This document shows positions 1 through 64,000 of a stretch of 64,000 nucleotides of DNA, in pieces. The notes under the pieces are model-generated. The model saw nothing but the letters and a program-made list of their open reading frames with translations, was not told the DNA's origin and made no database searches. A program made the position numbers and the translations under genes. Within the stretch, counting starts at the first letter, position 1. Every line of letters starts with the position of its first letter. Source of the stretch: Phellopilus nigrolimitatus (Eukaryota; Basidiomycota; Agaricomycetes; Hymenochaetales; Hymenochaetaceae); NCBI GenBank assembly GCA_021029095.1, contig JAJOHG010000049.1, positions 176,403 to 240,402 on the forward strand. Reading direction: 5' to 3'.

Positions 1-1070
1 CTGATAAACTCGTCCATTGCAGCCTGTTCCCAGAGGGAAGCGTCAGGACGTCCCTTGATGTCTCTCCAGTGTACTGGCTCAGGACCATACTGGGTGCGCA
101 CCTCCGCAGAGAAGACATGCTCAAAGCAGTTTGTAGACTTCAACACATGATTGTGTGCATCCTCAAAACTGATGTAGCAGTCCTCAAGTGCCGCATTTGC
201 CCCAAAGTCCATAAGCCCAGCAAACATAAGCGCCTCAGCCTGCATCTCATCCTCAGACATGATGTCTAACTCGTCACTGCGCTCAATCACAGGCTCAGGT
301 GTAGGTGCTGCTGCTGGTGCTGGTGCAGCTGGAGCCCTAGGAATGCGACGACCTGGATAATCTGCAAGTGGATTAATCACTGCATCTCTGTACCCATGCA
401 AGGGACGCGGCTGAGGGCGCCAGGACGTTGAAGGCCAAGAAGGCACTTCAGGTGCAGGTGTAGACTCAGGTGCAGAGGTAGGAGCAGGTGGTTCCTTGGG
501 TCGTTTCGCAGGTGGAGGGTGAGCAGAAGGAGAAGACACAGGAGGGTCAGGAGGGACATCAGATGGAGCTCGCTCGCGCTTTACAGCAGGCCGAGTTGGA
601 GTCACCGGAGGTGGTGCAGGACGAAAGGGAGGAGTAACTGGAGCTGGTGGGGGACGAGGAGGAGGAGTGGCAGGACGAGGAGGAGGAGGAGCTGGTGGAT
701 TAGCAGGAGAAGAAGTGGCGGAACATCATCCACATCGCCATCTCCCCTTGTTCCGGCACAGCTGTAGCCTCTGGAGGAGTTGGAACCCTTAAGTCAACAG
801 GAGACCTGGTATTTCCAGGGAACACGCGCTCATCAAACTGAGCAGAGTCACTAATGACCTCTTTGCGCGTTATGGAGTTCCAGAATATCCAGCCTTTGTA
901 GTTCTCAGGGTAACCAATGAAGGAGCATTTCTGCGTGTGTGACTGGAGCTGTTTGCGCATATCTTTCTTGACATGCACATAGGAGGTGCAGCCAAATACT
1001 CGAAAATGCGACACATCCGGCTTGGAATTGTGCCACAGCTCATAGGGCGTCTTGCCCTGTACAGCAGAAG
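1..1070 (-). mobile_element. Copia A, downstream piece (integrase end, Pro-rich linker, start of RT)
   Basis: Antisense Ty1/copia polyprotein fragment that aligns along its length with 48,137-49,203 of the intact copia E. Read on the minus strand it begins SAVQGKTPYELWHN (integrase core end), passes through the proline-rich linker and stops at the window edge just before the reverse transcriptase. Single-base deletions near 745 and 706 break the frame in the linker, so this copy is dead. Its upstream half is at 12743-13417, where the coding order resumes exactly (RSPT, then SAVQ). The two halves are therefore one element separated by 11.7 kb. Confidence 0.93.
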
Positions 1071-2388
1071 TTACGATCCCTGACGTAAGGAAGGATCGTC
1101 CTACTAACTGGTCATTATCTTTGTGCTTGCATATGTTTGTTGCGGCTGTGCTGCAATACAAAAAGTGTACAAAAAGTGCGTTAAGCGAGTGTACTTTGGT
1201 ATCGGCGCCCGTGCCACATCATTACAATTTGTGTCCTCACTTCAAACTTGTCTCCTTTTTGGGAAGACGAGGTTGCTCACCACCTTTCACTTTCGTATTT
1301 TTGCCATAACTTTTGTTTCACTGCCCATCCATCAGAAATTCTTTTTGCTGTGGGTAGTGCCATGTAATTAGAACAGGAATATGTAAAAAAATTGAGTGTT
1401 TTACGTGCATTTGTATTTTTATGGGTGGATGTTCACCGGCATCTTCATCCTTGCCACCTGAGGTCGGTCTTCACGACTTGAGTTCAATTCTGCATTCAGA
1501 TTTCTTGCTCTGTAAATTATATCAGTCAGAAGACCTTCTTACAAGCTATGATCTGGTGCTTTTACCTTGCATTTATGTTGGGTACTTGATTCTGTACGTA
1601 GCTTTCAATAGCCTGTCAAATGGCTGTTTAGTTCGTTTTTTGTTAGGTTGAATATTTAATATTTAATTCTACTTTTTTTCCCAGTCGATAGAGCTCAATG
1701 AGACCTTCCTGAAGGTGTGCTTTATATCTCCATACCATGTATTGTCATTTATTTATGCTGTATATAAGTTCGAGCAATTGGCCGGTCAGTGCAGATCTTA
1801 CTTTCCCACGGTTGTTGTGCTGTCCTCCACACTCAGGACGACACAATTTACATCAAAACCAGTTCACTTGTCAGTTTAGTAAATTACAGATCAAAGTAGC
1901 AACCTGCATACTGAGGCCACTACAGTATTTACCTATTTACCTGTAGGCTACTTAAATGTGCTTCAGGCTGTGAATAATTCAGTATATCAAGGGACTTGAA
2001 GGCAGAGACAATTGTTGTCATACAACGACAGCAAGGCTCTGAGAGGAAAATTTAAGATAGAAAAAGAAACAGTCAGCGGACCCCACCGCGAGTCGGCTCC
2101 TAAGTGGTCACCATTGGACACGCCGACATGAGGTCCAATAACAAGTAGAAAGTTGAAAACTAAATTAAAACTCTGCAGACAACAGCACAAGGCAAGCCAT
2201 CTGACAGAGACATCCACCACGAGCCGGCTCCTAAGTGGTCACCATTGGGCACGCCGGTGGATGTTGCAAGAAGTGTAAAGTAAAATAAATAGCTACTATC
2301 ATACCTGTGTGACAAGTGTCTTCTTCCGGTCTGCAGTCGTTGTCGGACACTCACAGCGTCGTTCTCTGCATTGTTACATAGTACCCCA
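1071..2388. other. AT-rich non-coding stretch at the left edge of mosaic block 1
   Basis: No convincing coding sequence. The first bases after the copia break (GTTACGATCCC, 1070-1080) match the inner part of the MITE terminal repeat found at 12702-12712 in inverted orientation. An ACAAAAAGTGTACAAA motif follows about 90 bp further on and recurs near 41470, beside another copia break. The only structured part is a pair of hairpin sequences at 2078-2263. Small open frames here have no family motif and look like chance. Confidence 0.6.
2078..2263. repeat. Two copies of a conserved hairpin sequence
   Basis: The units lie at 2078-2136 and 2211-2263 and share the core CTCCTAAGTGGTCACCATTG. Unit 1 can close with GGACC/GGTCC and GTCGGC/GCCGAC. 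Unit 2 can close with CATCCA/TGGATG and CCGGC/GCCGG. The outer stems differ in sequence but both pair, and one inner pair changes from T-A to C-G, as expected if folding is under selection. The function is unknown: a structured RNA or a transposon subterminal hairpin are both possible. Confidence 0.55.
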
Positions 2389-3855
2389 TCAATCGCCACG
2401 CGTGCGCCGCCTGGACCATATTGCGAACGGCACCGCCCACACGTCGCGCAGGGCCGCTTGCGCCGCGAAGAGTAGGGAGAACACGTTCAGCGGGGTCGTG
2501 TGCTTCGCGAGGCTGCACACGAGCCTGTCTTTCGTCTTCTGGGACAGCATCGACAACTCCGCAGTGCACCAGCCTTCGCCGAAGAGGCCTACGAGCGTGC
2601 GGCGGGCACCACACTCGAGGTAGGCGTTCTGCACATTCGGACGGACGGAGAAGAGTAGCACGCGCGGGGCGCGGCGGGCGGACGGGCGGCAGCGGCAGCT
2701 GCTGGAGCCCCAGCGGCCGCCAGTAATACACTTGTACTCCGCGAATTCAAGGAAGGCATGGAAAAGCCCATCCAGCATCTCCTGAACGAGGCGCGCCTGG
2801 ACCTCGTCGTGAAGGGACTGGAGCTGGAGGTAGTTTGCGGAGCAGAGGATTGCAAAGGCGGCGTCGAGGTCATATGACCGGTTCGAGAAGTTGACAGTGC
2901 CCGAGTAGAGGTAGCCGAGAGTAAAGTGCATTGCGGGCGGGGTGAATGGCGGGGATGGTAGTCGGACTCTTGCTGGCTCCCCGAGAGCAGGTGTGTTTTT
3001 GAGGCCGTAGGTGATGAGTTGGTCATAGAAATAAGGCGAGCACGTCACGAGAATGAAACGGTGTGACCAGAAAATAGCAGCAGTCTCTTCTTCAGACGAG
3101 CCGGACGCAGACTGGACTTCTCCGGTAAGCTCGATCTCAACGTCGGAGTAAAGACGCGACCTCCACATAAAGACGAGGTCTTTGCGCAGTTTATCAATGC
3201 GCGTCTCGTCCGCGTCCGCGTCACCCTCTGCAGCCTGCTCATTTGCGTCGAAGAGGAAGGCGAAGGCCTCACCGAGGCCTTTGCCAGTGTAGAGATAGTC
3301 AAGCTTATTGGCGAGGAGCGCGGGCTTGTGCGCGAGGGGGATGTGGGTGAGGGAGCCGATAACGGAGGGTGCAGGAGACGCGGAGCGGAAGTGGGAGGGC
3401 GAGCCGGAGCAGAGGGAGGCGGGGTAGGGGAAGTCGACGCCGAGGTTGAGGGACAGTGCGGAGGTGGTGGGCATGGGGAGAGATGGCGTCGGGGAAGCGG
3501 CGAAGAGTAGCGGGGACGCGACGGGAGCGGAACGGAAGGTGAAGTAGCGAGCCTGGAAGCTCGGCGGTGCGCGCGCGTACACAATAGCTAATAGTTGACA
3601 GTCAGCGGGCCAAAGATGGCTAGACACTAGTGGATGCGCGCTCACCTTTATGACCTCAGACCTCCTCACTTCATCAACGAGATCCCAGACAACGCCGGGA
3701 AAGCGGTCTTTCGAGTGATGAAAGAGGGCTTGGAGGTCGTCCTGCCATACGGAAGTCGAGTTCTTTGTAACCTTGAGCAGGGTGGGCGGGCGCATAGGCA
3801 GATGGAGACCTTGATTCACGGCAAACAGACATGATAGAAGAGAAAGAAAGAACAA
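2389..3855 (-). CDS. BTB/POZ-domain protein, C-terminally truncated
   Basis: The longest uninterrupted host-like frame in the window (488 codons). The middle carries a BTB/POZ fold (DVEIELTGEVQ, SHRFILVTCSPYFYDQL, LGYLYSGTVNF), followed by a helical BACK-like part (LVQEMLDGLFHAFLEFAEY and onward). The coding character fades near 2400, where the sequence joins unrelated DNA, so the C-terminus is probably lost. Codons for VSAHPLVSSHLWPADCQLL (about 3595-3650) look like a retained in-frame intron: GTGAGC at the start and CTATTAG at the end. It is divergent from the gene at 4080, and the two share a short promoter region. The N-terminal third is duplicated at 38440-38835. Whether it is expressed cannot be told. 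Confidence 0.6.
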   Translation of the reverse strand: MFFLSLLSCLFAVNQGLHLPMRPPTLLKVTKNSTSVWQDDLQALFHHSKDRFPGVVWDLVDEVRRSEVIKVSAHPLVSSHLWPADCQLLAIVYARAPPSFQARYFTFRSAPVASPLLFAASPTPSLPMPTTSALSLNLGVDFPYPASLCSGSPSHFRSASPAPSVIGSLTHIPLAHKPALLANKLDYLYTGKGLGEAFAFLFDANEQAAEGDADADETRIDKLRKDLVFMWRSRLYSDVEIELTGEVQSASGSSEEETAAIFWSHRFILVTCSPYFYDQLITYGLKNTPALGEPARVRLPSPPFTPPAMHFTLGYLYSGTVNFSNRSYDLDAAFAILCSANYLQLQSLHDEVQARLVQEMLDGLFHAFLEFAEYKCITGGRWGSSSCRCRPSARRAPRVLLFSVRPNVQNAYLECGARRTLVGLFGEGWCTAELSMLSQKTKDRLVCSLAKHTTPLNVFSLLFAAQAALRDVWAVPFAIWSRRRTRGD

Positions 3856-4946
3856 AGCAGAGAAAATCCAGGGGAAAAAGCAGATGATCTAGTTCCGAGC
3901 AGGAAGCAGAACACAGCAGCAGCGAGAGCATAATCTCCTATGCGCGTGGCATGCGTCGTCGTCGTTCGTCGTTTGTCGTTTGTTGTTCGTGGTTGGCGTC
4001 GGCAGTGTGCACGCTGGCAGTGACAGACGTGTGACAGTCGCGTCCCGCGCGGCACGGAGATCGACGAGATCGACAAGCTGTGAGCAGCAAGTCGACAACA
4101 CTGAAGAGTGCACCGTCGTGCAGCTCAACCCAAACATATCTCGAGCCACCCCACGTCCCCGCCCAAATCTGTCGACTCTCTTTTCCGCAATCTCAACAAC
4201 ACCCAGCCGTCCGCTGCATCCGAGCCTGGCCCGACACCTCCCGCTGTCGCCAACATGAAAACCTGTTCCGCACCCAGGTCCCCCCGCCGAACAACAACAA
4301 CTCTGCTCCCGTGAAAGCCGTCTCCTCAATCACCACTGCATCTCACTCCTCGGCCGGGTCTGCCCAGATCCAGCCACCTGCAGACCGCCAGAGCGCGTTG
4401 CTGTCGCTGCTCGGCTCGACCGTTGCTCCCTCGTGCGCGTCATCGAGCGCCACCTTTGCCGGGAATCAACCACTCATCCCCCCGAGTCCGCCCAGCATCA
4501 AGCAGCGTGAGCGGCGCGCGGGGATTGTGCAGTCTGGAAACGAGGCCCAGGGGAAGCTTTTGCTCGAACAATTGATGTCCAGGTAAGTTTTTTATTTCTC
4601 GACTCTTTGTGTATGGCTTCCGTGCGCTTCGATGTACTCTCTGTGTTGCAATCCTCCCTTTGAGACGAAGATCTTTTTTCTTATTGACTCCCTTTAAACC
4701 CCGTGTCCGATCGACTAGCGAACGATTGTACTCATAAACTCATACAGTAATATCGGAAACTCTGGTTTCGGCGACCCGTGTCAGGGTTCCTACCCCCAGT
4801 TCGCACCCCTGCCTTACCCGCCCCAGTCGTACGGCCCCTTCCCCGCAGACGATAATCAAGCACAGTATATTCAAGAGCCGCCGCGCGACTTCCAGCCTCA
4901 GGCTCCGCAAGCGCAGCCGCAACCCCCCTCTCCCAGTCGCAAGTCC
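3438..4946. repeat. Inverted segmental duplication, copy 1
   Basis: About 1.5 kb that recurs in opposite orientation at 37351-38832. It covers the 5' part of the BTB gene, the shared upstream region, and the first exon, intron and start of the second exon of the divergent gene. The copies part at about 3438 (after the GVDF codons) and 4946 (after the SRKS codons). The intron is kept in both, so copying was at the DNA level. Confidence 0.85.
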
Positions 4947-4970
4947 ATTCCCGCTCGGCCATGCAGACGG
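4080..4970 (+). pseudogene. 5' part of an unrecognised Ser/Pro-rich gene, divergent from the BTB gene
   Basis: Exon 1 runs to 4582 and encodes a Ser/Pro/Gln-rich chain ending in QGKLLLEQLMS. A clean intron follows (4583-4747, GTAAGT to CATACAG), then exon 2 with NSYSNIGNSGFGDP and YPPQSYGPFP. The second copy (37351 onward, minus) continues into FDFVSPFE, which shows what this copy lost. The blocks SALLSLLGS and KLLLEQLM with FDFVSPF faintly recall fungal mRNA-decapping scaffold proteins, but that is a guess. At about 4946 the sequence switches to gene X. The reading frame shifts between the Ser/Pro-rich blocks. Confidence 0.5.
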
Positions 4971-5335
4971 CGCAAAGGTGCGTGCGTATCGCGCGACCTT
5001 TGGCGACGGCAGACTCCGCGAGCAGGTGTGCACGCTGCTAGGAAGAGCAAGCGCGAGAAATTTCTCGCGCACTTCGACACGCTCGAGCTCGAGGCGCCGG
5101 ACGCGGGACTCTTGGGGACTCTGGGGACGGCGACGTCCTGCACAGGATGGAGCGCGCGTTCGCGCTGCTCGAGACTTTCCGCCCGAACAGCAGGCAAGAC
5201 GACGCGTCGGCGCTCGCACATGACGTCGCGCCGCCGCTGCTCGAGGCGCACTTCAGCATCCTGAACTGCCTGCTGATGCTCGGCAAGTTCGCGGCGCTCA
5301 CGCGCACGTTCGGCCGCGCGTAGTGCGTCGTCGCG
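4947..5335 (+). pseudogene. Gene X, N-terminal-side piece (unrecognised conserved gene)
   Basis: Frameshifted coding remnant. Readable blocks are KSKREKFLAHFDTLELEAPD, MERAFALLETFRPNSRQ and LLEAHFSILNCLLMLG, then FGRA, an in-frame TAG, and CVVAGLEGF. The same protein is present at 34830-35412 (minus), where the last block continues directly into the part found here only after the ATP-citrate lyase fragment. I do not recognise the family. Two independent copies in a coding-like state argue that it was a real gene. Confidence 0.5.
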
Positions 5336-6658
5336 GGACTCGAGGGCTTCATCTCACTTTCACCAACTTTATTGTCGAGCCGTTCCTCCCCCATCCGTCC
5401 CACACTGAATTCTACATCTGTATCACTTCAGCGCATGAGGGCGACACCATTCTCTTCACCCATGAGGGCAGTATAGACTTCGGCGATGTCGATGCGAAGG
5501 CCCTCAAGCTCGACGTTTCTGTCGGCGCGCCCTTTTCCACTCGCAAAGTTGTCGCATCCTCACTCCTCACCCACGTCCCCCATCAATTTCATCACCCGCA
5601 ACTACGCCGTCTACGCCGACCTTCACTTCGCCTATCTCGAGATCAATCCCCTCATCGTCCTCGATGGCGAGAACGGTGCTGAGCCGATCGTTCAGTTCCT
5701 CGACATGGCCGCGAAGCTCGACCAGACTGCCGAGAGCATCTGTTGCCCTAAGTGGGCTATTGCTCGCGACATGAGTATCACCGCCCCGACTCAAAATTCG
5801 TCTACGACCAAATCAGTGCCGACCGAGGCCCGCCGATGGTCTGGCCCGCTCCCTTCGGTAGACAGCTGACCAAAGAGGAGGCCTACATTCAGAAGCTCGA
5901 TGGATCGACTGGAGCTTCTCTTAATTTGACTATCTTCAACCCGGAGGACCGTGTTTGGATCATAATTGCTAGTTAGTTTCGCGATCAAATATCTAACGAG
6001 GTCTAAAGTGTCTAATTCAAACTTCAGGTGGTGGTGCCTCCGTTGTCTACTCCGATGCCATTGCTGCACACGGCTTTTCACACGAGCTCGCTAACTACGA
6101 CGAGTACTCTGGTGCTCCGACCGAGGGCCAGACGTACGAGTAGGCGAAGACGATTATTGACCTTATCACTCGCGACTCGCCCAAGCCCGATGGCAAGATC
6201 CTTATCATTGGTGGTGGTATTGCCAACTTTACGAATGTTGCCTCAACTTCGAAGAGTATCATTCGCGCTTTGAAAGAGTACAAGGCCGGCCTCATTGCAC
6301 ACGGTGTCAAGGTCTTCGTCCATCGCAGCGGTCCGAACTACCAGGAAGGTCTTAATGCGATGCACCTCCTCGGCGAGTCTCTCGGTGTGCTCATCAAGGT
6401 GTACAGCCCGGACACTCACATCACCGAGATTGTCCCCATTGCACTTGGCATCAAGTCAACCCGCAAGTCAGGTGTGAGCTCCGTACGTTCGATCACGCCT
6501 TCTGCGCCAGGCTCACCTCCCGGCAAGGTCATCGGCGGTGCACTCTGTGACGAGGACTCGATTGGCGCGATTCACGCGTCCGGAGAGCGCACGCAAACTG
6601 GAGACCAGATTGTGCACTTCCCCGTGGTTCCGTCCCTTCGACGCGAAGGCGCGCAGTC
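5336..6658 (+). pseudogene. ATP-citrate lyase, N-terminal to central part
   Basis: ATP-citrate lyase makes cytosolic acetyl-CoA from citrate. The remnant reads [108 protein letters not shown] and RSGPNYQEGLNAMHLLGE in the right order, so identification is secure. There are frameshifts near 5560 and 5800, an in-frame TAG at about 6141 (EGQTYE, stop, AKTI), and a retained intron at about 5970-6027. It ends at [12 protein letters not shown] and joins gene X inside coding sequence. The C-terminal half of the same enzyme lies at 50993-52070 on the other strand. Confidence 0.9.
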
Positions 6659-7022
6659 TTGTGGAAGTACAGCCGGCTGCCCAATGCGCTCGTGCGTGCG
6701 GGGGTGCCGCGCTTCGCGGAGCCGGACGTGCGGCGCACGCCGTCGCTGCTGCCCGTCGCGGAGGAGGATGATCCGGCAGCCGCGTGCCCGTCTGCGGGGC
6801 CGCCGACGGCCCCGAGCAGCTCCAAGACGCTCGAAGACTCCCTCGGCGTCCGGGCGTGGGTCGCCCGTGAGCGACGCGGCGGACGCCGATGGCGCGGATG
6901 TGCGCGGCGCGCTCGGGCGCCTGCACGCACTGCTGCACGCGAAGGTGGAGCGGGAGCGCGCAGGTGCGGAGAATGCACGCGCGCCGCTGAACCTCACGCT
7001 GCACGGTGGCCATAGTGCGTAA
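6655..7022 (+). pseudogene. Gene X, C-terminal-side piece
   Basis: Reads LWKYSRLPNALVRAGVPRF, then LLPVAEEDDPAA and, after frameshifts, LGRLHALLHAKVE and APLNLTLHG. It matches 35185-34835 on the minus strand in inverted orientation. There the stretch follows gene X N-terminal coding without ATP-citrate lyase in between. The join to ATP-citrate lyase lies around GTGGAAG, a few shared bases. The product is unrecognised. Confidence 0.55.
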
Positions 7023-7074
7023 GCAGGTGTAGATTTACTAATGAGGAGAAAAATGCCTCTAACTGTCGCTTTGT

Positions 7075-7725
<651 letters not shown>

Positions 7726-8010
7726 AGATCATCGCGGAGCAAGACCGGTTCATCGACGCACGAGTCGAGCAGAGCATCCGCGAGCTGTCCGCCATGCCGG
7801 CGACACTTAGCGAAGGAGGATTCGACCCGGCCTCTATATTCCCTCCATGGGCGACGCGGACAGGGAGAACGACGAGGTACAGCAGCCTTTGTCCGATATC
7901 ACCTTGGATTCCATTATTTCGTCAATAACAACATAATTTGCCCCGAATGCCCACGGCAAGCTGCGAGCGGTAATCGAACTCATGGCACTCCGAGTCCACA
8001 GCGTCGTCCT
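7726..8010 (+). pseudogene. SNF2-family N-terminal region fragment (tentative)
   Basis: Blocks QIIAEQDRFIDARVEQSIRE, LSAMPATLSEGGFDPASIFP and, after a stop, FAPNAHGKLRAVIELMALRV resemble the helical region upstream of the ATPase in fungal SNF2/STH1 proteins (pattern of RI.ELE.LP and IELKALRLLDKQR). The frame changes at least twice. It follows DBP2 coding without a spacer. The match is short and from memory of the family pattern only. A genuine SNF2 ATPase piece exists at 36155-36320. Confidence 0.35.
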
Positions 8011-8059
8011 CGGCCTCAGTCCCTCACAATGCACTTCCGCCCCCGTCTTCTTCGTCAAC

Positions 8060-9080
<1,021 letters not shown>

Positions 9081-9299
9081 TCCAGAGGATGGGCGCGTGT
9101 TGCCTCTGCTGCCGCCCGCGTGCAGTCACATTGCCAGAAGAGTCGGTGTTCTGGAGCGTGGCCCCGCAGTATTGCTCCCCCGGATCGCTGCCGTTTTCCT
9201 TCGCAGGACCTCCATTTGCGGTCATCGCTGTGCGTCAGAGCGCCGCTCAAAGCGGCCAGCTGTCAATCCCACCCGCTTCGCAGATGTGTCGAACTCGTT

Positions 9300-10240
9300 C
9301 CCGTCCGACATGAACTTCATCGCACTAGACGAGGCGACACTGCGCCTCCCTTACTCGCCCATGTCCCTCGTCGAGCTCAACCTCGACAACCCGAACACGA
9401 TCTTCCGCGCCTCATCCGTGTCTCACCTTCCTCCGCGTGATATTCGCAAGGTGACGGCTGGTATCGGCAAGTATGTGGACTTCGTGGCAAAGGAGCGCGA
9501 ACGTGAAAGGGAACATATCAAAAAGGAGAGGGAGGCCGCTGTTCTCGGACAAGGAGCGAAAATGACAGATAGATTATTCGTTTCGGAAGTCGAGCTTTCT
9601 GGCGTAGATTCTGGTGTATCGAGTTCCGCGCACTCAGTTGCAGAGCACACTTTCATGACTGAAATGCAGCCTACAACGCAAACATTACCATCGATCACTG
9701 TGAATACCCAACCCCTCATAGTTCCTTCCTCGATACAAACACCACATCCATTGCCCCTCCTGTCCAACCAGTATTCCCATCGCCTCCGGATGATTTGGTC
9801 AAACCAGATGAAGACATGCCTGACCTCGAAGTGTTCGCCTCACAGATCGGAATGGATGGAATAGAGCAAGTATCTGCCGCGCCGACGGAGGCTTTTGAAC
9901 CATTTGCCAACATGGATGAATTTATGATGGATCTCGGCATGGACTTCAGCTTGAATATTCCGCCCTCGACTGCTCACCAAGGCGGTCTGTTGTCCGAAGG
10001 TATTAAAGTGGACCTGGATTCATTGGGTGTGTTCACAGATGATGACTTCAGCTTTTTCGACGATCCCGTCCGCACTACTTCTGCAAGTTATGCCACAGGG
10101 GTTCCACGAGTAGATGAGATTGCGATACAGCCACCCTGCACGCTCAGTAGTGAGGCAGCACTCACTTCGCTTGGAATCTCACCGCTATTCGGAGATAGCT
10201 TCTTTGCATCTATCCCTGGCACATCTGGACTGTGTTGACA
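9300..10240 (+). pseudogene. Mediator subunit MED13-like fragment
   Basis: Two overlapping frames: LRLPYSPMSLVELNLDN, SHLPPRDIRKVTAGIGKYVD and a Glu/Arg-rich helix (to about 9560), then, after a frameshift near 9790, LEVFASQIGMDGIEQV, DEFMMDLGMDFS and the acidic GVFTDDDFSFFDDP. The last motif resembles the DDFxFFD box of fungal MED13 (Ssn2/Srb9), part of the CDK8 module. The assignment rests on that motif and the acidic context. It ends at GTSGLC just before hAT-1, whose insertion may have cut it. Confidence 0.5.
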
Positions 10241-10433
10241 TCTAGTGTCGCTTCCTCTTGGCCTAGGGCATACCACGAGTCCTTGATACCCGTGGGTACC
10301 CGTGACCCGACCCGGACTGCAGATCCGTATTCACGGATCACCCGTTGACGGGTGATCCGTGGGAAACGGATTGTTGCGGGTCCAGGTCGGGGATTTGCAA
10401 ATTTTCAATACCCGCGGGTATTTTCCATGTCGC

Positions 10434-10700
10434 GGTCTTCCACTTGGACCTGCCATTGCTCGTCAGCGGCAGCGAGGACGGCACTGTCAAGCTCTGGAAC
10501 AGCGGCACGTACTGCCTCGAGAACACACTCAGTTACGCGCTCGAGCGCACCTGGTGCGTCGCCGTGCACCCGCACGCGAACAACATCGCATTCGGCTTCG
10601 ACGAGGGTCGTCAAGCTCGGCCGCGACGAGCCCGCGCTCAGCATGGACCCTGCCGGCAAGCTCGTCTACACGCAGGCCGCCATGGACGTCGAGATGCGTA
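10434..10700 (+). pseudogene. SEC27: COPI coat beta-prime subunit (SEC27/COPB2) WD-repeat fragment
   Basis: One WD repeat and part of the next: FHLDLPLLVSGSEDGTVKLW, TYCLENTLSYALERTWCVAV, NNIAFGFDEG, then after a frameshift VVKLGRDEPALSMDPAGKLV. This run is specific for COPB2, the COPI vesicle coat subunit. It is only about 90 codons of a protein of roughly 900, with no start or end, and lies wholly inside hAT-1. The following 250 bp (NPLVTSAVATFEDAYHHRL, LHPWRVKMLMAAPTL) look coding but I cannot place them. Confidence 0.88.
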
Positions 10701-10989
10701 AGGGCCAGTGCATCCGTGCGCGAGCATCTCGCCTCAGGCGGCCTCGACACGTCGCTCGTGCTCACGCCGTGCACGCCTGCCTCCGCCTCCACGCAGCGCG
10801 CTCAACCCGCTCGTGACGAGCGCGGTGGCAACGTTCGAGGACGCGTACCACCACCGCCTCATGTACCTAACCGGCGACGCAGCAGGGACGGGGACGGGCC
10901 TGCACCCGTGGCGCGTGAAAATGCTCATGGCCGCCCCCACGCTGCACGCGCCGCGCGTGGCGCCCCCAGAGGGCGCGAGAAAGAGATAA

Positions 10990-11410
10990 AAGGCACTCAA
11001 ACACACCAAGGTGTCGCTGGGCTGTACGACTACGGTCCGCCAGGGTCGGCTCTGCAAGCGAACATCATCGCGGAATGCGCCGCCATTTCATTATCGACGA
11101 GCACATGCTTGAGCTCGACACGACGATCATGACACTTGCTCCTGTCTTCGAGACGTCCGGACACGTAGGGCGCTTTGCGGACTGGATGGTCAAGGACACA
11201 AAGACCGGCGATGTCCTTCGAGCGGATCACCTTGTCAAGGGTGTTCTCGAGGCGCGGCTCGCAGGGGACAAGGAGGCGCGCGGCGTGAGTGCTGTTCTTG
11301 TAAAGGAGGACGATAAAAAGAGGAAGAAGAAGGTGAAGACGACGGCGGTCAAGCTCGAGGACGAGACTGTGGGTGAATATGAAAGCATTCTTGCACAGGT
11401 GAGCGTCTAG
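10990..11410 (+). pseudogene. GRS1: Glycyl-tRNA synthetase N-terminal fragment
   Basis: Reads GVAGLYDYGPPGSALQANII, then in a shifted frame RRHFIIDEHMLELDTTIMTL, PVFETSGHVGRFADWMVKD and TGDVLRADHLV, which is the class II catalytic N-terminus of glycyl-tRNA synthetase in the correct order. A basic KKRKKKVKTTAVKLED insert follows, then a possible splice donor (GTGAGC at 11400). The motif 2 and 3 regions are absent. Captured inside hAT-1 on the same strand as SEC27. Confidence 0.9.
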
Positions 11411-12060
11411 ACTGTTTGTCGTTGACCCCCTTTTTCTTCTTTGGTGGGACGAGGAGGCTTCGTCAAAACCCAGACGAGTAGGTCACTGAACAGTATTTTA
11501 TCTGCGGCTATTATGAGGCATATTCGGAAGAAAAGCAGGCAAGTGATAATCAGTCGTCCGTCCAGTTTGCAGTAATGCTAATGTAAAATGACTTTAGATG
11601 CGGAGTGCAGACGAAGGATCTACGATTCTATATACCGTGCGTGCCGCATTTTCTGCGCTAATTTTCTCACTCTTAAGCTTTTCTCATCAGTGTGTTTCCT
11701 GCCGACATGGCTGGCGTCTAAACAACTGATGTGGCAAGACGCGAGGGACTAAACGTCACAGTACACACTCGGATAATCCACCACGTGTAAAACTACAACA
11801 CGCTCGCCAGACTGGCTATACGTGCCCACGTCGCCCGCGCCCATCGCCACGTTCGCATTCTTGCCGCCCGCCTGCACATCGGGCAGGGGCAGGGGCAGCA
11901 CGGCGGCGCTTCTGCTTCTCGCGCATGCCGACGCGACACTCCCGGTGTTCGACGTCGAGGCGCGGCGCTTCCCCGCATAAGCCCGCTCAATACCATCTAG
12001 CATTTTTCTTTTGTCTTTTTAATTAGAATAAAGTTGTATTTAATTGATTTAAGACCCGCA
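11411..12060. other. hAT-1 interior without a recognisable gene
   Basis: The first 350 bp are low-coding. At about 11790-11990 a plus-strand frame reads SPDWLYVPTSPAPIATFAFL and LLLLAHADATLPVFDVEARR, which looks like a WD-repeat protein piece, but I cannot name it. After 12050 the conserved right-end block of the element begins. Confidence 0.4.
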
Positions 12061-12339
12061 GGGAGCCGTGAACAGAACCTTGACCTCTGTGACCCGGACC
12101 CACGGGTTTGGGGGGACCCGTGAATCCGTGTCTCTACAGATCCAGGTCAACCCGGGTCCGGGTCGAGGTTTTTTTGTCACGGGTGACCCGCCAAACGGGT
12201 CCGGGTCAACCCACGGGTGGACTCGTGGTATGCCCTATCTTGGCCACATGCGAAAATAACTGATGGATTCGCTCTCGTCGGTCTACGCGCTCTTGTTTGG
12301 TGACACTGCAGGTTTAAATTATTTTATACATTTACCATA

Positions 12340-12742
12340 CTTGGGTAGTGGCCACTGCTCCGCATGGCAGGTTACGATCCCACAGTGGCTGATGCAGATA
12401 TAAATAAAGGTTTGGTAATAACGAAAAAAAATGGTAGTGTGAAAAAGGTTCATGACTTATTCTGTATTAGTAGTATTAGTAGTATGAAGAAAATTATTCA
12501 AATGTTAAGTATAAATAACAGTCAATATGTAATTTAGACCTACAACCTAGAACAACAACTCACATTTACCAGCTTATGCTGCCTTCCCATCATCAAATCC
12601 TCATCATATCTGGCCATTTTCTTCATACTACTAAAACAGAATAAGTCCTGAACCTTTTTCACACTACCAAACCTTTATTTATATCTGCATCAGCCACTGT
12701 GGGATCGTAACCTGCCATGCGGAGCAGTGGCCACTACCCAAG
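12340..12742. mobile_element. Foldback MITE with long terminal inverted repeats
   Basis: Ends are CTTGGGTAGTGGCCACTGCT and its inverse, with arms of at least 130 bp that pair apart from a 16-bp insertion in the left arm (about 12420). Flanked by TA on both sides, as for Tc1/mariner-type MITEs. It abuts copia A on its right but not on its left, so this junction has been rearranged since insertion. Related end sequence occurs at 34115 and, as an inner 8-11 bp piece, at 1070 and 41380. Confidence 0.8.
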
Positions 12743-13417
12743 TAGGAGAGCGATTGTGTACATGAACAAAAGCATTGACCGCATCCCACCAGAAACTGGC
12801 AGGCAGGTGTGCTTCGTTCAGCATAGTAGTAATGCCCTCAGCCAAAGTGCGATTAGCACGCTCAGCTACTCCATTCTGGTGGGGTTCATCACGAACAGTG
12901 TGTTGCCGGTGAATCCCTTCAGAAATGCAGAATTGCTCCCATGCCTTGGGCATGTATTCTCCTCCCTTGTCATCGCGCGTCGCTTTGATCTTCAGGTTGA
13001 GCTGGTTCTCTGCATGTGCTTTGTAGCGCTTGAAAGCGTCAAATGCGTCGCTTTTCTTCTTAAGGGGTATGACTCCCCAGCGCCGACTGTAATCATCAAT
13101 GAATGTGATCCAGTAATGATAACCATGCCGAGTTTGAACTGGCAGAGGGCCATGCACATCAGAGTGGACCAGCTGCAACAGACCAGTAGAGTGATGAGAT
13201 GCAAGTCTTGAGACATTTGACCGGTGCTGCTTGCCTGCAATGCAAGGCTCGCAGATTGGGTCAGGCGACTCCATAGACTTCACAATAATCCCCTTAACCA
13301 TGTCATGATCAATCAGTCTCTTCACATCCCCATGATTCAAGTGCGCAAAACGACGATGCCAGAGCGTTAAGTCGAGTGGACAGGTGCTAACCATGCCAGA
13401 GAATTGGGTCATGGGCA
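12743..13417 (-). mobile_element. Copia A, upstream piece (pre-integrase and integrase core)
   Basis: Antisense copia polyprotein starting at MPMTQFSGMVST and running through LWHRRFAHLNHGDVKRLI and CEPCIAGK (integrase zinc region), SDVHGPLPVQTRHGYHYW and NGVAERANRTL (catalytic core), to VHVHNRSPT. Coding continues at 1070. The upstream end is cut at 13417 by the LTR of copia B. The frame is open through this piece. Confidence 0.93.
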
Positions 13418-14593
13418 TATTGGATATAGTATGATCTTGGACACTTTTATTCCTTTTATTATTTTGCGTACCAGGTGACTTGAACTCCTGACTTGTTGTT
13501 CTGCGTCACCTGACATGTTGATGTATTATGTAATGCTTCCCTTGAAGCGGCAGAGTCCATGGATGGTGCTCTCTATCTTTTGCACTCATCCATTGGACTC
13601 AGGCATGTTTAGTTTCTCTAATACATTATCTTTTGCACTCATCCATTGGACTCAGGTCACTGTCTGTGTTTGTTGTGAGACCACTTCGCCTCACAGGTTA
13701 TGAGCCTTGCGCTGTAACTTCACAACAACGTTCAGTACATCGTCGACAACATCCTCCTTGATTTTCGTTCAAATCGGAGTTGATCTGGTCCCTCTGGAAG
13801 AGTTTCTGTCAACTGCAAAGTTCTGGGTGTTCGGATTGGGCTGTAATCGCAGGGTTGGGTTCTGTGGTGTGTCCGTCGCCTTTGTGTCGATTTTCGTGCC
13901 GCCATTCGCACTTGCTGGCACTCTACACCCCTCTGCTTCGACATCCATCCTTATCATCCTCTCATCTGCACTCTCTGCTTTTCGTCTCATCGCGCAAAAT
14001 CGGCTGGACGGATCGTGCTGAAACTTCGCACGTCGTCTCGTTACTCTGGTCCCACTCGTCGTACCAACTTGTGGCCGATTCGACTTTGAATTGAGAGTGC
14101 TGCATCGATTTCGACTTTTGCAGTCTCTATCTGTCTGTTTGTCTGCTCCCTGCATCGTCTTTGCATAGCGGACTCAGTTCTTGCTCGATCGCTCTGCGAT
14201 TTTACACGCGTACTCGTGCTCACGTCGTCTCGGTGTGTGTTGAGTTTCGTCTCAATCGCTCCACCCGTTCCCCCTCTGTGTCGCGTTTTGCGCAGTTTGC
14301 CAGCTCTGGTACCTGACAGTTCAGACCCATTTCATTCCATTTGGTTGTTGTTGGATCAGATAGTCTATTGGTTGTGAAGCTCGACTGCAGGGCCTTAGTT
14401 TGCCCTTTGTGACGCTCTTTTGAGTGTTTACTTAAGCCTAGAGCCTCTCTCATCCAGCGGTGCCTGCGGAGTCTTAACAGACTGACAGACCAGCACTGTC
14501 TTGCGACGATTCTGTGTATACATCGATTATTTTGGGTGTTTGGAATCTGTTTGGCTGGTATTGATCTGATATCTGCAAATCGCGTAATTCGGC

Positions 14594-14953
14594 TTGTACA
14601 CGTTTTCGGCCATCACGCCCCAACCGCTTGTCCGATTGATCCCCAACTTCGCACTCTCACTCGCACCACCATCGTCTACCATCACTCGCATCGTCATGTC
14701 CGCATCTACCACCTCCGACTCGCAATCGACATTTTCCTTCGCTAAGCTCAATGACAGCAACTATGCGACATGGAAACTCGAAATGCGAGCTGCTCTCCAA
14801 GCCAAGACTCTCTGGCGCATCGCTTCTGGCATTGCGACGAAACCGTCAAAGGCAGAGGAGCAGGAGGCATGGGAGGAGAAATCGGAGCAAGCAGCCGGTT
14901 TTATCTACGGAAAACTCGAGCATGGCATGCAGATGCGAGCGAGCACCATCTGA
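14594..14953 (+). CDS. Truncated copia Gag (119 codons) of copia B
   Basis: The start matches the copia E ORF (MYTFSAITPQP, then MSASTTSDSQ and LNDSNYATWKLEM, the UBN2/DUF4219-like Gag head). Where E continues MQILVQDDLD, this copy reads MQMRASTI and stops, because sequence from the linker (GCGAGCGAGC) is fused here. The same stub with the same tail is in copia C. The product would lack the zinc knuckle. Confidence 0.75.
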   Translation: MYTFSAITPQPLVRLIPNFALSLAPPSSTITRIVMSASTTSDSQSTFSFAKLNDSNYATWKLEMRAALQAKTLWRIASGIATKPSKAEEQEAWEEKSEQAAGFIYGKLEHGMQMRASTI

Positions 14954-16810
14954 TGTCCCTCCTGACCCTCCTGTGTTCTCTCCCTCTGCTCACCCTCCTC
15001 CTGCGAAACGACCTAAAGAGCCTCCTGCTCCCACTCCTGCACCTGAATCTACACCTGCATCTGAAGCGCCTTCCTGGCCTTCAACATCCTGGCGCCCTCA
15101 GCCGCGTCCCATGCATGGGTACAGAGATGCAGTGATTAATCCACTTGCAGATTATCCAGGTCGTCGCATTCCTAGGGCTCCAGCTGCACCAGCACCAGCA
15201 GCAGCACCTACACCTGAGCCTGTGATTGAGCGCAGTGACGAGTTAGACATCATGTCTGAGGATGAGATGCAGGCTGAGGCACTTATGTTTGCTGGGCTTA
15301 TGGACTTTGGGGCAAATGCGGCACTTGAGGACTGCTACATCAGTTTTGAGGACGCACACAATCATGTGTTGAAGTCTACAAACTGCTTTGAGCATGTCTT
15401 CTCTGCGGAGGTGCGCACCCAGTATGGTCCTGAGCCAGTACACTGGAGAGACATCAAGGGACGTCCTGACGCTTCCCTTTGGGAACAGGCTGCAATGGAC
15501 GAGTTTATCAGTCTTGTTGAGAATGGCACCTTCACCCCAGTCAGACTTCCTTCTGGTCGCAAGACCATTGGCTGTCGGTGGGTGTTCAAACTCAAGCGCA
15601 AGGCAGATGGCTCAGTGGACAGGCACAAGGCGCGACTAGTGGCAAAGGGTTACTCACAGCGCCCTGGCTTAGAGTTTGCACAGGTGTTTGCTCCTACTGC
15701 CAAGTGGGCTGCACTTCGCGCTATACTGGCCTTGGCTGCAATTGAGGACCTGGAGTTGTTCAGCATTGACATCTCCACTGCGTTCCTCAATGGTGACTTG
15801 GATCATGACGTCTACATGGATCAACCAGAAGGATTTGAGGAGTACTATGGCGCCGGCTTTGTGCTTAAGCTTGCTAAGGCGATCTATGGTCTTAAGCAAG
15901 CTGGGCGCCAATGGCACAAGAAACTCGACTCTGTGTTGAAGGGCATGGGCTTCTCCTTGGTTCGCTGCGATAACAGCATTTGGGTCTACAGACGCGACGA
16001 TGTGCGCATCATCATTCCAGTCTATGTGGATGACATGACCATTGCTGCAAAGTCGAAGGAGCAATTCTTGTTTGTCAAGCGCGAACTTGAAAAGCACTTC
16101 AAACTGCACGACCTCGGCCCTACCTCCTTCCTGCTTGGCGTCCATATTGAGAGAGACCGCTCAATCCGATCCTTATCCCTATCTCAGCGCCAATACATCA
16201 CTGACTTGCTTGAGCGTTTTGAAATGGCTGGATGCGGCGAGGTTTCCACCCCACTACCAGAAGGCCATCGTCTAAGCAAGTCCATGGGTCCCCTCACTCC
16301 AGAAGAGATCGCATTCATGAAGACTGTCCCCTACAGGCAGCTGATTGGTGCACTCATGTATCTGGCTGTGGCAACGCGTCCTGACATCTCCTATGTGGTT
16401 GGACTTCTTGCGCGCTTCAGTTCTAATCCTGGTCCTGCTCACTGGAAGGCTGCAAAGCACTTGTGTCGTTACCTTCAGGGTACCAAAGACATGAAGTTGA
16501 CTTATGCGCCTGACAAGAACTCGTCTGAATTGTTCACCACATTCACTGACGCGGACCATGGAGGGGATGAGGATGACAGGCGCTCTACAAGCGGCCTGGT
16601 GGTTAAGATGGGAACTGGTGCTATCAGCTGGGCTAGTCGTCTTCAGACTATTGTGACACTCTCCACCACTGAAGCGGAATACATCTCTGCTGTTCAGGGC
16701 GGTCAGGAGATTATGTGGTTGCGCAACTTGTTCTCAGAATTTGGCTATGAATTCAATGCGCCCTCCACACTCTATGTGGACAACCAGTCTGCCCTTGCTG
16801 TTGCCAGGAA
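14935..16810 (+). pseudogene. Copia B linker, reverse transcriptase and RNase H
   Basis: A continuous frame from APSDVPPDPPVFSP through the Pro-rich linker, RT (KTIGCRWVFKLKRKADG, FLNGDLDHDVYMDQPEGFEE, VYVDDMTIAAKS with the YVDD active site) and RNase H (TDADHGGDEDDRRSTSG, YVDNQSALAVARN). It is out of frame with the Gag stub and is cut at RN by the gypsy. The last 63 codons (PEHHGRMKHLDLRHYW to MLGLL) lie at 31521-31704. Confidence 0.9.
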
Positions 16811-17183
16811 TGTTAGAATGGTGATCACCTGACCTATTTGTGAGTATCGTTCTTCTGTGATCGGTCTTGTTCTTGTTGGTAGTAAAACGAAGTAAATTTT
16901 ACTGGGGCGTCAAGGCCCCCTACCGCGGATTTATATACCCGTACAAGTGTGATGTTACAGGCGTTACTTCTACTTGTTCGTGTAGTGTCTTTACTGGAAA
17001 GTTCGTCGTGTTTCTACTACTACTTATTGTTTATTCCGTTTATCATTCTGGAGTCCGTGTCCATTCCGTCTCCATTCTTCCAGTCCATTCCTCGCCTTTC
17101 CATTTGATTATTTATTCCGTTGGTTTCCGAATTTCGTATTGATTGGTTTGTGGCTTTTGTCGATCCGTGGCGCGGTCGTGCTT

Positions 17184-17894
17184 CTAATCGAGATCGACGT
17201 CCATGTCCCTGGTTTGAGTTTCGCTTCTGGCTTCTAGCCCGTCCAGCAGATTAACTTGGGCCGATCTCCGGGTGTATCCGTGTTCCGCGGGCGGGGGTTT
17301 ATCCGTATATAGATACGCGGTGATCCTATCGTTATTGTAATCTTTTGTTTGAATATAATCCTCTGTCGTGGATCCGTATTTGGCAGTGTTCTTTAATGTT
17401 GTTTGTATTCGTTTTCTAATCCGCTCATTAATGTATGCGGGCCATTCTCCTGACCGTTCTCGGAATGGTGTGTTGACCGTTATTTCTGGCCATCCGCATT
17501 TAGCCCTGTGTTCGTCTTCTCGGTAGATGACGGATACATGCGCGTTGATGAGATATTCGTCCACCTCGTTACTGAATAGTTTTACGTAATGATTGGTAAG
17601 CGTGATCTTCTTCCCGGCGAGTACGACTTCTTCCTCTTGATGTTTTGTTTGGATTGTAATGTTTTGTTTTAGGATGTCTGGTATGATTACTTCCTGGCAT
17701 ATAATTTGGTACGCGTCCCATCCCATTGTGTATGCTCTTTCGCACGGTGCGCATAAGTATGGTGTGTTTGGTTCCTTGATTTTGTGTTCGCTGGTTTTAG
17801 CTCTTCGGTTCCTTGTATTGATTAGGTCCGTGATGCATGCGGCGATGGGTCCTAGTTTGTCATGCCCTTTCCAGTGTTTGGTTGATTGCCACAT
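17184..17894 (-). CDS. LTR-encoded ORF, 236 codons (3' LTR copy)
   Basis: Lies wholly inside the 3' LTR on the same strand as gag-pol, starting about 24 bp into the LTR. It has a CAPCERAY motif near the N-terminus, an acidic tail (ETQTRDMDVDLD) and no membrane segment. No known gypsy protein resembles it, as far as I can tell. Its persistence as an open frame of two thirds of the LTR suggests it is translated. The function is unknown. Confidence 0.6.
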   Translation of the reverse strand: MWQSTKHWKGHDKLGPIAACITDLINTRNRRAKTSEHKIKEPNTPYLCAPCERAYTMGWDAYQIICQEVIIPDILKQNITIQTKHQEEEVVLAGKKITLTNHYVKLFSNEVDEYLINAHVSVIYREDEHRAKCGWPEITVNTPFRERSGEWPAYINERIRKRIQTTLKNTAKYGSTTEDYIQTKDYNNDRITAYLYTDKPPPAEHGYTRRSAQVNLLDGLEARSETQTRDMDVDLD

Positions 17895-17918
17895 CGCTTA
17901 TGTAACAATTTCCTAACA

Positions 17919-18892
17919 CTCCACCTACTAAGGCAAATTTCTAGGAGCGTAGTGAAGAGAAATTTGACTATTTAATTGTTACATCGAAAAAAATTGTTAT
18001 TTTTAGAAAACGCTGGGGGGAGGGGTGGGGTAGGTGCGGAAGGTGGGCATAATGGGGTCGTTGGTGCGGGGGAGGTGTGTGTGCGCGGATGGGGGTGGTG
18101 ACGGGAGGACGTATGAGTCCTATTAGGTGTTGTTAGGAGTATTATATGTGTTAAGTTTGTTTGAAACTTACAAGGATAACGTTGGAGAGGTCCTGGCGGT
18201 TCCATCCCATCGCCGCTGCTGGGCCGAGGTAGGTAAGTTCCGTCGGGTAGGAACGGGGTGGTTTGGTGTAACGGCGTATCAGCCACATTGTGCCGAGGTA
18301 CGTCGCGGTGAACCCAATCGCGCTGGCCAGGGCAAGAAGCGTGGCAGTGGGGACATTCATGTTTGGGGTGTCAAAGAGAGTGCTGATGTCGGGTTGATAA
18401 GGGCGCTGTTAGGCGCTGGTGTCTTCGGTTCCTGATCACGTGTGGTTTATTATTAGGACCTGCTTAACTTTGTGTCGGTCCCCAACTGTATGTCCAATTT
18501 CGTTGCAATCGTCTGATAGTCAGTGCGTTGCTTCTTTCAGGCGGACGACTGCGCGAAGGGTCTTTTCGGTGGTAGGGTTCGTGATCCGTCGAATTATCCT
18601 ACCCGGCCTTCCATTTCCCTGTGTATAATGCTTTCCGTTTCCTACCTCGTTGCCGCGGAGGGGAGTATACATGGTCCCCTATATGCTGTCGCTAGCGCGG
18701 ATTATCGCAGGATGACACGGGTATCGGCCTAGGGCGGGGTGTGTCATCGTTTCGCAACGTGGGCCTTCCTTGAATAGTATTCCGTGTTATACAGCGGGGT
18801 TTGCGTGCCGGTAATCGTTCGAGGTTCGTATCCGTCTCGACTGGCATCCGGTGGTGCCCCATAGTTTAATGTCATTGCGGACGTAACTTGTT
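17919..18892 (-). other. Gypsy region between pol and the 3' LTR
   Basis: No long frame. Short sense-strand frames include about 50 codons (MYTPLRGNEVGNGKHY, near 18670) and 69 codons at 18151-18360 with an N-terminal hydrophobic segment (ATLLALASAIGFTATYLGT). The latter could be a tiny membrane protein, but it is too small for an envelope protein. Otherwise probably untranslated. Confidence 0.45.
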
Positions 18893-19978
18893 TTATTTAG
18901 TTCGTTCCATTAATGGAATATTATCGTCCATCCAGTCGTCGAGATCTGGTGGCTTAAGAGCGTCGGGGTGGTCGCGATGGAATTGTCGGACTAATTCCGC
19001 GGAGTGTGTGAGAGTGTCCAGTTCTTGCCAGGTATCTTCAGCTTGGGTGAATCCTTTCCATCGTACTAAATAGCAAACTTTTCGTTTGTACTTTCCGCTG
19101 TCTAAGATTTTAGAGACCTCGTATTCCGGTTCGCCTTCCACTAATTCTGGCTCCGGGAAGTTTGGTTCTGCCCTTCCGGGTATATTCTGTTGTTTATATG
19201 GTATTAATAAACTAGAATGGAAGGTCGGATGAATGGGCATGGATGGGGGTAGTTTAAGTTCGTAATTAACTGGACCGTGTTGTTGGGTAATTTCATAAGG
19301 TCCGATGTTACGGTGTCCTAGTTTCCGTGTTGGTACACGGAGGTTTAGGTTGCGTGTGTCAAGTAAAACCTTATCTCCTATTTGATAAGTCGGTAACTTT
19401 CCCCGATGTGTGTCCGCATATTGCTTCATTTGTTGTTGGGCTTTCTTCAATGCTTCCGTGGCTGCTAGTTGCGCTTCCTTAGCTTGTTCGATAAATTGTT
19501 TGGCTTCTGGTGCTTGAGATAAGCGTGGTAACGGTTGCATTTGCGGGTGTACGCCGTAAAGCGCAAAGAATGGCGTCTGCTTTGTTGCACCGTGTTCTCG
19601 ATTATTATAGGCGAATTCGGCCGTTGATAAGAGGTCGGTCCAATTTGTTTGTCTATGCTCGACATAGCAGCGTAGGTATTGCTCTAGTTCTTGGTTCAAT
19701 CTTTCTGTCTGCCCGTCGGTTTGTGGGTGATAAGCGGTGCTTAGCGCCATTTCGATGTTCAGCATTTTGCATGCTTCGATCATGAATTTGCTTGCAAATT
19801 GTGGTCCCCTGTCGGAAGTTATCTTTTCTGGCGTGCCATATTTGGTAAAGATTTCATTAATGAATAGTTGTGCCGTCTGTTTGGCTGTTACGGTATCGTT
19901 GCATGGTAGGAATCGTCCCATTTTGGTTAGGCGGTCAATGATGACTAGAATAGCGTTATACCCTGATGAGGTTGGTAG
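18893..19978 (-). CDS. Gypsy pol, integrase C-terminal half with chromodomain
   Basis: Continuation of pol after hAT-2. It resumes at LPTSSGYNAILVIIDRLTKM (integrase core), then GPQFASKFMIEACKMLNIEM, AYHPQTDGQTERLNQELEQY (catalytic region), the GPY/F-like TRKLGHRNIGPYEI, and a terminal chromodomain YEVSKILDSGKYKRKVCYLV, RWKGFTQAEDTWQEL. Chromodomain integrases direct insertion to modified histones. It ends at a TAA near 18893. No lesion other than the hAT insertion is visible. Confidence 0.93.
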   Translation of the reverse strand, partial: LPTSSGYNAILVIIDRLTKMGRFLPCNDTVTAKQTAQLFINEIFTKYGTPEKITSDRGPQFASKFMIEACKMLNIEMALSTAYHPQTDGQTERLNQELEQYLRCYVEHRQTNWTDLLSTAEFAYNNREHGATKQTPFFALYGVHPQMQPLPRLSQAPEAKQFIEQAKEAQLAATEALKKAQQQMKQYADTHRGKLPTYQIGDKVLLDTRNLNLRVPTRKLGHRNIGPYEITQQHGPVNYELKLPPSMPIHPTFHSSLLIPYKQQNIPGRAEPNFPEPELVEGEPEYEVSKILDSGKYKRKVCYLVRWKGFTQAEDTWQELDTLTHSAELVRQFHRDHPDALKPPDLDDWMDDNIPLMERTK

Positions 19979-20339
19979 TAGGGCATACCACGAGTCCCTA
20001 GAACCCGTGGAAACCCGTGACCCGACCCCGACTGCAGATCCATATTCACGGATCACCCGTACACGGGTGAACCGTGGGAAATGGATTTTCGCGGGTCCGG
20101 GTTGAGAATTTGTGATTTTTCAATACCTGCGGGTAGTTCACAGGTATTCAAGGTCTGAGGAGCAGTAGTAGTTCATTAATTTTTATAGAGTATTTATGTA
20201 TGTATGGAAATACAAATTGAATCAGCAATGACATAAACGTGAAAGCATTATGGAGGTAACATCCCCAGAGTTGGTGCCGAAGACGCATTTGATCGTGTCC
20301 GACTCCGCGCAGTGCGTCCGGCGCAGGGCCACAACGAGG

Positions 20340-20605
20340 TGGATGAGCACGGGGAAAGCTCGCATCGCCGGAAATTGCGAAGCTGTCGACGGCGAGCGAA
20401 TTGAGGGTCTTGAATTCCTCTATCTGGGCCGGCACAGTGCGCGCGGAACTGATCTTGGCGAGGCAGTCGGAGACAAAGAGAATGAGGACCATGAGGACGC
20501 GGTCAGCGAGTCCCTTGATCTCGAAGAAATTGCAGAAGAGCGAGTTCGCGTGGAAGAGATCGAGCGTCTCGCCAAGAACGTTGGCCTCGCTGGCATCCGC
20601 TGGTA
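20340..20605 (-). pseudogene. ARP2/3 complex subunit ARPC3, exon 2
   Basis: Reads LGETLDLFHANSLFCNF, FEIKGLADRV, LILFVSDCLAKI and LNSLAVDSFAISGDASFP, the core of ARPC3 (p21), a small subunit of the actin-nucleating ARP2/3 complex. A splice acceptor (ACTACCAG) precedes it. After GDASFP the expected end is missing and an unrelated frame follows (VLIHLVVALRRTHC). Exon 1 is at 22737-22855, and hAT-3 lies in the intron between them. Confidence 0.88.
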
Positions 20606-20864
20606 GTCTCGGGTCAGTGATATTTGTGCAAGCAGTATGTAGAGACGCTAGGGCTCACCACGAGTCCACCCGTGGGTTGACCCGGACCCGTTGGCGGGTC
20701 ACCCGTGACGAAAAAACCTCGACCCGGACCCGCCTTGACCTGGATCCGTTGGGACACGGATCCACGGGTCCTCAGAAACCCGCGGGTGCGGGTCAAGCAG
20801 GTCGACGGTTAGTTCACGGGTTTTTGTAGCATTTATTATAATACGTGTAGTAAAGACGAAAGGA

Positions 20865-20957
20865 AACATGGGAGCACCTGGGAGCCCAGAGAGTTTGGCC
20901 CACGCGCGGTTCGAGTACCATCGGCCTTGCAAGAACTTTGAGGCTAGAATGAGCGCT
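20865..20957 (-). pseudogene. PCL-type cyclin exon captured in hAT-3
   Basis: Reads [20 protein letters not shown] then KLSGLP, the same cyclin-box stretch as 8800-8890. It is joined directly to an EF-G exon at about 20958. This is an independent capture or copy, since several bases differ from the block 1 copy. Confidence 0.75.
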
Positions 20958-21300
20958 GCGAGAAGTGTACAACGAGGGGAGAAGGCAGAAGCGGCTCGGG
21001 AACGAACACGGACGTCATCGAGTACTTCGTTGCGCCGTCCATGAACGTGTCGCCCGATGCGTCTGGAAGAGAAGGTGAGTTAGAAAGATAGGTAACACGA
21101 AAGGACAGGCCGAGAGGACCGACCTTGTACTCCATCGTGAACTTTGCCCTGAGTCTGTCCGCGCAGCTGGCTCGAGTATCCGAACATGTCATTCAGCGCC
21201 ACCTCTGCCGTCACCGTGAACTCGTCGTCGTGCACCTCGCTGTCCAGGATTGTCCCCCGCCGGGACGTGACACCGCCGATCACACTGCCTAAAAGCAATC
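20958..21300 (-). pseudogene. MEF1: Mitochondrial EF-G, C-terminal exon and a second copy of an internal exon
   Basis: From 21300 downward: [38 protein letters not shown] (domain V of EF-G) and LRGQTQGK. After an intron-like stretch comes [20 protein letters not shown], which repeats an exon already present at about 21997-22070 with a few substitutions. The order domain V then domain II-III exon is wrong for the protein, so this is a rearranged tail. Confidence 0.8.
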
Positions 21301-21437
21301 GTCAGCGCCAGCCAGCCCACAAGAGAAAAACCCGCAAAAAAGAAACAAAAACAAAAACGCTACGCACTCTGGAACTCGACGGGCGCGACAACCTCGACGG
21401 TCATGATCGGCTCGAGGATCACCGGCTGTGTTTTGGC

Positions 21438-22500
21438 TTAGTTCTCGCGCAGGGCCACGATCGTGCAGACGCGGAAGGCAAGTTCGGATGAGTCGACGAC
21501 GTGGAACGCGCCGTCCTTGAGCACGAAGTGGATGCCCGTGATCGGCGCGAGCCCTTCAAAATCGCCTCCTTGAAGCCCTTCTCGATGCTGGGAATGTACT
21601 ACTCGGGGACGTTCCCGCTCATGTCGACGTTCTCGAACTCCGTATCGCGCCCCGTCTCGGGGTCGCGGCTCGAAGTAGCCCGCGATGCGTGCGAGCTGGC
21701 CTGCGCAGCCCGTTTGCTTGCGGTGCATGTATACGAACTCGCAGCGCCGCGTCGGCGTCTCGTGGTACGCGACCTGCGGGCGGCCCGTCGTGCACTCGAC
21801 GCCGTACTCGCGGCGCATGCGCTCGACGTACACCTCGAGGTGCAGCTCGCCCATGCCCGACACAATCGTCTCCTTGCTCTCGTGGTCGATGTGCACGCGG
21901 AACGTCGGGTCCTCGCGCTGGAAGCGCTGCAGCGCGCGCGAGAAGTTCGGCGTCTCCTGCCCGACGGGCTTCAGCGCGAGCGACACGACCGGCTCGGGCA
22001 CGAACATGGACGTCATCGAGTACTTCGTCGCGCCGTCCGTGAACGTGTCGCCCGACGCGCACTCGACGCCGAAGATCGTGCAGATCTCGCCCGGCCCGAT
22101 CGACTCGATGTCCTCCATCTCGTTGCTGTGCATGCGCACGAGCCGCGGCACCTTGACCTTCTTGCTCGTGCGCGTGTGGAAGATGTGCTGCGCCTTCTTC
22201 AGGCTGCCCTGGTACACGTACGTCAGCTGCCCGAAGCGGCTCTCCTCGAGCTTGAACGCGAGCGCGATGAGCGGCACCTCTGCCGCGGGCACGAGCGCGA
22301 CCGGCGGCGCGGAGAGCGGCAGCGTCATGTCGTGTGCGACCACGCGCGTTTCGGCCGGAAGTACGCGCACACGCCGTCGAGCAGCGGCTGCGCTGCCGTG
22401 TTCTTGATCGCGGACCCGAGGAACGCCGCCAGCGTAGTAGAGGATGCGCTTGGTGAGCGTCGTCTTGCCCGAGTCGATGTCTTGAGAGAGAAAGAACTGC
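21438..22500 (-). pseudogene. MEF1: Mitochondrial elongation factor G (MEF1), central fragment
   Basis: Reads [19 protein letters not shown] (start of the GTPase domain), then jumps to [100 protein letters not shown] and [20 protein letters not shown]. Most of the G domain is deleted between the first two blocks. The frame is open for about 360 codons, but the last 100 drift out of the family frame near 21650. It is translocase-derived yet cannot hydrolyse GTP. Confidence 0.9.
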
Positions 22501-22736
22501 ATTCTTCGCCTAGTGTTGCACATTCTCTTCTGCGGGGTGCGTGGACAGGCCGATGTTGCGCTGCTTGCGCAAGGGGACCCGCGGGTATTGAAAAATCACA
22601 AAATCTCGACCCGGACCCGTGACAATACGTTTCCCACGGATCACCCGTTGACGGGTGATCCGTGAATACGGATCTGTAGTCCGGGTTTGGTCACGGGTTT
22701 CCACGGGTTTTAAGGACTCGTGGTGAGCTCTAAGAG

Positions 22737-22855
22737 ACGCACCTATTAGCGCGGGTCTGCGAATCTTCGTCCTGATGGGGAGAATGGACATGTTGCTGAC
22801 CTGGCGGACGTCGGGGAGCTCATTGAAGGATGAGTGATATGCCTCGTACACGATG
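22737..22855 (-). pseudogene. ARPC3 exon 1
   Basis: Reads AYHSSFNELPDVRQVSNMSI then LPIRTKIRRPALIG, the N-terminus of ARPC3 without its first residues. The donor GTGCGT follows at once, and the duplicated target of hAT-3 lies in this intron. Upstream it is fused in frame to an unrecognised coding piece (LAELGAFDLALGANIVYE). Confidence 0.85.
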
Positions 22856-23110
22856 TTCGCGCCGAGCGCGAGGTCGAACGCACCCAGCTCGGCCAGTACG
22901 TAAAACCTGTGCCCCTCCCCTTCCGCCGCAGCGCACTCGGGAATCCCGAGCAGCGTGGACGCGCCAACGAGCGACTCCACGAGGACGCGCGTGCCAGCCC
23001 ACGGCTGTATGCCGACGCTAGCGTAGTCGCCGTACATCTACGAGGCGCACTGCAACCACGCCGAACGCGAACGTGTATGCAAGCCGCCCGGCGCTTGACA
23101 AGCCGAACCA
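22856..23110 (-). pseudogene. Unrecognised coding fragment fused to ARPC3
   Basis: An open minus-strand frame reads MYGDYASVGIQPWAGTRVLV, GASTLLGIPECAAAE and FYVLAELGAFDLALGANIVY. It has coding-like codon use and continues in frame into ARPC3 exon 1. I do not recognise the family. Confidence 0.4.
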
Positions 23111-23117
23111 TGAAGAA

Positions 23118-23771
23118 CTAAGCGAAAGCAGCGGACTCGTTGTTCGATGTGTCTCGACCGAGCGCGGACACGGTTTCTACGGAGGCAGAGACAGACGCGG
23201 TGCTAAAGTGGACGAAGATTTGGGTGTTGAGAGCGAAGCAGTTGAAGGCGTCGAAGAGAACCCTGCCGAACCAGATCCAGAGCTGCGCGAGCGGGACAGG
23301 AATGCAGAGAACGGGGCGGTCTTTGTCCTTAGAAAGACTGAACTCTTTCGCATCCGGGTTCAGACCCTTCTTGCGCGCCTTTGCATACATGTCCTTAGAC
23401 GAGGTGAGCCAGCCGGAGCGGAGAGCAGTCGTGCTCGCGGTGGTCTCTCTGTGCTCAGAACCTGTCGAGAACATGTCATCCAGCACAGCCCGAGAGTCCG
23501 CAAAGTCTGAAACACACAGTCTGGTGGGGAATGCCGCGCGCTGGGTGTCCATGTGCAGTGAGCCCTGGCACTCATGTACAGGTAAGTGAGTCTCGAACGG
23601 ATCGAATGGATCAAATTCGCACACAGAATCCGATGGCGACACAGGCGAAGTATCCGCGCCAGAACACGCGGGACCACACAGTAGCTGGCCGATGTCTCCT
23701 GCGGAGCTGTTGCAGGGGTTCAACCAATTACGATCAAGAAAGATGTTGACCTCGGACTGAAAGGAGCGCAC
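23118..23771 (-). pseudogene. Unrecognised 217-codon open frame in hAT-2
   Basis: Minus-strand frame with blocks DSRAVLDDMFSTGSEHRET, RSGWLTSSKDMYAKARKKG and ALNTQIFVHFSTASVSASVE. Codon use is coding-like, but no motif is recognisable. It lies between eIF3a and ARPC3 on the same strand and is probably another captured piece or several joined pieces. Confidence 0.4.
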
Positions 23772-23774
23772 GCC

Positions 23775-24030
23775 GCGAGCAGCGCCGCGGCGTCCTCAAC
23801 GGAGATCGTCGACATCAACGAGGGCGATGGCTTCTCCGAGTCCTGTGCATCTTAATGTCGGCGACGGTGAAGAAGTGCTTGATGACGGCCTCGATGGAGG
23901 CGACGGACATTCCGCACAATGTTCTTGTACTGCATAAGGCCTTCCTTCGCAGTGCGTCCTTTGCGTATGTCGACGGAGACCTCGACGATAATGGGCTCGA
24001 GCGCGGCGAGTGGTGTGGAGTGCCCGCTTA
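23775..24030 (-). pseudogene. TIF32: Translation initiation factor eIF3a N-terminal fragment
   Basis: Reads ALEPIIVEVSVDIRKGRTAK and EGLMQYKNIVRNV, then in shifted frames SVASIEAVIKHFFTVADIKM and SEKPSPSLMSTISVEDAAAL. The VDxRKGRTAKEGLxQYKN run is diagnostic of eIF3a, the scaffold of eIF3. At least two frameshifts are present. It adjoins the right-end block of hAT-2. Confidence 0.85.
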
Positions 24031-24245
24031 CTAATATAACAAGTGTTTCAAAAAACCGTAGGGAGCCACGAACAAACCCGTGACCTCCGTGACCTGGAAC
24101 CGTGGGAATTGGGTGACCCGTGGATCCGAATCCCAACGGGTCCAGGTCAAGCCGGCTCCGGGTTGAGGATTTTGGGTCACGGGTAGATCCGCCAACAGGT
24201 CCGGGTCAACCCGGGGATCGACTCGTGGTATGCCCTAGTTGGTAG

Positions 24246-27200
24246 TCCGGTGATGAAATCGCATGTAATATGTGCCCATGGTTTGGTTGGGATTGGCAGT
24301 GGTTGGAGCGGTGGTTGTACCTTTCCTCGTGGTGCTTTAGTTCGTTGGCATATATCGCACGTCTGGACGTATTCTCGGACGTCTTCCTTGTTAGTGGTCC
24401 ACGTGAATTTTCGTGCAATTAATTCGAGGGTTTTGTCGATTCCTGGGTGTCCGGCTGTTTTTGCGTCATGGTATAGTTGTATTATTTTGGTTGTTAGATG
24501 TGGTTCTGGTGCAATCCATATTTGCTTATTTTTATACCAAATTCCGTTTTCGTAGGTTTCTTCCCCCGTTTTGTGGCTTTCTTCTTTTGGCCAGTACTCC
24601 CCTTGGTAGCTCGTTCGTATTTGTGTTAATAGGTCTTCGTTAGTAGAAATTTCTACTTCGTCTGCATCGTTGCCTGTTCTCCGTATGGTTGGTTCCGTTG
24701 ATGCTTGTGGTATTACTCGTATGTTTGTATTATCCGGTTGTGCAGGTTGGATCCCCGGTAGTCGAGATAATGCATCAGCCCTTTCGTTCTTTCGTCCCGG
24801 TCGGTACCGTATTTGAAAGTTGTATCGGCTTAGGTCTACTGCCCAGCGTGCTTGCCTTCGATTGAGTCGTTGTTTGATTGTCCAATATTGTAGATTGGCT
24901 TGATCTGTGATAACGATCACAGGGTATTTGGCTCCTTCTAAGTGATGTCTCCAATTTTCGAAGGCTTTGACTATTGCCAGGAGTTCTTTATCGGGGGCCG
25001 GATAGTTTCGTTCGGTGGGGGAGAAAGTTCGGGAGAAGTACGCGATAGGGTGTAATAATTCATCCTTTCCGTATTGTGATAGGATGGCTCCGACAGCGAA
25101 GTCGGACGCGTCCGTTTCCATGGTATATTCTTTGTTGGGGTCTGGCAAGCTAAGGATGGTTCCTTCGCGAAATAGTCTTTTTAACTCCCTAAATGCTTGC
25201 ATTTGCGGTTCTCCCCACGTAAATGTTCGTTTGTCTGATTTAATGTCGTTCAGTGGTTTTGCTATTTGTGCAAAGTTGGGTATGAACTTTCGATAGAAGT
25301 TTGCGAATCCTATAAAGCTTTGAATGTCTTTCTTCGTCCGAAGTGGTTGCCATTCTTGTATAGCTTTAACTTTATAGGGGTCCATCTTTAACCCTTCCTT
25401 TCCTACTACAAATCCTAGGTAATCTAGTTCTTGTTTCTTGAAGTAGCATTTTTCTGCTTTGCAATAGAAGTCTGCTTCCCGTAGTCGTTGCAGTACTCTT
25501 TTTACTAGCTCCCAATGTTCTTCTTCTGTTTTGGTGTAGATTATGATGTCGTCTAGGTAGATGAGAACTCCGTGTTCTATTAGGTCTTCGAAAAGTTCGT
25601 TCATTGCCCTTTGAAATACCGCCGGAGAGTTCATCATACCAAACATCATTACTTTTGGTTCGAATACCCCTTGGTGGGTTCTGAATGCGGCTTTCCATTC
25701 GTCCCCTGGTCTTATTCGGATGTTGTTATATCCGGCTCTGAGGTCTAGTGTAGTAAACCATTTGGCTTTGGCTAGCCCGTCCGGTAGGGAGTGCATGATT
25801 AGGATTGGGAAAGGGTCTGGTTTGCATATCTTGTTTATGGCTCGGTAATCCGTAACCATTCTTGCTCCTGCGTCCTTTTTTCCCACGAAGAAGACCGGTG
25901 CCGCTATCTGGGATTTTGACCTGGCTATCCATCCTTTGGCTAGATTTTCCGTAATGAAATCGTCGACGGCTTGTTTTTCTAGTTCTGTTAATGGATAGAT
26001 GGGTCGTTTTGGTGGTAGTCTGCTTCGTTCAATGAATTCTATTTGCATATCCCATTTATTACTTTTCGGGAGTCTTTTCGCGCCTTCGGCTTCGAATCGG
26101 TCTTTGTAGTCCTCCAATTCCTTTGGCAGTAATTTGTCCATGCTTAGTGGTTTGGAGTCTGCCGATCTTCCCTCATTTGCTGCCTTTTGATGGTGGTATT
26201 TTTGAGCAATGCTACTGACTTTTGTTAATTTTTTGCGTAGCTTCTGATCATCTTGTTCCGTTAATCTTTCCACTTCTTGGAGAATTTTGCGTATGATCGT
26301 TTGTCGTTCTACCGTTTCTTCTGCGTCCATTACGTCTGACGATTGCTCGTCGTCTGCGTCCTTCATTTCTTCATTTGATGATCGTTCATCGTCTGCTTCG
26401 GCTTCCTTCATTTCTTCGTCCCGTTCTGGTATTGTGATGTGTGAAGGTCCCTGATTGCTGATGCGTGAGGGTTCCTGATCGCTGCTGTCTTCTTTTGGTG
26501 GCGGTGTTGGCTGTCTATTTAGCCTCTTGGATCGTCCCTGCTCCGGCGATCTTTGTGTACGTGTTTTGCCCAACACGCTTTTCATATCTTGTGTTACCCA
26601 GGCTCGAATGGTACTTCGAGAGTTGATTGGTTGTGAGGGTAGTATTACAGGTTTCTTTACCCCTTTTGTGACGGTGTTTGTCGGTTTTTGTAGTTTCGTT
26701 GTTGCGCTTGGTTTTCCGATATAGTCTTCGTCGTCGCTTTCGTCATTGCTGTCGTCAAACAGTCGTAATGGTTGATATCTGTTATGGGTTTTGATCACGA
26801 AATCTTCCTGTCTTTCGCGTAGCCTCTTCTTCTTCTCTTTTCGAGAAGGTTTTTTGATTCTATAATCTTTTCGCCGGATCGTGTATTCTTTGAGTGGTGT
26901 TCTTTGGGTTCCGCTAGTGACCTGGGCATTAAGCCAGTTAATTTGCGGGTTAACTTTGTTTAACCAGTCTACTCCGAGTAGCAGTTTGTCGTTTCCGGTT
27001 TCTAGAACGGCGAATGTCTGCCATCCTTGATTTAACCCGGTATCCATCCAGGCTAGTACTTCGTGCGTTAGCTGTCCTCCTTTATTATTTGTTCCGTCTG
27101 CATTCCGGACTGTAACGACGTTTGCCCTTTTTCGGGTTTTGAATCCTAGCGTTTGCACTGTTTTTGGGCTAATGGTGGTTAAAGCGGATCCTGTGTCTAT

Positions 27201-27479
27201 TATGGCACTTAGCGGGATAGCTTGATGGTTTCCTTGTGTTAGTTTCACATCGATTGATGGTACTCGTATTAGGCGGACTGCGATTTTCTGTTGGCGTATT
27301 TGTGGATCCCCGTTCGAGTCCGCCATTCTGTTCCTTGAACGGTTTTCTAAAAATCCGTCGTTCGTTCTTGGTTTTCTCCACTCTCTTCCCCGGTGGTGAT
27401 CTCCCTTCGTTTTTGGAATTTTCTTTTCGGTTTGCGGCAGTTCTTTGAGAGGTGTCCTATGGTGCCGCAATTGTAGCAT
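24246..27479 (-). CDS. Gypsy pol: protease, RT, RNase H, integrase N-terminal half
   Basis: About 1080 codons, overlapping gag by 133 nt in the -1 frame. Order: aspartic protease (AIIDTGSALTTIS, near residue 93), a Glu/Asp/Ser-rich spacer, RT (FVGKKDAGARMVTDYRAINK, DLRAGYNNIRI, VLIYLDDIIIYTK with the YLDD site near residue 640), RNase H (METDASDFAVGAILSQYGK), and the integrase HHCC finger (LYHDAKTAGHPGIDKTLELI, CDICQRTKAP). It ends at CDFITGLPT, where hAT-2 interrupts. The protein was almost certainly functional before that insertion. Confidence 0.95.
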
Positions 27480-28231
27480 TTACGGGTTTCTTTGCGGCTA
27501 ACGTCCCTTCGGTCTACATCCATTGCGTCGCTAGGTGGTGGTGGATGGTATTTAGGAACGTCGCTTTTATTGAATTGTTTTGGGTATATATTCGCTTTTC
27601 GTTCTGTGACGAAGTCCCTGTTTGCTTCTGATAGGACGGCTACCCGCATCCATTTGTCCAAATCCCATTCTTCGGATTCTGGGTTTGTGGATAGTCGGTT
27701 TAGTATTGCCGGATGTAACCCCATTTTGTACGGGAATAGCAAGATATTGCTATTGTAGTCTACCCCGAGTCGTAGTCGTAGTCGGTCGAATTCGTCGTTG
27801 TAGCTCATAACCGTTCCGCTCCCTTGTTTGAGTGCGTAGATTTTTCTTTCTGCGTCTTTGGTTAGATCGAAATGCTTGCCGTGTCTCTGGCGCAGCCATT
27901 GCAAGAAATCTTGGGTATCATGCCACGCTCCAGGCGCGTCAATTTTTTTAGTATCTGGGGGGGCGGTTCCTCCGCTCGCCGGAGCTACCCCTTTAACAAT
28001 CGTTACTTTATCTACTATGAGTTCTGGTCCGTACAACGAGATTCGTGGGGCTATCCATGTAGCCGCTTCGCCTCCCAAGGCTTGCGCCAAGAACGTTACT
28101 TTCTTGAAGTCCGTATCTATCCCGGCTCCATCCATTCGTAACGCTGCCTGTACCTGCCAGGCTTCGAGGTCTTCATCCTTTCGTCCTTTAAATTTAGGCA
28201 TTTTTAATACTGATGCTCCGGTGGTAGTCAT
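27347..28231 (-). CDS. Gypsy Gag
   Basis: 294 codons. Retrotrans_gag-type helical core (WHDTQDFLQWLRQRHGKHFD and similar) and one CCHC zinc knuckle CYNCGTIGHLSKNC near residue 260. It overlaps pol by 133 nt, so pol would be made by -1 frameshifting. The N-terminus MTTTGASVLKMPKFKGRKDE follows a non-coding gap after the 338-codon ORF. Confidence 0.93.
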   Translation of the reverse strand: MTTTGASVLKMPKFKGRKDEDLEAWQVQAALRMDGAGIDTDFKKVTFLAQALGGEAATWIAPRISLYGPELIVDKVTIVKGVAPASGGTAPPDTKKIDAPGAWHDTQDFLQWLRQRHGKHFDLTKDAERKIYALKQGSGTVMSYNDEFDRLRLRLGVDYNSNILLFPYKMGLHPAILNRLSTNPESEEWDLDKWMRVAVLSEANRDFVTERKANIYPKQFNKSDVPKYHPPPPSDAMDVDRRDVSRKETRKCYNCGTIGHLSKNCRKPKRKFQKRREITTGEESGENQERTTDF

Positions 28232-28533
28232 GTTTGCTTACCTTTAGTCTGAGTCGGAGTCGCTTTCTTCGATGAGGTTGAGGTGGTTTACTCCTCTGTC
28301 GGTGTCGGGTACCACGGTTGGTATGGGCTGTCGAACGTCAGATCTTCCTCGTTGAGATAGTCGGTCAGGAGATGCGCTTCGTTCGGGATTTCTCCTTCTT
28401 CTAACTCTCCAGGTAGTTGTGGTAGTGGTGATACCGTTAGCTGGTACTCTTGGAAATTGATTGGCGGTGTTATGGGGTCCTGTAGTGGTAAGAAGAGAGG
28501 TGGGGGTGAGTCGCGTTCCTCTTTGTGTTTTTG

Positions 28534-29550
28534 TTAATTTCTGGATTCACCTAATCCTTGACGATTCTCACCTTCTGTGTCTGCTAGGTGTCCAGACGCG
28601 ATGCTGGCTGAAGCGTCGTCTCGTTCGATGGCGTCTCTTGCTATGGCGGTGGCTCTATTGCTTAGGGATTCCTGTACGGCACGGTCGAGGCTTTGTTCAA
28701 GATCGTGTCGTTCACTATCGAGTTGCGTTCCTGCTTCTCGTACGTCTTGTGAGATTCTGAACAGGGTATACGCTGCTTCGCCTGTTCGCGTTGCCCTATT
28801 TAAGAATTGATGGCGTATTAAATCGTTTCGCAACGTACTAGATCCTCGTTCGTTCCACAACTCGTTAAGTTGCTGATCTGCTAGCCTCAACTGTCGTTTG
28901 AGGCGTTCTACTTCCTGTTGTGTGGCTTGTGCTCCCTGTTGCTGCGTCGCGGTGCTGTCCTGCTGGTTGTTGATTTGCTCGTTGAGTTGTCCTTGATGCG
29001 CGGCTTCTTGCCTGATGAGGTTTGCAAGACGTGTCCCGGTCGCGTGATACCCTTCCTCGAGTCGTTCAAAGAGTCCTTCGACGATTGCCAGTCGGTCTCT
29101 GTTCTCGTTGTCTTGTTGACTCCCGACCGTGTCGTTCTGCCTTTGTCGTATCGATTCGATTGCTCCTTGGATGAGGTTGAACTGTCCGCCGAGTCCGTTG
29201 GTGGGTACGCTTCCGATTGATTCCTGTAGGAGTCGGAGCTGTTGTTTGATGGCGTCGGTGGCCTCGAGTAGGATTCGATGTCGCTGAGTAATGAGGTCCT
29301 TCGCGACAAGGATTGAGTCGTCGACTCGTCCGGGGATTCGGTTGAGGATGTCGAGGATTTGTGAGCGATCCTCTTCCAGTTGTCGGTGAGTTCGCTCGGT
29401 ATTGGTCTGTATCCACCAAGCGAGGGCGTTTGTTGAGCTAGTTCCGGTAATCCTTTGTTCAGTAATGAGATAAAGGCTTCCTCCAAGTAACGTCGAGAGA
29501 ACTGCCCAATGGATGAGTGTCGTCCAGTCGAGAAGCGTCGCGATGCCCAC
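28534..29550 (-). CDS. Gypsy accessory ORF: membrane segment plus coiled coil, 338 codons
   Basis: Lies between the 5' LTR and gag on the coding strand. It starts MGIATLLDWTTLIHWAVLST with a hydrophobic segment (about residues 10-30), followed by a long Gln/Glu/Arg-rich region likely to be coiled coil (QQEVERLKRQLRLADQQLNE). Typical chromoviruses have no such gene here. It might be a nucleoporin-like or membrane-tethering protein, but nothing in the sequence settles that. Confidence 0.65.
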   Translation of the reverse strand: MGIATLLDWTTLIHWAVLSTLLGGSLYLITEQRITGTSSTNALAWWIQTNTERTHRQLEEDRSQILDILNRIPGRVDDSILVAKDLITQRHRILLEATDAIKQQLRLLQESIGSVPTNGLGGQFNLIQGAIESIRQRQNDTVGSQQDNENRDRLAIVEGLFERLEEGYHATGTRLANLIRQEAAHQGQLNEQINNQQDSTATQQQGAQATQQEVERLKRQLRLADQQLNELWNERGSSTLRNDLIRHQFLNRATRTGEAAYTLFRISQDVREAGTQLDSERHDLEQSLDRAVQESLSNRATAIARDAIERDDASASIASGHLADTEGENRQGLGESRN

Positions 29551-29579
29551 TAGAATTTTAATGTCAGTTAATTTGATTG

Positions 29580-30308
29580 TTAATTACTTCCACGCTTTCT
29601 TACTTTCGCTAAATGGATGTGTTCTTGGTCTAGATTCTGTAAGATGTATTCGAGAACGTTTGCGTGTTCTCGGACGGTGTAGATGCTGTCGATTACTTCG
29701 TTGACTGATCGGTCGAAGGCGCGTACACAGCTAGGTGATAGTGTTGCTTTGGTGAGTACAACGTTGCCTTTGACGAATCGTTTCTGGACTGTTCGAAACT
29801 CTTGTGCGATTCGTTGTTGTTCTTCTGTTCGGTAGGTTACGAACAGCCTTTCCTCCTCGATTACCCTGCTTAGGTCGTTCAAACCGGCTCGTACCCTTTC
29901 GGATAATGTCTTGGTTGTTTTGATTTTCCTGAGTTTCTGATCGACGCCGTAGAACGTAAGTGCAAGTTCGTCGATGAGTTTGTAGATGATTACGAATAGT
30001 CGACTAGTACGGTGGAGGCGATTGGTCAGCGCGCAGCCGGCCCGTAGGAGCTCTTGGACGGCTTTGTTAGCGTTATCTTTTAATGTTTGATTGAGCGTAC
30101 TAATTTACCAACTTCGCCGCTTAGTCCGTTGTCGTTCTGTGACGTGGCGGTTTAAGTCGTCGCTACTGGTTGGTTCGTTGTCGGTCCTCTGCTGTCGTTC
30201 AGTTGGAATGCGTATCAAGATCGTAGGTGTTCGTCCAGTTGTCTGTTGTCGTCTGAACAATAGTATTGCGACGATGGTTGTGCCTAATACTTGCAACCAG
30301 CTTAACAC
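29580..30308 (-). pseudogene. Gypsy accessory ORF with one in-frame UAA
   Basis: Starts MLSWLQVLGTTIVAILLFRR (hydrophobic N-terminus), reaches KRRSW, then TAA at about 30110. It continues in the same frame, ISTLNQTLKDNANK through RLFVIIYKLIDELALTFYGV to HLAKVRKRGSN, ending at 29580. It totals about 243 codons if the stop is read through. Its architecture (membrane segment then helical region) parallels the 338-codon ORF just downstream. It could be a recent nonsense mutation or programmed readthrough. Confidence 0.55.
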
Positions 30309-30780
30309 CGTGTTAGTAGCCAGTTTCCTCGCGTGGTGGGTCAGTTTCCTATGTGGTCAACAACGTGTTAGTGATTGACGACAAGGTAGGTTAGAGTAAA
30401 ATTTAAATGTTAGAATGGTGATCACCTGACCTATTTGTGAGTATCGTTCTTCTGTGATCGGTCTTGTTCTTGTTGGTAGTAAAACGAAGTAAATTTTACT
30501 GGGGCGTCAAGGCCCCCTACCGCGGATTTATATACCCGTACAAGTGTGATGTTACAGGCGTTACCTCTACTTGTTCGTGTAGTGTCTTTACTGGAAAGTT
30601 CGTCGTGTTTCTACTACTACTTATTGTTTATTCCGTTTATCATTCTGGAGTCCGTGTCCATTCCGTCTCCATTCTTCCAGTCCATTCCTCGCCTTTCCAT
30701 TTGATTATTTATTCCGTTGGTTTCCGAATTTCGTATTGATTGGTTTGTGGCTTTTGTCGATCCGTGGCGCGGTCGTGCTT

Positions 30781-31491
30781 CTAATCGAGATCGACGTCCA
30801 TGTCCCTGGTTTGAGTTTCGCTTCTGGCTTCTAGCCCGTCCAGCAGATTAACTTGGGCCGATCTCCGGGTGTATCCGTGTTCCGCGGGCGGGGGTTTATC
30901 CGTATATAGATACGCGGTGATCCTATCGTTATTGTAATCTTTTGTTTGAATATAATCCTCTGTCGTGGATCCGTATTTGGCAGTGTTCTTTAATGTTGTT
31001 TGTATTCGTTTTCTAATCCGCTCATTAATGTATGCGGGCCATTCTCCTGACCGTTCTCGGAATGGTGTGTTGACCGTTATTTCTGGCCATCCGCATTTAG
31101 CCCTGTGTTCGTCTTCTCGGTAGATGACGGATACATGCGCGTTGATGAGATATTCGTCCACCTCGTTACTGAATAGTTTTACGTAATGATTGGTAAGCGT
31201 GATCTTCTTCCCGGCGAGTACGACTTCTTCCTCTTGATGTTTTGTTTGGATTGTAATGTTTTGTTTTAGGATGTCTGGTATGATTACTTCCTGGCATATA
31301 ATTTGGTACGCGTCCCATCCCATTGTGTATGCTCTTTCGCACGGTGCGCATAAGTATGGTGTGTTTGGTTCCTTGATTTTGTGTTCGCTGGTTTTAGCTC
31401 TTCGGTTCCTTGTATTGATTAGGTCCGTGATGCATGCGGCGATGGGTCCTAGTTTGTCATGCCCTTTCCAGTGTTTGGTTGATTGCCACAT
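30781..31491 (-). CDS. LTR-encoded ORF, 236 codons (5' LTR copy)
   Basis: Identical product to the 3' LTR copy at 17184-17894. In the sense orientation it begins about 24 bp after the LTR start, upstream of or within the presumed transcription start region, so any transcript that expresses it would have to begin at the very edge of the LTR or come from the 3' copy. The function is unknown. Confidence 0.6.
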   Translation of the reverse strand: MWQSTKHWKGHDKLGPIAACITDLINTRNRRAKTSEHKIKEPNTPYLCAPCERAYTMGWDAYQIICQEVIIPDILKQNITIQTKHQEEEVVLAGKKITLTNHYVKLFSNEVDEYLINAHVSVIYREDEHRAKCGWPEITVNTPFRERSGEWPAYINERIRKRIQTTLKNTAKYGSTTEDYIQTKDYNNDRITAYLYTDKPPPAEHGYTRRSAQVNLLDGLEARSETQTRDMDVDLD

Positions 31492-31520
31492 CGCTTATGT
31501 AACAATTTCCTAACAAGGAA

Positions 31521-31732
31521 CCCTGAACACCATGGACGGATGAAGCACCTGGACTTGCGGCACTATTGGCTGCGCGATGTGGTTGAGTCGGGTCTTATTG
31601 ACATTCACTACCTCCCCACCAAGTCTATGCCGGCTGACATCATGACCAAGGCGCTTGGGCGCGTGAAGGTGATTGAGATGCGTGGTATGCTGGGTCTTCT
31701 GTGATTGGCAGGCGTGTCAGATCAGGGGGGAG
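31521..31732 (+). pseudogene. Copia B RNase H C-terminus and polypurine tract
   Basis: Remainder of copia B after the gypsy: PEHHGRMKHLDLRHYWLRDV to the terminal GRVKVIEMRGMLGLL and a TGA near 31704. A purine tract (AGGGGGGAG) follows just before the 3' LTR at 31733. Confidence 0.92.
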
Positions 31733-32010
31733 TATTGGATATAGTATGATCTTGGACACTTTTATTCCTTTTATTATTTTGCGTACCGGGTGACTTGAAC
31801 TCCTGACTTGTTGTTCTGCGTCACCTGACATGTTGATGTATTACATAATGCTTCCCTTGAAGCGGCAGAGTCCATGGATGGTGCTCTCTATCTTTTGCAC
31901 TCATCCATTGGACTCAGGCATGTTTAGTTTCCTTAATATATTATCTTTTGCACTCATCCATTGGACTCAGGTCACTGTCTGTGTTTGTTGTGAGACCACT
32001 CCGCCTCACA

Positions 32011-34116
32011 GGTGCGCACCTCCGCAGAGAAGACATGCTCAAAGCAGTTTGTAGACTTCAACACATGATTGTGTGCGTCCTCAAAACTGATGTAGCAGTC
32101 CTCAAGTGCCGCATTTGCCCCAAAGTCCATAAGCCCAGCAAACATAAGTGCCTCAGCCTGCATCTCATCCTCAGACATGATGTCTAACTCGTCACTGCGC
32201 TCAATCACAGGCTCAGGTGTAGGTGCTGCTGCTGGTGCTGGTGCAGCTGGAGCCCTAGGAATGCGACGACCTGGATAATCTGCAAGTGGATTAATCACTG
32301 CATCTCTGTACCCATGCAAGGGACGCGGCTGAGGGCGCCAAGACGTTGAAGGCCAAGAAGGCGCTTCAGGTGCAGGTGCAGATTCAGGTGCAGTAGTGGG
32401 AGCAGGAGGTTCCTTGGGTCGTTTCGCAGGAGGAGGGTGAGCATAGGGAGAGAACACAGGAGGGTCAGGAGGTACATCCGATGGAGCTCGCTCGCGCTTT
32501 ACAGCAGGCCGAGTTGGAGTCACCGGAGGTGGTGCAGGACGAAAAGGAGGAGTGACTGGAGCTGGTGGGGGACGAGGAGGAGGAGTAGCAGGACGAGGAG
32601 GAGGAGGAGCTGGTGGATTAGCAGGGAGAAGAAGTGGCGGAACATCATCCACATCGCCATCTCCCCCTTGTTCCGGCACAGCTGTAGCCTCTGGAGGAGT
32701 TGGAACCCTTAAGTCAACAGGGGATCTGGTATTTCCAGGGAACACGCGCTCATCAAACTGAGCAGAGTTCAGATGGTGCTCGCTCGCAACTGCATGCCAT
32801 GCTTGAGTTTTCCGTAGATACAACCGGCTGCTTGCTCCGATTTCTCCTCCCATGCCTCCTGCTCCTCTGCCTTTGACGGTTTCGTCGCAATGCCAGAAGC
32901 GATGCGCCAGAGAGTCTTGGCTTGGAGAGCAGCTCGCATTTCGAGTTTCCATGTCGCATAGTTGCTGTCATTGAGCTTAGCGAAGGAAAATGTCGATTGC
33001 GAGTCGGAGGTGGTAGATGCGGACATGACGATGCGAGTGATGGTAGACGATGGTGGTGCGAGTGAGAGTGCGAAGTTGGGGATCAATCGGACAAGCGGTT
33101 GGGGCGTGATGGCCGAAAACGTGTACAAGCCGAATTACGCGATTTGCAGATATCAGATCAATACCAGCCAAACAGATTCCAAACACCCAAAATAATCGAT
33201 GTATACACAGAATCGTCGCAAGACAGTGCTGGTCTGTCAGTCTGTTAAGACTCCGCAGGCACCGCTGGTTGAGAGAGGCTCTAGGCTTAAGTAAACACTC
33301 AAAAGAGCGTCACAAAGGGCAAACTAAGGCCCTGCAGTCGAGCTTCACAACCAATAGACTATCTGATCCAACAACAACCAAATGGAATGAAATGGGTCTG
33401 AACTGTCAGGTACCAGAGCTGGCAAACCGCGCAAAACGCGACACAGAGGGGGAACGGGTGGAGCGATTGAGACGCAAATCAACACACACCGAGACGACGT
33501 GAACACGAGCACGTGTGTAAAATTGCAGAGCGATCGGGCAAGAACTGAGTCCGCTATGCAGAAAACGATGCAGGGAGCAGACAAACAGACAGATAGAGAC
33601 TGCAAAAGTCGAAATCGATGTAGCACCCTTAATTCGAAGTCGAATCGGCCACAAGTTGGTACGACGAGTGGGACCAGAGTAACGAGATGACGTGCGAAGT
33701 TTCAGCACGATCCGTCAAGCCGATTTCGAGCGATGAGACGAAAAGCAGAGAGTGCAGATGGGAGGATGATATGGATGGATGTCGATGCAGAGGGGTGTAG
33801 AGTGCCAGCAAGTGCGAATGGCGGCACGAAAATCGACACAAAGACGACGGACACACCACAGAACCTAACCCTGCGATTACAGCCCAATCCGAACACCCAG
33901 AACTTTGCAGTTGACAGAAACTCTTCCAGAGGGACCAGATCAACTCCGATTTGAACGAAAATCAAGGAGGATGTTGTCGACGATGTACTGAACGTTGTTG
34001 TGAAGTTACAGCGCAAGGCTCATAACCTGTGAGGCGAAGTGGTCTCACAACAAACACAGACAGTGACCTGAGTCCAATGGATGAGTGCAAAAGATAGAGA
34101 GCACCATCCATGGACT
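32011..34116 (-). mobile_element. Copia C: antisense deletion derivative
   Basis: Sense order from 34116: incomplete 5' LTR (34028-34116; it lacks its first part and one of the two internal 27-bp repeats), leader, 119-codon Gag stub (33128-32769), then linker sequence (SAQFDERVFPGNTRSP to NCFEHVFSAEVRT), ending abruptly at the copia B LTR. Protease, most of integrase and RT are absent. The Gag-to-linker join contains the same GCGAGCGAGCACCATCTGA as copia B, but it is followed by different downstream sequence. Confidence 0.88.
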
Positions 34117-34829
34117 TGTGGGAGAGGGCCATTGCTTCGCATGGCAGTATACAGTATACGATTCCTGTTTTCTTGATTTGTTAGGTTGATGTCGCCAATT
34201 GGCAGCCTGCATCCAATAGGCGGGCTCGGTTTGTCACGGAGGGAAGTTGACGAGAACTACGATGAGTGTGTTGCAAAGTTGCTCATGAGCCTGGCTGCAT
34301 CTGGATCCTGCTTTACCTGGTCCTTCGGCTCTGCTGGAAGGACAAGCCATCGGTTGCAGTAGTCTAATTGGCAGGTGGATTCTTGGATGATGTGCTTCAG
34401 CGTTGAGAATCGGAGGAACATGAAAGCAACAACGAGACATGTACGTGTGCGCTCAGCGTGTTCTTGAGCGCGATACCGGCCGCATTCCGCAATATGTGGT
34501 TATCTGCGCCTCGTTCGCGAGGTCAGATGAGAGCGTGGCTACGTATCCGGGCTGCAAAGCAGAGTGGGCACAAACGGTGCTGCGTAGAAAGGGAGGTGTC
34601 ACGCGCCAGGCGTCAGCGAGTTCCCGCGCTCGCGGGCGAGGCGCGCCGCGAGCTGTTCTACGTCTGAGTAGTGCCCGGGATCTTTTTTCGTCTATTTGTG
34701 TACTGTATATTATATGTATGAAAGTATAGTTTGGATCAGGACAAGAGTATGCGAACATACGAGCGGGCTCGTTCTGGTGAATACAAGAGGGACAGTCGTA
34801 CAATATCGCACAGATACAAAATGCAGTCT
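34117..34829. other. Left edge of mosaic block 2, no recognisable gene
   Basis: Begins with a MITE-related terminus (CTTGTGGGAGAGGGCCATTG from 34115, then CTTCGCATGGCAG) placed exactly where the copia C LTR breaks. The rest shows no family motif on either strand. Confidence 0.5.
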
Positions 34830-35412
34830 TCACGGCGTTGCCGCAGCGGCCTCAAGCGCAGGGAGGTGCATTGTGCCAAGCCACGCGAGGATCACCTCCA
34901 TGTGCTCGCCGTGCAGTGTGAGGTTCAGCGGCACGCGCGCGCTCCCACTCCACCTTCGCGCGCCGCGCACATCCGTGCCATCGGCGTCCGCTGCGTCGCT
35001 CACGGGAGACCCGCGCCCAGACGTCGAGGGCGTTTTTGAGTGTCTTCGAGGGCCCCGCAGACGGACACGCGGCCGCCGGGTCGTCCTCCTCCGTGACGGG
35101 CAGCGGCGACGGCATGCGCAGCACGTCCGGTTCCGTGAAGCGCGGTGCTCCCGCACGCACGAGCGCATTGGGCAGCCAGCCCTACTTCCACCCGCCCGCG
35201 AACCGCTCGAGCGTCTCGACGAACTCCGCCTGAGCCATCGAGCGCGGCGGGAGGAACACCGGGTAGCCCTCAAGTCCCGCGACGACGCACGCCGCGCGGC
35301 CGAACGTGCATCAGCAGGCAGTTCAGGACGCTGAAGTGCGCCTCGAGCAGTAGCGGGTGGTACGTCGTGAGCGCCAGCGCGACGTCCTGCGCAAGCACCG
35401 GCGTGTCGATAG
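34830..35412 (-). pseudogene. Gene X, block 2 copy
   Basis: Inverted counterpart of 5219-5335 plus 6655-7020. Here the two parts are contiguous: ALTTYHPLLLEAHFSVLNCL, CVVAGLEGYPVFLPPRSMAQ, EFVETLERFAGGWK, a TAG, LPNALVRAGAPRF, then APLNLTLHGEHMEVI and a stop after ALEAAAATP. Frameshifts are present. The family is unrecognised, but this copy gives the undisturbed order. Confidence 0.55.
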
Positions 35413-35417
35413 CATAA

Positions 35418-35700
35418 AATCAGGATGCAGTTGAAAAGGCGGCGGGAGCGACAGGCGCACCTTCGTCTCCTTGGGTTTTTTGAAATCTTCGATCTCTCGC
35501 TCACTGCGGGCGGTCACTCGCGGGTCCTCGAGATACAAGTTCTTCTCGAACTTCTCCAGGCGAATGGTGCCCCAGTCGATGGTCCTCAGACCGCCACCAA
35601 GGGCGCCCATCCGGTCGCACGAGTCGTATCCAACCGCCGCTGTAACCGCCGCCGCAACCTCCACCTCCACCGCTGTAGCCACCGCCGCCGTAAGAATCGC
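35418..35700 (-). pseudogene. DBP2: DBP2 helicase, N-terminal part
   Basis: A Gly/Tyr-rich start (frame-shifted), then GLRTIDWGTIRLEKFEKNLY, LEDPRVTARSEREIEDFKKP and KETKVR, the region just before the Q motif in DBP2/DDX5 helicases. It ends at a probable donor. The helicase core is absent here but present in block 1 at 7075-7725. Confidence 0.85.
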
Positions 35701-35759
35701 CGTAGGGAGGCTAGACAGAACAGAATCAGTGGTTTTCACCTCAAAGAAAGTGCCGACGA

Positions 35760-36090
35760 GCAGACATACCGTTGCCGAGCTCGTCGGCCCTAACCTTCTC
35801 CATCTGCGCCCAGACAGTTGGGATGTCCGGGTTTGCGAGGCGCGGCGACTGGATGACCCAGCTGGGAATATGCGGGTTTCAGTAAATGGCTGGATCACAA
35901 CGAGTGTTCGGGTGTTTTATCGTTCACGTTTTTCAAACTGTTGGTGATAGATGTTGGGATGTCCAGCCCGTCCGTACCGCTCCATTTTGTCGCGATGAAC
36001 ACATCGGAGTGGCTGAGACCAGACTCTTTGAATGCCTGTCCTGCTTCTGCATCGTTTCTGTAGGCCTGAGCAGTGTATGATCAATTCAGC
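35760..36090 (-). pseudogene. Aldo/keto reductase fragment
   Basis: Two exons: HTAQAYRNDAEAGQAFKESG, DVFIATKWSGTDGLDIP and SITNSLKNV, then after a gap WVIQSPRLANPDIPTVWAQM and EKVRADELG. The D.AQ.YxN...G.A pattern and the SPR/W..ME..K run are those of NADPH-dependent aldo/keto reductases. The catalytic Lys region (ATKW) is visible. No N- or C-terminus is present. Confidence 0.75.
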
Positions 36091-36134
36091 AGATGTCCGT
36101 TTAGTTTGACTCGACTCCAAGTAAGTAGATGACA

Positions 36135-36325
36135 CAGACCTATGTGTTCGTCCGCGGGTAGCGCTTGACAGAGTTGAAGATTTTCGGCAAAACGAAGTTA
36201 AGCAGTGCCCAGAGGTCAGGAAGAGTGTTTTGAAGCGGGGTACCGGTGAGGATAAGATGATATCGGGAATAATAATATTGAGTTAGAGTTTGGGACAGCT
36301 TGCTCTGTGTGTTCTTCATGCAATG
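36135..36325 (-). pseudogene. SNF2/STH1 chromatin-remodelling ATPase exon
   Basis: Reads MKNTQSKLSQTLTQYYYSRY, HLILTGTPLQNTLPDLWALL and NFVLPKIFNSVK. HRxKNxxSKL and LTGTPLQN are motifs around III of SNF2-type ATPases, and the exact wording fits the SNF2/STH1 subfamily. Only about 55 codons are kept, between LHS1 and aldo/keto reductase pieces on the same strand. Confidence 0.87.
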
Positions 36326-36398
36326 ACCTCGTCTGTCGAAATTTCAAGTAAGTACTGGCCCAGAGACAACGGAGGAGCACAACATACCAATGACGACG

Positions 36399-36990
36399 TC
36401 AGAAGGACCCCTGACGCGGGATTGCCCTTGTAGATGGTTCGAAGAAGATCGGCTGCGCGAACTTCGGCTTCTTGTCCGCGCACGCCGTCTCGAGCGCCGC
36501 GCGGGTGATCTTCGACCGGTAATCGAGGTCGAACGCGACGCTCTCGACAGTCGCGCTGGCCTCGGTGTTCGTGCTGAGGATCGTCTTCACGCGCGCGGCC
36601 TCCTTCCACAGCTTCGCCATCCCGCGCGCGTCGCCCGTTATCGCGCGCTTGTGCTTTACCTCGAAGTCGAGCGCAAACATGTCTTGCAGGCGGCGGTCCA
36701 CCTTGAGGCCGCCCGCTGTGCGGTCATACCCGACGCCAATGACGTCGTTTATGATGCGGGCGCGTGCGGCGTGCGTGCGACGGTGGTCTCGTTCGCGGCC
36801 GCCCCCGCGGAGGGGAAGGCGGCGGGCCGCGACAGCACGCACATCGCCGTGCCACTCCCTCTCCGCGCCGAAGCTGTCCATGCCGAAGCTGTGCGCGAGT
36901 GCGTAGTTGAGCGCGACCGCGGTGCCGTCGTTGACGAGCGCGAGCAGCCGCAGGCCCGCGATCTCGAGCAAACCCCAGATGCGACCTAGT
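36399..36990 (-). pseudogene. LHS1: ER Hsp70-type chaperone LHS1 (GRP170/HYOU1 family) fragment
   Basis: Reads LRLLALVNDGTAVALNYALA, then IINDVIGVGYDRTAGGLKVD, RRLQDMFALDFE, MAKLWKEAARVKTILSTNTE and FDLDYRSKITRAALETACAD. The order and the VGYDRTxGGL motif fit the nucleotide-binding domain end of LHS1/GRP170. A frameshifted stretch lies between the first two blocks. It is joined to importin beta at about 36990. Confidence 0.85.
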
Positions 36991-37335
36991 GTCCATGCGA
37001 CAGTGTCCTTCACCAGCAAGTTCTCATCGCGCGTCATGTCGATGAGCATCGGCAGCGCATGAGTGACGAGCGGTGTGAGTACCGTCGGGTCCGGCCCATC
37101 GAGAATTGAGCCGAACGTCATCACGGCTGCATCGCGTTGGTACCAATCGGCCGCCTTGATGTTCGCCTCGATGAACGGGATGACGGCAGGCGCGATAGCG
37201 TCCGCAGCGGTTTCGGCGAGCAACGCGAGGCACGGTGGCCACCGCCATGAACACATTCCATTTGTCTTCCATCGGCATCTTCGTCTTGCCGGCTTAGAAG
37301 ACCAAGCAGAATGGGGACGGTTTCGAAGGGCGAGA
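36990..37335 (-). pseudogene. KAP95: Importin beta-1 (KAP95) HEAT-repeat fragment
   Basis: Frames in succession read VPILLGLLSRQDEDAD, DKWNVFMAVAT and LALLAETAADAIAPAVIPFI, then ANIKAADWYQRDAAVMTFGS, ILDGPDPTVLTPLVTHALPM and DTVAWTLGRIWGLL. This is the HEAT 8-9 region of importin beta-1, the nuclear import carrier. Two frameshifts are present near 37300 and 37240. It is fused at both ends to other genes. Confidence 0.9.
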
Positions 37336-38316
37336 CGAAGTCGAACATGGACTTGCGACTGGGAGAGGGTGGTTGCGGCTGCACTTGCGGAGCCTGAGGC
37401 TGGAAGTTGCGCGGCGATTTTTGGGTATACTGTGCTTGGTAAACATCTGCGGGGAAGGGGCCGTACGACTGGGGCGGGTAGGGCAGGGGTGCGGACTCGG
37501 GGTAGGAACCCTGAGACAGGTCGCCGAAACCAGAGTTTTCGATATTACTGTATGAGTTCATGAGTACAAGTGTTCGCTAGTTGATCGGACGCGGGGTTTA
37601 CAGGGAATCAATAAGAAAAAAGATCTTCGGCTGAAAGGGAGGATTGCAACATAGAGGATACATCGAAGCGCACGGAAGCCATACACAAAGATAAGACGAG
37701 AAATAAAAAATTTACCTGGACATCAAGTGCTCGAGCAAAAGCTTCCCCTGGGCCTCGTTTCCAAATTGCACAATTCCCGCGCGCCACTCACGCTGCTTGA
37801 TGCTGGGCGGACTCGGGGGGATGAGTGGTTGGTTTTTCCCGGCAGAGGGCGCTCGATGACGCGCCTAAGGGAGCAACGGTCGAGCCGAGCAGCGACAGCA
37901 ATGCGCTCTAGCGGTCTGAGGGTGGTTGGTTCTGGGCGGACCCGGTTGAGGAGTGGGAAGCGGCGGTGATTGAGGAGACGGGTGTCGAGGGAGCAGAGTT
38001 TTTTGTGTTCGGCGGGAGGACCTGGGTGCGGAACGGGTCGTTCATGTTGGCGACAGCGGGAGGTGTCGGGCCAGGCTCGGATGCAGCGGACGGCTGGGTG
38101 TTGTTGAGATTGCGGAAAAGAGAGTCGACAGATTTGGGCGGGGACGCGGGGCGGCTCGAGACAGGACTGAGTTGAGCTGCACGATGGCGCACTCTTCGAC
38201 TTGCTGCTCACAGCTTGTCGATCTCGTCGATCTCGTGCCGCGCGGGACGCGACTGTCACACGTCTGTCACTGCCAGCGTGCACACTGCCGACGCCAACCA
38301 CGAACGACCGACGCAT
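37336..38316 (-). pseudogene. Ser/Pro-rich gene, copy 2
   Basis: Second copy of the gene at 4080-4970. Exon 1 carries several frameshifts (DRSALLSLLGS is no longer readable in one frame). Exon 2 reads MNSYSNIENSGFGDLSQGSY, YPPQSYGPFPADVYQAQY and, beyond the copy 1 break, SRKSMFDFVSPFETVP before running into importin beta coding. Not identified. Confidence 0.5.
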
Positions 38317-38832
38317 GCCACGCGCGTAGGAGATTATACTCTCGCTGCTGCTGTGTTCTGCTTCCTGTTCGGAACTGGATCATCTGCTTTTTTCCCCGGG
38401 GTTTCTCTGCTTTGTCCTTTCTTTTTCTTCTATCGCGTCTGTTGCCGTTGATCAAGGTCTCCATCCCGTCCCGGCGCCCGCCCGCCCTGCTCGAGTCCAC
38501 AAAGAACTCGACTTCCGTATGGCAGGACGACATCCAAGCCCTCTTTCATCGCTCAAAAGACCGCTTTTCCAGCGTTATCTCGTTGATGAAGTCGAGGAGG
38601 TCTGGGGTCATAAATGTGAGCGCGCATCCACTAGTGTCTAACCATCTCTCGCCCGCTGACTGTCAACTACTAGCTATCGTGTATGCGCGCGCACCGCCGA
38701 GCTTCCAGGCTCGTTATTTCACTTTCCGTTCCGTTCCCGTCGCGTCCTCGCTGCCCTTATGCCGCCTCCCGACGCTATCTCTCCCCATGCCCACCACCTC
38801 CGCACTGTCCCTCAACCTCGGCGTTGATTTCC
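37351..38832. repeat. Inverted segmental duplication, copy 2
   Basis: Counterpart of 3438-4946. Contains the second copy of the divergent promoter region, the Ser/Pro-rich gene with its intron (37550-37716, GTAAAT donor), and the BTB gene 5' end. The arms diverge from copy 1 at both edges where other gene pieces begin. Confidence 0.85.
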
Positions 38833-38835
38833 CTC
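38440..38835 (+). pseudogene. BTB gene, 5' fragment (copy 2)
   Basis: Reads STKNSTSVWQDDIQALFHRS, the intron-like VSAHPLVSNHLSPADCQLL, then YARAPPSFQARYFTFRS and TTSALSLNLGVDF. The BTB domain itself is missing: at about 38835 the sequence switches to an unrelated coding frame. Confidence 0.75.
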
Positions 38836-39290
38836 CCGCGCCCATGCTGCCGCCATCCGCACTGCCGTGGCTCGCGCTCGGGCCCAGGCGCCCGCTCGAG
38901 AGCGTGCACCTTTAGTCTGGCGAGCTCACCGAGGCCGTCGTCGCCGCGCTCGCGCACGCCGCCGCACCGATCACCGTCTTCGGCGCCTTCACGCGCGTGC
39001 TCGCGCCCGCGACGCTGCAGGGCCTTGCGGCGGGCCTGCCGCACCTCCACCACCTACCACGCCGCGAACCAGCCCGACGAGGTCAGTGATGATGCTGTTT
39101 GTCGGCGGTTCTATTTCTGAACTCAATTTTGTTTGGTCCCTGCTTCTCTGGATGTTCTACGGGCAGGTCATTCAATTTTTGTCTACACTCCCCGAGCTCG
39201 CCATTTCCAAGCTCACGGGCATCCGTTAGGCGCCCAGGAAGGACGCGAAGGCACCTAAGGGCAAGCGCGCGCGTTAAATCGAAACCGTCC
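38836..39290 (+). pseudogene. Unrecognised coding fragments after the BTB copy
   Basis: A frame with PRRPLESVHL, a TAG, then GELTEAVVAALAHAAAPITV, FGAFTRVLAPATLQ has an LRR/F-box-like flavour. After an intron-like gap come VIQFLSTLPELAISKLTGIR, a stop and a basic tail (KDAKAPKGKRAR). Neither is identifiable. Confidence 0.35.
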
Positions 39291-39296
39291 AGCGCT

Positions 39297-39335
39297 GCAG
39301 CGGCTGCTGCTGCTGCTGCTGCTGCGCGAAATGAG
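39297..39335. repeat. GCT trinucleotide microsatellite
   Basis: A run of GCT/GCTGCA units (GCTGCAGCGGCTGCTGCTGC and onward) just after the basic tail fragment. It contains seven or eight near-perfect units. Confidence 0.75.
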
Positions 39336-39589
39336 CTGCTGGATGCTTCATTCAGATAGCATCGGTATCGGTCTCTACCAAGCGGTGCGCTGTTTATTAT
39401 TTTCGTTTTTCGTTCTTCATTCTCCGTTCGGTTTGTGCGCGCGCGCTCAGCGTGATGCTGTAGCGGCGCGGAAGCACCGCAAGCCATACAAGCCGTGGGT
39501 CCCCGGTGCGCGGGACAGCGCCGCCCTGGCGAGCTGGGTCCCAACTGCGTCCAGCTGGTTGAACACATGAGCCTGCCGGGCTGCACGAT

Positions 39590-39637
39590 ATGGATGACGT
39601 AGTACGTACAGCCCGCTGTACGCACTACGTCATCCAT
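39590..39637. repeat. Near-perfect 22-bp-arm palindrome
   Basis: Arms at 39590-39611 and 39616-39637 with a 4-nt CCCG loop and one mismatch. Arm start ATGGATGACGTAGT. It contains a CRE-like TGACGTA core. It lies 60 bp before the CYC8 fragment in otherwise featureless sequence. Confidence 0.8.
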
Positions 39638-39699
39638 GTCGAGACCTGCATCACGTGATCTTGACTAAGGTTTTTAGGCACGTGGGTGAAGACAGCCGA

Positions 39700-39986
39700 C
39701 ATTGACCTTGATAGAGCTCCTAGATTTCGACAAGGCGAACGAGATATTGTTTCATCTTATAATAATCTACAAACAACAGGGAACATACATGGAGTCGCTC
39801 GAATGCTTCGATTGCATTCTCAGAAACCCTCCGTCTCCGCTTGCACACGCCGATATTTGGTTCCAGGTCGGCCACGTCTACGAGCAGCAGAAGGATCCTG
39901 CGCGTGCCAACGTTGCATACGAACGTGTTGTCCAGGAGAACCCGTCGCACGCCAAGGTCTTGCAGCAGATCGGCTGGCTGTACTGA
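39700..39986 (+). pseudogene. CYC8: CYC8/SSN6 corepressor TPR fragment
   Basis: Open frame of about 94 codons with two and a half tetratricopeptide repeats: FDKANEILFHLIIIYKQQGT, SLECFDCILRNPPSPLAHAD, IWFQVGHVYEQQKDPARANV and AYERVVQENPSHAKVLQQIG. The wording is that of the CYC8 (Ssn6) TPR array that binds TUP1. It stops after GWLY. It is a fragment of a protein of over 900 residues. Confidence 0.88.
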
Positions 39987-40112
39987 CGGGACAGTCTGTC
40001 ACAATGTCGGCTCCCCTCCCTCAGGACGTACACCCGACGGCATACGCGAGCGCAGCAGGCCCGCCTGTGACAATTGCTGGTGAACCGCCGTTACTCATGT
40101 CCCTCCGGTCCG

Positions 40113-41379
40113 TGTGAGGCGGAGTGGTCTCACAACAAACACAGACAGTGACCTGAGTCCAATGGATGAGTGCAAAAGATAATATATTAAGGAAACTAAA
40201 CATGCCTGAGTCCAATGGATGAGTGCAAAAGATAGAGAGCACCATCCATGGACTCTGCCGCTTCAAGGGAAGCATTATGTAATACATCAACATGTCAGGT
40301 GACGCAGAACAACAAGTCAGGAGTTCAAGTCACCTGGTACGCAAAATAATAAAAGGAATAAAAGTGTCCAAGATCATACTATATCCAATACTCCCCCCTG
40401 ATCTGACACGCCTGTCAATCACAGAAGACCCAGCATACCACGCATCTCAATCACCTTCACGCGTCCAAGTGCCTTGGTCATGATGTCAGCCGGCATAGAC
40501 TTGGTGGGGAGGTAGCGAATGTCAATAAGACCCGACTCAACCACATCTCGCAGCCAGTAGTGCCGCAAGTCCAGGTGCTTCATCCGTCCATGGTGTTCAG
40601 GGTTCCTGGCAACAGCAAGGGCAGATTGGTTGTCCACATAGAGTGTGGAGGGCGCATTGAACTCATAGCCAAATTCAGAGAACAAGTTGCGCAACCACAT
40701 AATCTCCTGACCACCCTGGACAGCAGAGATGTATTCCGCTTCAGTGGTGGAGAGTGTCACAATAGTCTGAAGTCGACTAGCCCAGCTGATAGCACCAGTT
40801 CCCATCTTAACCACCAGGCCGCTTGTAGAGCGCCTGTCATCCTCATCCCCTCCATGGTCCGCGTCAGTGAATGTGGTGAACAATTCAGACGAGTTCTTGT
40901 CAGGCGCATAAGTCAACTTCATGTCTTTGGTACCCTGAAGGTAACGACACAAGTGCTTTGCAGCCTTCCAGTGAGCAGGACCAGGATTAGAACTGAAGCG
41001 CGCAAGAAGTCCAACCGCATAGGAGATGTCAGGACGCGTTGCCACAGCCAGATACATGAGTGCACCAATCAGCTGCCTGTAGGGGACAGTCTTCATGAAT
41101 GCGATCTCTTCTGGAGTGAGGGGACCCATGGACTTGCTGAGACGATGGCCTTCTGGTAGTGGAGTGGAAACCTCGCCGCATCCAGCCATTTCAAAACGCT
41201 CAAGCAAGTCAGTGATGTACTGGCGCTGAGACAGGGATAGGGATCGGATTGAGCGGTCTCTCTCAATATGGACGCCAAGCAGGAAGGAGGTAGGGCCGAG
41301 GTCGCGCAGTTTGAAGTGCTTTTCAAGTTCGCGCTTGACAAACAAGAATTGCTCCTTCGACTTTGCAGCAATGGTCATG
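40113..41379 (-). mobile_element. Copia D: 5'-truncated copy (RT end, RNase H, 3' LTR)
   Basis: Antisense. The LTR at 40113-40390 is full length (278 bp). Coding runs from 41379 (MTIAAKSKEQFLFVKRELEK, just after YVDD) to the MLGLL end near 40419, in one open frame. The upstream end stops sharply at 41379 and is followed by GTTACGATTAC, similar to the start of block 1. Confidence 0.93.
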
Positions 41380-41859
41380 TTACGATTACTGAGTTTACAA
41401 AGAATCGTTTTTTGTAACTGAGCGTTTTCACCAGCAGTGGCTGTGCAAATGTGGCAGTGTTCATTACAAAAAGTGTACAAAATTGAGCTCGTTCCAAAGT
41501 AAGATTGTACACTCGTTCACAGCCACCGCTCGGCTTCTTCCGGTGATGCTCCTCAGCGATGTTCGCTTTTGAATTTCACCTGTAACTTTCTTTCTGCAAT
41601 GTATCCATCCAAAGTCCCTGCTGTTATGTGTAGGGATATAGTGTTTCTGTCTGAATGTCAAAAACAAATGAGTTAAGGGGTGCTGTATCAATAAATATGA
41701 AGCAATTTTACAACATTGCTTATTATTTACATACTACTTCTATTTTCTTAACTATTTTTTTCCTGTAAGGAGCACACACTTGCAGGATAGTAGAACTTCT
41801 GCTAATGCACAGAGTTTGGTGGAATGGTTTTCATATGCATTATAAAAATCTATACACTA
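41380..41859. other. AT-rich non-coding stretch
   Basis: No coding signal. It shares GTTACGAT and ACAAAAAGTGTACAAA with 1070-1165 and may be the end of the same kind of repeat element. Confidence 0.5.
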
Positions 41860-43711
41860 CAGGAAACATGCAAATGGTCATGAGCACACTGCTCATACTG
41901 GAGCCGCACAAAGGCGGGTACGTGTACGGCGGGCTCCCAGTGTCCACACCATAGAAATGTGTGACGCCCGGTGGGCCCGCGTTCGCAAACACCGCGGGCT
42001 GCGGCTCGCTGAGCGCGCTTGTGAATGACGTTGCGGTCACCGCCTGGTGGTGGTTCGGCAGCAAGTACAGCTGCTGCATCTGCTGCATCTGCGCGGGTAC
42101 ACCCCGTTGACGCTCTGCTCAGCGGGGCGGTTGTGTACATCAGCGGCAGACAGTGGGACACGGACATCGACGGGCCTTCGACCTTGCCGTACATGTCTGC
42201 GAAGCTCAGCAGCGGGCTTGTGCACGCACTCTGGGGTGCACAGTGCGAGCGAGAGCGCAAGCGCGAGGGGCGGGAGGTGGTATGGACCCATTTGGGTGTG
42301 CGTCTGTACTTGAATTTGCTGGTGGAGTGATTGGTCACATTGATGAGGAATGGGGAGGTGTGTGGAAGGGAGAGCAGACAGCCGTGTGGGTGCAGCTCAG
42401 ACGGACACGGTCTCACTATATGTGCTCGATCCAGAGGAAGACGAAAACTTTTGCGCGGATGTCGGTGTCGAATACGCGCGCTCGGCGGTTTCCTGTGTGC
42501 AGCTACCGTTGCTGTACACCATCTGTTCATACGGTACATAAGTTGCATGGCTGCTGTTATAGCCATAGGCACCATAATACCCATTACCCGCCTGTGCAGG
42601 CACCTGGCTGTACCTCAGCTGCACCTTCCTCTTCGCACAGGGCAGGTAGAACGCCTCGCCCATCGCTGCCTCTGCATCCACCTCCTCGATCTTCACCTCC
42701 ACCAGCCCAGAGACGATATCGAGTGAGTTCGGGGGGCCGCTTCGCCGCGAACGTGGCCGAGGTCGGCGAGAACGCGTTTGCCGCACGGCGCTTTAGGAGT
42801 GCGGGCGCGCCCCACTGTACGCGTCGCTCGGGGAGGTCTGCGCAGACTGGCTCGTAATCGCAGATGCCGGGCTGACGGCCGCGAGGTGCGACTGGGAGGG
42901 CATGCTGAAAATGAAGGGGTACGCCGGCGCATATGCATAACCACGCATACGCTGTGGGGAGGTGCTGTGTGCGCGCGCTGCTGCTGCTGCGGGTGCTTGT
43001 AGTGGTGGGACTCCTGTGCAAAGTAGCGTAGCCTCCTACCAGTGTATTCCTGTGCGTGCTGCTGCGAACATGTGCTCATGCTCCTTAGCGAGAACGAGTC
43101 CGCGGAGGAGTCGTCGGGCTCATCGACGAAAAGACGGAAGCCAACACCGAGCAAGAATTCACGCTCCGTTGAGCTCATCGAGTGGGATTGCAGATACGTC
43201 AGACCACGTCTTGTTCGTATGCGTATTACTGTAGAAAGTTAAAATCAAACTAAGAAAAAGTAAAAAAAAAAGACAAGAACTTTTGATTGAAATGCACTCG
43301 TCAACAAACTTATTCGCAAACATGAATGCACAGACAGCGACGCGAAAATCGCTACCAGATTTGCCGAGAGTGAAGTCGTTAGCCTCCTTGGGGGATGCGC
43401 AGAATTGCAGACTGGCTGTGCGCGCATTGCTTAATGGACGAGCTGTAAACAGCGGGGGCCTGCGCTTGCGGTCGAATTCGAGTTCGCGTTCTCATTTGCA
43501 ATTGAACGGGTGGCAGACGCGGCGCGCCAACGCTCCTGCTTGCGTTCCCGACGGTGGCGGGAGCGGCTGCGGCACTGTGCCCGAGCGACGAGGAGAGCCA
43601 GAGGGAGCAGACCATCTCGCATGTCTTCTCTGCAATAGAGTGCGCGGAATGCTTCTGCAAGTTGTTGACCCAGTCTGCGAGGTGGTGCGACGTCTCCTAT
43701 TAGCAACATAA
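41860..43711 (-). pseudogene. PCL/PHO80-type cyclin, N- and C-terminal parts
   Basis: From 43660 downward: KHSAHSIAEKTCEMVCSLWL (cyclin N-terminus); from 43178: SSTEREFLLGVGFRLFVDE (cyclin-fold end). A low-complexity tail follows in shifting frames (AYAPAYPFIFSMPSQSHLAA, SGLVEVKIEEVDAEAAMGEA, GYYGAYGYNSSHATYVPYEQ, QQMQQLYLLPNHHQAVTATS). The central KFLQDRCYSNRAWAK exon is missing here and occurs instead at 8800 and 20900. Many frameshifts. Confidence 0.6.
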
Positions 43712-43722
43712 GTGAAAACAAT

Positions 43723-43795
43723 GCCCAGAGTTGGGATTGAACCAACAACCTCCCAGTTCTATACTGGTAGCTCTAACCATCGAGCTATCAGCCAT
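43723..43795 (-). tRNA. tRNA-like sequence, probably a tRNA pseudogene or SINE head
   Basis: On the minus strand it has a tRNA D arm (TAGCTCGATGGTTAGAGC, box A-like) and a T arm GTTGGTTCAATCCCAAC (box B-like) with a paired 5-bp stem. The two acceptor strands (TGGCTGA and TCTGGGC) do not pair, and the anticodon loop lacks a uridine before the anticodon, so a working tRNA is unlikely. Pol III promoter boxes look intact. Confidence 0.45.
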
Positions 43796-43859
43796 TGGTA
43801 TCATTGAGGAGTCTAGGGTTCATACCTAGTGCACACAATGTATGATATGAATCAATGAT

Positions 43860-44797
43860 TGATAAGCAATGGATTATATTATCCAACATCTCCGACTCGA
43901 GCTCCGGTTCCGGATACACGTACGGGTCTGCCTCGTTTTGCTGCTGCAGCTCGTTCTGCCATTCCGCCGCATCTCACTTCGTCCACTGTTGTGCCTGCTG
44001 CTGGACAGGCTCGAGCTCGCCCTGGGCGTCGTCCATCCCCACATCGGCGACTTCACACACTATCCGTTTATGCGTAAGTGTTCAGGTTTTTTTAAATGTA
44101 CATGGACTTACTGGTAGGAGCCTTTTTGAGCGGACTCGCCTGGGCCTCAAACTGCTCTTTCTCAAGCTTCAGCTTGCACGAGTACTCGCGCTCGCGGTCT
44201 ATGCGTAACCTGTCGCTCCGCCCTTGCTCCGTGCGGGCTCTCGTCAAACCGTTGATCATAACGACGGCTAGGCGCCGCCGTCTGAGCTTGCGCTTGTGCA
44301 CGCAGGTGAGCCGCAGGCGCCGGTGTAGGCGAATCCATTGGTGGCGGCCAATCTGTCGGTAACAAATCATCCTTTAAGTGCGGGCTCAAGGCCGCAAGAT
44401 GCTCTCCATATGGGCCGCTCGCCTTCCAGTGCTGGCCCAGTCCTGTCGCACCAGCAGGACCGACAAAAGGCGAGCGCTCACTCACGGAGTGCTGCTGCGA
44501 TAAGGCATGTCCTGGGCTGCCTGGTGTGGGTCCAGACACGGCAAAGACCACCGACGACGGTGTTCCTATTATGCTCCTTCTTGACAGCGGGTGTGAAAAT
44601 GGTTCATACGGATGAGCAGACATCGGCAAAGCCGGTCCGCGAGACTGCGAGTGTGCATGGCTGAAATTCGATGCGGAGCCCCATTCTATCGGAATCACTC
44701 CTCGGGCGCACGCACTCACGCACCCTGTCCCCGCGCCGTTCCCGTTCCCAAGTATTGGATGACTCGGTGCACGTGAAGATCGGGCGCGGGATCGGAC
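43860..44797 (-). pseudogene. Unrecognised coding remnants
   Basis: A minus-strand frame of about 210 codons (44797-44162) is Ser/Pro/His-rich (HAHSQSRGPALPMSAHPYEP, SRRSIIGTPSSVVFAVSGPT, HLKDDLLPTDWPPPMDSPTP). It is followed by a shifted frame with a charged helix (REREYSCKLKLEKEQFEAQA, SPLKKAPTSKS) and VADVGMDDAQGELEPVQQQA. It looks like the disordered tail of one protein. Not identified. Confidence 0.4.
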
Positions 44798-44907
44798 TAT
44801 TGGATATAGTATGATCTTGGACACTTTTATTCCTTTTATTATTTTGCGTACCGGGTGACTTGAACTCCTGACTTGTTGTTCTGCGTCACCTGACATGTTG
44901 ATGTATT
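44798..44907 (+). repeat. Partial copia LTR (first 110 bp) in tandem with copia E
   Basis: An exact start of the LTR (TATTGGATATAG to GTTGATGTAT) directly followed by the complete 5' LTR of copia E. It is either the remnant of an older LTR into which E inserted or a tandem duplication of the LTR head. The missing LTR remainder is not found downstream of E. Confidence 0.88.
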
Positions 44908-47900
44908 TATTGGATATAGTATGATCTTGGACACTTTTATTCCTTTTATTATTTTGCGTACCGGGTGACTTGAACTCCTGACTTGTTGTTCTGCGTCACC
45001 TGACATGTTGATGTATTACATAATGCTTCCCTTGAAGCGGCAGAGTCCATGGATGGTGCTCTCTATCTTTTGCACTCATCCATTGGACTCAGGCATGTTT
45101 AGTTTCCTTAATATATAATCTTTTTTTTGCACTCATCCATTGGACTCAGGTCACTGTCTGTGTTTGTTGTGAGACCACTCCGCCTCACAGGTTATGAGCC
45201 TTGCGCTGTAACTTCACAACAACGTTCAGTACATCGTCGACAACATCCTCCTTGATTTTCGTTCAAATCGGAGTTGATCTGGTCCCTCTGGAAGAGTTTC
45301 TGTCAACTGCAAAGTTCTGGCTGTTCGGATTGGGCTGTAATCGCAGGGTTGGGTTCTGTGGTGTGTCCGTCGTCTTTGTGTCGATTTTCGTGCCGCCATT
45401 TGCACTTGCTGGCACTCTACACCCCTCTGCATCGACATCCATCCTTATCATCCTCTCATCTGCACTCTCTGCTTTTCGTCTCATCGCTCGAAATCGGCTG
45501 GACGGATCGTGCTGAAACTTCGCACATCGTCTTGTTACTCTGGTCCCACTCGTCGTACCAACTTGTGACCGATTCGACTTCGAATTGAGGGTGCTGCATC
45601 GATTTCGACTTTTGCAGTCTCTATCTGTCTGTTTGTCTGCTCCCTGCATCGTTTCTGCATAGCGCACTCAGTTCTTGCCCGATCGCTCTGCGATTTTACA
45701 CGCGTGCTCGTGTCCACGTCGTCTCGGTGTGTGTTGATTTGCGTCTTAATCGCTCCACCCGTTCCCCCTCTGTGTCGCGTTTTGCGCGGTTTGCCAGCTC
45801 TGGTACTTGGCAGTTCAGACCCATTCCATTTGATTTGGTTGTTGTTGGATCAGATAGTCTATTGGTTGTGAAGCTCGACTGCAGGGCCTTAGTTTGCCCT
45901 TTGTGACGCTCTTTTGAGCGTTTACTTAAGCCTAGAGCCTCTCTCATCCAGCGGTGCCTGCGGAGTCTTAACAGACTGACAGACCAGCACTGTCTTGCGA
46001 CGATTCTGTGTATACATCGATCATTTTGGGTGTTTGGAATCTGTTTGGCTGGTATTGACCTGATATCTGCAAATCGCGTAATTCGGCTTGTACACGTTTT
46101 CGGCCATCACGCCCCAACCGCCTGTCCGTTTGATCCCCAACTTCGCACTCTCACTCGCACCACCATCGTCTACCATCGCTCCCATCGCCATGTCCGCATC
46201 TACCACCTCCGACTCGCAATCGACATTTTCCTTCGCTAAGCTCAATGACAGCAACTATGCGACATGGAAACTCGAAATGCGAGCTGCTCTCCAAGCCAAG
46301 ACTCTCTGGCGCATCGCTTCTGGCATTGCGACGAAACCGTCAAAGGCAGAGGAGCAGGAGGCATGGGAGGAGAAATCGGAGCAGGCAGCTGGTTTTATCT
46401 ACGGAAAACTCGAGCATGGCATGCAGATCCTAGTTCAGGACGATTTGGATAACCCAGTGGAGATGTTGAAGAAGCTGAAGGAGCTTAACCAGCAGGACAA
46501 TGCGGCATCGCGTTTTATTGCCTATGACGAGTTCTTCAGCATTGCCAAAGCTGAGGACGAGTCGCTTACTGCTCTCACTGCTCGCGTTGAGGAGTCGTTG
46601 CACAAGCTCAGGAATGCGCGCAGCTCTAAACTCACCCTTGTCCAGTTTGAGGATGAGCTTGCGTCCATGTGTCTTATCCGCGCCCTCCCAGACGAGTACA
46701 AAGCCTTTCGATCTGCCCTCCTTCTCATGCCTACCTTCACCCTCGAGACGGTCAAGAAAGCGTTCTTGCAGGAGCAGAAAGCCAGTGGCCCTCGTGCTGC
46801 AGACTCTGCACTCGCTCTCAAGGCCTCTGCTCCACCCTCCAAATCGACTTCATCGTCCTCCTCCTCGTCTCAGCCTCTTGTCTGCGATTTTTGCGGCATG
46901 AAGAACCACCTTGAAGCAACTTGCTACAAGCGTCGTGATGCGATGAAGGAGTTGAAGGACAAGAAGAAGAGGGGAGGCAAGGCAAAGGCAAATGCGGCGC
47001 AGGAGGATACAGAGTCGACTCAGTCTGCTGAGTTTGCTGGCAATGCAAGTACCCATGACTTCACAAATCCCAACTCGCCCCTCCTCTCTGATGCAGGATC
47101 TGACTGGATTGTTGATACAGGTGCCACTTGCCACATGACACCTCATCGTCATTGGTTCAATCAATATACCCCTAATCGAACACCCATCCGCCTCGCCAAC
47201 AACGACGTTATTTACTCAGTTGGAATGGGGACTGTCCGCTTTCAACCAGTGGTCAATGGAAAGAAGGGTCGTCTGCTAGAGTTTGAGCGCGTTCTTCATG
47301 TACCAGATCTCAGAAACAATCTCCTCTCAGTCCTGTATTTAACTCGTGTCAAATCCTACATTGTCACTATCAAGTCTGATCAGATTCTATTTCGTCGCAA
47401 CGGCACTCTCCTATTCACTGCTGCAATCAACACCAACTACGCCGCGTTCCTCAATGGACAAGTGCCCATGACCCAATTCTCTGGCATGGTTAGCACCTGT
47501 CCACTCGACTTAACGCTCTGGCATTGTCGTTTTGCACACTTGAATCATGGGGATGTCAAGAGACTGATCGATCAGGACATGGTTAAGGGGATTATTGTGA
47601 AGTCTATGGAGTCGCCTGACCCAATCTGCGAGCCTTGCATTGCAGGCAAGCAGCATAGGTCTAATGTCTCAAGACTTGCATCTCATCGCTCTACTGGTCT
47701 GTTGCAGCTGGTCCACTCTGATGTGCATGGCCCTCTGCCAGTTCAAACTCGGCATGGTTATCGTTACTGGATCACATTCATTGATGATTACAGTCGGCGC
47801 TGGGGAGTCATACCCCTTAAAAAGAAAAGCGATGCGTTTGACGCTTTCAAGCGCTACAAAGCACATGCAGAGAACCAGCTCAACCTGAAGATCAAAGCGA

Positions 47901-50900
47901 CGCGCGATGACAAGGGAGGAGAATACATGCCCAAGGCATGGGAGCAATTCTGCATTTCTGAAGGGATTCACCGGCAACACACTGTTCGTGATGAACCCCA
48001 CCAGAATGGAGTAGCTGAGCGAGCGAATCGCACTTTGGCTGAGGGCATTACCACTATGCTGAATGAAGCACACCTGCCTGCCAGTTTCTGGTGGGACGCG
48101 GTCAATGCTTTTGTTCATGTGCACAATCGCTCTCCAACTTCTGCTGTCCAGGGCAAGACGCCCTATGAGCTGTGGCACAATTCCAAGCCGGATGTGTCGC
48201 ATTTTCGAGTATTTGGCTGCACCTCCTATGTGCATGTCAAGAAAGATATGCGCAGACAACTCCAGTCACATACGCAGAAATGCTCTTTTATTGGTTACCC
48301 TGAAAACTACAAAGGCTGGATATTCTGGAACTCCATAACGCGCAAAGAGGTCATTAGCGACTCTGCTCAGTTTGATGAGCGCGTGTTCCCTGGAAATACC
48401 AGGTCTCCTGTCGACTTAAGGGTTCCAACTCCTCCAGAGGCTACAGCTGTGCCGGAACAGGGGGGAGATGGCGATGTGGATGATGTTCCGCCACTTCTTC
48501 TCCCTGCTAATCCACCAGCTCCTCCTCGTCCTGCCACTCCTCCTGCTCGTCCCCCACCAGCTCCAGTCACTCCTCCCTTTCGTCCTGCACCACCTCCGGT
48601 GACTCCAACTCGGCCTGCTGTAAAGCGCGAGCGAGCTCCATCGGATGTACCTCCTGACCCTCCTGTGTTCTCTCCCTCTGCTCACCCTCCTCCTGCGAAA
48701 CGACCCAAGGAACCTCCTGCTCCCACTCCTGCACCTGAGTCTACACCTGCACCTGAAGCGCCTTCTTGGCCTTCAACGTCCTGGCGCCCTCAGCCGCGTC
48801 CCATGCATGGGTACAGAGATGCAGTGATTAATCCACTTGCAGATTATCCAGGTCGTCGCATTCCTAGGGCTCCAGCTGCACCAGCACCAGCAGCAGCACC
48901 TACACCTGAGCCTGTGATTGAGCGCAGTGACGAGTTAGACATCATGTCTGAGGATGAGATGCAGGCTGAGGCGCTTATGTTTGCTGGACTTATGGACTTT
49001 GGGGCAAATGCGGCACTTGAGGACTGCTACATCAGTTTTGAGGACGCACACAATCATGTGTTGAAGTCTACAAACTGCTTTGAGCATGTCTTCTCTGCGG
49101 AGGTGCGCACCCAGTATGGTCCTGAGCCGGTACACTGGAGAGACATCAAGGGACGCCCTGACGCTTCCCTCTGGGAACAGGCTGCAATGGACGAGTTTAT
49201 CAGTCTTGTTGAGAATGGGACCTTCACCCCAGTCAGACTTCCTTCTGGTCGCAAGACCATTGGCTGTCGGTGGGTGTTCAAACTCAAGCGCAAGGCAGAT
49301 GGCTCAGTGGACAGGCATAAGGCGCGATTGGTGGCAAAGGGTTACTCACAGCGCCCTGGCTTAGAGTTTGCACAAGTGTTTGCTCCTACTGCCAAGTGGG
49401 CTGCACTTCGCGCTATACTGGCCTTGGCTGCAATTGAGGACTTGGAGTTGTTCAGCATTGACATCTCCACTGCGTTCCTCAATGGTGACTTGGATCATGA
49501 TGTCTACATGGATCAACCAGAAGGGTTTGAGGAGTATTATGGCGCCGGTTTTGTGCTTAAGCTTGCTAAGGCGATCTATGGTCTTAAGCAAGCTGGGCGC
49601 CAATGGCACAAGAAACTCGACTCTGTGTTGAAGGGCATGGGCTTCTCCTTGGTTCGCTGCGACAACAGCATTTGGGTCTACAGACGTGACGATGTGCGCA
49701 TCATCATTCCAGTCTATGTGGATGACATGACCATTGCTGCAAAGTCAAAGGAGCAATTCTTGTTTGTCAAGCGCGAACTTGAAAAGCACTTCAAACTGCG
49801 CGACCTCGGCCCTACCTCCTTCCTGCTTGGCGTCCATGTTGAGAGAGACCGCTCAATCCGATCCCTATCCCTATCTCAGCGCCAATACATCACTGACTTG
49901 CTTGAGCGCTTTGAAATGGCTGGATGCGGCGAGGTTTCTACTCCATTGCCAGAAGGCCATCGTCTCAGCAAGTCCATGGGTCCCCTCACTCCAGAAGAGA
50001 TCGCATTCATGAAGACTGTCCCTTACAGGCAGCTGATTGGTGCACTCATGTATCTGGCTGTGGCAACACGTCCTGATATCTCATATGCGGTTGGACTTCT
50101 TGCGCGCTTCAGTTCTAATCCTGGTCCTGCTCACTGGAAGGCTGCAAAGCACTTGTGTCGTTACCTTCAGGGTACCAAAGACATGAAGTTGACTTATGCG
50201 CCTGACAAGAACTCGTCTGAATTGTTCACCACATTCACTGACGCGGACCATGGAGGGGATGAGGATGACAGGCGCTCTACAAGCGGCCTGGTGGTTAAGA
50301 TGGGAACTGGTGCTATCAGCTGGGCTAGTCGTCTTCAGACTATTGTGACACTCTCCACCACTGAAGCGGAATACATCTCTGCTGTCCAGGGTGGTCAGGA
50401 GATTATGTGGTTGCGCAACTTGTTCTCAGAATTTGGCTATGAATTCAATGCGCCCTCCACACTCTATGTGGACAACCAGTCTGCCCTTGCTGTTGCCAGG
50501 AACCCTGAACACCATGGACGCATGAAGCATCTGGACTTGCGGCACTACTGGCTGCGAGATGTGGTCGAGTCAGGTCTTATTGACATTCGCTACCTCCCCA
50601 CCAAGTCTATGCCGGCTGACATCATGACCAAGGCGCTTGGACGCGTGAAGGTGATTGAGATGCGTGGTATGCTGGGTCTTCTGTGATTGACAGGCGTGTC
50701 AGATCAGGGGGGAGTATTGGATATAGTATGATCTTGGACACTTTTATTCCTTTTATTATTTTGCGTACCAGGTGACTTGAACTCCTGACTTGTTGTTCTG
50801 CGTCACCTGACATGTTGATGTATTACATAATGCTTCCCTTGAAGCGGCAGAGTCCATGGATGGTGCTCTCTATCTTTTGCACTCATCCATTGGACTCAGG

Positions 50901-50992
50901 CATGTTTAGTTTCCTTAATATATTATCTTTTGCACTCATCCATTGGACTCAGGTCACTGTCTGTGTTTGTTGTGAGACCACTCCGCCTCACA
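44908..50992 (+). mobile_element. Copia E: full-length, apparently intact Ty1/copia element
   Basis: 5' LTR 44908-45189 (282 bp), 3' LTR 50715-50992 (278 bp), differing by about two substitutions and a 4-bp T-run indel. A leader of about 900 bp, one gag-pol ORF, and a purine tract (AGGGGGGAG) at 50706-50714. No clear target duplication (left TGTAT, right AATGC), so the flanks may have been rearranged. It is the best candidate source of the other copies. Confidence 0.96.
46088..50686 (+). CDS. Copia E Gag-Pol polyprotein, 1532 codons
   Basis: Domains in order: UBN2-like Gag (LNDSNYATWKLEM near residue 52), zinc knuckle CDFCGMKNHLEATC (about 264), protease WIVDTGATCHMTPH (about 340), pre-integrase and HHCC finger (LWHCRFAHLNH to CEPCIAGK, about 478-520), integrase core (HSDVHGP near 543, ERANRTL near 643), a Pro-rich linker of about 200 residues with KRER, RT with YVDDM near 1209, and RNase H with TDADHGG near 1385 and LRHYWLRD near the end. 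No frameshift or stop. The second Met, MSASTTSDSQ (codon 35, position 46190), is an equally plausible start. Copia order (integrase before RT) is clear. Confidence 0.96.
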   Translation: MYTFSAITPQPPVRLIPNFALSLAPPSSTIAPIAMSASTTSDSQSTFSFAKLNDSNYATWKLEMRAALQAKTLWRIASGIATKPSKAEEQEAWEEKSEQAAGFIYGKLEHGMQILVQDDLDNPVEMLKKLKELNQQDNAASRFIAYDEFFSIAKAEDESLTALTARVEESLHKLRNARSSKLTLVQFEDELASMCLIRALPDEYKAFRSALLLMPTFTLETVKKAFLQEQKASGPRAADSALALKASAPPSKSTSSSSSSSQPLVCDFCGMKNHLEATCYKRRDAMKELKDKKKRGGKAKANAAQEDTESTQSAEFAGNASTHDFTNPNSPLLSDAGSDWIVDTGATCHMTPHRHWFNQYTPNRTPIRLANNDVIYSVGMGTVRFQPVVNGKKGRLLEFERVLHVPDLRNNLLSVLYLTRVKSYIVTIKSDQILFRRNGTLLFTAAINTNYAAFLNGQVPMTQFSGMVSTCPLDLTLWHCRFAHLNHGDVKRLIDQDMVKGIIVKSMESPDPICEPCIAGKQHRSNVSRLASHRSTGLLQLVHSDVHGPLPVQTRHGYRYWITFIDDYSRRWGVIPLKKKSDAFDAFKRYKAHAENQLNLKIKATRDDKGGEYMPKAWEQFCISEGIHRQHTVRDEPHQNGVAERANRTLAEGITTMLNEAHLPASFWWDAVNAFVHVHNRSPTSAVQGKTPYELWHNSKPDVSHFRVFGCTSYVHVKKDMRRQLQSHTQKCSFIGYPENYKGWIFWNSITRKEVISDSAQFDERVFPGNTRSPVDLRVPTPPEATAVPEQGGDGDVDDVPPLLLPANPPAPPRPATPPARPPPAPVTPPFRPAPPPVTPTRPAVKRERAPSDVPPDPPVFSPSAHPPPAKRPKEPPAPTPAPESTPAPEAPSWPSTSWRPQPRPMHGYRDAVINPLADYPGRRIPRAPAAPAPAAAPTPEPVIERSDELDIMSEDEMQAEALMFAGLMDFGANAALEDCYISFEDAHNHVLKSTNCFEHVFSAEVRTQYGPEPVHWRDIKGRPDASLWEQAAMDEFISLVENGTFTPVRLPSGRKTIGCRWVFKLKRKADGSVDRHKARLVAKGYSQRPGLEFAQVFAPTAKWAALRAILALAAIEDLELFSIDISTAFLNGDLDHDVYMDQPEGFEEYYGAGFVLKLAKAIYGLKQAGRQWHKKLDSVLKGMGFSLVRCDNSIWVYRRDDVRIIIPVYVDDMTIAAKSKEQFLFVKRELEKHFKLRDLGPTSFLLGVHVERDRSIRSLSLSQRQYITDLLERFEMAGCGEVSTPLPEGHRLSKSMGPLTPEEIAFMKTVPYRQLIGALMYLAVATRPDISYAVGLLARFSSNPGPAHWKAAKHLCRYLQGTKDMKLTYAPDKNSSELFTTFTDADHGGDEDDRRSTSGLVVKMGTGAISWASRLQTIVTLSTTEAEYISAVQGGQEIMWLRNLFSEFGYEFNAPSTLYVDNQSALAVARNPEHHGRMKHLDLRHYWLRDVVESGLIDIRYLPTKSMPADIMTKALGRVKVIEMRGMLGLL

Positions 50993-52070
50993 AATGCCTT
51001 TACGAGCTCAACACAGAGATCAGGGTTATTCACGCTCTTGATCTTGTGCCCGATACCGCTAACTGTAGAGATCTCTCAGTAGATGGTAAACAAAGAAAAT
51101 GATTATACACGTACTAAGCTTGTTCGCTTTACGCGAATCATCGACAGACTCGCGCGGGGTGAGGTCGGTGTCGCGCGAATTCGAGAACATGGAGGCGGCT
51201 TCGTCGAGAGCGCTACCGAAGCGAGAGCCGATAGCGAGCAAATCAGATGCGAGCGAAGAGATGAGGTCCTTGCCCGCACGAGTAGCGAAGATCGTGTTCA
51301 TGGCACTGAGTGAGGCAGTTTAGATAACAACTAACAAAGATGAACTGAAGATGACGCACCCAGAGACAGCAGGGCCATGATCAGCCGTGAGCATCAGCAC
51401 CATCTCGATGAACTTGGTCGCCCATGGTGGGAGGCGGCGCTTGACCCAGAGTAAGCTGACGACACCGCCGAGGCTGATATCCTCCTTGAACACATGTGGT
51501 CCGCATGCCCGCGTAGAGTAGCTCCTGGCCACGCTCGTCTGAGATCATCGAGATGAACGCAGCAGGCTTGTGGATGAGCCCAAGCTCCTGCGCCCATTTG
51601 TGGTCCATCGGAATGACCGGCGGTTTGCGCTCCAGCTTCAGGCGGACTGCACTGCTCGCAACGAGCACCTTGTACGTCTCGCGGAGCATGTCCGGCAGGC
51701 CCTCGGACGTCTCGGGCGCGACAATGCCGGCGGCTTTCATCGCCGCGTTCTTCGCGTCTGCCACCTCCATGAATGAGTTCGCCATCGAGCCCGCGTGCCC
51801 GAACTGCACCTCTGTTGCGAACATCTTCGCGCACGTACCAGTAGCCCATGCAACGATGGGCTTGCGGATCTTGCCCGACTTAACGGCGTCGATCACATGG
51901 TACTCCTCGATACCGGCAGCCAAAGGGATAGATCAAAGCCGCAAACTGAGGGCGTGTCACGGCCACACAAGTAGTCAAAGTCAAGCATGCCCTGAATTGC
52001 GCGGGGCTGGAGACCATAGACAAGACTGCGGGCCTTCGCGTCGAAGGGACGGAACCACCTTCACGACGCG
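50993..52070 (-). pseudogene. ATP-citrate lyase, C-terminal half
   Basis: From 52070 downward: [35 protein letters not shown], an internal deletion of roughly 150 codons, [60 protein letters not shown], a frameshift near 51490, [36 protein letters not shown], an intron, then NTIFATRAGKDLISSLASDL and IGHKIKSVNNPD. The phospho-His loop context (GHAG) and the citrate-synthase-like end are recognisable. It complements the N-terminal part at 5336-6658, and both share [12 protein letters not shown]. Confidence 0.92.
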
Positions 52071-52478
52071 GTCGACCTCGCGGCGCAGCTTCTCAAGTAC
52101 CTCCGTGCGCCCGCTGCGCACGAGACTGCACATGACGCTCATGATGTCCTGTCCGCCCTGCGGGCGCGCGTTCGCGGTGTCGAAGTCGCCGAGCGTCACG
52201 TCCTGCACGGGCTCCTTGCGCTTGTGCACCTCGCGGGCACGTACATCTCCGACTCGAAGTCGTACGAGAACGCGTACGCGTCAGAGCGGCCAACGCGCTG
52301 CGTTCGAGCGGTAAGCTACAATGCGCATCAAAAGGTAGTAATAGGAGCGTACCTTCACAGCGCCCGTATTTGCTTCAATGTACACCATGTCCCCGATGAC
52401 AAATTTCTCCTTCATTGTCGTCCCCGTAGATGAACGGGTCGAGGCGCAGCTGCTTTGTGCCCCCTTCACGGATTTTAG
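52050..52478 (-). pseudogene. RVB1: RVB1 fragment (middle part)
   Basis: Reads KEKFVIGDMVYIEANTGAVK, a short intron, [15 protein letters not shown] (shifted frame), then [29 protein letters not shown] and RREVDRVVK. [19 protein letters not shown] is specific to RVB1. It is joined inside coding sequence to ATP-citrate lyase. The right edge is cut by the LTR of copia F. Confidence 0.85.
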
Positions 52479-53679
52479 TATTGGATATAGTATGATCTTG
52501 GACACTTTTATTCCTTTTATTATTTTGCGTACCAGGTGACTTGAACTCCTGACTTGTTGTTCTGCGTCACCTGACATGTTGATGTATTACATAATGCTTC
52601 CCTTGAAGCGGCAGAGTCCATGGATGGTGCTCTCTATCTTTTGCACTCATCCATTGGACTCAGGCATGTTTAGTTTCCATAATATATTATCTTTTGCACT
52701 CATCCATTGGACTCAGGTCATTGTCTGTGTTTGTTGTGAGACCACTCCGCCTCACAGGTTATGAGCCTTGCGCTGTAACTTCACAACAACGTTCAGTACA
52801 TCGTCGACAACATCCTCCTTGATTTTCGTTCAAATCGGAGTTGATCTGGTCCCTCTGGAAGAGTTTCTGTCAACTGCAAAGTTCTGGCTGTTCGGATTGG
52901 GCTGTAATCGCAGGGTTGGGTTCTGTGGTGTGTCCGTCGTCTTTGTGTCGATTTTCGTGCCGCCATTTGCACTTGCTGGCACTCTACACCCCTCTGCATC
53001 GACATCCATCCTTATCATCCTCTCATCTGCACTCTCTGCTTTTCGTCTCATCGCTCGAAATCGGCTGGACGGATCGTGCTGAAACTTCGCACATCGTCTT
53101 GTTACTCTGGTCCCACTCGTCGTACCAACTTGTGACCGATTCGACTTCGAATTGAGGGTGCTGCATCGATTTCGACTTTTGCAGTCTCTATCTGTCTGTT
53201 TGTCTGCTCCCTGCATCGTTTCTGCATAGCGCACTCAGTTCTTGCCCGATCGCTCTGCGATTTTACACGCGTGCTCGTGTCCACGTCGTCTCGGTGTGTG
53301 TTGATTTGCGTCTTAATCGCTCCACCCGTTCCCCCTCTGTGTCGCGTTTTGCGCGGTTTGCCAGCTCTGGTACTTGGCAGTTCAGACCCATTCCATTTGA
53401 TTTGGTTGTTGTTGGATCAGATAGTCTATTGGTTGTGAAGCTCGACTGCAGGGCCTTAGTTTGCCCTTTGTGACGCTCTTTTGAGCGTTTACTTAAGCCT
53501 AGAGCCTCTCTCATCCAGCGGTGCCTGCGGAGTCTTAACAGACTGACAGACCAGCACTGTCTTGCGACGATTCTGTGTATACATCGATCATTTTGGGTGT
53601 TTGGAATCTGTTTGGCTGGTATTGACCTGATATCTGCAAATCGCGTAATTCGGCTTGTACACGTTTTCGGCCATCACGC
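52479..53679 (+). mobile_element. Copia F: LTR and leader only
   Basis: LTR 52479-52756 (278 bp), then a leader almost identical to that of copia E up to GGCCATCACG within the first codons of gag. It is replaced at 53680 by the terminus of another element (TGTACCAGTATACG). Confidence 0.93.
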
Positions 53680-54691
53680 TGTACCAGTATACGACTGGGT
53701 ACAGTCCGATTCTGCCACCGTAGGAGCGGCAGACGGAGTCCGACGTCGGCAAGCGGTGTTAAGAGGGAGGAACAGCCGGGAGAGTAGTAGGCGGAAGAGG
53801 GGTCGGACTAAGATGCGGAGGACTAACGGCCGATGACGCATTCCGCGAGCGGTCGGTCGGCCGATCAGATCGGAGGCGAGTTAGCCGACGGCTAGTGATT
53901 CGAGGGTTGAAGATAAGAAGGATTTGCGGGCCGGCGAGTGTCCTATTTAGAGTAGAGTATCGCATCATGTACGAGACCAGGGGAATCCTCGCCCGTCCTT
54001 CCTCTATAGAGTTCATTGCCCACTTCTCTTCCCTCTGTCCGACGTCGATCCGGTTCTCGTCTTCTCGAGGGTTCGCGCTACTTTGTTCCGCTCTGCACTC
54101 CGACAGTCGGCTCCGCCCCGATAGATCGAGTCGGCCCCGCGCCCGACGAAGACGCGGCTGTTTCTGATCCGACCCAGTGTTGAGTCCGACTTCGGCTTGT
54201 TCCCTCCTGGCTAAAGCACTGTAGATTCATTGAACGGCGGACGTACGGTCCCTCGACTGTTTTCCCGCCCGGCACGAAAGGATCTCGTAAACCTGGAACC
54301 AACCGCGGGGGATAACACAGTGTTTGGCCGATTAGAAGCTTGACGCGCACATCGGCTTTGGAAGTCAGCAAACCTGCCGCCGAAAAGACGCCCCGACACA
54401 TCAAAAGCGGCACGCACCGAGGAGGACGAATCAGAAGTCGCATCATCTTTCCGCCGCACCCGTAGCCGATACGCGCTTCCGCCTCGACCGTACCCGCCTC
54501 CTCGACAGCCATCAGCCTCTCCCTTCCGATCACGGTCCCTCCGCTCGACAACGATAAGGCAGAACCGAACCGTCCAAGAGTCCGACAGGCCGCGCACACC
54601 CCGTTCACCCTCACCTTCGCCCGAACGAGGACGTTCTGCTCGAAGAACTGACTCGGCCGCCCGCTCACGTAGCTCCCGTTCGAACGACCAC
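53680..54691 (+). mobile_element. Gypsy-type element 2, LTR/leader region
   Basis: Starts TGTACCAGTATACGACTGGG then TACA, a self-complementary LTR-like head. It leads without an obvious gene to the gag ORF at 54692. The inner LTR boundary cannot be fixed without the second LTR, which is absent from the window. Confidence 0.5.
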
Positions 54692-57010
54692 TTGCACCCG
54701 CAGACTCCGACTAGAGACGACTCGACCGTCGCTTCCGTGTCCGACAGCCTCCAGGACTTGTCGATAGATCGCCAGCATAGCCGACGAATACGCGAAGCAC
54801 TCTTCTCGAATAGTCCGCTTACTCCATTAGGAAGTCCTTCGCCGCCGCCGAACTCCGTTTTCTACACGCCGACAAACTCGATTTTCCACGTACCGCCGAC
54901 GTCGCTTCCCCGACTCACGTTCCCGACGCCGTCAACAGTATCTACACCAGCCGCCCAGACTGCTAGTACAATGGCAGGTGCAGTAGCTCGCTTCTTTAAT
55001 CCCGCAGCCGGCGTAGATCCGGGCGATATGCCGCTGCCTGGAGACAGACGCGCGCCGACGTTTTCCTCCGACAACGAAGAGGCGCTTCCGCACTTCTTCA
55101 CGGTCATCGAACTTCTCATCCAGCGGAACAATCTAACCGACGAGGACGCAATATCGAGCGCGTGTCTCTACGCCGGGAAAGACGGCCTCGCGTGGAAGAC
55201 GCTTCCGTCGGCTATTGGCCACCTATGGACCCCTTTCCGCGATGACGTTCTGGCCCTCTATCCTGGAGCAAAACCGACCTTTACGATTCCCGACGCTAAG
55301 CGACTGATAGGCGAGCAGCCGACGACCGGGCATGCCGATCGGCCAGCCTTTGCACGGTACTACCGAGAGTATACTCGGATAGCCGACGATCTAAAGACGC
55401 GGGCTATCTTTAGCGATTTAGACGTTAACCGCGGGTTCGCCGACGGGATCAAAGGCGCCCTGAAGGCGGAAATGGATCTTCGGCTACTGATCAAGGACCC
55501 GACGCATGGACCGCACTCTACATACCCGATGCGAGACATCTTCGCCCTGTGCGACAGCATTCTGAAGAGCACCCAATCGACGACGACTTCCGCCGCGACT
55601 CTGACGCCGACAGCGACAGCTACACCGACAGTGAAGCAGGAGACGAGCGGATGGATGGCCGTCTCCCGACAGCTCGAGGCTATGCAAAACCAGATCTCGG
55701 CGCTACAGCAGGGCGGAGGGCCAACCGCGTCAACCGCTCCAAATCGAGGGCTGCCGACAACCACCGCTCCCGACCGGCCATACACGCGCAGGATCGGTTG
55801 CCTGTATTGCGGAATCGACGATCATTTCATGAACCAATGCCCGCGAGCGATCGAGGCAGAGCGGCGCGGACATATCCGGCGCAACGAGGGAAATCAGCTG
55901 ACCCTACCAGACGGGCGTGCCTTCGGACGGGACATGCCCGGAGTCACGTTCGAGGAGAAGCTGCGGCTCCATAATCAGTCGATCGGATCGTCAGGTGCAA
56001 GAATAGAACGAGAAGGCCCGCCGCACCTTCCGAATGCAACGGCAAATTTGTTCTTTGGGAGCGCACTACTCACGAAAGCCGAGCCAGTGGGGGGATCGCG
56101 GTCCGCATATATTGAGGATGTGACCGACGAGGAGGAGAAGGCGTCCGCCTTGGCCGTGACCCGCTCCCGACAGGTGAAGACGTTGCCCGACGTCGCAAAA
56201 CGCGTCCGGTTCGACCAAGACCCTATGCCGCGCCGGCTTCCGCCAGCACGACCGCCCGTCAACCCGTCGGCACCGCCAGTTCGGACAGCGCCACCCGAGC
56301 CGTCGCCTCCGCCACCGACGCCGACACCCGCCCCAGAGCCGCCCCGGGCCGAAGACGCTACGGTCGAAGACATCAATCAGGACGATTCCCCAGAAGATGT
56401 CGCAGATCATCCGCGGCCGCCAGACGCGCTTCCGCTGTCATTTGACCAAGGACCACAGTACCGTTACCAAGCACCGATCGAAGACAGCGGACTGCCGAAA
56501 GAACTCGTGTCGCGGATTCTCCAAGCGTCCGTACCGATCACCGTCGGTGAGGTTCTTGCCGCCGCGCAGGATTGCCGCAAGGTTGTGCGAGACTTGATCA
56601 CCACCCGTCGCATCCCGACAGGGGCCACGAGCCTTCCGACGCGGCCGACGCCACATGCGACTCACAGTAATCACCTCCTCGAATCGTCGGTCACGGAAGA
56701 AACAGAACCTTCGCCCGACGTCGCACTCTACGCGCACCCGGCCGCGTGCCGGAACAGGCGCGATTTCGGCCCCGTCGAAACCGATCCGCACCTCAACGAA
56801 ATCAGCACCGTGCAAGTCACACTAGCTGGCAGGGTAGCCGCCACGGCCATCCTGGACACCGGCTCTACGTTCATCTGCGTTCGCAAAGACATCTGGGAAA
56901 TGACAGGAGTCATGCTCCGCCCCGACATCCGCATCCGGGTCACCACAGCCGACAGCGCCGTTCATCAGGAAAATTACCAAAGCTATACAGACCTATATAG
57001 GACTATATAG
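54692..57010 (+). CDS. Gypsy-type Gag-protease, truncated
   Basis: 772 codons. Gag-like helical region (LPHFFTVIELLIQRNNLTDE, FARYYREYTRIADDLKTRAI), a CCHC zinc knuckle CLYCGIDDHFMNQC near residue 370, a long Pro-rich segment (residues 500-570), then a retropepsin-like start VTLAGRVAATAILDTGSTFI near residue 710. It ends in DLYRTI where CTATAT-rich repeats begin, so RT and integrase are missing. It has a different codon flavour and no similarity to the first gypsy's Gag. Confidence 0.75.
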   Translation: MHPQTPTRDDSTVASVSDSLQDLSIDRQHSRRIREALFSNSPLTPLGSPSPPPNSVFYTPTNSIFHVPPTSLPRLTFPTPSTVSTPAAQTASTMAGAVARFFNPAAGVDPGDMPLPGDRRAPTFSSDNEEALPHFFTVIELLIQRNNLTDEDAISSACLYAGKDGLAWKTLPSAIGHLWTPFRDDVLALYPGAKPTFTIPDAKRLIGEQPTTGHADRPAFARYYREYTRIADDLKTRAIFSDLDVNRGFADGIKGALKAEMDLRLLIKDPTHGPHSTYPMRDIFALCDSILKSTQSTTTSAATLTPTATATPTVKQETSGWMAVSRQLEAMQNQISALQQGGGPTASTAPNRGLPTTTAPDRPYTRRIGCLYCGIDDHFMNQCPRAIEAERRGHIRRNEGNQLTLPDGRAFGRDMPGVTFEEKLRLHNQSIGSSGARIEREGPPHLPNATANLFFGSALLTKAEPVGGSRSAYIEDVTDEEEKASALAVTRSRQVKTLPDVAKRVRFDQDPMPRRLPPARPPVNPSAPPVRTAPPEPSPPPPTPTPAPEPPRAEDATVEDINQDDSPEDVADHPRPPDALPLSFDQGPQYRYQAPIEDSGLPKELVSRILQASVPITVGEVLAAAQDCRKVVRDLITTRRIPTGATSLPTRPTPHATHSNHLLESSVTEETEPSPDVALYAHPAACRNRRDFGPVETDPHLNEISTVQVTLAGRVAATAILDTGSTFICVRKDIWEMTGVMLRPDIRIRVTTADSAVHQENYQSYTDLYRTI

Positions 57011-57300
57011 AAAATATAGCTCCATAGTACTCCATAGATATCCCCCCCTTATATAGCGCTATATAGGAGCCCGTAGTGCCATAGTCTGTAGGTGTCCATA
57101 GCTCTGTAGGCCTGTAGCATTGTAGGCCTGTAGCACTGAAGTTCATAGTTACATAGTACTATAGGCCTGTAGCACTGATGTTCATAGCACTGTAGGCCCA
57201 TAGCACTGTAGGCCCGTAGTACTGATGTTCATAGCGCTGTAGCTGCGTAGTCTGTGTAGTCTGTTGCCCTGTAGTTGTGCAGAATATATAGGGCAGTTGG
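57000..57300. repeat. CTGTAG/CTATAG-rich degenerate minisatellite
   Basis: Variants of TGTAGGCCTGTAGCACTG, TTCATAG and CTATATAGG repeat about a dozen times. The inverse pattern (GCTACAGGGAGCTACAG) is at 63850-64000, so the sequence between lies within an inverted pair of such arrays. Confidence 0.7.
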
Positions 57301-57398
57301 TGGAGAGGGGCAGTGCTATTGTGAGAAATGTTCTATATTGCAGCTCTACATACGGACATTGGGAAGCCACTACATATGGGTAATCCGAAAGAAAAGGG

Positions 57399-57485
57399 GC
57401 GGGAAGTGGAGCATGGGCTCAACGGCGTAGTACGGGTCAGGGGAAGGCAGTAGTGCACTAGGCAGCGAAAGGCAGCACTGTACGC
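57399..57485. repeat. Short duplicate of 59799-59885
   Basis: GTGGAGCATGGGCTC, CGTAGTACGGGTCAGGGGAA and CTAGGCAGCGAAAGGC occur in the same order and orientation at 59805 onward, with several substitutions. The longer locus is next to SEC31 coding, so this is a detached copy. Confidence 0.8.
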
Positions 57486-57744
57486 TGCAAGCACAGGCGC
57501 GGAGACGACTTTTCGGGATCATCTTAACGTGAAGATCGATGCATCACGTGTCACACTTTTGTGTTCGGCCGGTATGGATCGGCACTAGGCAGCGGAAGGT
57601 GGTAAGCTTGAAGAATGCATGCTGCAGACAGTTAGGGGAAAAGATAAGCAGTTAGCGCTCTGAAACGAACCGCAAACAAGCATCGGGACAAATGAAATAC
57701 GAAAACGAAAAGAAAAAAGGGGGCCTCGGAATGAACAAAGAAAT

Positions 57745-57910
57745 CGAAGTGACGCACCTGTAGTAACTGTGCGGCATCGGGCCTCTTCTCCGCGTCCACC
57801 TCAAGCGCGCGCGCGAGGTAATCGCGGAACGTCGGCGACACTGACTCCGGGTTTGCGATCGTCGGTGTCCGTTCGTTGCGATCAGGTACAGCGCCCTCTA
57901 GCGAAATGGT
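57745..57910 (-). pseudogene. PAK-family kinase (CLA4-like), C-terminal exon
   Basis: Reads LYLIATNG, then after a one-base shift TIANPESVSPTFRDYLARAL and EVDAEKRPDAAQLLQ, then a splice donor. This is subdomain XI of PAK/STE20 kinases, with the Arg of KRPD conserved. It lies about 90 bp downstream of the SEC31 fragment on the same strand. Confidence 0.82.
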
Positions 57911-57995
57911 TCAGATAGGGCGGCTCGCCTCCGACCATTTCTATCGTTAATCGATGGTAAAATTTTAAGATATTAGAAGTAAGCTAAATGGAAAG

Positions 57996-59770
57996 TCAAG
58001 TCGCAGGGACGCACCAATTGCCATGATACTCAAAGTAGCGCTCGTAGAGGTTCGATTGTTTGTACGTCCGCACGGCCGAGGGGTCCGGAGTCACCTTCAG
58101 GTCCGCGTCGGTGTAGTTATTCGCGCTGCGGAAGATGGTTACTTTTTCCATAAATATCTGTAAAGCATGCGCGTGAGCAGAATAGCGCAAGCTACTCTTC
58201 TCGTCTGCGCCATCGAGAAGGCGGCCCTCTTCCTCCGCCATCTCCTCCGTCCAGATGTTGACAACCTTCTCGAGCCGGCCCGCAGCGAGGTAAGTCAGTG
58301 TCGCGTTCTTCCTGAGCTCCTCCGCACCAAGCGCCTCTGCACTCTTCATCATGCTCGCATTGAATTCCAAACGCTGACTGAGCTGCTCCGCAAGGTTCGC
58401 AAACTCACTGGGTTTCGCAAACGTGCAGAGGACCACAAAGATCTCCTGCCACTCCTGCAGATCCGCGTTCTGCACAATGTCATCCAGATCCTCGGTAACG
58501 ATAGATTGGAACAGGCAGAGGTACGGCAGGTTGATCGTCCGCTTCTCGAAATGTCTGCTGTGTACGCTGTAGAAGCGCTGGGCTACCCTTAACGGCCAGG
58601 AGGATTGCATCAGCATACCTTTCGGCCGACAAGCACAACGTCACTGCCGACTCAAAATCGCCGAGGACGAGCGACTTGGTTACCAGATGGTCAAATTCCG
58701 ATTCCTCCGAGGGGTAGATCCGGAACATATTGCTCTTCATGACCTCCGATGACGAGGAAGACGGGCGCGAGCCGACCGTGGCCGCGACGGATGAGTCGTG
58801 TGCGTAGTTTTGGTGGGGAATTTGAACGTGATCCGGGATTGTGTTGCGAGTGGTGCCCATCGTGCAGAAGAAGTCTGCCTCCGCGTCCGATTGCGGCGTG
58901 CCGCCGATGTCATCCCCGAACAGGGACGGAGCAGTCGTGGTCGACTCCCTATCAACGGCTTTCGTGACCTCAGTGTGATCTGACGCGACACTTGTTCCTT
59001 GCTCGGACGGCGTGCGTTCGCATTCTTGCTCCTGCTCCGCCTCAGGTTCGGCGAAGGACACTATAGGCTCGTGCACCTTGCTCTCTTCATCGAGCACGTC
59101 CGCTGGCGCATGTGTAGGCGTTGCAGTCGCCCTGATCCTCTCAACCGCTTCCACAACGCGTGCGGCAATCTCCGACTTCGAAAATCCAAGCAGCATGACG
59201 AGCTCCTCGCGCTAGACTGCTTTGAAGAGACTCGCAAGCGCTTTCTAGCTCGCTGCATCGTGTCCCGCGCGGGCAGCCGCCTCAGCCGACTTGCCCTGAG
59301 CGAATGCCCTCAGCGCTTGCTCGTCTGCCGCGCTCTTTAGCCCGGCGTACAGCAGTAGCTGCGACGCGAAGCAGCCCGGAGTAATCTTGTCGATGTTGCA
59401 GGCGTAGTAGCGTTCGCGCGCGAGACAATCGAAGGCTCTGTCGCGACCTTATGCAGATGCACGACGCTACTCTGATTCTTGCCTTGCGCAGACGGCAGGT
59501 TTGAGACCGATACGAGGAAGCCGTCGTAACCGAGCGAGCTTGTAACTGGCCGCCTCAACCACTTTGGTGGCTGTCTCAAAGAGAGCGTCGCTTGCGTCGT
59601 GCGGGAAAAGCCAGGTATGTCGAACACGTCGGAACCGACTGCCTTGGGCGTCGGGGCTGTCAGCTGGTCATCCGAGGGTTCATTTGTTGTCTGCAACGAG
59701 TGAACACCAATCGTGCCATCAAAGTAGGCGGAGCGAGCGCGGGGCGAACGTGCGCTCGGGGGAGACATTG
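57996..59770 (-). pseudogene. SEC31: COPII coat protein SEC31, WD-repeat end to alpha-solenoid
   Basis: From 59770 downward: FDGTIGVHSLQTTNEPSD, DVFDIPGFSRTTQATLSLRQ, PPKWLRRPVTSSLGYDGFLV and SVSNLPSAQGKNQSSVVHLH; then MLLGFSKSEIAARVVEAVE, FRIYPSEESEFDHLVTKSLV, LGDFESAVTLCLSAERYADA and ILLAVKGSPALLQRTQQTF; then VTEDLDDIVQNADLQEWQEI and YLAAGRLEKVVNIWTEEMAE. It covers about 550 residues in order, with a stop (CTAGACTG near 59212) and frameshifts near 59340 and 58590. It is the largest host-gene remnant here. Confidence 0.92.
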
Positions 59771-60600
59771 ATGTGGGTGGGGGCGGAAGCAGGCGAGGGC
59801 GGGGAGTGGAGCATGGGCTCGACGGCGTAGTACGGGTCAGGGGAAGGCGGCGGTGCACTAGGCAGCGAAAGGCGTCGCTGTACTGCGCGCTCTGGAGTTC
59901 CTGTTGTGGTGTGAATAAGTCGTTGAGGTTGACGGTGCTCTGGCGCGAGAGGGCGAGGTCGCGGCGGAGGGTGCGAAGGAGAATGTTAGCAACAGACGCG
60001 GGCACGCAAGGAAACGGCTTACCGTTCATGTGCGCGCGGCGGGTACGCGAGCGGGTCGAACATCGACACGTCGATGATGACGTCCGCGCGCGCGCCTTGC
60101 CCTTCCTGTTCGCGTGCCCATTCGCATCGGAACTTGCGCGCGGGTGTGGCGTGTCCTCCCAGCACGTTGAGCACACGTAGCGGAACGCGTCGAGCAGGAC
60201 GCCGCGCGCAGAGCAGTCCATGCACGCGGGCGGCGCGAGCTGTCGGACTTCGGGCGGGATGTCCACGGTGCGTGGTCGACGTGGACGCGGATTGGCGATT
60301 CGACGACGAGGGGAGTGCGTGTTTCGCTCGATGGACTCGAAGGTTCGGACAATTTCAGCCGCTCGAAAACTGCAGAATATACCAAGGACGTACCGATCAG
60401 AACGAAAGAGCGAAGGACCGTTGCTCTTACGAGCGACGAGGTGTCGGACAAACTTGAGTGGTCGTAATCGGCTGCGATATTCACGCGCAGCGTTATACGC
60501 CTGCTTCCAAGGTTGCGTCCGGACAGGATGGACTGTGCAGACGAGACAGGAAGACAGATGGGAAGCAAGAGAAAAAGACGTGTAAGAAAAAGTCAAGTTC
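59771..60600 (-). pseudogene. Unrecognised coding remnant upstream of SEC31
   Basis: Frames with a two-CxxC motif (PPACMDCSARGVLLDAFRYV, CSTCWED), VIIDVSMFDPLAYPPRAH, and YYAVEPMLHSPPSPASAPTH in shifted phases. Possibly a zinc-binding region of a signalling protein. I cannot name it. It runs straight into SEC31 WD coding. Confidence 0.4.
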
Positions 60601-60628
60601 AACATGTCCTATTTGGGCTGTAACCGTT

Positions 60629-63403
60629 ACATTTGTGACATATCACAATTTCGAACGAAATTTTGCCTAAGTCCTGATCTCGGTATCATGAAGAACACAT
60701 ACAAGCTCTCGACGCTCACCGGAACGCAGGAGCTCCTGCTCGTCGTCTCCGGCGCGCCGCCCTCCAACATGCTCGTCGGCGCGCCTCTCGGCCGCTCCGC
60801 GCCCCAGCAGATACAAGCGGCCCCCGCGCAGGCCGGAGGCGAGAAGCGCGGCTCTGCGCGCCGCCGCACGTCCGCGTCCAAGAACGCAGGCAGCAGCGGA
60901 TGCAGCCCGACCTCGCCGAGCCCCGCATCAACCACGGCCTGACGAACTGGTCTGCTGGTGACGACGTCCCGCCGCCACCCGCTGCCGCTCTCCGCCTCCT
61001 CGTCCCATCAGCAGCAGCACAGCACGCCCGACCCCGCCATCATCCCCCAGAGCGCCCCGCCCATGCCCAGCAGCAATGCCCGTCGCCCCGCTACCGCCTC
61101 CGGCCCGCCACCCGCATACGCCAGAACATCGTCACGCTGCACCGCACGCTCGAGACGCCGTCCTTCCTGCTGCTCGTGCTCGAGTTTGTGCCGGGCGAGG
61201 ACCTCTTCTACTTCCTCGAGCAGGCGCGCGACCACTACGAGCCCGAGCAGCCGCGAGCCGCCACCTCGCGAACAAGAGCACGACGGACTGTCCGTGCTCA
61301 GCGTAAACACGCTCAACACGACGCGCACCCTGCCGACGCTCAGCCTGCTCTCGACGCTCAACGAGAAGCAGCTCCTCAGCAACGCCGCCTCAAGCTCATC
61401 GCGAGCATGTTCGCGCAGGTGCGTTCTCTCGTATAGGCTCCAGCAAAAAGTGGCTGACTGACTGACGCTCCGTCGCACAGATGTACGAGGCGGTCGCCGT
61501 GTGCCACGACGTCGGGGTGTACCACCGCGACATCAAGCCGGAGAACTTCATCGTCACGGACGGCTGGGCGGAGGACGAGCGCCGCGTCGTCGTCGTGAAG
61601 CTCACGGACTTTGGGCTCAGCACGCGCGACGCGGAGAGCAGCGACATGGACTGCGGCAGCGCGCCGTACATGAGCTTCGAGTGCCGCAACAATTGCGCGC
61701 CGACGTACGCCCCGCGCGCCGACGTGTGGAGCATCGGCATCGTGCTCGTAAACATGTGCGTCCCCTGCCTCTCTCTCTCCCCGCCTTTTTTTTAGTCAGG
61801 TGTACTGACCTTCCGCGCCGCCGCCCAACAGGCTGTACCACATCAACCCCTGGACGGACACGACGCAGGGAGTCTGCTCGTCGTTCTCCGCATAATTCGC
61901 CGCGCCGGAGCACTTCTTCCTCCAGCGCTTCGCGGGCATCGCCCCGCCCGTCGCGGCGTTCCTCGCGCACCGCGCTTCTGCGCGCTCCCCGCGCACGACC
62001 CTGCAGACGCCGCGGGCCGCGCCTCCGCGCACGAGCTCGGCCGCTGGGTGCGCGACGAGCTCGTGCTCCTCATGGCCTCCGACGCGCCCGTCCGCGTCCC
62101 GTCCGCGCTCGCCGAGAAGGCGGTGGCGGCGGCGGCACCAACTATCGAAGACGCCGCGCCGCCGGCCTCGCCGACTACTATCGCGGCGGCGTCCACCGCG
62201 CTGCTCGCGCAGGTCCGCGCGCAGCAGGAGGCCGCGGCCGCGGCGAGCGGCGCGGGCCCGTCGTCCCCCGCGTGGCGCCACCCGCCGCGGGCTCTCGAAC
62301 GCGAGCATCGGCTACTCGCTGTCGTCCGTGCCGCAGTCGCGCCGCCCCGCGTCGCGCCAGGCGTCATTCTCCGTTCCGGATCCGTCTGCCGCCGCAGCCG
62401 CGCGCGTGCATGCGCTCGGGCTCGGGCTTGGGAACAGGATGCCTGGGAACGGGAGCGCGGCGGGCTCGAGGGCCGCAACGCCCCTGCTGCACGGGCCCGG
62501 CCGGCGCACCGCCGATGGAGAGCCCGGCCAGGGGGACGACGCGGACGGCGACCGCGGCGATGACGTCGAGACCGAGGGCGAGAAGCACGGCTCCGCGCGC
62601 CGCCGCACGTCCGCGTCCAAGGACGCCGGCGGGGGCGGTGGAGGTGGCAGCAGGCGCAGCCCGACCTCGCCGAGCCCGCACCTCAACCTCCCACCAGGCG
62701 CCAGCGCGCCGGGCATGCTGATGGGTGCGACGCCGTACTCGACGTCGGGCGCGCGGAGGGCGGGCACCCGCAGCCGGGCCCGCCCCAGGGCCAGATGTAC
62801 CCCCACCCGGGTGTGCACCACCCCATGATGGGCGCGCCGCAGTACTACCAGCCGCCGCCCGGGATGGCCGGCGCGTGGGGGCCGCCCGCGGGGTATAGGA
62901 GGGGGTGTATGAGAAAAGGAGGCTGTGGGTGTTGGTTGGTGATGTACATATGTTTTCCCCCTTCCCTTCCCTCCCTCGCGCGCCTTCTGGATGGAGATAT
63001 GTTTCGTGTTGCGACATGACGCGCTCTCTCCATCGCCCTAAAGTTCCTTTTCTCGTTATCTTCCTTCGAGTCCTTCTCATTCGTCTCTATCACTGCCCCG
63101 TATGTCGTATGTCGTATGTCGTCCGTCCCAATCCCGCTGTCCACATACCTCCCGCCTCTGTCTTCTGTCTCCTGTTTTCTGTCTTCGAAGCTGTATCCAA
63201 ATGGACGAGAAGTGATACTTACCCCTCTCGTTTCGAGTTCTGTTCTCTTTTTTTCTTTGCACCCTCGTCTCCTATGTATTACTGCGGGCATATTCCTGTC
63301 TCTGTACATGCCTTGTGCTTTCCGAAGTTTCCTTTGCACTGAATCAACCAATAGAACTGTGCCTTTCTTGAACCTGCGCAAAATTGTGACATGTCACAAA
63401 TGT
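60629..63403. mobile_element. Possible TIR element enclosing a kinase pseudogene
   Basis: 23-bp inverted repeats at 60629-60651 and 63381-63403 (start ACATTTGTGACAT), 22 of 23 matching. Each arm is itself a palindrome (TTGTGACATGTCACAA). No convincing target duplication and no transposase. The enclosed cargo is the kinase at 60900-62820. It could be a fourth gene-carrying element of another family. Confidence 0.45.
60900..62830 (+). pseudogene. Ran1/KSP1-like Ser/Thr kinase, N-lobe missing
   Basis: IVTLHRTLETPSFLLLVLEF and VPGEDLFYFLEQARDHYE (end of N-lobe), a Ser/Leu-rich insert, an intron ending CGTCGCACAG, MYEAVAVCHDVGVYHRDIKP then ENFIVTDGW (catalytic HRDIKPEN near 61527), KLTDFGLSTRDAESSDMDCG (DFG), PRADVWSIGIVLVNM, an intron, and LYHINPWTDTTQGVCSSFSA followed by a TAA. 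The Gly-rich loop and VAIK Lys regions are absent. A Gly/Pro-rich tail follows, with SARRRTSASKDAGG, a phrase also found at 60860. Confidence 0.8.
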
Positions 63404-63406
63404 GAC
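62831..63406. other. 3' flank of the kinase pseudogene
   Basis: T/C-rich non-coding sequence, with a tandem TATGTCGTATGTCGTATGTC run at 63102. No gene seen. Confidence 0.5.
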
Positions 63407-63438
63407 TTGTATCAATCTTCACATTAAGATTGATACAA
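63407..63438. repeat. 13-bp-arm hairpin followed by an A run
   Basis: TTGTATCAATCTT (63407-63419), a 6-nt loop, its exact inverse (63426-63438), then eight A. It adjoins the right inverted repeat around the kinase. It may be an element end or an RNA hairpin. Confidence 0.7.
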
Positions 63439-63439
63439 A

Positions 63440-64000
63440 AAAAATTGTCTCCACACCTGTGCCTGCAGCCTGTGGCTATTCTTTCCCAGTGAGTGTCCAT
63501 TTTGCAGTTGTGTGTAATATTGATAATGGATAATTTGCCTACATCCATCCTAGAGCATAGCACAGGTTGATCTGTGGTTTTAGCATCTTGCTAATAGTAC
63601 AGCATGTTCTGCTCCAAATTTCATGATTGTATATGTGAAATGTGTGGTCCACAATATGCAAAAACACACATTTGCATTGGTGCAGTATTTGTAGCAGGAG
63701 AGGCAAACAAGTCATCAAAGTGTCCACATTCTTGCACATGAAGAACATTATGCTTCTGGATCTCTAAGCTATTTTCTATGAGCCTTCCACATGCTTCCCA
63801 GTCAACAAGCTATTTCCTATGGCCCTTCCATATGCTTCCAACCTGCCAAGCTATATACTACACGCTACAGGGAGCTACAGACTCCATACAGTGCTGCCAA
63901 GCTATATACCTACACAGCTACAGGGAGCTACAGGTGCTACCAAACTATATACTACACAGCTACAAGGAGCTACAGACTCCTACAAGTGCTATGAAGCTAT
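63440..64000. repeat. Repeat-rich non-coding end of the window
   Basis: No coding signal. From about 63770 a roughly 45-bp unit (AAGCTATTTCCTATGGCCCT and variant) occurs twice. From 63850 AGCTATATACTACAC / GCTACAGGGAGCTACAG units repeat to the window edge, inverse to the array at 57000-57300. Confidence 0.65.

Follow-up and report, generated by a model that had tools for sequence, protein, structure and literature searches.

Gene-carrying hAT elements with patchwork interiors and a transposase-carrying relative in the fungus Phellopilus nigrolimitatus

Transposons of the hAT superfamily are defined by an 8-bp target site duplication and have short terminal inverted repeats (TIRs) starting with TA or CA; Helitrons, which are rolling-circle transposons, insert without a duplication and lack TIRs. 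Rice Pack-MULEs, which belong to the Mutator superfamily and have longer TIRs and 9-bp duplications, form multi-gene chimeras for which a gap-filling model has been put forward. The family described here is alike in its multi-gene chimeras and in the gap-filling model, but differs in superfamily. That TIR transposons capture genes is well established for plants and has more recently been documented for animals; in the fungal reports that we located, each element family involves one or two genes. Plant Pack-TYPE elements, including maize Pack-hAT, are described as non-autonomous TIR elements with gene-derived interiors in multi-copy clusters (PMC8903248), and the fungal family resembles them in being non-autonomous, in its TIRs, in its foreign, gene-derived and multi-copy interiors, and in the existence of hAT members. 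As in Pack-TYPE elements, transposon ends enclose a host-gene interior, the donors retrieved for the window elements lie elsewhere without such ends, and the whole is mobilized as a unit. However, the published definition, as given there, names a plant host, whereas our host is a fungus, and here a transposase-carrying partner with the same ends was identified. Furthermore, the interiors found here are nested mosaics with filler, whereas the account in PMC8903248 favors tandem insertion and re-mobilization.

Animal Pack-TIRs, as reported in PMC8277862, share with the fungal family the capture of genomic DNA and donors without TIR elements, and microhomology and template switching are discussed in that report. 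However, few of them are multicopy and 56.9% lie near their donor, whereas many of the fungal groups are multicopy and the donors located are on other contigs. In fungi, hAT elements carrying histone H3 have been described from Pyrenophora tritici-repentis (PMC3538342, in which a transposase is present in the long form and absent from the short one, and in which a Tc1/mariner element with extra coding regions is described as well) and from Pseudocercospora and its relatives (PMC6710886). These are likewise fungal hAT elements that amplify a housekeeping gene, but they are reported to carry one gene, as an intron-less copy in Pseudocercospora, whereas the elements studied here carry many genes in mosaics that keep intron sequence; no histone domain was found in the 70 segments tested against Pfam or in the window pieces scanned. 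Basidiomycete gene capture is also described for the Helitrons of Pleurotus ostreatus (PMC4289320); a Helitron identity was rejected here, as TIRs and 8-bp duplications are present. A first-pass annotation of our DNA had known of no described fungal hAT family of this kind. The histone H3 elements qualify that statement, while our literature search, with subscription papers mostly outside its coverage, found, among the results listed, no published many-gene Pack-hAT family in a fungus. Since one fungal genome is now seen to hold a whole Pack-hAT series and a complete sister element with an open transposase gene, plant-type gene-shuffling transposons are likely to be at work in fungi too.

The window, i.e., the whole stretch of 64,000 bp that was analyzed, contains three elements with exactly the boundaries proposed in the first-pass annotation, and each has the termini and the exact 8-bp duplication claimed for it.

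10264-12237, + strand: element 1 (group F01, 1974 bp; six retrieved copies with six different duplications; empty-site matches)
10256-10263 (left) and 12238-12245 (right), no strand: 8-bp target duplication TCTTGGCC of element 1, exact match
10264-10423, + strand: left end block of element 1 (about 160 bp; 91.9% identical to C423, 85.6% to C603)
12051-12237, + strand: right end block of element 1 (about 187 bp; common with transposase-carrying elements)
19979-24237, + strand: element 2 (group F26; partial empty-site match at C112:30788)
19971-19978 (left) and 24238-24245 (right), no strand: 8-bp target duplication GTTGGTAG of element 2, exact match
24051-24237, + strand: right end block of element 2, from the end-block comparison
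20649-22732, - strand: element 3 (group F03, 2084 bp; left end at 22732; nested in element 2)
20641-20648 (left) and 22733-22740 (right), no strand: 8-bp target duplication AGAGACGC of element 3, within the predicted ARPC3 intron

Once the nested element 3 and one copy of its duplication are subtracted, element 2 measures 2167 bp. The terminal repeat of the window elements reads TAGGGC[AT][TC]ACCACGAGTC, with a single G-to-A change in one end of element 3. For the shared end blocks, previously put at about 165 and 180 bp, the measured lengths are about 160 bp on the left and 187 bp on the right.

Across the 56-Mb host genome, the 18-base terminus was found at 259 places with up to 2 mismatches and the same pattern reversed at none, which excludes chance termini. 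Among the termini listed, 65 elements could be paired (L067, L076, L077, L078 and the short search loci L001-L008 were left out as unpaired), and 61 of them have an exact 8-bp duplication, 60 of these being distinct. When duplication partners were shuffled among 63 pairs, 2 of 3906 combinations matched exactly, because L047 and L052 share one duplication. The 4 pairs lacking an exact duplication are both C423 copies, which mismatch at 2 of 8 positions, as well as L035 and one L039 pair, which have none. Both the terminal repeat, present with close variants at both ends, and the duplications (61/65 compared to 2/3906) are thus those of hAT elements. The annotation had asked whether all copies carry one interior; instead, the 65 elements fall into 28 interior groups, of which one is MITE-like (F00; 431-474 bp, 8 retrieved copies, same ends), one carries the transposase, and 26 are gene-length. 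Capture events are fewer than 26, since groups share pieces. Host gene domains were found in 18 of the 26 gene-length groups (in F13 solely below the curated cut-off), and identified gene pieces include MEF1, GlyRS, COPB2, ARPC3, RPS19, eIF2alpha, CNOT1, STT3, CPSase, and Argonaute. The segments tested against Pfam were chosen by coding score, with 17 of 40 matching at E up to 0.001 and, in a second batch, 11 of 30 at E up to 0.01 (two of these above 0.001); the segments tested from 8 of the 26 groups (F05, F09, F10, F17, F20, F22, F23, F24) gave no Pfam match.

An autonomous hAT element with the same termini, which the annotation had proposed to look for, has its counterpart in a complete, transposase-carrying element of 5556 bp (C603:962483-968038) with the same terminus at both ends and the exact duplication TTTCAATA. 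Its transposase gene is open over the 11 exons mapped from another copy, C423, without internal stops; 1 of the 10 mapped intron acceptors reads AA, perhaps owing to an alignment shift. The C423 gene has a predicted product of 763 aa with the Pfam hAT dimerization domain (PF05699, 1.5e-9), and the closest named transposases are from Antrodiella, Phanerochaete, Coprinopsis, and Trametes. Of the remaining copies with transposase sequence, C290 lacks an intact right terminus in the stretch retrieved, C488 is cut short by the end of its contig, and C622 is fragmentary. All 27 groups compared (the 26 gene-length groups and the MITE, one representative each) share their ends with the transposase-carrying elements; the match extends over about 154-180 bp at the left end, with a longer match in F08 and F12, and over about 170-260 bp at the right end. 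From these shared ends we infer that a C603-type transposase likely acts on the gene-carrying elements and moves them. Seven loci with PF05699 (L069-L075) were rejected as partner, as none has such a terminus within 3 mismatches; allowing 4 mismatches gives a single terminus each for L069 and L074. The true partner was absent from the PF05699 search, likely because an intron splits its domain.

The annotation had described the interiors as pieces of host genes. Its labels hold for SEC27 (a COPB2-type WD40 gene), glycyl-tRNA synthetase (GlyRS), ARPC3, and MEF1, and less firmly for eIF3a, where the Pfam match lies under the cut-off. The cyclin label could not be confirmed, with no Pfam family and no PDB match for the piece in question. 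In element 1, the following pieces were found:

10430-10715, sense on + strand: captured COPB2/SEC27-type WD40 piece (90% to donor L081; 43-bp tail 84%)
10719-10875 and 10883-10977, sense on + strand: two pieces captured from a second WD40 gene (89% to donor L082, 443-602 and 988-1082)
10977-11460, + strand: captured GlyRS piece, including the start of a predicted intron (93% to donor L079)
11472-11823, no strand: captured piece of contig C190 origin, no gene name (94% to C190:44008-44359)
11823-11976, + strand: third piece of the second WD40 gene (85% to L082, 1585-1741; colinear with the first two)

The order is therefore COPB2, WD40, GlyRS, C190, WD40, with all three WD40 pieces colinear, and three junctions hold 3, 7, and 11 bp without known source. 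The L081 ORF matches the COPA/B propeller (Pfam 2.4e-39) and the L082 ORF WD40 (1.5e-5, 25.8 bits, under the cut-off of 27). The GlyRS piece matches glycine-tRNA ligase in the PDB (1.2e-16); its donor copy contains frame-breaking indels. Elements 2 and 3 contain the following pieces:

20351-20648, resuming at 22733-22844, - strand: captured ARPC3 piece, predicted intron kept (90% and 95% to donor L085)
22893-23091, resuming at 23766-23801, no strand: piece of C230/C157 origin (70-74% and 92-94%), split by the serine-rich piece
23091-23769, - strand: piece captured from a serine-rich 602-aa ORF (88-89% to C112:523530 and C339:1779)
23903-24013, - strand: eIF3a-like piece (Pfam eIF3a 1e-5, 25.2 bits, under the cut-off of 27; PDB eIF3a 0.007)
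20880-21061, no strand: element 3 piece formerly labelled cyclin (89% to C564:10833-11014)
20992-21061, - strand: second, out-of-order copy of a 70-bp MEF1 piece (93% to L083, 1511-1580; also found as a repeat)
21057-22428, - strand: captured mitochondrial elongation factor G (MEF1) piece, whole predicted intron included (92.7% to donor L083)
22480-22537, no strand: 58-bp filler of element 3 (57/58 identical to C511:169215-169272)

The two ARPC3 halves, between which element 3 sits, match Pfam P21-Arc at 4.8e-20 and 3.1e-6, and Pfam EF-G domains flank the predicted MEF1 intron on either side. A wrong-frame stretch of MEF1 gave no match to viral contigs. In element 2, the serine-rich piece is inserted inside the C230 piece, 14 bp of which are missing. 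Layers of capture can be read, e.g., from the 58-bp filler, which among the six members retrieved for F03 is present in the window copy and absent from its five sisters. The second WD40 gene, the serine-rich ORF, and further nameless pieces go beyond the list of the annotation.

Taken together, the window interiors are mosaics of pieces 58 bp to 1.4 kb long that stem from unlinked loci; their junctions are near-blunt, with extremes of an 11-bp gap and a 5-bp overlap, and some pieces lie inside earlier ones. These near-blunt mosaics, the nested pieces, and the templated filler indicate interrupted gap repair with template switching, and we infer that the patchworks likely arose when the repair of breaks within elements was interrupted. 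A break or excision gap would arise within an element and be filled by DNA synthesis switching among unrelated templates, newer pieces would thereby end up inside older ones, and the completed patchwork would then spread by cut and paste. In its entirety, we hold with good confidence a reading of the family as non-autonomous hAT elements that share their ends with a transposase-carrying sister, have patchwork interiors formed by interrupted repair, and are moved by the sister's transposase. In the captured Argonaute piece, 159 bp are absent; as most of this stretch reads as coding by eye, a lost intron was rejected and the absence taken as a skip rather than splicing.

It is unlikely that the patchworks arose by tandem insertion instead, with two elements flanking a gene piece, losing their inner ends, and then moving as one. 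This route was proposed for plant Pack-CACTA and is presented as a likely common route of plant Pack-TYPE elements (PMC8903248, PMC13317346), and nested and neighboring copies do occur here (L039, L047, termini on C510). However, none of the seven donor loci retrieved for the window elements (1.0-3.3 kb each) has a terminus within 4 mismatches, unlinked pieces meet near-bluntly and are in some cases nested in others, and many rounds with precise loss of every internal end would be required. Given readable layers, donors, near-identical copies, and an open transposase gene, the disputed capture route can be tested directly in an organism whose genome is small.

Interrupted repair would have copied genomic DNA, which is identified as the capture template by the predicted introns kept in all three donors compared in detail (ARPC3, MEF1, and, for its start, GlyRS). 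Most window pieces are about 85-95% identical to their donors, with some donor matches at 70-80%, and beyond the window elements donors were located for F14. For histone H3 in Pseudocercospora fijiensis, uptake of cDNA or a retrocopy by a hAT element has been argued (PMC6710886); such an origin of the pieces is highly improbable here, since the intron-containing alignments disfavor it.

Shared interiors recur at differing duplications, at six sites for F01 and three each for F06 and F07, and several groups have copies that are 99.9-100% identical. As the interior of element 1 occurs at six sites, each with a different duplication, its patchwork moves as a unit. Empty sites within the same genome carry neither element ends nor interior: the joined flanks of L024, L049, L055, L059, and L061 align gap-free over 300 bp (91-99%) to window repeats, empty-site spans for element 1 were found at three loci (its full-length match is gapped, 258 bases for 294), the empty site of element 3 is the ARPC3 donor locus, and the element 2 match at C112:30788 passes the junction by just 20 bp. 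The many interiors, the repeated F01 insertion, the empty sites, and the transposase-carrying hAT support the earlier proposal that these elements capture and move gene pieces. Independent MITEs flanking host gene pieces by chance, without forming a mobile unit, would fit the shared ends of F00, but are scarcely credible given that 61 of 65 pairs have the duplication at their outermost ends, that interiors recur, and that empty sites are without ends and interior; this refutes chance for groups with at least two independent copies, as distinct from single-copy groups. Assembly chimeras or collapsed repeats, suggested by inverted near-identical pairs on some contigs (C423, C131, C606) and by the indels of the GlyRS donor, have a negligible chance of explaining an F01 patchwork that is 98.5-100% identical between copies on separate contigs, each with a duplication of its own.

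Most of the captured pieces derive from housekeeping genes that serve translation and secretion. In all seven groups whose elements contain at least two different identified genes (F01, F04, F06, F14, F15, F16, F26), these genes are co-directional; this comes to eight joins and, in a count made post hoc, to a probability of 2 in 256 if the direction at each join were an independent coin toss. Some of these groups share a piece, and three gene calls lie below the Pfam cut-off. We put forward as a doubtful possibility that capture is orientation-coupled and that the elements assemble co-directional chimeric genes, in which case the family would be a running exon-shuffling machine; co-orientation would come either from repair copying actively transcribed templates or from the persistence of read-through chimeras only. 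For MEF1, the sole captured gene tested, differences at codon positions 1/2/3 number 14/9/32 between the window copy and its donor and 19/11/15, 8/3/3, and 5/3/1 between short-form copies. In 2 of the 5 copy-to-copy counts (19/21/30 and 22/21/29), each of which involves the longer L050 form, differences are skewed towards position 3. Judging by these substitutions, MEF1 copies seem to decay largely without protein-level selection, and most of the copy-to-copy counts argue against such selection, a caveat for the reading as assembled chimeric genes.

The first-pass annotation placed three hAT-like elements in the window (element 1, 10264-12237; element 2, 19979-24237; element 3, 20649-22732), and both ends proved correct in all three. 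The 8-bp target duplications that it reported are exact at each element, and the shared termini read TAGGGC[AT][TC]ACCACGAGTC, with a single change in one end of element 3, which is inserted within element 2. The window corresponds to C434:176403-240402 of the assembly (56.4 Mb, 635 contigs). Genome-wide, the 18-base terminus was found at 118 forward and 141 reverse places with up to 2 mismatches, while a backwards-read control pattern gave 0 places. Elements were picked from the terminus places listed for having two ends, so that the set is a subset and no census, and termini without a partner (loci L067 and L076-L078) were left out.

Among the 65 element pairs assembled, including the three window elements, 61 have an exact 8-bp duplication, representing 60 different sequences. 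The single shared duplication belongs to L047 and L052, apparently the same insertion, and accounts for the 2 exact matches among 3906 shuffled-partner comparisons. Two elements in an inverted pair on C423 mismatch at 2 of 8 duplication bases, and no duplication was found at L035 and one L039 pair. The hAT target consensus is nTnnnnAn. Counted on both strands, T at duplication position 2 reaches up to 0.38, mirrored by A at position 7; since C/G at positions 4/5 is equally frequent, any target preference of the family is weak.

The comparison of interiors was extended to all 65 elements, which form 28 interior groups (F00-F27) when the end blocks are excluded. These comprise a MITE-like group (F00; 431-474 bp, 8 copies), a group with transposase (F11), and 26 gene-length groups (1.5-3.6 kb). 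A gene was identified in 18 of the latter, in 17 of them through a domain above the curated Pfam cut-off.

Genes identified in captured pieces
COPB2/SEC27-type WD40: element 1
Second WD40 gene: element 1 (Pfam match under cut-off)
GlyRS: element 1 (PDB match, 1.2e-16)
ARPC3: element 2 (Pfam, 4.8e-20)
eIF3a: element 2 (Pfam, 1e-5, under cut-off); F06
MEF1: element 3 (EF-G domains)
CPSase large chain: F08, F12
Argonaute Piwi domain: F14
CNOT1: F18
FTR1: F27
NAD epimerase: F02
FHA: F04, F15
RPS19: F06, F14, F16
eIF2alpha: F16
EF-G GTPase domain: F21
STT3: F07, F25
P21-Rho-binding domain: F19
G-alpha: F13 (under cut-off)

Element 1 belongs to F01 (6 copies with six duplications, 98.5-100% identity), element 3 to F03 (6 members, 91.5-99.8% identity, including two of a longer, 3.1-kb form), and element 2 is the only copy of F26. 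Copies of F06, F07, F08, and F10 at different sites are 99.9-100% identical, which suggests recent movement. Furthermore, several groups have pieces in common in a modular arrangement; the groups are therefore related through pieces gained and lost, and their number exceeds that of independent origins. Argonaute-like sequence, one piece of which lies in the F14 element, occupies at least 29 genomic places, each 500 bp or longer (40 of 166 candidates were scored; query L015:300-2200; e.g., C390:58357-59819) and is a strongly expanded family or an amplified repeat.

The window elements are themselves mosaics, with element 1 assembled from at least 4 loci.

Pieces of element 1 (element coordinates)
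167-452: COPB2
456-612 and 620-714: WD40
714-1197: GlyRS
1209-1560: piece matching C190
1560-1713: WD40, third piece

All three WD40 pieces lie colinearly in their donor (the matching host locus), so the GlyRS and C190 DNA apparently took the place of an inner stretch within WD40 sequence captured earlier. In element 2, a serine-rich piece lies inside a C230/C157 piece, with 14 bp lost. Element 3 carries a second, out-of-order copy of 70 bp of MEF1, with an overlap of 5 bp, and in the window copy MEF1 is interrupted by a 58-bp piece (57/58 identical to C511) that is absent from the five sister F03 members. At the junctions in the window elements, adjoining pieces are separated by gaps of up to 11 bp or overlap by up to 5 bp. 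Junctions and nesting of this kind are what templated filler leaves where breaks are repaired. Abortive gap repair is a source of internally rearranged Ds elements. A 66-85 bp stretch from element 3 (window 20880-20964) recurs at about a dozen places (84-92%).

Donor loci of the window interiors were found elsewhere in the genome, the search for element 2 covering the part right of element 3. Identities to donors are 93% for GlyRS and MEF1, 94% for the C190 piece, 90% for COPB2, 85-89% for WD40, 90-95% for ARPC3, and 88% for the serine-rich ORF; element 2 has further matches outside the fetched donors, some at 70-80%. No terminus with up to 4 mismatches was found in the seven fetched donor loci. 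F01 copies are 98.5-100% identical to each other versus 85-94% to donors, which places capture before spread. In the GlyRS donor copy (L079 793-1290, on C379), single-base indels break the frame, which suggests errors in the assembly or decay of this copy; the captured frame is unbroken there.

Capture of histone H3 by fungal hAT elements is published (PMC3538342, PMC6710886), as an intron-less copy in Pseudocercospora (PMC6710886). Pack-hAT elements have been named in maize (PMC8903248) and Pack-TIRs in animals (PMC8277862). Our literature searches found no many-gene Pack-hAT family in a fungus. In contrast to the Pseudocercospora copy, the window elements keep DNA of introns predicted by eye (GT-AG plus domain continuity): an entire intron in MEF1, the start of one in GlyRS, and one in ARPC3, which is also the landing site of element 3.

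Differences between the window copy of MEF1 and its donor fall mostly on third codon positions (14/9/32 for positions 1/2/3), as expected from constraint on the donor. Comparisons between short-form copies (19/11/15, 8/3/3, and 5/3/1) show no such concentration, and in two involving the longer L050 form the counts tilt towards third positions (19/21/30 and 22/21/29). On balance, this fits decay of captured MEF1 without protein-level selection. All 7 groups having at least 2 different identified genes carry them in one reading direction: F01 (COPB2, WD40, GlyRS), F04 (FHA and, under cut-off, WD40), F06 (RPS19, eIF3a), F14 (RPS19, Piwi), F15 (FHA and, under cut-off, COPA/B), F16 (RPS19, eIF2alpha), and F26 (ARPC3, serine-rich ORF and, under cut-off, eIF3a). 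This count comprises eight partly non-independent joins spotted post hoc, and we put forward co-directional assembly as a bold case rather than a result.

A putative autonomous hAT with the same termini, which the first-pass annotation proposed to look for, is represented by a complete element of 5556 bp (C603:962483-968038), whose two termini match the family and whose duplication, TTTCAATA, is exact. It is a relative of the C423 element, which at 6592 bp is the longest of the paired elements and whose gene, modelled by eye with ten GT-AG introns, predicts a 763-aa protein with a hAT dimerisation domain. The predicted C603 transposase is open across the same exons with 0 internal stops (GT donors 10/10, AG acceptors 9/10). 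C423 relatives at 80-83% are this one and those on C290 (no intact right terminus within the fetched stretch), C488 (extending past the contig end), C4 (ending in the same terminus, one mismatch), and C622. Both end blocks are common to transposase-carrying elements and the 27 other groups, as is some sequence beyond them in F08, F12, F19, F21, and F23. The closest named proteins belong to Antrodiella citrinella (44-48% across most of the length), Phanerochaete, Coprinopsis, Trametes, and Ganoderma, which makes an agaricomycete host likely. Transposase-carrying elements also have up to about 1.8 kb in common upstream of the transposase (80-82%; L031 about 1267-3073, C423, with L090-L092), possibly representing an additional gene or an ancient capture; three ORFs in or at the edge of this stretch gave no Pfam match over cut-off. 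Seven further places with a hAT dimerisation domain (L069-L075) have no such terminus within 3 mismatches, and several hAT families thus likely coexist in this genome.

Empty sites were sought with joined flanks plus one duplication copy. For five elements, window repeats match ungapped over 300 bp.

Empty sites in window repeats
L024: 91%
L049: 96%
L055: 98%
L059: 99%
L061: 98%

Among the fetched sequences compared, the remaining elements gave partial, gapped, or no spans. For element 1, one locus covers the entire 294-bp query (87%, gapped) and two more pass the junction by 24 bp (91%); for element 2, one locus reaches only 20 bp past it (93%); for element 3, the ARPC3 donor provides the empty site (89% over 254 bp). 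Within the window (1-64000) lie numerous repeats in both orientations (mostly 91-100% identical), apparently nested retrotransposon-like DNA; several of them act as empty sites for Pack elements. Inverted pairs of identical or near-identical element copies, separated by between a few hundred and about 1100 bases, occur at C423:5721-19284, C131:21201-24573, and C606:48709-54192. The flanks of the first two look mirrored, as in a real inverted duplication or an assembly fold-back; in the C606 pair, the duplications differ.
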